Part shown: piece by piece, positions 1 to 32,200 of the stretch
Numbering within the stretch: the stretch's first letter is position 1
How the letters are laid out: the number at the start of each line of letters is the position of its first letter
Assembly (NCBI GenBank): GCA_016282705.1
Contig: JAEELO010000044.1
Span: 1 to 32,200, forward strand
DNA length: 32,200 nt
Direction: 5' to 3'
Origin: Candidatus Gastranaerophilales bacterium
GTDB taxonomy: Bacteria; Cyanobacteriota; Vampirovibrionia; Gastranaerophilales; Gastranaerophilaceae
Notes under the pieces: generated by a model
Told to the model about the DNA's origin: nothing
What the model saw: the letters and a program-made list of their open reading frames with translations, nothing else
Databases searched by the model: none
Translations under genes and position numbers: made by a program

Positions 1-341
1 GTGCCTGAACCCGTACTGATTTCATCATTACCTTTTCCGCCTGTGAATTGGTCTTTTCCTGTTCCGCCTTTTAGAGTATCGTTACCTGCATAACCGAATA
101 ATTTATCACTTCCTGCACCGCCATTAATAGAGTCAGCTCTTTTACCGCCCCTTATAGTATCATTACCGTTTTGACCGTTTAATTTATTTTTAGCATAGTT
201 ACTTTTTCTAAAGTCAATAGAATCATGACCTGCACCTGCATCAACAGTCAAAGCGCTTTTCCAGCCTATTTTATTAACCCAAGTAATTTTATCTTTTCTT
301 TTAGTACCTGTAATTTTCTTTTTTTTCGGTGTTAAAGCCAT
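1..341 (-). CDS. RTX-type (hemolysin-like) calcium-binding repeat protein, N-terminal part
   Basis: I translated this directly on the minus strand: 113 codons from an ATG at 341..339 with no stop before the window edge, so the C-terminus lies outside. The first 20 residues are Lys-rich (several KKK/KRK runs) and show no signal peptide. From about residue 35 there are Gly/Asp/Asn-rich nonapeptide-like units such as GQNGNDTIRGG, GGAGSDKLFGYAGNDTLKGG and GGKGNDEI, the GGxGxDxLx signature of RTX calcium-binding beta-rolls. RTX proteins are usually secreted by type I systems through a C-terminal signal, which cannot be seen here. A weak GAGAG lies upstream of the ATG. It is divergent from the gene at 678 across a region with a strong inverted repeat. 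The substrate or role (toxin, adhesin, enzyme) cannot be told from this fragment. Confidence 0.8.
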   Translation of the reverse strand, partial: MALTPKKKKITGTKRKDKITWVNKIGWKSALTVDAGAGHDSIDFRKSNYAKNKLNGQNGNDTIRGGKRADSINGGAGSDKLFGYAGNDTLKGGTGKDQFTGGKGNDEISTGSG

Positions 342-456
342 GATGATACTCTCATTCTTACTTATTCTAATTTCCTATTGTTTGTTTTTTATTATTTTTG
401 AGTTGTGTTTTTTCAGTCATTGCAAGTCAAATAGGGCATTACAATCCTGACAATTG

Positions 457-485
457 TTATATGTCAGACATTGTATGACATATAA
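457..485. promoter_or_regulatory. Inverted repeat, candidate operator between divergent genes
   Basis: A perfect 10-bp inverted repeat: TTATATGTCA at 457-466 and TGACATATAA at 476-485, separated by 9 bases. A further TGACA half-site at 448-452 pairs with the same TGTCA. It sits in the 336-base divergent spacer (342-677) between the RTX-like gene and the HgdB-like gene, so a shared operator is plausible. No T-tract follows, so it is not a good terminator. Apart from this repeat and the -10-like element near 666 I see nothing else in the spacer. Confidence 0.45.
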
Positions 486-665
486 ACTTGTTTAAACCAG
501 CTTCCCTATATAAAATCACTATATTTCATTCCTATAGTTTACAACCCGCCCGAAACTTATATTCCGAGAGTATTTATTATACATCACATTCGGTGTGGAG
601 GTAAAGCGCTATTTGTGTTTTCGCCCATTTTGTTACAAAAATATAAATGTTAAAATAATTTATAT

Positions 666-671
666 TATAAT
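666..671 (+). promoter_or_regulatory. -10-like hexamer six bases before the start codon
   Basis: TATAAT at 666-671 ends six bases before the ATG at 678. A sigma70 promoter using it would start transcription at or next to the A of the start codon. No Shine-Dalgarno sequence precedes that ATG and no good -35 box is visible, so a leaderless transcript is suggested but not proven. Confidence 0.35.
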
Positions 672-677
672 TAATCT

Positions 678-1403
678 ATGAACGAGAAAAATATAATAGG
701 ATTCTGGGGTTATCCTCATCCAGATATAATTAAACAATATAAACAAATGTACCCGAATGCTAAATGGGTGGATTTGGATTTGGATTACGGATTTCAAAAA
801 CAGGATATTCTGCCCGAAGCCTATTGCTCTATTATAAAAAATATTATTAATTCGGCTTTCTTCTATAAAGATAATTTTATAAAAATATTGGCACCAATAG
901 GAAAAGATAAATGTGACAGCGGCTGGTTTGCCTTTGAACTGTTAAAAGATATGGACTTTCCTGTTATTCAAAGTATATTTGAAGAAAAAACTTTTAAAAA
1001 GAATGTTTTAATTTCTACGTCTAATATGCCTTTAAGACAAAAAGTAGAAACAATTACCAGAAATATATATGAACCTGTAACATCAAACTATGAACAATGC
1101 AAAGCTAAATTCGGGTTCTGGGGAGTTCCGCCGAATGATTTATCAATACTTGAATTATTCCCCGATGAAACACATTTATACGGCTGGACAAGATGTGTTG
1201 AAGCAATGGCTCCTGCTGATATAGAACTTGAAATGTTTGTGGATAAAGATGTTCCTACGGTATTTTATTCGCAATCTTTTTGTTCTAAAGCACAATTGGC
1301 AAAATATTTGGCAGATAAATACAACGGTCTGTATATAGATATTGATGATACAATTACTAATTCTACAAGAGCAAAAATAGAAGCATTTTTGAGGTTGAGA
1401 TGA
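678..1403 (+). CDS. Small 2-hydroxyacyl-CoA dehydratase-like (HgdB-type) protein, partner of the next gene
   Basis: 241 aa with no confidently known function. The C-terminal half looks like the last domain of the HgdB/HgdA (2-hydroxyacyl-CoA dehydratase subunit) family: a GFWGVPPNDL start near residue 146, and an end in the form STRAKIEAFL (229-238), similar to the TRIEAF ending of that family. A similar segment, GFWGYPHPDI at 8-17, suggests two related Rossmann-like halves. Cysteines at 50, 79, 141, 173 and 202 could include iron-sulfur ligands. The protein is much shorter than the usual 370-430 aa subunits. It overlaps by four bases the next gene, which encodes an HgdC-like activator, and that context is the best support for the call. 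No Shine-Dalgarno precedes the ATG. An unrelated fold with coincidental motifs remains possible. Confidence 0.5.
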   Translation: MNEKNIIGFWGYPHPDIIKQYKQMYPNAKWVDLDLDYGFQKQDILPEAYCSIIKNIINSAFFYKDNFIKILAPIGKDKCDSGWFAFELLKDMDFPVIQSIFEEKTFKKNVLISTSNMPLRQKVETITRNIYEPVTSNYEQCKAKFGFWGVPPNDLSILELFPDETHLYGWTRCVEAMAPADIELEMFVDKDVPTVFYSQSFCSKAQLAKYLADKYNGLYIDIDDTITNSTRAKIEAFLRLR

Positions 1404-2098
1404 TTAATATAGTACTTGATGCAGGCACAACGTGGTCTAAAATAATTGAAAAGTCTTCATCCTCATTGATGGTTGGATTCGAAAAATACTTGGTAAAAGA
1501 AGAAAACGCCTTTAAATATTATGTTATGCCGTCTTCTGAATTGAAAAACATTAATTTTAAGTTTGATAAGGCGACAGGACATATGTCTTTATCAATGCTT
1601 AAAGATAAAAATGACTATGAAAATGAAGTAATAGCACTAATTCAAGGTTTTAAAAAACACGTAAAAGAAGATGCTATCATCCTTGATATGGGAAGCCGTG
1701 ATTCTAAATGGGCAAAGTTTAAGGACGGGAAATTTAAAGATTTGGATTGGAATAACAGCTGTTCAAGCTCAACAGGTGCTACAATAGAAATGCTTTTGAA
1801 ATTCTATAATGTTAAAACATCTGATTTGTCTGTTTCTGATGAAAAATATGTGATTACCTGCGGTATATTCGGACTTGAAAAAATAATGGATGATATCGCA
1901 AAAGGCGGTAATCCAACAGAAGCTGTATCTAAATTTATACACGGCATTGCTTTTAATGCTTGGAATTTTGCTAAAAAACCGGATAAAATATATCTTTCAG
2001 GAGGTTTCTGCGAAAATAAATGTTTTATTGATTCCCTGTCAAAATACTGCGAAGTAGTTCCGTTAGGTCGTTTCCTTCTTTGCGAAGGACTTTTATAA
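1400..2098 (+). CDS. Small HgdC/BadF-type ATPase, 2-hydroxyacyl-CoA dehydratase activator homologue
   Basis: 232 aa of the ASKHA fold. The phosphate-1 motif DAGTTWSK is at residues 7-14. The second half of the family signature reads ILDMGSRDSKW (94-104), matching the usual DIGGQDSK block, then NNSCSSSTG (118-126) with the Cys that in HgdC binds a shared [4Fe-4S] cluster, and ITCGIFG (152-158) carrying the second ligand Cys. LSGGFCEN near the C-terminus matches the GGVA.N adenosine-site motif. Family members form homodimers bridged by the cluster and drive ATP-dependent electron injection into the dehydratase. This protein is shorter than the typical 255-330 aa, mainly between residues 15 and 90. 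Its start codon lies inside the previous gene (ATGA overlap), so the two are translationally coupled. Its substrate is unknown. Confidence 0.75.
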   Translation: MINIVLDAGTTWSKIIEKSSSSLMVGFEKYLVKEENAFKYYVMPSSELKNINFKFDKATGHMSLSMLKDKNDYENEVIALIQGFKKHVKEDAIILDMGSRDSKWAKFKDGKFKDLDWNNSCSSSTGATIEMLLKFYNVKTSDLSVSDEKYVITCGIFGLEKIMDDIAKGGNPTEAVSKFIHGIAFNAWNFAKKPDKIYLSGGFCENKCFIDSLSKYCEVVPLGRFLLCEGLL

Positions 2099-2247
2099 AC
2101 ATTTGTTTTTTATCGTTTTAAAATATAAGTTTCAATAGATTGCTTATTTATCCGAAAGTTTGTTAAGAATGTAACGAAAAAAAACAACTTTAAAATTATT
2201 CTAAAAAAAATGTTTTTATAAATATAAGAGGATATGGGGAGTTTTAA

Positions 2248-2748
2248 ATGACTACTTTTTCAGTAGATGATTTATCTATTAATTCGTGTAAATTTCAAAA
2301 ATCTAATAACTTAATTGTAAACTCCGAAGATCAAGATGTATTTTTATTTCCGCAAAAAGACGACATAAAAGAACAAAAAGATGAACTTGCTATTCATATA
2401 AAAATTTCTAATTTTACATCTTTTCTTGAAACGGGCAATGAAGATAGGGCATTGAATTCATATCAGGAATTATTGGAAGAAATGCACAATCAAGGTCGTT
2501 TTGAAAATGAAAATTCCGAAGAAGAATTTAAACACACAGCACAAAATCTCATAGAAAAATATTTATCTTTTGAAAAAGGTGAAGAAATACATTTGCATGA
2601 CTATTTAAAGTCACATACAACAAATCCTATAGACAAAGATAATCCTTTCTTCTCTATAGCGGAAAAGCCAACTGCCGAAGATATCGAAAAGGATAAAGAT
2701 AAACCGGCAAATATTTTTAATAAATTTATGAAACTTTTCTCCCGCTAA
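2248..2748 (+). CDS. Acidic hypothetical protein
   Basis: 166 aa, unrecognised. It is rich in Glu, Asp, Lys and Asn, has no membrane segment or signal peptide, and is likely soluble with helical stretches (residues 50-110). A GGGGAG Shine-Dalgarno lies seven bases before the ATG. The C-terminus ends with a basic-aromatic stretch (NIFNKFMKLFSR) that could be an amphipathic helix. It follows the HgdB/HgdC-like pair after a 149-base AT-rich spacer, in which I see no clear terminator, and ends at a bidirectional terminator facing alaS. Codon use looks like that of its neighbours. Confidence 0.65.
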   Translation: MTTFSVDDLSINSCKFQKSNNLIVNSEDQDVFLFPQKDDIKEQKDELAIHIKISNFTSFLETGNEDRALNSYQELLEEMHNQGRFENENSEEEFKHTAQNLIEKYLSFEKGEEIHLHDYLKSHTTNPIDKDNPFFSIAEKPTAEDIEKDKDKPANIFNKFMKLFSR

Positions 2749-2761
2749 TTTAACTATATAA

Positions 2762-2798
2762 AAAAGGGGGATAATCTATCCCCCTTTTACTATTTTTT
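2762..2798. terminator. Bidirectional rho-independent terminator
   Basis: Stem AAAAGGGGGATA (2762-2773) with TATCCCCCTTTT (2777-2788), a three-base loop ATC, followed by a T-run at 2792-2800. The opposite strand also ends in a T-run, so it can serve both the plus-strand acidic protein gene and the minus-strand alaS, whose stop codon is at 2799-2801. Confidence 0.9.
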
Positions 2799-5414
2799 TT
2801 AAACGGAAAGTTTTATTTCTTTTTCAATTTCTGCCAAAACAGAATTGAGGTTTGATACATCTTTGCCTGCACCCTGTGCATACTGCGGTCTTCCTCCGCC
2901 TTTACCTCCTGTTGCGGCTGCAAGTTTATTAACAATTGCACCTGCATTTATGCCTTTTTCGACAAAGTTATTATCTACCTTTACAACAAAATTAATTTTA
3001 TCTCCATCAACTGAAGCAAGAACAATTACACTATTGCCGAGTTTTGAAGATAAAATTTCACTTCCGAGTTTAACAAGATTTGCAGGAAATGCTTCAACTT
3101 GAGATATAAACAATTTGCCGCCGTTAATATCTTGTGCTTTTGATATGAATGACTGGAATTTGGATTTTGCTTGTTCTGCTTTCAGATTTTCTATTTCTGT
3201 CTGCAAATTCTTATTCTCAACACCCATCTTTAAAATTCTTTCGCCAATCTCATTATATGGAACTTTAAAAGCATGTGCTATTTTATCAACAATTTCCGCT
3301 TTTTCGCTTAAAAACTTAAATGCGGAATCGCCGCAAACAGCTTCAATTCTTCTTGTTCCCGCTGCTACTGCCGTTTCTGAAACTATCTTTGCTAAACGTA
3401 TATCGCCGGTTGATGAACAATGTGTTCCTCCGCATAATTCAGCTGATACATTTCCGAATTTTACAACCCTTACATTATCATCGTATTTCTCTCCGAATAA
3501 TGCCATAGCTCCTGATTTCTTTGCCATTTCAATATTCATTACTTCGGTATTTTGCTTGATGTTTTGTGCAATCCATTTATTAATTATAGTTTCAACTTCT
3601 TGTACTTCTTCTTTTGTCATTGCACGAGGGAATGTAAAGTCAAAACGGGTTCTTTCTTCATCAACGTATGAACCTGCCTGATGTACATCATCACCTAATA
3701 CTTTTCTTAAAGCGGCTTGTACTAAGTGTGCATTTGAATGGTGTATTGCGATTTCTTTTCTTCTGTTTTCATCTATTTTAGCAGTAACAAAATCGCCTTC
3801 CTTAGCTTCGCCGTTAACCATTTGTACACGATGTACGAATAATTTATTTACTTTAAATGTATTTAATACTTCTGCTTTGAAGTTTTTACCCTCAATTATA
3901 CCGGTATCTCCTACTTGACCGCCGCATTCGGCATAGAAAGGTGTTTTATCAAGCATTATATCAATAAAATCGCCTGCCTCAATTGTAGCGATAATTTTAG
4001 CATCGGTTTTTGTCTCCGTATAACCGGTAAATTCCGTAGAACCGTATTTGTTTTCTACTTCAACATATACAAGGTCATCCGTTAAGCTGATTTTATGAGC
4101 TGCAGATTTTGCTTTTTCTTTTTGCTTCTTCATTTCTTCGTTGAAGCCTTCTGTATCAACCGTAACACCTTTTTCTGCTGCGATTTCAATTGTCAGCTCA
4201 AGAGGGAAACCAAATGTATCATATAATTTAAATGCATTTTCTCCGTTTATTTGCTTAGAATTCTGCATTAAATCTTCTAACAGTTTGTATCCTCTGTCTA
4301 ATGTGATTTTAAATCTTTCTTCTTCTGTCTTTATAACGGTTTTGATTTTTTCCGCATTCTTTTCTAAATCAGGATATTGACCTTTATAAAGACCAATTAT
4401 TGTATCGACAATTTCACTTAAAAACGGAAGTTCTAAACCTAATAATTTGCCATGTCTTAAAGCACGTCTTAAAATCATTCTTAAAACATAACTTCTGCCT
4501 TCGTTTCCTGGAATTACACCGTCATTTATCATAAAAGATACGCATCTTGCGTGGTCTGTTATTATTCTTAATGAAATATCAGTCTTTTTATCCTGTTTAT
4601 AAGGTACTTTTGCCATTTCCGAAACTTTTTGTAAAATCGGGTATAGTAAATCCGTTTCGAAAGTTGATTCCTTACCTTGTACAACCATTGCAATACGTTC
4701 TAAGCCCATTCCGGTATCAACATTTTTTTTCTTTAACGGAGAGAAGTTGCCTTCTTCATCCTGAAACAGTTCTGTAAATACCAAATTCCATATTTCTACC
4801 CATCTGTCGCATTCACAAGTTGCAATTGAACAATCATCACTGCATTTTAAATGTTCGCCTAAATCATAATGGATTTCACTGCAAGGCCCGCAAGAACCGG
4901 TTGCTCCGGGAGGCCCCCAGAAATTATCCTTCTTGCCTTTTCTTATAACTCTCTCCGGAGGAATTCCAACATCTTTTGTCCAGATTTCATATGCTTCTTC
5001 ATCTGTTTCATATATGGTAATCCACAATCTTTTCGGGTCTAATTTTAAATAGTTAGTAACGAAATCCCAACTCCATGGAATAACATCTTTTTTATAATAA
5101 TCACCGAATGCAAAGTTACCAAGCATTTCAAAAAACGTATGATGTCTTGGTGTTCTTCCGACATTTTCTATATCTGAGTCTTTACCGCCTGCTCTTGCAC
5201 ATTTTTGGCAAGAAACAGCTCTTGCAGGATTAAACGGAGGTTGTTCCAGACCTAAATAATAAGGTAAAAATTGGAGCATGCCCGCAGTTGTTAATAATAC
5301 CGTCGGATTATCAGGTACAAGGCTTGAACTCGGCACCTCTGTCGATTGGTGTTTATCTCTGAAAAATTCTATAAATGCTTTTCTTATCTCATTTCCCGTT
5401 AATGGAGTTGTCAT
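2799..5414 (-). CDS. alaS: Alanine--tRNA ligase
   Basis: 871 aa, close to the usual 875. It charges tRNA-Ala with alanine in the cytoplasm. The class II catalytic core is at the N-terminus (FRDKHQSTEVPSSSLVP, motif 2 around GRTPRHHTFFEMLGNF, motif 3 GMGLERIAMVVQG). The editing domain carries the zinc-binding HSNAH and CGGTHC motifs, and the C-Ala DHHA1 domain ends with a Gly-rich GGKGGGRPQYAQGAG. The start at 5414 is chosen because AAGGAA lies eight bases upstream and the protein begins MTTPLTGNEIR, as in the family; a longer in-frame extension to 5507 has no similarity to the family. A terminator separates it from smpB upstream, so it probably has its own promoter. Confidence 0.98.
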   Translation of the reverse strand: MTTPLTGNEIRKAFIEFFRDKHQSTEVPSSSLVPDNPTVLLTTAGMLQFLPYYLGLEQPPFNPARAVSCQKCARAGGKDSDIENVGRTPRHHTFFEMLGNFAFGDYYKKDVIPWSWDFVTNYLKLDPKRLWITIYETDEEAYEIWTKDVGIPPERVIRKGKKDNFWGPPGATGSCGPCSEIHYDLGEHLKCSDDCSIATCECDRWVEIWNLVFTELFQDEEGNFSPLKKKNVDTGMGLERIAMVVQGKESTFETDLLYPILQKVSEMAKVPYKQDKKTDISLRIITDHARCVSFMINDGVIPGNEGRSYVLRMILRRALRHGKLLGLELPFLSEIVDTIIGLYKGQYPDLEKNAEKIKTVIKTEEERFKITLDRGYKLLEDLMQNSKQINGENAFKLYDTFGFPLELTIEIAAEKGVTVDTEGFNEEMKKQKEKAKSAAHKISLTDDLVYVEVENKYGSTEFTGYTETKTDAKIIATIEAGDFIDIMLDKTPFYAECGGQVGDTGIIEGKNFKAEVLNTFKVNKLFVHRVQMVNGEAKEGDFVTAKIDENRRKEIAIHHSNAHLVQAALRKVLGDDVHQAGSYVDEERTRFDFTFPRAMTKEEVQEVETIINKWIAQNIKQNTEVMNIEMAKKSGAMALFGEKYDDNVRVVKFGNVSAELCGGTHCSSTGDIRLAKIVSETAVAAGTRRIEAVCGDSAFKFLSEKAEIVDKIAHAFKVPYNEIGERILKMGVENKNLQTEIENLKAEQAKSKFQSFISKAQDINGGKLFISQVEAFPANLVKLGSEILSSKLGNSVIVLASVDGDKINFVVKVDNNFVEKGINAGAIVNKLAAATGGKGGGRPQYAQGAGKDVSNLNSVLAEIEKEIKLSV

Positions 5415-5471
5415 TTTATATTCCTTTTGTTTTTTCTCATTTATCAATATTTTACAACAAATATAATTTCT

Positions 5472-5512
5472 CCGAAAAATACAAATTGCAGAATATCTCA
5501 TCTGCAATTTGT
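5472..5512 (-). terminator. Rho-independent terminator after smpB
   Basis: Perfect 12-bp stem ACAAATTGCAGA (5481-5492) with TCTGCAATTTGT (5501-5512) and an eight-base loop. On the minus strand it is followed by ATTTTT. It lies just past the smpB stop codon and before alaS. Confidence 0.8.
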
Positions 5513-5517
5513 AAAAA

Positions 5518-5973
5518 TTATTTGTTTTTTGTCTTAATCATTCGCTGAATATCCCTGTTTTGTGCTTTTTTAGCTATATCTTCACGTTTATCATACAACT
5601 TTTTACCTTTAGCTAATGCTATTTCAAGTTTTGCCCATCCGTTTTCCAAATATAATTCAATAGGAATTATTGCATAGCCGTCCTTTTTTATTTTACCCAG
5701 CATTTTTTCAATCTCTTTTTTATTTAATAACAGCTTTCTTGTTCGTTTTTCTTCATGATTATATCTGTTACCCTGCTCGTACAAGCTTATATGACAGTTA
5801 TATAAAAAAACTTCTCCGTCTTCAATTCTTACAAAGCTGTCTTTTAAATTGACAGCATTTTTTCTTACGGATTTGATTTCTGTTCCTGTTAATACCATTC
5901 CCGCATTGTATTTGTCAAATATATGATACTCGTGAAAAGCTTTCTTATTTGTTGATATTATTTTCTTACCCAT
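5518..5973 (-). CDS. smpB: SsrA-binding protein SmpB
   Basis: 151 aa, the normal length. SmpB binds tmRNA and carries it into stalled ribosomes for trans-translation. Family signatures: NKKAFHEYHIFDKYNAGMVL at the start, LTGTEIKSVR (29-38), SFVRIEDGEVFLYNCHI, and the C-terminal KGKKLYDKREDIAKK followed by a basic tail that reads the mRNA channel. There is no Shine-Dalgarno before the ATG. Instead a -10-like TATAAT ends six bases upstream, so the message may be leaderless. The ssrA gene is not in this window. Confidence 0.98.
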   Translation of the reverse strand: MGKKIISTNKKAFHEYHIFDKYNAGMVLTGTEIKSVRKNAVNLKDSFVRIEDGEVFLYNCHISLYEQGNRYNHEEKRTRKLLLNKKEIEKMLGKIKKDGYAIIPIELYLENGWAKLEIALAKGKKLYDKREDIAKKAQNRDIQRMIKTKNK

Positions 5974-5979
5974 ATGAAA

Positions 5980-6008
5980 ATTATATCATCATTATTTTTT
6001 CATGATAA
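5980..6008 (-). promoter_or_regulatory. Candidate smpB promoter giving a leaderless transcript
   Basis: On the minus strand TTATCA (6008..6003) and TATAAT (5985..5980) are 17 bases apart. The -10 box ends six bases before the smpB ATG (5973..5971), so transcription would begin about at the start codon. The -35 box lies in the last codons of the upstream gene. Confidence 0.5.
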
Positions 6009-6305
6009 TTTCTTGTTTCTGAATTTTTTTAGTCGATTGTAATAATAATTTATTTTTTTATCTTTTATTATTTGTGATATACGCATGTCGGCTCTTACAT
6101 AATAAGGCACATCTATTATTCCTGTTGTTTCTTCATAATCTTTATATATTTTTATTAAGCAATCTTTTATGATGATTATTTTCTCGTTTTTCGATAAACT
6201 GATACATTCTATAAAATCTTTAAATTTATTCCAATATTCCGAAACATCATTCTTCTCTTCATTTTCCCCATTAGAAATAACAAGACGTAAATGTCTTTTT
6301 TTCAT
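6000..6305 (-). CDS. Hypothetical basic protein, divergent from an XRE regulator
   Basis: 101 aa, unrecognised. It starts MKKRHLRLVIS and ends with a very basic YYYNRLKKFRNKKLS, with an acidic patch at residues 13-25. No membrane segment. The ATG at 6305 is preferred over an upstream in-frame TTG because GAAGGGG sits six bases before it; the TTG would put that Shine-Dalgarno inside the gene. It ends next to the smpB promoter and lies back to back with the HTH gene at 6499, sharing a 193-base AT-rich spacer full of palindromes. That arrangement suggests joint control by the regulator, but no function can be assigned. Confidence 0.6.
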   Translation of the reverse strand: MKKRHLRLVISNGENEEKNDVSEYWNKFKDFIECISLSKNEKIIIIKDCLIKIYKDYEETTGIIDVPYYVRADMRISQIIKDKKINYYYNRLKKFRNKKLS

Positions 6306-6498
6306 AATAGTCCCCTTCAATTTTTATATCTTTTTATATTTAACAAAATAAAAATCATGAAAAAATATCTATTTTGTTGTATAATATATTTGTAAGATAT
6401 TGTATTATAATATAATATATAATATAAATATTACATTATAATGTTAAATTATACAATATTTTTGCAACATAATGTAACAAAGCTTCGGGGTGATATCT
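6306..6498. promoter_or_regulatory. AT-rich divergent control region with palindromes
   Basis: The spacer between the 101-aa gene and the XRE gene is almost pure A/T. It contains a perfect 12-bp palindrome ACATTATAATGT (6433-6444), a related ACATAATGT (6467-6475), and a 9-bp inverted pair TTGTATAAT (6377-6385) and ATTATACAA (6448-6456). Several TATAAT-like hexamers overlap these. XRE repressors usually bind such dyads near their own promoter, so autoregulation is likely. Confidence 0.5.
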
Positions 6499-6921
6499 AT
6501 GAGTATCGGACAAAGAATTAAAGAATTAAAAATAACATTAAAAATTACAACAACTGAAATGGCAAACAGACTGCATATTCCTGTAAGGACAATAGGAAGT
6601 TACGAACGTGATGAAGCTCAACCGGGTCCTAAATTCTTAAATGCATTAATTACGGAGTTTGGTGTCAATATAAATTGGCTTTTAACAGGGAAAGGTTATA
6701 TGTTCATATCCAGTAAAACAGAAATGGATATTAACTATGTTGCTCAGGTAAGCGAAATGATGAAACTTACAAATGAAGAAATGACAGGACTTATGGATAT
6801 TCTTGAAACGGATGCAAGCCGTGAAATGGTTTTAAAATTTATAGAAATTAAAAAAGGAAATAAAGAAGCACTGGATAGCTTGATTAATAATCTGCAAGGC
6901 ATAAAAGCTATATACGGTTAA
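6499..6921 (+). CDS. XRE-family helix-turn-helix transcriptional regulator
   Basis: 140 aa. The N-terminal domain (residues about 4-62) is a Cro/CI-type HTH: IGQRIKELKITLKIT, then TEMANRLHIPVRTIGSYERD with the recognition helix, then FGVNINWLLTGKG, a motif common in phage-type repressors and their relatives. The C-terminal half is helical with no protease or metabolite domain. The ATG at 6499 is chosen over the in-frame GTG at 6490 because GGGGTGA lies five bases upstream of the ATG. The gene reads divergently from the 101-aa gene. Its stop codon overlaps that of the convergent helicase gene in a shared TTAA. It probably regulates itself and its divergent neighbour. Confidence 0.85.
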   Translation: MSIGQRIKELKITLKITTTEMANRLHIPVRTIGSYERDEAQPGPKFLNALITEFGVNINWLLTGKGYMFISSKTEMDINYVAQVSEMMKLTNEEMTGLMDILETDASREMVLKFIEIKKGNKEALDSLINNLQGIKAIYG

Positions 6922-9212
6922 TCAACATCAACAGGTTCTCTTAATATGCATTGCATAGCTGTTTTTGCTGTTGACTTCAGCTCCTCGGGCAGATTAGGCA
7001 ATATAGTTAACTGCCTTAGTACATCTACGACACGTTTAAATATTCTAACAATATCACCCTCCGAAGATTCAACCTGCTTTGCAATGTCTTCCCACGGAGT
7101 ATCTTGTACCCATTGCTCTATTAACGGACAGTAGTACGAGTTAATATACATTTCAGTATCTATATCGTGTTCGCGCTGTATAATTGCAATTTTTTTGCGT
7201 ATTTCCTTTATTTTATTAAGAGCTTTTCTTGTATTTCTGCTGATAGGAGAATCGGGGTATACATCACTTCTTAAATCTTCCGTTACCAATGCACATATAA
7301 CAGATGCCAATTCGTACGGCTCGAGTTCATTTAGTACACCTTTTAATATTATCTCGGAAAGATACAGTTCATTTTCCGCTCTGACCATAGAACAGGTTAT
7401 TCCTGCATCTGTCGGATAACCGTTTTCTATGTATCCGAATTTCTCCAGAATATCCTTATGTGCGAGGAATTTATTCCAATAAATATCTTTTTGTTTTTCA
7501 ATATTTTTTGAAATTTCTTTATAACGTTTTTCATAGCGGGTAATTACATCAAGGTTCTTCATATGCTTTTTATATGCACGGCAGACTTCACATTTGTATT
7601 TTTCCATAGCCAGCCTTATTTCTCTTGTCTTTTCCGCATATTCCAGAACTTCGGGTGCATTTTTATTACCTTTTTGTTTCGCCTGTTTTTCAAGAGTTCT
7701 GGTTAATTTTCTGTATACTATATATTTATCTTTTAATTTATTAAATTCAAGTAAATCTTCAGTAGTCAGATTAAACGGGCATTTTTCAGCTTTTAGTTTT
7801 GCAATTGTTTGTTCTATATTGATTTGTTGAACAATTATGGGTTTTAATCTGTCATTTGATGAAAAATAACCAAAGCTCTTTAAAATAAGTTCTTTTGCTT
7901 GTTCGAGTTCTAAGTTCTGTAATAAATTCAATACCATTGAATAACTTGGTGAAAAACGGCTTTCTAATGGGTTTGATGGGCTTCTTACCAAGTCTGCAAC
8001 TTCGTCAGGTGATTGGAATTGAGTTCCCATTACTACTACATAACCGATTTTATCCATACCCCTTCTTCCGGCACGACCTGACATTTGTAAAAATTCATTT
8101 GCACTGAGCATTCTGTGACCGGAATCTGTTCTTTTACTTATTGCGGAAATTACGGTTGTTCTTGCCGGCATGTTTATTCCTGCGGCAAGTGTTTCTGTTG
8201 CAAATACAACTTTTATTAAACCTTTTTGAAATAATCTTTCAACAAGCAATTTCCAAGATGGAAGTAAGCCTGCATGGTGGGAGGCAACTCCGTTATACAA
8301 ATATTCCAAATTTTTATTGTTTTCTAAATAGGTATGTTCTTTTAAAAATTCATTTATTTCAACTCTTATTTGCTTTGCTTCTTCTTGTGTTATCAAATTT
8401 ATATTTGCACATTGCTCCATATTTTCATCGCATTTCTTACGTGAAAATGTGAAGAATATTGCAGGAAGCATCTCTTTTTTATGAAGAACCATAATAACAT
8501 CTTTAACGGTATTTCTTTTTTTTGCCTGACGTGAATAATAATTCATTTTCTTTTCAGGTTTGATTTTTCTGTTGAGTTTACCATCCGGAGTTAATAATGG
8601 AAGTATTTCGGTTGGTTTTGATGAGTCAAAATAGTAATGTCTTAACGGTACTGGGCGAAAATCAGTATATATTAGCTCTGTCTTTGAATGAACCGTATTT
8701 ATCCAATCGCACAGCTGCTGAGAATTCGCAATTGTAGCACTCAATGCTATTATTTGTATGGTATTAGGACAATATATTATGCTTTCTTCCCAAACAGTTC
8801 CTCTTTGTTCATCATTCATATAATGAACTTCATCCAGCACTACATATTTTACGTCTTTTAAATTATCTTTCACCTTGCCAAAATTGGTATTATAAAGCAT
8901 ATTTCTAAATACTTCAGTAGTCATAACAACAATGGGGGCTTCTCTGTTTATGGAAGTATCTCCCGTAAGAAGTCCTATGTTCCCTTCCCCGTACTTTTTA
9001 CCGAAATCGTAGAATTTTTGATTTGATAATGCTTTTAATGGTGTTGTATAAAACAATCTTGTATTTTCATCAAGAGCTTTCATTATTGCATATTCTGCAA
9101 TACAGGTTTTTCCTGCGCCGGTAGGAGCGCAAACTACAATACTTTTTGAATTATCTATACATTCGAATGCTTCTTTTTGAAAGTCATCCGGCTCAAAATT
9201 AAATTTATACAA
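6918..9212 (-). CDS. Ski2-like DExH-box RNA helicase
   Basis: 764 aa. ATP-dependent superfamily 2 helicase of the Ski2/Mtr4 type found in Cyanobacteria and Actinobacteria, presumably acting in RNA processing or turnover. Motif I is CAPTGAGKT (28-36), motif II DEVH (127-130), motif III SAT (158-160), motif VI QMSGRAGRRG (376-385). After the two RecA domains come long helical segments with a CEVC pair (about 540-543), then a DSHCT-like C-terminal domain (YELASVICALVTEDLRSDV). The start is a TTG at 9212 preceded by AAGG, three bases after the stop of the DAHP synthase gene, which suggests translational coupling. It is the last gene of the ffh-led cluster, and its stop overlaps that of the convergent XRE gene. 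Confidence 0.92.
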   Translation of the reverse strand: MYKFNFEPDDFQKEAFECIDNSKSIVVCAPTGAGKTCIAEYAIMKALDENTRLFYTTPLKALSNQKFYDFGKKYGEGNIGLLTGDTSINREAPIVVMTTEVFRNMLYNTNFGKVKDNLKDVKYVVLDEVHYMNDEQRGTVWEESIIYCPNTIQIIALSATIANSQQLCDWINTVHSKTELIYTDFRPVPLRHYYFDSSKPTEILPLLTPDGKLNRKIKPEKKMNYYSRQAKKRNTVKDVIMVLHKKEMLPAIFFTFSRKKCDENMEQCANINLITQEEAKQIRVEINEFLKEHTYLENNKNLEYLYNGVASHHAGLLPSWKLLVERLFQKGLIKVVFATETLAAGINMPARTTVISAISKRTDSGHRMLSANEFLQMSGRAGRRGMDKIGYVVVMGTQFQSPDEVADLVRSPSNPLESRFSPSYSMVLNLLQNLELEQAKELILKSFGYFSSNDRLKPIIVQQINIEQTIAKLKAEKCPFNLTTEDLLEFNKLKDKYIVYRKLTRTLEKQAKQKGNKNAPEVLEYAEKTREIRLAMEKYKCEVCRAYKKHMKNLDVITRYEKRYKEISKNIEKQKDIYWNKFLAHKDILEKFGYIENGYPTDAGITCSMVRAENELYLSEIILKGVLNELEPYELASVICALVTEDLRSDVYPDSPISRNTRKALNKIKEIRKKIAIIQREHDIDTEMYINSYYCPLIEQWVQDTPWEDIAKQVESSEGDIVRIFKRVVDVLRQLTILPNLPEELKSTAKTAMQCILREPVDVD

Positions 9213-9215
9213 TTT

Positions 9216-10262
9216 TTATACCTTACTCATAAGATGTTTATTGTCATAATCTATTCTTCCGATTAGTTTATTTAATCGCTTTGCAACATCTTTAAACATC
9301 GGAATGCTTAAGCTTTGAGCTCCGTCAGAAGATGCATTCTCAGGGTCATGATGTACTTCCATCATAACACCATGCGCACCTACTATTAATCCTGCTTTTG
9401 CCATTGGCTCAATTAAATATCTTCTTCCTGTTCCGTGACTTGGATCTACAATTATAGGAAGATGTGAATACTTCTTTATAACTGGAATTGCAGTTATATC
9501 AAGAGTATTTCTTGTTGCTGTATTATCTACGCCTTTTATTCCTCTTTCACAAAGTATGACTTTATCATTACCGTTGTACATAATATGTTCTGCCGCTAAT
9601 AAAAATTCTCTGATTGATGCGGCAGGGCCTCTTTTTAAAATAACAGGCTTATTGCATTTGCCTACTGCGTGCAATAATTTGAAATTCTGCATATTTCTTG
9701 CACCAATCTGAATAACATCCGCATATTGGCATACTAAATCCAAATCAAGAGTATCCATCAATTCTGTTACAATAAGCAATCCGGTTTTTTCTCTTGCTAT
9801 TGCAAGATATTCAAGAGCTTTTTCTTCCAATCCCTGAAAATCATAGGGTGATGTTCTTGGTTTAAAAGCACCGCCCCTTAAAAAGTGGCAGCCCATTTCT
9901 TTAGCTGCATCAGCCACTTTTAATAATCCGTCTAAGTCTTTTTCAACGCAGCAAGGCCCTACTATTAAGACCGGTTTCTCAAGTCCGCCTATTCTTACCC
10001 CGTTTGAAAATTCTATAATTGTATCTTCTTGTTTACCTTCTCTTGAAGCAAGTTTGTATGGCTCTTGTATTAATTTTACGCTTCTTACACCTTCATATGA
10101 TTGAAAAGAATGAGGCTCGATTAATCTTTTATCCCCAATTGCCGCAATAACAGTCATTACATCGCCATGGTTAAGTACTGTTTTAAACCCCTTGTTATGT
10201 AATGCATTAACAACTGTCTTGATTTGTTCGGGCGTCGCCGATGGTTCCATTACGATTATCAT
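9216..10262 (-). CDS. aroF: 3-deoxy-7-phosphoheptulonate (DAHP) synthase, type I-beta
   Basis: 348 aa. Condenses phosphoenolpyruvate and erythrose 4-phosphate, the first step of the shikimate pathway. Residues 1-70 form a ferredoxin-like domain (MIIVMEPSATPEQIKTVV) typical of the I-beta class and linked in relatives to feedback control. The TIM barrel follows with GPCCVEKD, FLRGGAFKPRTSPYDFQG, LILKRG-type PVILKRGP and VDPSHGTGRR, which supply PEP and metal contacts. GAGG-type Shine-Dalgarno (GAGGC) precedes the ATG. It sits between the nucleotidyltransferase (13-base gap) and the helicase (3-base gap). Symbol usage varies (aroF, aroG, aroA); the enzyme call is firm. Confidence 0.95.
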   Translation of the reverse strand: MIIVMEPSATPEQIKTVVNALHNKGFKTVLNHGDVMTVIAAIGDKRLIEPHSFQSYEGVRSVKLIQEPYKLASREGKQEDTIIEFSNGVRIGGLEKPVLIVGPCCVEKDLDGLLKVADAAKEMGCHFLRGGAFKPRTSPYDFQGLEEKALEYLAIAREKTGLLIVTELMDTLDLDLVCQYADVIQIGARNMQNFKLLHAVGKCNKPVILKRGPAASIREFLLAAEHIMYNGNDKVILCERGIKGVDNTATRNTLDITAIPVIKKYSHLPIIVDPSHGTGRRYLIEPMAKAGLIVGAHGVMMEVHHDPENASSDGAQSLSIPMFKDVAKRLNKLIGRIDYDNKHLMSKV

Positions 10263-10275
10263 TATTTGCCTCTTT

Positions 10276-11286
10276 CTAAACGGGTTGCTTGATTTTTTCT
10301 TCTATATTTGATAAAACGCTGTTAACAATTGATTTATTAACAATTATATCAGGTAATACAATAGAATTTTCTATAGTTATACCGTCTTCTACTTTAACAT
10401 TATTCCAAAGAACGGAATTAATTATTTTGCAGTTATTTCCGATTTCGCAGTTATTTCCGAAAACATTTTCTCCGATTATCAATGCTGTATCTGCCTTCTT
10501 GAAATTATTACCTGCTACATATCGTCCGTTTTTTCCGTTAATAATGCTTGCTGATATATCGGATAAATGACCTTCTATTATTTCTCTGTTTGATTTTTTA
10601 TATTGTTCTATTGAACCTATATCTGACCAATATCCTCTATGTATATATGTATTAATAGGTGTTCCCTCCGCTAAAAACAACGGAAATACATTTTTGGCAA
10701 AATCATAGAAAGCATTTGCAGGAATATAATCAAAAATTTTGTAGTTAAAAATATATATTCCTGTGTTTGCAAGATTTGATTTCGCTTCGTTTATATTCGG
10801 TTTTTCCTGAAAAGAAGAAACAAACCCGTCTTCATCCGTCACAATGATTCCGTATTTGGAGACTTCCTTGTATTCAACTTCATTAGCGACAATAGTTACG
10901 ATTGCTTTTGATTTAACGTGAGATTTATATGCTTCTTGAATATTAATATCTGTTAGACCGTCGCCTGACATTACAATAAAATCTTGATTTTTATCAAAGA
11001 AAAATTGACATTTTTTTACTCCGCCTGCAGTTCCTGAAAGTTCCTGCTCTTTAATAAAATCAATATTTATTCCGAAATTATGTTCTTTATAATGATTTTG
11101 AATTTGTTCTGCTTTAAAAAATGTATTTGCAATAACTTCTTTAATTCCTGATTTTGCCAGATGGGACATAAGAATATCCATTGTCGGAATATTGACTAAC
11201 GGAACAAGCGGTTTTGGAACAATACTTGATAAAGGTTCCAGCCTTGAACCTACTCCTGCTGCCATTATCATTGCTTTTGTTAACAT
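10276..11286 (-). CDS. Sugar-phosphate nucleotidyltransferase (mannose-1-phosphate guanylyltransferase type)
   Basis: 336 aa. It should transfer a nucleotidyl group from NTP to a sugar 1-phosphate to make an NDP-sugar for envelope glycans. The N-terminal Rossmann-like domain shows KAMIMAAGVGSRLEPLS (the GxGxRL pyrophosphorylase loop) followed by PKPLVPL, then ELSGTAGGVKKC and MSGDGLTDI with the metal-binding Asp. Residues about 245-330 look like left-handed beta-helix hexapeptide repeats (GENVFGNNCEIGNNCKIINS), as in GDP-mannose and glucose-1-phosphate enzymes. GGAG lies seven bases upstream of the ATG. It follows ffh by 22 bases. The exact sugar and nucleotide cannot be read from motifs alone. 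Confidence 0.88.
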   Translation of the reverse strand: MLTKAMIMAAGVGSRLEPLSSIVPKPLVPLVNIPTMDILMSHLAKSGIKEVIANTFFKAEQIQNHYKEHNFGINIDFIKEQELSGTAGGVKKCQFFFDKNQDFIVMSGDGLTDINIQEAYKSHVKSKAIVTIVANEVEYKEVSKYGIIVTDEDGFVSSFQEKPNINEAKSNLANTGIYIFNYKIFDYIPANAFYDFAKNVFPLFLAEGTPINTYIHRGYWSDIGSIEQYKKSNREIIEGHLSDISASIINGKNGRYVAGNNFKKADTALIIGENVFGNNCEIGNNCKIINSVLWNNVKVEDGITIENSIVLPDIIVNKSIVNSVLSNIEEKIKQPV

Positions 11287-11308
11287 ATAACTACTCCACT
11301 CTCAATAT

Positions 11309-12670
11309 TTAAAAAGGAAGTCTTCCCCCAAAATTTTTAGGAATTTTTAATTTCCCTTTTTTAACTTTTTGTTTAATATCTGAAAATCCTTTCATCATTT
11401 GGCGCATTTGGTCAAACTGTGAAATTATTTGATTTACTTCATGAATAGGAATACCTGAGCCTGCTGAAATTCTGCGTTTCCTTGATGTGTTCATTATAGA
11501 CGGATTTGCTCTTTCTTCAGGTGTCATACTTGATATAAAGGATTCTATTCTCTTCATTTGCTTTTCACCCTCAGTGGCAATTGTTTCTTTCGCATCTCTG
11601 TTTAAACCCGGAATAGGAAGCATACCAAGAATATTATCAATAGAACCGAACATTTTCATTTGTTTTTGCATTTTTAAGAAGTCATTATATGAAAATTCGG
11701 CTTTTTCCATTTTCTTTTCAAATTCTTTTGCCTGTTTTTCATCAAATACTTCTTGAGCTTTTTCTACAAGAGAGACGATATCACCCATTCCTAAAATTCT
11801 GTCTGCCATTCTTGACGGATGAAAATCGTCAAGAGCATCAAGCTTTTCGCCGGTACCTGTTAATTTAATCGGTTTCCCGGCGGAATGTACAACACTTAAT
11901 GCCGCACCGCCTCTTGAATCACCGTCTAATTTTGTTAAGACAATACCTGTAATATCAAGCTGAGAATTGAAATTTTCGGCAACACTTACTGCTTGCTGAC
12001 CAAGCATAGAGTCAATTACAAGAAGCTTTTCATCGGGACTAAAGGCTCTGTCTATAAGCATTAATTCAGCCATCATTTCATTATCTATTTGTAAACGTCC
12101 TGCTGTATCAATGATTACAACATTGTTTCCGTTCGTTTTTGCAAATTCAATTGCTTCTGTTACAATCTGTTGAACATTTGTTGAACCGTCTATAGTAAAT
12201 ACAGGAGTAGAAGTCTGCTCACCCAGTGTCTTTAACTGCGTTATAGCTGCAGGTCTGTATACGTCTGCCGCAACTAAAAGAGGGTTTTTCCCTTCTTTTT
12301 TTAATTTAACGGCAAGTTTAGCGGCGGAAGTTGTTTTACCGGAACCTTGTAATCCCAGCATCATTATTAAAGACGGATGAGAATTTAATTCTAATGGCTT
12401 GTTCTCATTACCTAATATATTAACAAGTTCATCATGAACAATTTTAACAAGTTGTTGTGATGGGTTAACACCTTTTATAACATCCTCTCCCATTGCTTTT
12501 TCTTTGAGATTGGACATAAATATTTTTACTACTTTTAAGCTGACATCCGCTTCAAGTAAAGCACGTCTGACTTCTCTTAATGCATCTGACATATTCTCTT
12601 CTGTCAATGATGCATTGCCTGAAGCTTTTTTTATAATTTCCTGTAATTTATCCGATAAATTATCAAACAT
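11309..12670 (-). CDS. ffh: Signal recognition particle protein Ffh
   Basis: 453 aa, normal length. It binds 4.5S/SRP RNA and hydrophobic signal sequences and, with FtsY, delivers ribosomes to the Sec translocon. The N domain is helical; the G domain carries GLQGSGKTTSAAKLA, DTAGRLQID and TKLDGDSRGGAAL; the M domain contains the RNA-binding GSGIPIHEVNQIISQFDQMR and Met-rich helices. There is no clear Shine-Dalgarno before the ATG; a TACAAT hexamer ends nine bases before it, so the leader may be very short. It heads a minus-strand series with the nucleotidyltransferase, DAHP synthase and helicase genes. Confidence 0.97.
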   Translation of the reverse strand: MFDNLSDKLQEIIKKASGNASLTEENMSDALREVRRALLEADVSLKVVKIFMSNLKEKAMGEDVIKGVNPSQQLVKIVHDELVNILGNENKPLELNSHPSLIMMLGLQGSGKTTSAAKLAVKLKKEGKNPLLVAADVYRPAAITQLKTLGEQTSTPVFTIDGSTNVQQIVTEAIEFAKTNGNNVVIIDTAGRLQIDNEMMAELMLIDRAFSPDEKLLVIDSMLGQQAVSVAENFNSQLDITGIVLTKLDGDSRGGAALSVVHSAGKPIKLTGTGEKLDALDDFHPSRMADRILGMGDIVSLVEKAQEVFDEKQAKEFEKKMEKAEFSYNDFLKMQKQMKMFGSIDNILGMLPIPGLNRDAKETIATEGEKQMKRIESFISSMTPEERANPSIMNTSRKRRISAGSGIPIHEVNQIISQFDQMRQMMKGFSDIKQKVKKGKLKIPKNFGGRLPF

Positions 12671-12753
12671 AACAATAAAATTGTACTATAAACAACTCTC
12701 TTCAATCTTTACTATTAATAAATTGTTGCATTTTGTTATGATTACTAAAATAT

Positions 12754-12782
12754 TTGACCTTTTACACATAATTTAATAATAT
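12754..12782 (+). promoter_or_regulatory. Sigma70-type promoter for the 84-aa gene
   Basis: TTGACC (12754-12759), a 17-base spacer, and TAATAT (12777-12782). The start point would fall near 12789, about 20 bases before the ATG at 12811, with the AAGGAG Shine-Dalgarno between. This is the best-matching promoter in the window. Confidence 0.7.
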
Positions 12783-12810
12783 CAATATATAAGTGAAAGA
12801 AGGAGATAGT

Positions 12811-13065
12811 ATGCCGCAACCGTTTCAACAGGGGAACCTAAAAAAAAGATTGTCTGTACTTGTATTTTTAAAAGGAACTACGGCTCCTTTGGTTCTTTAT
12901 GTTGAAGAGCCTATAGCTTTGTATGATGAATTAACTCAGATTTTAAAACTTAATTCTCCCACTCCAAGACTGATTGAAAAGAATACGATAGGACCGGTTA
13001 AAAAAGTTTGTATTCAATCCACTTCTATTTGTGCAGTTGCTATCCAAGAAGAACAGTATATTTAG
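12811..13065 (+). CDS. Small conserved-looking hypothetical protein
   Basis: 84 aa, unrecognised. It starts MPQPFQQGNLKKRLSVLVFL and appears to be a small mixed alpha/beta fold: two hydrophobic strands (LSVLVFLKG and APLVLYV), a helix (IALYDELTQILKL), then strands KVCIQS and AVAIQEEQ. No membrane segment. A strong AAGGAG lies five bases before the ATG, which decides this start over an in-frame GTG at 12793, and a good promoter lies upstream, so it is very probably expressed. It is divergent from ffh, and its stop codon abuts that of kdsB (13066) with no terminator between. Confidence 0.75.
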   Translation: MPQPFQQGNLKKRLSVLVFLKGTTAPLVLYVEEPIALYDELTQILKLNSPTPRLIEKNTIGPVKKVCIQSTSICAVAIQEEQYI

Positions 13066-13797
13066 TTATTTACTTTCAGCGAGCTTTTTGAATGCATTGA
13101 AATCTTCAATTGTATCAATTCCGATTGCTTTATATTCGACAACTGCAGTTTTTATTCTCATTCCGTTATATAAAGCTCGTAATTGCTCTAAACTTTCGGC
13201 TTTTTCAATATCAGGCTGAGCCATTTTTGTCATTTTAAATAAAGATTCTCTTCTGTATCCGTATATTCCTATATGCTTATAAAATTTAGCAATTCCTATA
13301 TTTCTTTCATACGGAATTTTTGAACGAGAAAAATACAACGCATATCCGTTAATGTCCGTTACGCATTTAACCATATTAGGGTCGTCTAAATCTTCATCTT
13401 CGGGAATTAAAGTTAAAAGAGTTGAAATATCAACAGTACTATCTTCCTTGATAAGTTTAATTACGGTTTCAACACAATCTGTATTTATCATAGGTTCGTC
13501 ACCTTGAAGATTAATAATATATTTAAAATCAGGATGACGCTCTGCTACTTCTACAATTCTGTCGCTTCCGCATTTATGGTGTTCTGATGTCATTTCAACT
13601 TTAGCACCAAAACCTTTTGCGCAATCAAAAATTTCCTGATTGTCCGTAGCAATAATAACTTCATCAGCACTTTTTACCTTAAATGCTCTTTCCCATACCC
13701 ATTGAATTATAGGCTTATTACATACTTTTAAAAGAGGTTTGCCTTGTAATCTCTTAGAATTATATCTCGCAGGAATTATTATTGCTGTTTTTTCCAT
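13066..13797 (-). CDS. kdsB: 3-deoxy-manno-octulosonate cytidylyltransferase (CMP-KDO synthetase)
   Basis: 244 aa. Activates KDO with CTP for lipopolysaccharide inner-core synthesis, so it points to an LPS outer membrane. Signatures: AIIIPARYNSKRLQGKPL (the CTP-binding loop), IQWVWERA, EVIIATDNQEI, VEMTSEHHKCGSDRIVE, INLQGDEPMI and YFSRSKIPYERN. The start at 13797 is preferred to an in-frame upstream codon because AAGGAGAT sits eight bases before it. That Shine-Dalgarno overlaps the last codons of prmA, so translation is probably coupled. Last gene of the accD-accA-prmA-kdsB series. Confidence 0.95.
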   Translation of the reverse strand: MEKTAIIIPARYNSKRLQGKPLLKVCNKPIIQWVWERAFKVKSADEVIIATDNQEIFDCAKGFGAKVEMTSEHHKCGSDRIVEVAERHPDFKYIINLQGDEPMINTDCVETVIKLIKEDSTVDISTLLTLIPEDEDLDDPNMVKCVTDINGYALYFSRSKIPYERNIGIAKFYKHIGIYGYRRESLFKMTKMAQPDIEKAESLEQLRALYNGMRIKTAVVEYKAIGIDTIEDFNAFKKLAESK

Positions 13798-13798
13798 T

Positions 13799-14722
13799 TT
13801 AAATCTCCTTTTGAACAACATAAGCAATCCATTCTTTTTGCTTACATTCTTCCGTAATTTTCATATTATTATCTTTTATTGCCTGTAAAACTACAGGTTC
13901 TTTACCTTCTAAAATACCACTTAAAACTATTTTTGCACCTGATTTCATAATTCTTTTTAAATCAGGCATTATAGCAGCTAAAACATTATGTAATATATTT
14001 GCAAATACAAAGTCATATTGATTGCTTTTTAAAACTTCCGATGAAGCTGTTTTAAAATTAATATCATTTTCGTTATTTACTTTTGCATTTATTTTTGCCG
14101 TTTCTACTGCTGTTTCATCCGTATCAACGGCATCTGCCTTAATTGCACCCAATTTTTTTGCACATATTGCAAGTATACCCGAACCGCAACCGATATCTGC
14201 AATTATTGCACCTTTTGGCATATATTTTTCACAAGCCTTTACACATAATTGAGTTGTAGCATGTGTTCCTGTTCCGAAAGCATTACCAGGGTCTATATTT
14301 ACAATTATTTCATCATCTTTTGCACTATAGTTTTCCCAAGTCGGACATATTACAATCCTGTTTGAAATTTTAGACGGCTTCCAGTATTCCTTCCACTTCT
14401 TTGACCAATCTGTAATTTCCTGTTTGTTTATTTTTATATCCCAGCTTCCTATATCCTCTTTGAATATATTTTTATCAATTAAATCTTGCCTTTGTGTTTT
14501 AAAAAATGAATTTAGTTCATCAAAATCAATTTTATCGGATACTATGTATGCTTTTAAAGTATTTTCACTTGTTTCAATCAGTTCAAGATTTTTATATTTT
14601 TCTTCTGCAGTGATAATTCCTTCGCATTCAAAATTAGATTGAATTATATCGCAAAGAATATCCGCGCAAATCGGATTTATATCAATACATACTTCCCAAT
14701 ATGTTTTATCTTTTATTGACAA
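13799..14722 (-). CDS. prmA: Ribosomal protein L11 methyltransferase
   Basis: 307 aa. SAM-dependent trimethylation of ribosomal protein L11, whose gene (rplK) is in the same window at 30.6 kb. The N-terminal substrate-binding domain is followed by the family block NIDPGNAFGTGTHATTQLC, the SAM-binding motif ADIGCGSGILAI, and FANILHNVL near the active site. The predicted start is TTG at 14722, which overlaps the end of accA by ten bases; no ATG or GTG is available nearby in frame, and the N-terminal sequence (YWEVCIDINP) matches where the family begins. Translational coupling to accA is likely. Confidence 0.95.
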   Translation of the reverse strand: MSIKDKTYWEVCIDINPICADILCDIIQSNFECEGIITAEEKYKNLELIETSENTLKAYIVSDKIDFDELNSFFKTQRQDLIDKNIFKEDIGSWDIKINKQEITDWSKKWKEYWKPSKISNRIVICPTWENYSAKDDEIIVNIDPGNAFGTGTHATTQLCVKACEKYMPKGAIIADIGCGSGILAICAKKLGAIKADAVDTDETAVETAKINAKVNNENDINFKTASSEVLKSNQYDFVFANILHNVLAAIMPDLKRIMKSGAKIVLSGILEGKEPVVLQAIKDNNMKITEECKQKEWIAYVVQKEI

Positions 14723-15663
14723 AATACACCCATTCTTCTGAATTTATTATATCTGTCTTCTCTCAATTTTGACGGTTCAACATCTTTAAGCTCGTTAATT
14801 GCGTTTAAAATTGTCATTTTCAATTCTTTACCGATTTTGTCATAATTACAATGAGCTCCGCCTAAAGGTTCTTTAACTATTCCGTCAATAACTTCAAATT
14901 TAAGTAAATCTTCACTTGTTATTTTTAATGCTTCCGCTGCCGTTGCAGCTTTAGCAGCATCTCTCCAAAGAATAGAAGCACAACCTTCAGGTGAAATAAC
15001 CGTGTAATATGCGTGTTCAAGCATGTATACTCTGTCTGCAACAGCAAGACCCAAAGCACCTCCCGAACAGCCTTCTCCTGTAATAACGGCTATTATCGGG
15101 ACATTTAATTTTGCCATTTCTCTTAAATTAACTGCGATAGCCGTACCTTGCGCCGTTTCTTCGGCTTTCATTCCGGGATATGCCCCCGGTGTATCTATTA
15201 ATGTGACAATCGGCATATTAAATTTATTTGCGTGGTAGAAAAGTCTTAATGCTTTTCTGTATCCTTGCGGTTGAGGCATACCAAAGTTATAAGTAAGGTT
15301 CTCTTTTGTTGTTTTGCCTTTTTGAGTTCCTATTATAACTACGCTTTGATTGTCTATTTTTGCAATACCGCCGATAATTGCTCTGTCATCAGTACCTTCT
15401 CTGTCTCCGTGGAGTTCCGTAAAATCCGTTGTCATTAATTTTACGTAATCCAGAAATGTCGGTCTGTCTGAATGACGTGCTATTTGAAGTCTTTGTGCCG
15501 GTGTTAAGTTGGCATAAACTTCTTTTTTATATTCGAGTGCTTGTTTTTCAAAATTTTCTATTTGTTTTGATACATCCATACCTGATGACTCACTTATTTC
15601 TTTTAATTCTTTTATTTTTTCCTGAATTTCATACAAAGGTTTTTCAAAATCCAAAATAGCCAT
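14713..15663 (-). CDS. accA: Acetyl-CoA carboxylase carboxyltransferase subunit alpha
   Basis: 316 aa. With AccD it forms the carboxyltransferase that makes malonyl-CoA for fatty acid synthesis. Recognisable segments: LDFEKPLYEIQEKIKELK at the start, RPTFLDYVKLM, FTELHGDREGTDD, the core GMPQPQGYRKALRL, LIDTPGAYPGMKAEE, and GEGCSGGALGLAVADRV, then ISPEGCASILWRD. AGGAGAC lies six bases before the ATG. It follows accD by nine bases and overlaps prmA. Confidence 0.98.
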   Translation of the reverse strand: MAILDFEKPLYEIQEKIKELKEISESSGMDVSKQIENFEKQALEYKKEVYANLTPAQRLQIARHSDRPTFLDYVKLMTTDFTELHGDREGTDDRAIIGGIAKIDNQSVVIIGTQKGKTTKENLTYNFGMPQPQGYRKALRLFYHANKFNMPIVTLIDTPGAYPGMKAEETAQGTAIAVNLREMAKLNVPIIAVITGEGCSGGALGLAVADRVYMLEHAYYTVISPEGCASILWRDAAKAATAAEALKITSEDLLKFEVIDGIVKEPLGGAHCNYDKIGKELKMTILNAINELKDVEPSKLREDRYNKFRRMGVFCQ

Positions 15664-15672
15664 TATTGTCTC

Positions 15673-16536
15673 CTATTTTGCATGTAGTCTTATTAGCTTT
15701 GCAAGTGTAGATTTTAGTTCCGCTCTTGATGAAATCATATCAATTTGACCGTATTTCATCAGATAATTTGCGGTTTGAAAGTCCGCAGGAAGGCTTTGTC
15801 TTATGGTTTGTTCAATAACTCTTCTTCCGGCAAATCCGATTCTTGCATCTTGTTCCGCAATAATTATATCACCTAAAGTTGCAAAGCTTGCGGTAACTCC
15901 TCCAAAGGTAGGTTCAGTCAGAACCGTTATATATAACAAACCTGCTTCATTAAGCTTAGCAACAGCGCAGCTTGTTTTTGCCATTTGCATTAAACTTAAA
16001 ATACTTTCCTGCATTCTTGCTCCGCCTGATGCCGTAACCGCAATCATCGGAATTCTTCTTTTTAAAGCTTCTTCCATAGCCAGTGTAACTTTTTCTCCCA
16101 CTACACTGCCCATAGAACCGCCCATAAATTCAAAATCCATTACGGCTGCAGATACTAATTGTCCTTCGATTTTTCCTACACCTGCAATAACTGCTTCATT
16201 CATATTTGTTTTTGCTTTTGCAAGTGCTATTCTCTTTTTATAAGGTTCTGTATCAGCAAATTCAAGAGGATCTGCGGTTGTTATATTCCCGAACATTTCT
16301 TCAAATGTTCCTTCATCAAATAATTGATTTATTCTTGTTCTTGCATTTATTCTAAAGTGATATCCGCATTTAGGGCATACTTCTAAATTTTCTTCAACAT
16401 CTTTTCTTAAAAGCTGAGCATTGCAGCTATAACATTTTGTCCATAATTTACCAATGCTGTCGTCTATTTGTGTATCTTTATCCCTGCGGGCAATTTGCAT
16501 TTCTTTTCTTTGTTCGAACCAATCTTTTACAGTCAT
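15673..16536 (-). CDS. accD: Acetyl-CoA carboxylase carboxyltransferase subunit beta
   Basis: 287 aa. Zinc-binding partner of AccA. An N-terminal four-cysteine zinc ribbon uses C35, C38, C54 and C57 (CYSC and CPKC). The crotonase-like core shows GKIEGQLVSAAVMDFEFMGG, GSVVGEKVTLAME, SGGARMQESILSLMQMAKT and PTFGGVTASFATLGD. A near-perfect GGAGGAAC Shine-Dalgarno precedes the ATG. It is the first gene of the accD-accA-prmA-kdsB cluster. A short hairpin followed by six T lies in its leader and may act as an attenuator. Confidence 0.98.
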   Translation of the reverse strand: MTVKDWFEQRKEMQIARRDKDTQIDDSIGKLWTKCYSCNAQLLRKDVEENLEVCPKCGYHFRINARTRINQLFDEGTFEEMFGNITTADPLEFADTEPYKKRIALAKAKTNMNEAVIAGVGKIEGQLVSAAVMDFEFMGGSMGSVVGEKVTLAMEEALKRRIPMIAVTASGGARMQESILSLMQMAKTSCAVAKLNEAGLLYITVLTEPTFGGVTASFATLGDIIIAEQDARIGFAGRRVIEQTIRQSLPADFQTANYLMKYGQIDMISSRAELKSTLAKLIRLHAK

Positions 16537-16558
16537 AAAAGAGTTCCTCCGCTAATCT

Positions 16559-16576
16559 AAAAAAGTGCTTTGCACT
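16559..16576 (-). terminator. Terminator-like hairpin in the accD leader
   Basis: On the minus strand AGTGC-AAA-GCACT is followed by TTTTTT, about ten bases before the accD Shine-Dalgarno. The five-bp stem is short, so this may be a weak attenuator or chance. A true terminator for an upstream gene is unlikely because the adjacent genes upstream are on the other strand. Confidence 0.35.
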
Positions 16577-16653
16577 ATAACAGACTTATTATACTACAAA
16601 CATTTTCAAGATTTATATTATACGATGGTTTATAATTAAAATTTTACAATCCA

Positions 16654-16662
16654 TGCTATAAT
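16654..16662 (+). promoter_or_regulatory. Extended -10 promoter candidate
   Basis: TGCTATAAT (TGn followed by a consensus TATAAT at 16657-16662), with no good -35 box. It would start transcription near 16669, about 80 bases before the first small membrane protein gene. Confidence 0.4.
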
Positions 16663-16749
16663 AGGTATTATATTTGCTCAATTTGGTCTAATATTGATAA
16701 AAAACATTCGAAAAAGAAGAATAGGTTATATTTAAGAGTCAGTGCTAAT

Positions 16750-17226
16750 ATGCAATCTGAAAAACAAATAATAAATACTTCAGGAACAGGCGCAACGGCA
16801 AAAGTTCCTTCTGAAATTGCAAATCGTTTTAATTGGGGTGCTTTCCTCCTTGACTGGATTTGGGGGGTGTTTAATAAAACATGGATTCCGTTAATTTCAT
16901 TGTTTCTTGGAATTATACAATATATAATTTCAATGAAAATAAGTATTTATTTTAATAATGTTAATTCAAGGGGGGTATCGCAACCTATAATAATTTTTAA
17001 TCTTATTTCCTTTTGTATATTATTATTATTTAAATTTTGGTATGGAATAAAAGGTAATACTTGGGCTTGGCAGAATAAAGCATGGAAAGATTCTAAGCAT
17101 TTTCATACAATACAAAAAACATGGGCAATGGCAGGGATTGCAATATTAATAGGACTATCATTGTTCTACATTTTTATATTCTTTATTTGTTTTTCTTTTG
17201 AGTTATATAAGAACAAAATGATTTAA
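16750..17226 (+). CDS. Small membrane protein, first of a tandem paralogous pair
   Basis: 158 aa of unknown function. A soluble N-terminus (INTSGTGATAKVPSEIA) leads into a Trp-rich block FNWGAFLLDWIWGVFNKTWI, then three likely membrane segments (about residues 47-67, 79-97 and 124-152). Between the last two lies YGIKGNTWAWQNKAW, a short loop shared with the next gene. The block layout resembles small DUF2628-like membrane proteins, but the family assignment is uncertain. The Shine-Dalgarno is weak (AAGAG about 12 bases upstream). The gene downstream is about 60 per cent identical in the conserved blocks, while the region between the first two membrane segments differs. Confidence 0.7.
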   Translation: MQSEKQIINTSGTGATAKVPSEIANRFNWGAFLLDWIWGVFNKTWIPLISLFLGIIQYIISMKISIYFNNVNSRGVSQPIIIFNLISFCILLLFKFWYGIKGNTWAWQNKAWKDSKHFHTIQKTWAMAGIAILIGLSLFYIFIFFICFSFELYKNKMI

Positions 17227-17363
17227 ATAAGTTATATAAAAAATAAACTTTTTTACATATTTGCAATTTATTTTTAACTTATCTTCTTAATAAATTAGCA
17301 TTTGATTGCAATATAGATTATATTTATATACAAGTATTTTTATTATATTAGAGAAAATTAAAT

Positions 17364-17849
17364 ATGTCGTATTTACAAAACAGTAATATGAAGCAAACAA
17401 TAAATACTTCAGGGAAAGGTCCAACTGCCAAAGTCCCTTTAGAAGTTGTAAAACATTTTAACTGGGGTGCATTCTTTTTTGACTGGATTTGGGGGTTGTG
17501 TAATAACAGTTATATTCCCTTAATTTCGTTAGCGCTGGGAATTATGTTTTGTATATACTCCCAAATTGCGGATACTCCAACAAAATATGCCCATTCGTAT
17601 GACTCAGGTTCTATGAACTTTTTTGGTATTCAAGTTATTATATTTATAGTATTGAAAATTTGGTATGGAATAAAGGGTAATACTTGGGCTTGGCAAAATA
17701 AAGAATGGGAAAATTCCGAATATTTTCATCATATACAAAAAATATGGGCAATGGTAGGAACCGGAATATATTTGGGTTTGTTTCTAATTATGGGGTTAAT
17801 ATTTTTGTTTTTTGGATTGTTGTTTTTAGGATTTAGAGGACTTGCTTAG
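17364..17849 (+). CDS. Small membrane protein, second of a tandem paralogous pair
   Basis: 161 aa, paralogue of the preceding gene. Shared blocks are INTSGKGPTAKVP, FNWGAFFFDWIWGLCNNSYI, IPLISLALGI, and WYGIKGNTWAWQNKEW followed by HIQKIWAM. Three membrane segments are predicted, the last very hydrophobic (GLFLIMGLIFLFFGLLFLG). The start is at 17364 with a loosely placed GAGA upstream; an internal Met (MKQTINTSG) aligns better with the start region of the paralogue but lacks a Shine-Dalgarno. A 137-base AT-rich spacer with no terminator separates the two. Convergent with argS. Function unknown. Confidence 0.7.
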   Translation: MSYLQNSNMKQTINTSGKGPTAKVPLEVVKHFNWGAFFFDWIWGLCNNSYIPLISLALGIMFCIYSQIADTPTKYAHSYDSGSMNFFGIQVIIFIVLKIWYGIKGNTWAWQNKEWENSEYFHHIQKIWAMVGTGIYLGLFLIMGLIFLFFGLLFLGFRGLA

Positions 17850-17876
17850 GACTGTTCTCTTCCCTTAACCCGTAAT

Positions 17877-19646
17877 TTACATTCTTTCAGGCGCTGTTAC
17901 CGCTATAAGTTTTAATGCTGCCTCAAGAATTAATGTAACTGCTTTGACTACAGATAATCTTGCAAACATAAGTTTTTCATCTTCAACAAGCACTTTTGAG
18001 AAAGTATAAAATTGATGAAAATTAGCTGATAATTCCTGTAAATATTTAGTTAATAAATAAGGGGTTCTGTTTTTAGCTGCATTTTGAACAACCGATTTAA
18101 ATTCCTCTAATTTAAGAAGTAATTTTTTAGTTGTTTCCAATGTCTTTTCATCATCTGTTTCCCATAAAACATCAAAATCATTTGCTTTTAAGTTGTTTAT
18201 AATATTTTCTAAATCCGTAACAGATGGTTCAGTAGATGTCTTATTAATAACATCAAACTTTTCCTGAACGGCATGTCTTAGAATTGAGCAGGCCCTTGCA
18301 TGAGCGTATTGAACATAAAATACAGGATTTTCATCCGTTTTTGATTTGGCAAGTTCAATGTCAAAATCAAGAGTAGTATCTATGCTCCTCATAATCATCC
18401 AATATCTTGTTGCATCAACTCCTACATCCTCGATTAATTCGTCAAGAGTAATCATTTTCGTTCTCTTGCCCATTCTGACCTGTTCACCATTCATAACAAG
18501 GTTTACAAGCTGCCCTAAAAGAACTTCAAGTGAATTGGGATTATATCCTAAAACTTCAATTGCAGCTTTCATTCTCGGAATATAGCCATGGTGGTCTGCT
18601 CCCCATATATTTAATAGAGTGTCAAAACCTCTTTGCAATTTATTATAATGGTATGCTATATCAGCTGTTAAATATGTATATGCGCCGTCTGACTTTTTTA
18701 TAACTCTGTCCTGATCATCGCCATATTTAGATGATGCAAACCATAATGCGCCGTCTTTATTATATAAAACACCAAGTTCATCCAGCTTCTTAATACATTC
18801 TTCGACTTTACCTGATTCATGAAGAGTTAATTCGCTAAAATAATTATCAAAATGAGTGTTAAATTCTTCCAATAATGCCTGCTGCAGACTTAACATCTTT
18901 AATCTGGCATATTTTGAAAGGAATTTTAAATCATCGCCGTTGAAATTACCGTTATAATTTTTTTTAATTTCATCGGCTTTAACAGGCTCTTTTTCTACAA
19001 ATTCTTTTGCAACAGGAATTAAATACTCACCGGTATAATAATTTTTTGCTTCTTCTTCATCTTCTGGGAAATTAATTTCTGTTCCCAGCTCCTGTAAAAT
19101 TCTTATATATAATGATTTGCCGAGCTTTTGTATCTGGCTTCCGGCATCATTAATATAAAATTCCTGATAGACATCAAATCCTGAATATTTCATCACATTC
19201 GCAAGTGCACTGCCCATAGCAGCCCATCTGCCATGCCCTATATGAAACGGGCCTGTCGGATTTGCACTTACATATTCAAGAATTACTTTGTTTCCCTTGC
19301 CGATGTTATTTTTTGCATAATCAAGTTTTTTATCTATAATCTCCGCAAGAATATTATTCAGCATATTATTATGTAATTTAAAATTAATAAAACCTGCTGC
19401 AATATTTATCTCAAAATTATCTTTTTTTATGTTTTCGGCAATGGTTTCCGCTATTTTAACAGGCGGAAGTTTTGCATATCTTGAAAGAGATGATACATTA
19501 ATTGCAAAATCGCCAAATTGAGCATTTTTGGGAATTTCCGTTTGAAGAGAATACTCATCAGCAGCGGTCATTTGACCAAGCATTCCTTTCTCTTTCAAAT
19601 TATCAATTGTTTCGGCTATTTTTTCCAAAAAATACTCTTTTAACAT
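17877..19646 (-). CDS. argS: Arginine--tRNA ligase
   Basis: 589 aa. Class I synthetase that charges tRNA-Arg. The N-terminal Add-1 domain (about 1-110) is followed by the catalytic core with SANPTGPFHIGHGRWAAMGS carrying the HIGH motif, then YFINDAGSQIQKLG-type segments (YINDAGSQ), NIWGADHHGYIPRM, and MGKRTKMITLDELIEDVG in the place of KMSKS. The anticodon-binding DALR domain forms the C-terminus and ends VTAPERM, as in the family. AGAGAG lies about eight bases upstream of the ATG. No terminator is visible between it and the convergent membrane protein gene. Confidence 0.97.
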   Translation of the reverse strand: MLKEYFLEKIAETIDNLKEKGMLGQMTAADEYSLQTEIPKNAQFGDFAINVSSLSRYAKLPPVKIAETIAENIKKDNFEINIAAGFINFKLHNNMLNNILAEIIDKKLDYAKNNIGKGNKVILEYVSANPTGPFHIGHGRWAAMGSALANVMKYSGFDVYQEFYINDAGSQIQKLGKSLYIRILQELGTEINFPEDEEEAKNYYTGEYLIPVAKEFVEKEPVKADEIKKNYNGNFNGDDLKFLSKYARLKMLSLQQALLEEFNTHFDNYFSELTLHESGKVEECIKKLDELGVLYNKDGALWFASSKYGDDQDRVIKKSDGAYTYLTADIAYHYNKLQRGFDTLLNIWGADHHGYIPRMKAAIEVLGYNPNSLEVLLGQLVNLVMNGEQVRMGKRTKMITLDELIEDVGVDATRYWMIMRSIDTTLDFDIELAKSKTDENPVFYVQYAHARACSILRHAVQEKFDVINKTSTEPSVTDLENIINNLKANDFDVLWETDDEKTLETTKKLLLKLEEFKSVVQNAAKNRTPYLLTKYLQELSANFHQFYTFSKVLVEDEKLMFARLSVVKAVTLILEAALKLIAVTAPERM

Positions 19647-19705
19647 AATTTTGCTCTCTTAATGTTTATCACATTAATTAATATAGCAAAAAAATGCGTT
19701 GATAC

Positions 19706-19846
19706 CTAACCTTTTATTTTGCCGTGCAACGATTGATTTATACATATTGAATATAAATCTAAATTGCCTTTTATGCCGTTTACGCTTCCGAGCAAATTTC
19801 TCAGTTTTTGAATAGTATCATTAGATAATATTTTTTCCTTGTTCAT
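19706..19846 (-). CDS. Small ORF of 46 codons, candidate microprotein
   Basis: I translated this by hand. It starts MNKEKILSNDTIQKLRNLLG and ends NQSLHGKIKG. GAGG lies six bases before the ATG. It is probably helical and soluble, with one Cys. It lies upstream of argS on the same strand, separated by 59 bases. A second ORF of nearly equal size lies just upstream with a similar layout (a Lys-Leu helix, then an aliphatic/aromatic segment), so the two may be related. No database family is recognised, and coding status rests on the Shine-Dalgarno and the similarity only. Confidence 0.45.
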   Translation of the reverse strand: MNKEKILSNDTIQKLRNLLGSVNGIKGNLDLYSICINQSLHGKIKG

Positions 19847-19858
19847 GACTGCCTCGAA

Positions 19859-19883
19859 AATATCAACTTCTTATTTTGATATT
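19859..19883. promoter_or_regulatory. Inverted repeat before the 46-codon ORF
   Basis: AATATCAA (19859-19866) and TTGATATT (19876-19883), eight bp perfect with a nine-base spacer, directly upstream of the Shine-Dalgarno of the 46-codon ORF. It could be an operator or an mRNA hairpin that shields the ribosome site. Confidence 0.35.
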
Positions 19884-19944
19884 CCCTGATAAAAAAAATA
19901 TAAACAAATTTGCTAAATATTATTAATGATATTTAATATTAGTT

Positions 19945-20082
19945 TTATATGACAGCAACTTCAAACTGCTCTTTAACAATAACATCGAATATATCTACTG
20001 TTGATTTAACATTATCGATGTTATCGATTAGTTTTCTTACGTCTGTTTCAATTTTTGGCAAAGTTTTTGTATTTTCGTTCAT
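19945..20082 (-). CDS. Small ORF of 45 codons, candidate microprotein
   Basis: Translated by hand: starts MNENTKTLPKIETDVRKLID and ends KEQFEVAVI. GGAG lies about ten bases before the ATG, and a TATAAT at 20131..20126 could be its -10 box. The sequence is acidic and helical (DNIDNVKSTVDIFDVIV). It resembles the next ORF downstream in length, in the MN start and in the KL-hydrophobic pattern, with no strong identity. Function unknown. Confidence 0.45.
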   Translation of the reverse strand: MNENTKTLPKIETDVRKLIDNIDNVKSTVDIFDVIVKEQFEVAVI

Positions 20083-20125
20083 GTTTTTTTTCTCCACAAA
20101 ACTACCATGCAAATTGTCGGCTTAA

Positions 20126-20131
20126 ATTATA
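20126..20131 (-). promoter_or_regulatory. -10 box candidate for the small-ORF pair
   Basis: TATAAT on the minus strand, about 44 bases upstream of the 45-codon ORF. The sequence 17 bases further up is T-rich with only a weak -35 match. Confidence 0.3.
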
Positions 20132-20249
20132 AAAACTTTAGTGAATTGATAAAAAATTAACAAAATATTACAATTAAAAATTTAGCTTAATCTTTTTTAT
20201 AATAGAATTTTGTCTATTTCTTATATTTTAAAATAGGAATATTAAGATT

Positions 20250-20380
20250 TGTTAATCCCTTGATTTGCAGTAAATACTTGAATTTATGGTTTTTTTGCAG
20301 TTAAATTAAAAATTCTAGGGATTAATTTAGCAATTTTTTTCAATCACAAGTATTCATGATTGTGTACACTAGCTAAATCA
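20250..20380. other. Region of nested inverted repeats before the Pro/Gln-rich gene
   Basis: The 331 bases between 20083 and 20413 hold no gene. Three inverted pairs occur: TTAATCCCT (20252-20260) with AGGGATTAA (20317-20325); ATTTAGC (20325-20331) with GCTAAAT (20372-20378); and inside the second, CAATCA (20341-20346) with TGATTG (20357-20362). There is also an imperfect direct repeat TTGCAGTAAAT / TTGCAGTTAAAT (about 20264 and 20296). This could fold as a structured 5' leader or small RNA, or hold operators. I cannot match it to a known riboswitch. Confidence 0.4.
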
Positions 20381-20413
20381 TGTGTAAAAAGGTAGTATAA
20401 TAAGGAGTTAAAA

Positions 20414-21526
20414 ATGATACAAACACCCCAAATGCAATATATGCCGGTTCAACAGCCAGTACAAGCTGCTTATCAACCGCAAGTTCAAACTGCACCTGTT
20501 CAGTATAATCAAACACCGGGTGTGTTATATAATTATCCGACGACAAGTTGTTATTCACAACCTTATTGTACAGGAAAATCACAATATAACGGAGTTAATA
20601 TAGAAATTATAAATCCTCAGGGACAGGGAATGTCTCCTCAAGGTTGTTATCAGATGCCTGCACAATATGTTCCTGTTCAACAACAGGTAGCAATACCGCA
20701 GCCATATGCAGTTCCTTATCCTGTTTCTCAGGCAGTAAATCAAGCTCCTCAACCATATATGCAGCCGACATATGTTCAACCTCAACAACCGGCTGTACAA
20801 CAAATTCCTGCTCCGCAGATAACTCCTCAACAACCTCAAATTCAACCAGCATATGTTCAACCTCAACAACCGGCTCCGCAGGTAGTTCAACCACAAACAG
20901 TTCCTGCAATTCAACAACCGGCAATTCCGGATAACTCACCGTTACCTGAATCATTTGCAGGTCGTTTAAAAAGCTCAAATCCGGATGAACAAAAAGCAGC
21001 AATTGAAGAAATCGCAGAAGCAGTAAAAAATAATAAACCGGAAGGCAGAGTTCTCATTGACACAGTAGTTGTTGATGCATTAGTTGATATTATTGATAAA
21101 GATACTTCTTCTCTTCAAGCTCCAAGTCCTGAAGTATTAGCATTAAGACAAAAACCTCAAGATCAATTATCTGCAGCTGAAAAAGAGAAAGCAACAACTC
21201 CTTCTCCGTTAGAAAAGGCTGAAATTAATCAACGCTATGCTTTATATACAATAGCTTATATGCAAGACAGATTAAACAAAGAAGTAGAAGCAGCAAAAGG
21301 TCAACCGGTTGAATTAAAAGACCTTCCTTGTATAGAAAAAGTTATAGATACTGTAAAATCAAATCAGAATCCAATGTTAAGAGCAAGCGCAATAGCTTCA
21401 TTATCTTATATTGCAAGACCTGGATACAAAGCTGATTTATCAACAATATTTGAATTAGCTAAAAACGATGAAGATGCAGATGTTAGAGATGCAGCAGCAA
21501 AAGCATTGGAAGCTTTAAATAAATAA
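20414..21526 (+). CDS. Pro/Gln-rich protein with C-terminal HEAT-like repeats
   Basis: 370 aa, unnamed. Residues 1-175 are low complexity, dominated by Gln, Pro, Tyr, Val and Ala, with repeats of the type YVQPQQPA; there is no signal peptide. Residues about 178-370 are helical and look like HEAT repeats: FAGRLKSSNPDEQKAAIEEI, LVDIIDKD, MLRASAIASLSYIARPG, and DADVRDAAAKALEAL, the last a typical HEAT consensus. Such proteins usually act as scaffolds; the disordered part may mediate multivalent contacts. AAGGAG lies six bases before the ATG. A bidirectional terminator follows. The 280 bases upstream contain nested inverted repeats. Confidence 0.75.
   Translation: MIQTPQMQYMPVQQPVQAAYQPQVQTAPVQYNQTPGVLYNYPTTSCYSQPYCTGKSQYNGVNIEIINPQGQGMSPQGCYQMPAQYVPVQQQVAIPQPYAVPYPVSQAVNQAPQPYMQPTYVQPQQPAVQQIPAPQITPQQPQIQPAYVQPQQPAPQVVQPQTVPAIQQPAIPDNSPLPESFAGRLKSSNPDEQKAAIEEIAEAVKNNKPEGRVLIDTVVVDALVDIIDKDTSSLQAPSPEVLALRQKPQDQLSAAEKEKATTPSPLEKAEINQRYALYTIAYMQDRLNKEVEAAKGQPVELKDLPCIEKVIDTVKSNQNPMLRASAIASLSYIARPGYKADLSTIFELAKNDEDADVRDAAAKALEALNK
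20769..20875 (+). repeat. Duplicated 26-bp coding repeat in the Pro/Gln-rich region
   Basis: The same 26 bases, beginning CATATGTTCAACC and ending AACCGGCT, occur at 20769-20794 and 20850-20875, encoding the TYVQPQQPA / AYVQPQQPA units. Identity at DNA level implies recent duplication within the low-complexity region. Confidence 0.8.
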
Positions 21527-21545
21527 TAAAAATAAATTCTTTAAT

Positions 21546-21577
21546 AAAAAAGCAGATGTTTAATCATCTGCTTTTTT
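21546..21577. terminator. Bidirectional rho-independent terminator
   Basis: Stem AAAAAGCAGATG (21546-21557 plus the G at 21558) pairs with CATCTGCTTTTT (21565-21577) around a six-base TTTAAT loop; both strands end in a T-run. It serves the convergent HEAT-like gene and the 845-aa gene, whose stop codon is inside the stem end. Confidence 0.85.
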
Positions 21578-24113
21578 AATCTATTTTTTCAAATGAAGAT
21601 ATTCTCGGGTCCAAAAGTCTTATACCTTTATCTTCAAAGTCTACTCTGCAGAATTGTATTTTATCGCCAAAATGCATAAAGTCTACAATTACACCGTTTC
21701 CAAGCTTCGGATGGTGTACTTTATCTCCGATTTGATATGGTACTTTATCAAGCATGCTGTCATAATCATCTACGGCTTGATAATAAGGAAGATTTTTAGA
21801 TTTCTTTTCTTTTATATTTTCATTAACAGGCGGTGCATTTACTTCAATCGGTTTTGACTCTTCTTTTTGTTCGGAATTTGTATTATCGGTATTTGCATCA
21901 GATAAATTGCTATTGTCAGCTTTCTCTTCTATGTCATTGATAATCTCGTCAATTGAAGTCATATTGTTATTATCTTCATCATCTGTTTCTTCTTCTTGAT
22001 TATTTTCAATAAGTTCATCTAATGCATCATCTTCTGTCTCTTCTTTAGAATCATTGTCGGGTAATTTTTCTTCTGATTCTTCTGTATTTAATTCATCAAG
22101 AATATCTTCTGTATCTTGGATGTTTTCTTCCGCTTCTTGAACGGATTCTTCCTTATTGTCTTGTGAAATGTTTTCAACTGCTGTATCTTCTTCAGAAATA
22201 TCATCAATGATGTCTTCAGTTGGTTCTTCTTCGGAAGGTTGAATATTTTCTTCTAAATCATTAATAACTTCTATATCTTCCGAATTAACGGTTTCATCAT
22301 CAATATCAGTTATATCTGAAATTTCTTCTGTTTCGTCATTTTGAATAGTTTCTAAAACTTCATCATCATCTTCTTCGGGAAGAGTTTCTATTTCTTTATC
22401 TTCATCTTCCTGTATTAAAGAACTTTCGTTATCAGATTCTTCAATTGAATTGTCAATAGGAGAAAAAATGTCATATTTTTTCTCTTCAACTGTTTTTTGC
22501 GGTTTTCTTATATCGTCAATGGTTATTTTTTCTTCATTTTGTTCATCTAAGAAATCAAGGTCTTCATCATTAAAATCATCATCTATGTTTTGTTCTTTGT
22601 CTTCTTTTTGCTCAATATAAACTTCATCTTGACCCGAAACGGACATCGGACGAACAATATCATCTGATACTGACATCGGACGAACAATATCATCTGATAC
22701 TGACATCGGACGAACAATATCATCTTTTGCCGACATCGGGCGTATTATATCTTCCGATGAAGGCATAGGCATGGTTTCTATGGATTCTGTTTCAATTACG
22801 TTTTTAGGTTTTGAATATTTATTCTTTTGAAAAGTAAACAATCTGTCTACATCTTTTTTTATCTCATTTTCTGTTACTTCATTTGGAGTTGAAGCATTAA
22901 AGGATTGCAATTCTAATATTAACGGGATATATAATTCGGATTCGCCGTATACTATAAATTCAGTTGAATTAATCCTATTTATATAATAATTGTATGCTTC
23001 TTCATCGTTAATTATTTTTGAAGGTTTGAATAATATTTGATTTTTACATATTGATTTTAATGTTTGTCTGTATTTGCTGTCATATGATGTTGATACTATA
23101 GGTATAATATTGGGTTTATTGTATAAATTTGTAATTGTCTTTTTATCTGCCTCAATATCGTTTAAAGACATAATCAAATAACAATTTTGTTTAACCAATT
23201 CTTGTATTGTTTGAATTGCAAATTTATACCATTTATCTTCCAGAGATGATGCATCAATAATAACAACATTCTGGTTTTCTAAAATATTATTTAAAAGTTC
23301 AAATTGGGTTTTACTTTCTGCAAATATACCTTCTTGTGCATATAACCAAAGTTTATTTCTTAAAAGTTTTAAACCTGAAATCGGATTAGTTTCCAGTTCT
23401 TTATCTATGACTGTTTTAAATAAAGTGAACGGAAGAAATTTATTATCTATTGTTTTGATATATTCTCTTAATTCAAGAACAATACTTTGTATAACAACTT
23501 TATCTTCAATAGGACAATCTGTTGTATCGTATTCAAGAATGTTATTAAAAGCTTCTATATTCAAAGGAAGCTTAAAACTTTCTGCTATTTTTAATCTCGG
23601 AATATTATTTGCCGAACTGTAATTGCCGTTTAAATCAAAAATTATAACCTTATTCTTTTGAGAAATTAATTCGGCAACGATGTTTTGAATTATGGTTTTT
23701 ACTGTATCATATCTGTCAGATTGTATGTATAGTCTGTCATTAAGACAAGACATAGGAACCTTTACAAAACATTCATTATGATTTGATAATTTCCCAAGAT
23801 AGATATTATCTTCGGGATTTTTAATCAATTCAATAATCTCATCCGGATGAATATAAACAACACTGGATGTTTTTAACGGGATATAACCGTTGTAATATGA
23901 CAAATTATCATCTTTATCAATTGAAAGAATTAATCTTACATCAGCAATATTATTGTTTGAATCTTCAGTAGTGGAAATATTTAAAATTTGTGCAATTAAT
24001 TTTTGGTTAGAATCTTCAATAAGTAAAAAATCAGACGGCAGTAAATGATTCCCTGCCGGATTATATACTATTCTTGAAATATTACCTTTTACTTCCTGAA
24101 GCTGCACTTCCAC
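21576..24113 (-). CDS. HerA-like protein lacking Walker A, with acidic repeat region and UvrD-type C-terminal domain
   Basis: 845 aa. Residues 1-95 resemble the HAS-barrel of HerA ATPases. Residues about 100-420 follow the HerA layout: YLGKLSNHNECFVKVPMSCL, then KVIIFDLNGNYSS in place of the usual DxxGEY, then VVIIDASSLED as a Walker B-like strand. The phosphate-binding loop is degenerate (YIQSDRYDTVKT instead of GxxGxGKS), so ATP hydrolysis is doubtful. Residues about 450-490 are four 10-residue DDIVRPMSVS repeats, followed by some 270 very acidic residues. The last 55 residues (YQIGDKVHHPKLGNGVIVD...) look like the Tudor-like C-terminal domain of UvrD/PcrA, which binds RNA polymerase in relatives. 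The start is a GTG at 24113; a second GTG two codons on is equally possible. Function unknown; a role in DNA or transcription-coupled processes is only inferred. Confidence 0.65.
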   Translation of the reverse strand: MEVQLQEVKGNISRIVYNPAGNHLLPSDFLLIEDSNQKLIAQILNISTTEDSNNNIADVRLILSIDKDDNLSYYNGYIPLKTSSVVYIHPDEIIELIKNPEDNIYLGKLSNHNECFVKVPMSCLNDRLYIQSDRYDTVKTIIQNIVAELISQKNKVIIFDLNGNYSSANNIPRLKIAESFKLPLNIEAFNNILEYDTTDCPIEDKVVIQSIVLELREYIKTIDNKFLPFTLFKTVIDKELETNPISGLKLLRNKLWLYAQEGIFAESKTQFELLNNILENQNVVIIDASSLEDKWYKFAIQTIQELVKQNCYLIMSLNDIEADKKTITNLYNKPNIIPIVSTSYDSKYRQTLKSICKNQILFKPSKIINDEEAYNYYINRINSTEFIVYGESELYIPLILELQSFNASTPNEVTENEIKKDVDRLFTFQKNKYSKPKNVIETESIETMPMPSSEDIIRPMSAKDDIVRPMSVSDDIVRPMSVSDDIVRPMSVSGQDEVYIEQKEDKEQNIDDDFNDEDLDFLDEQNEEKITIDDIRKPQKTVEEKKYDIFSPIDNSIEESDNESSLIQEDEDKEIETLPEEDDDEVLETIQNDETEEISDITDIDDETVNSEDIEVINDLEENIQPSEEEPTEDIIDDISEEDTAVENISQDNKEESVQEAEENIQDTEDILDELNTEESEEKLPDNDSKEETEDDALDELIENNQEEETDDEDNNNMTSIDEIINDIEEKADNSNLSDANTDNTNSEQKEESKPIEVNAPPVNENIKEKKSKNLPYYQAVDDYDSMLDKVPYQIGDKVHHPKLGNGVIVDFMHFGDKIQFCRVDFEDKGIRLLDPRISSFEKID
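22642..22761 (-). repeat. Four tandem 30-bp units encoding a 10-residue RPMS repeat
   Basis: Units at 22642, 22672, 22702 and 22732, each 30 bases and starting GACATCGG. The first two are identical, the third differs only in its last bases, and the fourth is diverged. A decayed fifth follows. They encode DDIVRPMSVS-like units. Near identity at DNA level suggests copy-number change by slippage or recombination without breaking the frame. Confidence 0.9.
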
Positions 24114-24222
24114 CTCAACATAATAAGATATAATTTTGCAAAAATATTATACTACAATATTAATAATATACAAATCATACGCACAATGGAAATTAAAATA
24201 ATATTTGATGTAAAATTGAAAT

Positions 24223-25215
24223 ATGATTAAAGAACCTGAATATGCAGCTTTATTAAAATACAGACGTAACGGATTGACTGAACAAATCCATTATGGCGTT
24301 ATTTTGCATATGAATAAAGACGGAATAATAAGTAAAATCGGTGAAGATAAGGGGTATAAATTTTATCATCGTTCTTGTATGAAGCCGCTTCAAGTTTCTC
24401 CTCTTATTGATTTGGCATTGGATAAAAAATATAATCTTTCCGAAGAAGAAATTGCGGTTTGCTGTGCTTCGCATACAGGAGATTTATATCATCAGGAAAT
24501 TATAAAAAATATTTTGAAAAAGGCAGGTTTTTCCGAGGATGATTTACTTTGCCATCCGCATGAACCTTTAAGCAAAGACGAGCAAAATCGATTAATAAAA
24601 AATAATCTGGAAATCCAAAAACTTCATAATAACTGTTCAGGCAAGCATTCTGCCATGTTGTTAATATGTAAAGAATTGGGTTTTAATACAAAAAATTATA
24701 AGGATTTTGAAAACCCTTTATCGGACTTCATTATAAAACAAGTATGTAATCTTTGCGAAGTTGATAAAAAAGAAATTGTAATAAGCAAAGACGGATGCGG
24801 ACTTCCCGTCACAGCAACAACATTAGAAGCATTAGGCAGGGGGTTTTTAAATCTTTTTTGCGACAATAAATATGAAAAAATAAAATCGGCATTTTTAAAT
24901 AATCCATATGTAATCGGAGGAAAAAACAGGCTTGATTCCGAAATAATTAATGCATCTGGAAATTTAATTGCAAAAGTCGGAGCCTGCGGATTATGTGTTG
25001 TTATTAATACTCAAAAACAAGAATGTATTGTTGTTAAAATTGCGGATTCAAATATGGATGCAAGAAGTATTGTTACAATTGATACTTTATTGCAATTAAA
25101 ATGGCCGGAAAATGATAATTTTACCGACCAAATAAAAAATATATATTGTAAGGATATTATTTCTCAAGATAATACTCTTCTTGGGGACATATACAGTTGT
25201 TTTGATATTGATTAA
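24223..25215 (+). CDS. L-asparaginase, type II-like thermolabile family (Rhizobium etli AnsA type)
   Basis: 330 aa. This family (Pfam asparaginase_II, PF06089) is unrelated to the E. coli asparaginases and hydrolyses asparagine to aspartate and ammonia. Signatures: FYHRSCMKPLQVSPLI (the RS..KPLQ nucleophile region), CCASHTGDLYHQE, KLHNNCSGKHSAML, and SKDGCGLPVTATTL. Cysteines and lysines in these motifs bind zinc and form the active site in structurally studied members. No signal peptide, so it is cytoplasmic. No Shine-Dalgarno precedes the ATG; a TAAAAT hexamer (24211-24216) ends six bases before it, as for smpB. Divergent from the 845-aa gene and convergent with the next gene, sharing a TTAA stop overlap. 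Confidence 0.93.
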   Translation: MIKEPEYAALLKYRRNGLTEQIHYGVILHMNKDGIISKIGEDKGYKFYHRSCMKPLQVSPLIDLALDKKYNLSEEEIAVCCASHTGDLYHQEIIKNILKKAGFSEDDLLCHPHEPLSKDEQNRLIKNNLEIQKLHNNCSGKHSAMLLICKELGFNTKNYKDFENPLSDFIIKQVCNLCEVDKKEIVISKDGCGLPVTATTLEALGRGFLNLFCDNKYEKIKSAFLNNPYVIGGKNRLDSEIINASGNLIAKVGACGLCVVINTQKQECIVVKIADSNMDARSIVTIDTLLQLKWPENDNFTDQIKNIYCKDIISQDNTLLGDIYSCFDID

Positions 25216-26111
25216 CCAAAGGTTTTGAATGTATCTTCAATATTTTTACTGATAACTTGTTTTATGGAATCAAGTTCTTTTTCAACTGCACTTTGCTGTG
25301 TTTGAACCTGCTCTAATCTTAATTCAAGAACTTTATCTCTTGCATTAATTTCAGCCATAGCATCTTCGTATTCGGCTTCAGCTTGTGCATCATCGCTTTC
25401 GTCACTGATTTCTACAATTCTGCTTGACCCTTGCCATACAAGATCATTCCACTTTTTAGCTTCAGTATCTTCTTTTTGGATAAGCCATTGACCTGAGGTT
25501 AACATTTTGTATAAAAAGTCTTTATCTAGACATCTTTCATCAGTTGTTGTACGTATGTGGTTTGACGGATGTTGTTTATTATATTCGGCAACTTCATCAC
25601 TGTATAAACTTACATTTACAACTCCTGTTTTGTCGCCTGTATATTGCTCGTTATAGAATTTGATTGCGGCTTCCCAAGATGTACCGAAGGATGCTTTTTG
25701 TTCATCATCCAAGTCGGACATATATGTGTTAATGAAATCCGAAAGATTATAAAAATATTTATTTTCAGGATCTTTTTCTCCGTCTTGAGTGGTTACTTTT
25801 ACATAATCGCCCGGAATAATTTCATTTCCGTCTAAATCTACAAGTTTTAGACCTAATCCGCCGCCGGTTGTTTGTGCTGCCTGTGTCAAAGTTTGATAAG
25901 TTAACGGTTGATTTGAAGGTTCTCCGTTTTCGTTAAGTAATACCGCCGTCAACATCCTGTTACTCATTGCCGCATTATATTTCTCCGCAATTTCCTGTGT
26001 TGATTGAGCCAGAGCAACTCTTTGCTGTGATATTTGTTGTGCCTCATATATCAGGTCGCTATTTCTGGCGGTGAGGCATAAATAACGTCCCTGTGATGCT
26101 GCCAATCCCAT
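25212..26111 (-). CDS. Hypothetical protein with N-terminal helical MGLAASQGR motif
   Basis: 299 aa. The N-terminus MGLAASQGRYLCLTARNSDL followed by YEAQQISQQRVALAQ is a helical block that I associate with a family repeated in Melainabacteria-like genomes (recall, not a search). The middle (about 75-200) is mixed and Gly/Asp-rich, with GGGLGLKLVDLDGNEIIPGDY. The C-terminal 80 residues are a long coiled coil (AEAEYEDAMAEINARDKVLE and LRLEQVQTQQSAVEKELDSI). No signal peptide. The coil-at-both-ends layout recalls flagellar or secretion-filament subunits and their regulators, but there is no specific hit. AAGGAG lies nine bases before the ATG. Its stop overlaps the asparaginase stop. Confidence 0.6.
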   Translation of the reverse strand: MGLAASQGRYLCLTARNSDLIYEAQQISQQRVALAQSTQEIAEKYNAAMSNRMLTAVLLNENGEPSNQPLTYQTLTQAAQTTGGGLGLKLVDLDGNEIIPGDYVKVTTQDGEKDPENKYFYNLSDFINTYMSDLDDEQKASFGTSWEAAIKFYNEQYTGDKTGVVNVSLYSDEVAEYNKQHPSNHIRTTTDERCLDKDFLYKMLTSGQWLIQKEDTEAKKWNDLVWQGSSRIVEISDESDDAQAEAEYEDAMAEINARDKVLELRLEQVQTQQSAVEKELDSIKQVISKNIEDTFKTFG

Positions 26112-26228
26112 AGTTTGAACTCCTTACATATATCTTGTATTAACTATGTCGGCAGAATTATCAAATATCTTGAGGCTTTTTTAATACTTATGTAACATTT
26201 CTTAATATATGAATTATGAATTAAAAAA

Positions 26229-27224
26229 TTAACCTATATCCCATCTTCCGCAAGTACCGCCCCAACGAGCGATAATTTTATCATTTTTATTTTGCAGTTC
26301 GGTGGAGGTTATTTCGCCTTCTACAATTGTTATTACTTCACAGTTGTTTGAACATCCGCTGCATTGATTAGTATATGAATTGAATTCCATATCACCTACT
26401 GCAAAACCTTTAAATTTGGTTGGGGTGCTGTTGAACTGATGATTTTCCATTGCAAGTAATGCTGCTCCGATTGCTCCCATAGTTTGGTGATTATCGGGAA
26501 CAACTATTTTTGTATTCAATGCTTCTTCAAATGCTTTTACCATACCGGAATTTGTTGCAACACCGCCTTGGAAAGTTACGATAGGAAGAAGCTCTTTCCC
26601 TAATGCTAAATTGCTTAAATAGTTTCTTACAAGTGCCTGACACAAACCGTACAATAAATCCTCAACAGGGTAGCCTAATTGTTGTTTATGAATTAAATCG
26701 CTTTCAGCAAATACACCGCATCTTCCTGCAATTCTGGCAGGAGATTTTGATTGAAGTGCTATTTCACCAAAATTTTGAATAGGAACATTAAGTCTTGATG
26801 CCTGCTGGTCTAAGAAACTTCCCGTTCCTGCGGCACATACGGTATTCATTGCAAAATCGGTTACGATACCGTCTCTGAGAATAATAATTTTACTGTCTTG
26901 ACCGCCGATTTCCAATATTGTTTGGACTCCAGGAACATATGTGCTTGCGGCAACGGCATGCGCTGTAATTTCATTTTTTATAACATCCGCACCAACTAAT
27001 GCGCCTGCTAAATTTCTGCCGGAGCCTGTTGTTCCTACACCCAATATATTATATTCTTGCTTTGCTTGCTGTATTAAATGTTTTAAAGATGTCTGAACTG
27101 CAACTACAGGTTTTCCTGCTGTTCTTGTCATATATCCGTCTATAAAATTTCCGTTTTCATCTACTATTGCTGCTTTTGTTGTTACGGAACCAACATCTAT
27201 TCCCAAATATGAATTTAAAGACAT
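26229..27224 (-). CDS. Acyl-CoA dehydratase activase (HgdC/BadF/BcrA family) with C-terminal Cys motif
   Basis: 331 aa. ATP-dependent activator of 2-hydroxyacyl-CoA dehydratases or benzoyl-CoA reductases. ASKHA motifs: LGIDVGSVTTKAAI (7-20), LEIGGQDSKIII (104-115), NTVCAAGTGSFLD (127-139) and AGRCGVFAESDLIHK (166-180), where C130 and C169 are the cluster ligands. FQGGVATNSGMVKAFE is the adenosine motif. The last 45 residues carry C288, C291, C295 and C325 (CSGCSNNC ... GGTCGRW), a segment seen in large activase fusions where it continues into a long catalytic part that is absent here. GAGGGATAT precedes the ATG. No dehydratase subunit gene is adjacent. A divergent relative of this gene lies at 1400. 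Confidence 0.9.
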   Translation of the reverse strand: MSLNSYLGIDVGSVTTKAAIVDENGNFIDGYMTRTAGKPVVAVQTSLKHLIQQAKQEYNILGVGTTGSGRNLAGALVGADVIKNEITAHAVAASTYVPGVQTILEIGGQDSKIIILRDGIVTDFAMNTVCAAGTGSFLDQQASRLNVPIQNFGEIALQSKSPARIAGRCGVFAESDLIHKQQLGYPVEDLLYGLCQALVRNYLSNLALGKELLPIVTFQGGVATNSGMVKAFEEALNTKIVVPDNHQTMGAIGAALLAMENHQFNSTPTKFKGFAVGDMEFNSYTNQCSGCSNNCEVITIVEGEITSTELQNKNDKIIARWGGTCGRWDIG

Positions 27225-27372
27225 TAAATATCCCTCTTTGTCTGTTTATAACTATTCTACTAAAAACATAAACAATATTGTAAAAATATATAAATAATTA
27301 TAGAAAAAATAACAATTTTCATTTATGTTTATCATTATATTCAATTGGTAAGGGCAGGTATTTTATGTTTAA

Positions 27373-29052
27373 ATGAATAATATTTTTTCATACTATACAA
27401 AATATAGAGAGCACATAAGTGCTTATAATAAGTGGAATCAGGAGTTAGATAACGGTAGAAAGTCTTCTGAAAATTTTGTTGCCGATAAAAATTCATTAAA
27501 AAATAAAGCTAAAGCAATAGCAGAACCCTTGCTGCTTTTGGATAAATATGAGCATGAAAAAGCCGAAGATTCGGAAACCTTTTATCAAACTTGTAATATA
27601 GAGCTCATGTCTTTGACAACAGCTTTGGTTGCATTACCTGCAACGATAACAAAAATTATACCTTTTTTGAATAAAAAAGCAGCTAAATATGATGTCGCAA
27701 AAAAAGCATCAGAGCTTTTAACAAAGTATAAAGATAAAGTAATAACAGTATTTAATAAAAAAATGCCTCTGCCTAAAGCAGCAACAGCTGTTTCTGCAAT
27801 TGCTGCCGGATTATTTTTTGCCCGCGGTATAAAAAGATCTATGAAATCACAACTTGGACTTATAAGAAAAGCAAGTTTTGATGCTACACAAAATATTGTA
27901 AATGATTCCAACATGTATGCTGTTTTGACTCCCGAACAAGAACAAAAAGTTCAGAAAATAGTTAAGGATGAAGAAACTCAGCAATCACAGTTAGTAGAAC
28001 GATTAAAAGATAAAGTAAGTCTTTCTACTACTTTTCAGTCCGTAAATGATTATTCTAAAAATAATTCCGTATATTTGCATGACAAAGATAAATATATGCA
28101 ATCTATTTATAAAGAGCCAAACGGTAGTATTTCTCCCGAAGAATTAAAAAGTGCAAAAGAAGATAAAATACTGTTTGAAAATCTTGTAAAAAATGTGGAA
28201 CATGACGTTTTAGAACCGTTGAGAAAAGTGGAAACTGCCGCAAATATCACGTATTCTGCGATGTTTACAGGAGGCTTTCTTGAATATTTAATATCGGATA
28301 AATTGGTAGATGTATTAGGTATAAAAAATAAAAAATTAGCATTTGGAATTAAAATAGGTGTGCCTTTATTAACATATTTAATACTGAATAAAAATATTTC
28401 GGATATTGAAAACAAGGCTATACTTGCTACTAAATATAAACAATTAAAACAGTTTACGGAAAATCCTGAGCGATATGAAAATCCGGACAGAAACAAAAAA
28501 CAATCACCAATAGAATTTTTCAAGAATGTTCGGAAGGATATGAAAGATTATGAAAAATTTTCAAAAACAGAGCTTCCTAAAATTGAAGAACGTCTTGCCG
28601 CAAAGAAACAAATTAAATTAACTCCGAAGCAGGAAATAGAAGCAAAACGTTTGCAAAAAAATACAGCAATGGTTATAAATAACCAAAGAGAAAGATTGTA
28701 CGAGCAATCAGTCGGAATTAAATCATTATCCGAGACTATTCTTGGCCCGTTAGATATTGTTGCGACTGCTGTTGGCGGGTATATAGGTCATCAATTATCG
28801 AAAGTATGCAGGAATAAAACTTTATCAGGTATGTTAACAGGACTTGGTGCTGTAGTTGCATTTATACCGGCAGCTATTGTTGAAGCCAAACTTACAAAAC
28901 AACAGAAATTATCTGAAAAAATTTCTGTTATGTTATCTTTAAATGATATGCAAAATATCAAAAAGTTTGCTTATCCTGTTAATTCAAATAATGATAATCA
29001 AAATATATTAATAAAGAAAAAAACATCCGTATTTAATGACTTTATAAAATAA
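27373..29052 (+). CDS. Large hypothetical membrane-associated protein
   Basis: 559 aa, unrecognised. Hydrophobic segments near residues 80-95 (LTTALVALPATI), 140-152 (AVSAIAAGLFFA), 325-340 (IGVPLLTYLIL), and two close ones near 460-500 (ILGPLDIVATAVGGYIG and MLTGLGAVVAFIPAAIV), separated by long charged helices. Basic overall, with many Lys-rich stretches. No signal peptide, so it could sit in the inner membrane or be a large amphipathic scaffold. There is no Shine-Dalgarno at the usual place; an out-of-frame ATG eight bases upstream opens a two-codon ORF whose stop overlaps this start. Divergent from the activase gene. A lineage-specific protein is likely. Confidence 0.65.
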   Translation: MNNIFSYYTKYREHISAYNKWNQELDNGRKSSENFVADKNSLKNKAKAIAEPLLLLDKYEHEKAEDSETFYQTCNIELMSLTTALVALPATITKIIPFLNKKAAKYDVAKKASELLTKYKDKVITVFNKKMPLPKAATAVSAIAAGLFFARGIKRSMKSQLGLIRKASFDATQNIVNDSNMYAVLTPEQEQKVQKIVKDEETQQSQLVERLKDKVSLSTTFQSVNDYSKNNSVYLHDKDKYMQSIYKEPNGSISPEELKSAKEDKILFENLVKNVEHDVLEPLRKVETAANITYSAMFTGGFLEYLISDKLVDVLGIKNKKLAFGIKIGVPLLTYLILNKNISDIENKAILATKYKQLKQFTENPERYENPDRNKKQSPIEFFKNVRKDMKDYEKFSKTELPKIEERLAAKKQIKLTPKQEIEAKRLQKNTAMVINNQRERLYEQSVGIKSLSETILGPLDIVATAVGGYIGHQLSKVCRNKTLSGMLTGLGAVVAFIPAAIVEAKLTKQQKLSEKISVMLSLNDMQNIKKFAYPVNSNNDNQNILIKKKTSVFNDFIK

Positions 29053-29080
29053 ATGTAGAAATCATTAATTAAATAATGTT

Positions 29081-29746
29081 TTATAACTTTAAATATTTTT
29101 CATAGTTTTCATTTAAATCGGCATCAAGTCTTTGCATTTCTTTTTCAATTTTTTCACACCATGCTTTTGTTTGTTCTTTATCAAGTTCAGCAGGGATATA
29201 TATAGGATCACCATACAAAGCTATTGTTTTACAAGGACCAACCGGAAATTGAAACTTATCCCAAGAATTAATTGTAATAAAAGTTTTGCTTTTTGATGCC
29301 CATGCAACAGGGACAATCGGGACTCCGGTGAGCTTTGAAATGTTAACTATTCCGTCTTTAACTTTGCCCATAGGTCCTCTTGGGCCGTCTACCATTATAG
29401 CTATGGAATTCCCTTCTTTTAATTTTTCTATCAGTTCTAAAGATGCAGCAACACCTCGTCTTTTTGTCGAACCTCTGACTGATTTTATATTTACTATTTC
29501 AGCCGCTTTTGCAATTATTTCGCCGTCATTAGATGCACTTATTAATGCATAAAATTTTGATTTATCTTTTACTCCGTATACCAAAAATTGATGTCTGTGC
29601 CACATCGAAAAGATAAACTGTTCTTTAGGATAATTAATGTGCTTTATCCTCAAAAAAAGTTGTTCGGTTAAGAAAAAGGTTTTTAATAAAAAAATAAAAA
29701 AATTTATTTTTAAGTTTTCTTTAAATTCCCTATTTTGTTGAGCCAC
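29081..29746 (-). CDS. DUF374-type lysophospholipid acyltransferase
   Basis: 221 aa. Family features: IFSMWHRHQFLVYG near the N-terminus, ALISASNDGEIIAKAAE, the core VRGSTKRRGVAASLELI, and IMVDGPRGPMGKVKDGIV, then GVPIVPVAWASK. The DUF374 family is related to lysophospholipid and lipid A acyltransferases and is often found with LPS genes in Gram-negative bacteria, fitting the KDO pathway seen here. An N-terminal amphipathic region (residues 8-30, KINFFIFLLKTFFL) probably anchors it to the inner membrane. The start is GTG at 29746 with GGGAG about ten bases upstream. It lies 67 bases past the rplA operon terminator, so it has its own promoter. Confidence 0.88.
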   Translation of the reverse strand: MAQQNREFKENLKINFFIFLLKTFFLTEQLFLRIKHINYPKEQFIFSMWHRHQFLVYGVKDKSKFYALISASNDGEIIAKAAEIVNIKSVRGSTKRRGVAASLELIEKLKEGNSIAIMVDGPRGPMGKVKDGIVNISKLTGVPIVPVAWASKSKTFITINSWDKFQFPVGPCKTIALYGDPIYIPAELDKEQTKAWCEKIEKEMQRLDADLNENYEKYLKL

Positions 29747-29765
29747 TTACAACAATCTCCCTGAT

Positions 29766-29797
29766 AAAAAAGAGTACGTCTGTTTTGGCGTACTCTT
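29766..29797 (-). terminator. Terminator of the ribosomal protein operon
   Basis: AAGAGTACG (29770-29778) pairs with CGTACTCTT (29789-29797), and on the minus strand the stem is followed by a run of T. It lies 15 bases past the rplA stop codon. Confidence 0.85.
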
Positions 29798-29812
29798 CTA
29801 AAATATTAACAA

Positions 29813-30538
29813 TTATTGAAGGTTTTCTTTTACTTCCGCTGCAACATTCTTTGAATCAAGTTTTATACTTGGTCCCATAGTTGTTGTTATATATACGGAT
29901 TTCAAGTAAATACCTTTAGATGATGACGGTTTTGCTCTTAAAACAGCATCTGCTAAAGTAATATAGTTTTTCATCAAATCATCGGTAGAGAATTGAATTT
30001 TGCCGATTGGAACGTGAATCATACCTTGTTTATCAGCTCTGAATTCAACTTTACCTGCTTTAGCATCTTTAACTGCTTTTGCTACTTCAAGAGTAACTGT
30101 TCCTGTTTTAGGGTTAGGCATTAAACCTTTAGGTCCTAAAACACGACCTAATTTACCTAACATACCCATACAATCAGGTGTTGCAATTAAAGTATCAAAT
30201 TCAAACCATCCGCCTGCAATTTTATCAATAACTTCTTCTGCACCTGCTTCGTCAGCTCCTGCTTCTTTTGCTTCGGTTGCTTTTGCACCCTTTGCAATAA
30301 CGCATACTCTTACGGTCTTACCTAAACCTGCAGGTAATACTGTTGTTGAACGAACTTGCTGGTCTGCGTGTTTTACATCAATACCTAAAGACATATGGCA
30401 TTCAACGGTTTCATTGAATTTGCATGTTTCTTTTGATACTTCTTGTAATTTTTCTATTGCTTCTTTAGCATTGCATGGTTGGTTGAAACCTTCCATCATT
30501 TCTGCTATTTTCTTTTGTTTTTTTGTTAATTTTGACAT
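29813..30538 (-). CDS. rplA: 50S ribosomal protein L1
   Basis: 241 aa. Forms the L1 stalk at the ribosomal E site and, in many bacteria, represses its own operon by binding the mRNA. Sequence signatures: [64 protein letters not shown], and [16 protein letters not shown]. The start at 30538 is preferred to an in-frame upstream codon because AAGGAG sits six bases before it and MSKLTKKQ matches the family start. It follows rplK by 64 bases, and a terminator closes the operon. A hairpin that L1 may bind lies before rplK. Confidence 0.98.
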
Positions 30539-30602
30539 TTTTTCTCCTTTTGTGGTCATAACGCAATTAAGCTTCCACGTTTCTAATCAATCTTTATAGC
30601 TG

Positions 30603-31028
30603 TTAGTCAGCTACCGTAACACCCATTGCTCTGCAAGAACCTTTAATCATTTCAACAGCAGCTTCAAGTGTTGTTGCGTTAAGGTCTTCCATTTTCATTT
30701 TTGCAATTTCTTCAAGTTGAGCGTGAGTAATTTGTCCAACTTTAGTTTTGTTCGGTGCAGCGCTTCCTTTTGCAAGGTTGATTGCTTTTTTAATCAATAC
30801 TGCTGCCGGAGGTGATTTTGTTACGAATGAAAATGATCTGTCTTCGTATACATCAATTACTACAGGAATGATGTATCCTGCTTGAGATTCTGTTTTTGCA
30901 TTAAATTGCTTACAGAAATCCATAATGTTTACACCGTGCTGACCTAAAGCAGGACCAACAGGTGGTGATGGGTTTGCTTTACCAGCTTGAATTTGTAGTT
31001 TAATCTTTCCTACAACTTTCTTTGCCAT
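30603..31028 (-). CDS. rplK: 50S ribosomal protein L11
   Basis: 141 aa, typical length. Part of the GTPase-associated centre with 23S rRNA. Starts with [18 protein letters not shown] and the Pro-rich [20 protein letters not shown], and ends with [11 protein letters not shown]. Its lysines are the expected substrate of PrmA at 13.8 kb in this window. AAAGGAG lies eight bases before the ATG, and a hairpin resembling an L1-binding leader lies immediately upstream. Confidence 0.98.
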
Positions 31029-31044
31029 TTTTGTTTCTCCTTTC

Positions 31045-31075
31045 GTGGTACTGGCGGAACTTCCGTTCCTTCCAC
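31045..31075 (-). promoter_or_regulatory. Candidate L1-binding autoregulatory hairpin before rplK
   Basis: On the minus strand GTGG-AA-GGAAC-GGAA-GTTCC-GCCAGTA-CCAC forms two stacked stems with an asymmetric two-by-seven internal loop, ending just before the rplK Shine-Dalgarno. L1 leaders in many bacteria are such hairpins in the L11-L1 operon that mimic the 23S site. I judge it by position and shape only. Confidence 0.55.
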
Positions 31076-31149
31076 TGTTTTTGTATTATTTATCATTTTG
31101 TTTTCAAGTCTGTTCGGCTTTACCACAGCTTTATTCTGTGCAAAAACCG

Positions 31150-31827
31150 TTATATTTTTTGTATTTGTTTGTATTCAAGTTCAACAGGTGTTTCACGTCC
31201 GAATATTGATACCATTGCTCTTAATTTTGACTTATCAGGATATACTTCCGTAATATCACCGATAAATTCAGAGAACGGACCTGAAATAATTCTGACTTTA
31301 TCTCCTGCTTTAACATCAAGTTCAACTTTTGAAACTTGATTTTGTGTTTTATGGATAATTTTCTTGATTTCACTTTCTTTTGCAGGTATCGGTTTCTTTG
31401 CTGAACCTACAAATTTGGTTACGCCTGCTGTATGTCTTACAACATACCAAGAATCATCATCCATTATCATTTCTACAAGAACGTAGCCCGGAAATATTTT
31501 TTCTTCTCTGTCTGTCTTTTTTCCGTCTTTCATTTTTGTAACTGTTTTTTGGGGAACTTCTATTCTGAATATTTTGTCACCCATGTTCATATACTCTATA
31601 CGTTTTTCAAGGTTTACTTTTACCTTGTTTTCATGACCTGAATATGTATGAACAATATACCATCTCTTTTGAGGAGCTTTAGGTTCTTTTACTGCTTCTT
31701 TAAATTCAGCATCTTTCTCGGAGAGCAATTCTTCTTTTTTCGAAGTCTTTTCTTCCTTTACAATACCTTCTTGTCCTAATTCCATATCTGATAAATGTTC
31801 TACAATCTCATTCTTATCTTTTGTCAT
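31150..31827 (-). CDS. nusG: Transcription termination/antitermination protein NusG
   Basis: 225 aa. Binds RNA polymerase and links it with Rho or ribosomes. The NGN domain begins at residue 54 (KRWYIVHTYSGHENKV), with PQKTVTKMKDGKK, IFPGYVLVEM and TAGVTKFVG. The C-terminal KOW domain contains GDKVRIISGPFSEFIGDI. An extra N-terminal tail of about 53 residues, very rich in Lys and Glu, precedes it; most NusG proteins lack it. AGGA lies 11 bases before the ATG. It follows secE by 37 bases. Start could be internal, but no better Shine-Dalgarno is seen. Confidence 0.96.
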   Translation of the reverse strand: MTKDKNEIVEHLSDMELGQEGIVKEEKTSKKEELLSEKDAEFKEAVKEPKAPQKRWYIVHTYSGHENKVKVNLEKRIEYMNMGDKIFRIEVPQKTVTKMKDGKKTDREEKIFPGYVLVEMIMDDDSWYVVRHTAGVTKFVGSAKKPIPAKESEIKKIIHKTQNQVSKVELDVKAGDKVRIISGPFSEFIGDITEVYPDKSKLRAMVSIFGRETPVELEYKQIQKI

Positions 31828-31864
31828 TATTTGTGATTTCCTATCTTTTAATTATTGTTTTGAA

Positions 31865-32050
31865 TTATATTAATCTCAAAAATTTTAAAATTGCTTTAAA
31901 TATAATATCAAGTCCGTATACATATGTTGTAAAAACAAAAACAACGGCCAATACTATTAGTGTTTGTGCAAAAACTTGTCTTCTTTCCGGCCAAGTGATT
32001 TTGCCCCATTCTGCTTTTACGCCTTTAAAATATGTTGTTATTTTTTCCAT
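31865..32050 (-). CDS. secE: Preprotein translocase subunit SecE
   Basis: 61 aa, the short one-helix form typical of most bacteria. It clamps SecY in the Sec translocon. The amphipathic stretch FKGVKAEWGKITWPERRQV matches the family signature (EWKKVTWP.R), followed by a single membrane helix (TLIVLAVVFVFTTYVYGL). AAGGAAAG lies before the ATG at 32050. An open frame continues upstream through the tRNA, but it is not coding. The order tRNA-Trp, secE, nusG, rplK, rplA is conserved in bacteria. Confidence 0.97.
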   Translation of the reverse strand: MEKITTYFKGVKAEWGKITWPERRQVFAQTLIVLAVVFVFTTYVYGLDIIFKAILKFLRLI

Positions 32051-32069
32051 TTCTTTCCTTTTTATAATT

Positions 32070-32142
32070 CGCGCCCTGAAGGACTCGAACCCTCGACATC
32101 CGGTTTTGGAGACCGACGTTCTACCAACTGAACTAAGGACGC
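32070..32142 (-). tRNA. trnW: tRNA-Trp (anticodon CCA)
   Basis: The minus strand folds as a 73-base cloverleaf. The acceptor stem GCGTCCT (32142..32136) pairs with AGGGCGC (32077..32071), the discriminator is G at 32070, and the CCA end is not encoded. The anticodon stem TCGGT/ACCGG holds loop CTCCAAA with anticodon CCA, and the T-arm contains GGTTCGAGTCC. It sits between rpmG and secE, the standard place. Confidence 0.95.
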
Positions 32143-32154
32143 AATTATAAGTCC

Positions 32155-32200
32155 TTATTTTGTTTCTTTGTGTGATGTATGTTTTTGGCAGAACGGACAA
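32155..32200 (-). CDS. rpmG: 50S ribosomal protein L33, C-terminal fragment
   Basis: The last 14 codons and TAA stop at the window edge, read by hand: CPFCQKHTSHKETK. This is the typical end of zinc-type L33, with the second CxxC pair and the HKETK tail. The N-terminal part lies outside. Its position before tRNA-Trp and secE matches the conserved order. Confidence 0.88.
   Translation of the reverse strand, partial: CPFCQKHTSHKETK

Follow-up and report, generated by a model that had tools for sequence, protein, structure and literature searches.

HerA (DUF87/PF01935) is the translocase of HerA-NurA end resection, and residues K154, D176, E356 and R381 of the Sulfolobus islandicus enzyme are described as critical for its activities in the available part of PMC4351679. 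HerA/FtsK translocases are also kept in defence operons, by BREX-related HerA/FtsK-centred capture systems and by DndH, according to the accessible sections of PMC12839542. The helicases PcrA and UvrD end in a Tudor domain (PF21196). In PcrA, H681, W684, K712 and L714 of this domain are needed for binding RNA polymerase, as reported in the text available from PMC5397179, and the portion of PMC8318588 at hand describes the ligand as the helicase interaction motif, a TGE hairpin present in RpoB and UvrB. Further background sources, likewise available in part, are PMC9960219 and PMC7585439. Here we describe a gene in a window of 32,200 nucleotides (the whole stretch of DNA that was analysed) from a Candidatus Gastranaerophilales bacterium, the product of which combines elements of both systems. 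The initial annotation knew of no such architecture; the combination would be a UvrD docking domain set on an unrelated body, a HerA-family pseudo-translocase. The open literature searched, as far as its text was accessible, held no description of an inactive or Tudor-bearing HerA in Gastranaerophilales/Melainabacteria.

The features of the gene are collected in Table 1. On one side its neighbour is an asparaginase II gene, divergently oriented; on the other is a convergent gene whose product is a proline/glutamine-rich HEAT-repeat protein. Its start may instead be the GTG at 24107, because the relatives begin at the third codon.

Table 1 Features of the HerA-like gene and its product, in window coordinates.
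Feature	Position	Strand	Basis
Whole gene: pseudo-HerA / acidic linker / UvrD-type Tudor protein	21576..24113	-	ORF, 845 aa, GTG start
HerA-family domain, residues 1-420	22854..24113	-	Profile matches
Residues ~1-90, place of HAS barrel; RecA-like core after	within 22854..24113	-	
P-loop position, residues 131-140 (QSDRYDTVKT)	23694..23723	-	Gapless alignment to HerA P-loop
D160, equivalent of HerA D176	23634..23636	-	Mapped via PDB HerA alignment
Residues 281-290, strand VVIIDASS (283-290)	23244..23273	-	Pairs with HerA strand preceding Walker B
Residues 311-319 (CYLIMSLND), probable Walker B strand remnant, no EE	23157..23183	-	hhalign
Residues 341-347 (STSYDSK) at HerA QRP position	23073..23093	-	Alignment
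Array of four 10-residue repeats containing RPMS	22634..22758	-	30-bp tandem array
Acidic linker, residues 501-770	21804..22613	-	110 D/E, 17 K/R
PcrA/UvrD-type Tudor domain, residues 792-845	21579..21740	-	PF21196 at 21612-21731, residues 795-834

Taken alone, the window copy matches DUF87 weakly (E 0.0022, 18.6 bits against a cut-off of 23.2). A profile of 50 relatives matched the PDB HerA chain 4d2i with E 6.3e-6 for the whole chain and 4.4e-4 for the best stretch, and this alignment runs without gaps through the P-loop. With E values up to 10 admitted, 17 of these 50 relatives match DUF87, the best at 2.3e-9. Among three full-length relatives scanned, L036 lies above the curated DUF87 cut-off with 30 bits, and L044 and L098 gave no DUF87 match at E 0.1. 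Alignment of 92 N-domains by hhalign with 16 canonical HerA sequences extended over 416 columns (E 7e-8 local, 4.7e-10 global), and alignment with all 55 HerA ORFs, a set that contains a few ORFs twice, gave E 5.3e-7 local and 3.2e-10 global. Such strong values came only from sets that included the canonical HerA of families f10 and f11 together with L112-L120. The 50-relative profile scored E 0.3 against 12 similar HerA sequences, and comparisons with a 41-locus HerA set (E 0.0017, probability 15), with the cyanobacterial and f8 HerA set (E 0.64 local, 0.93 global) and with the f12 set (E 0.0034 local, 0.84 global) failed or were weak. Eight neighbour families of 4-12 sequences each, used as negative controls, reached at best E 0.013 local and 0.038 global, and reversed HerA sequences in hmmsearch reached 0.029 compared with 2e-6 for the forward sequences.

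On this profile evidence, residues 1-420 are a HerA-family domain, and the HerA-like framework proposed at the outset is borne out by profile methods other than HHpred itself. The barrel that was part of the proposal fares less well, as the HAS-barrel place at residues ~1-90 is covered by short hhalign matches at residues 12-54 with E 0.03 at best, which lend it weak support. The domain resembles HerA in profile over its length and shares with it the D176 equivalent and a C-terminal strand with a conserved glycine. Unlike HerA, it has lost the P-loop glycines and the arginine finger, the window copy has no EE pair, a linker and a Tudor domain have been added, and NurA is absent from the sampled genomes of the order.

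The loss of the catalytic residues was followed column by column across the 92 N-domains, with the K154 and D176 columns placed by counting along the 4d2i chain and the R381 column placed by the QRP motif. In the window protein the three positions are occupied by V138, D160 and Y344, respectively. Glycine occurs in none of the 92 sequences at the G151 column and in none at the G153 column, and the R381 column holds Tyr (55), His (27), Ser (7) or Phe (3) and never Arg. At the K154 column, Thr predominates (50), followed by Lys (16) and other residues (26). The D176 column, invariably Asp in the 50 members of the relative profile, is Asp in 88 of the 92 (Lys in 3, Gln in 1). The Walker B EE pair lies opposite a gap, with hhalign pairing CYL of the window protein with VLI of HerA; when S316-L317 are set against EE by eye, Asp or Glu appears in 21 of 92 sequences at the S316 column and in none at the L317 column. 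The statement that a Walker B-like strand is kept would be a misassignment if VVIIDASS was meant, since that strand, in appearance the most Walker B-like, aligns with the one that precedes Walker B in HerA. Neither GK[ST] nor GxxxxGK occurs anywhere in the 845 residues of the window protein, so the GxxGxGKS loop is gone both from its site and from the rest of the chain, as had been read from the sequence. The sole P-loop-like string among the 92 is GIFAEGKS at residue 261 of L006, outside the site. Judged by these alignments, the ATPase centre is lost, and the loss probably dates to the common ancestor of the order or earlier. The protein might still bind nucleotide, or be active as an NTPase, by way of an unusual loop and serve as a nucleotide sensor, and the retained Asp, which in HerA lies near the ATP site, and the 16 lysines at the K154 column point in that direction; but the complete want of the P-loop glycines and of the arginine finger across the 92, together with the missing EE pair of the window copy, makes this reading very unlikely.

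Between the two folded parts lies a linker that varies widely, with 105-606 residues (median 278) and a D/E fraction of 0.20-0.44 (median 0.33) in 81 ORFs. In the window protein the tract of "about 270 acidic residues" is indeed 270 residues long, but only the 110 counted in Table 1 are Asp or Glu; 195 D/E are found in the four stretches counted in this protein together. RPMS occurs four times at residues 458-491 of the window protein. Among the genomes with complete ORFs, the motif was present in five, the other four (L007, L010, L011, L012) having one copy each, and on these counts we rejected the repeats as a conserved part of the protein. Of the architecture first claimed, the HerA-like domain, the acidic tract and the Tudor domain are thus present, and the RPMS repeats fall outside what is conserved.

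The C-terminal domain of the window protein matched PF21196 below the cut-off of 23.9 in hmmscan (E 1.7e-4, 21.8 bits) and above it in the whole-genome search (26.9 bits), in agreement with the UvrD-type domain proposed earlier. The set of tails comprised 87 distinct ORF strings of at least 500 residues with a stop, among them L138, a copy of the window gene that is cut short. The Tudor domain was picked out by script in 81 of the 87 and by eye in four more (L006, L014, L072, L101); of the remaining two, L046 is masked and L052 ends early. Across 86 distinct tails, the position of PcrA H681 is His in 82 and Thr in 4, and that of L714 is Leu in 83 and Ile in 1 (masked or gapped in 2). K712 corresponds to Arg in 77 and Lys in 7, again with 2 masked or gapped, and W684 to Tyr (57), His (25), Phe (3) or Leu (1), with no Trp; the single Leu belongs to the window copy and is unique among the 86. 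Going by these residues, the binding face appears largely kept across the tails. The domain is like the PcrA/UvrD Tudor domain in its sequence, its place at the extreme C-terminus, the long linker before it and most residues of the binding face, whereas it differs from the PcrA domain in having mostly Arg for K712 and mostly Tyr or His for W684, and from PcrA/UvrD in sitting on a dead HerA core and not on an SF1 helicase.

A search of 58 genomes gave matches in 56, one of which (G057, from another order) matched only through the Tudor domain of its UvrD; therefore the N-domain is present in 55 of the 57 genomes of the order, in some of them split over contigs, and it is missing from G012 and G027. 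Among 194 genomes of the class Vampirovibrionia, the N-domain was found in 97, all within the order and with one match each. G150 is an order genome without the N-domain among the genomes listed, and a further 77 non-matching genomes should, going by the sorting, belong to other orders. In seven close pairs, dN/dS was 0.04-0.13 for the first 425 residues, 0.01-0.20 for the last 75 and 0.05-1.62 in between, ratios that are rough because dS exceeds 1 in several pairs. On these values, purifying selection acts on the HerA-like domain and on the Tudor domain alike. The catalytic motifs are gone, as they would be in a decaying, functionless HerA relic, but such decay is contradicted by ratios well under 1 in both folded domains and sits poorly with a gene present in nearly every genome of the order and matched once in each of 97, which leaves that explanation hardly credible.

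Of 146 class genomes, 60 had NurA; all 60 lie outside the order, and the window genome has none. DUF87 matches at 1e-10 occurred in 73 of the 146. Full-size HerA ORFs with DUF87 were found in families f8, f10, f11 and f12, whereas f9, f14 and f15 gave weaker matches, the ORFs being 377-511 aa long; the NurA positives lie in f8, f11 and f12. Two f10 genomes from another order (G077 and G104) have full-size HerA yet are not among the NurA positives. G199 is the sole order genome with a DUF87 match at 1e-10, in a 1832-aa ORF (G199:C26:16217-16831, E 7.2e-13). In the window genome the three DUF87 matches are weak and short, and an intact HerA partner is therefore unlikely.

Because a disabled HerA motor is joined to a helicase docking domain, it seems that the old motor has taken on the role of an adaptor. 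Our preferred reading, held tentatively and rated a little below an even chance, is that a HerA pseudo-translocase has been repurposed as an ATP-independent adaptor whose Tudor domain would dock on UvrB or RNA polymerase. The HerA-like core would be retained as a body that binds protein or DNA and may still form an oligomer or ring, and the long acidic linker would connect it with the PcrA/UvrD-type Tudor domain. Docking would be on proteins with the helicase interaction motif, most probably UvrB and possibly RNA polymerase, and would bring the body, without ATP, to nucleotide-excision-repair or transcription complexes, where UvrD may be its competitor for the docking site. What stands at the level of sequence are the homologies, the catalytic losses, the order-wide spread, the purifying selection, the retention of most of the binding face and the absence of NurA from the sampled order genomes. 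The kept Tudor face and the purifying selection also fit the earlier suggestion that the protein may serve the repair or transcription machinery as a scaffold or an inactive partner. A more far-reaching version, in which the order dismantled HerA-NurA and the HerA ring was frozen as an ATP-independent DNA clamp or platform that serves excision repair or transcription while its acidic tether holds it to UvrB or RNA polymerase, is distinctly unlikely in our estimate. If the adaptor reading is true, a pseudo-translocase of the HerA family has been kept and selected throughout an order; if the Tudor domain docks on UvrB or RNA polymerase, UvrD would have a competitor order-wide, and such a competitor would bear on the coupling of excision repair and transcription in bacteria without NurA.

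The candidate partners were examined in the window genome, where the strict helicase interaction motif is found in neither UvrB nor RpoB, the latter being cut by a contig end. UvrB carries a relaxed form, INPVSGEII, at residues ~229-237 of its frame, near the position of E233 in B. subtilis. In RpoB (L171, G000:C119), the match to rpoB model positions 16-218 runs directly into that to positions 296-870, and the protein therefore seems to lack the insertion to which helicases bind in other bacteria. No motif hairpin was seen at the SI1 region of this RpoB, and a loose match near residue 100 was not counted, lying outside SI1. The relaxed DNA pattern has 16 sites in the window genome and one in the backward control; seven of the 16 are in frame within ORFs of at least 60 aa, two being relaxed motifs (UvrB and one other) and five strict. 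Binding to RNA polymerase is doubtful in the window genome because its RpoB has neither the motif nor an SI1 hairpin, and of the two UvrB is the better candidate, though the motif would be there for UvrD anyway. Weighing against docking on these partners are the Leu at the W684 position of the window copy, the five other ORFs with the strict motif and the want of a repair-linked neighbour. The protein could instead be a DNA or nucleoid tether without a role in excision repair, its Tudor domain binding nucleic acid or another protein and its acidic linker holding the body at a distance or competing with nucleic acid. The Tudor domain of E. coli UvrD also binds DNA non-specifically, according to the available part of PMC7585439, and such a tether would agree with an RpoB that has no motif hairpin at SI1 and with the 40 loci compared, at which no repair gene was recognised among the neighbours. 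On the other hand, most of the 86 tails either retain three of the four PcrA residues for RNA polymerase binding or replace them conservatively, and we consider this alternative somewhat unlikely.

Across the same 40 loci the gene has no constant neighbour, the genes beside it differ between families, and the neighbouring nuclease for which the initial annotation had proposed to look was not found. A defence system was considered and rejected, with no PADLOC match for the protein and two neighbours; a phage family was likewise set aside (no PHROGs match), as was a mobile origin (the N-domain is without a match in plasmids or phages). The HerA-family module is common to this gene and to the BREX-related and DndH systems (PMC12839542, as far as the accessible text goes), whereas here there is neither a PADLOC match nor a fixed set of neighbours. 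Two window ORFs of ~160 aa, at 17364-17849 and 16750-17226, had no confident Pfam/NCBIfam match. The commonest neighbours are a gene that we take, from its sequence, to be ComM-like (11 of 40 loci) and, at eight of the 40 (L036, L037, L040, L042, L046, L047, L050 and L051), a small same-strand gene that lies upstream and encodes 152-179 aa. The proline/glutamine-rich protein at 20414-21526 of the window has C-terminal HEAT repeats (PF13646, E 2.5e-7), and relatives of it lie near the gene at four of the 40 loci, the window included. Relatives of the protein that starts MGLAASQGRYLCLTARNSDL (25212-26111), itself without a confident Pfam/NCBIfam match, are likewise found near the gene at four of the 40 loci, the window among them.
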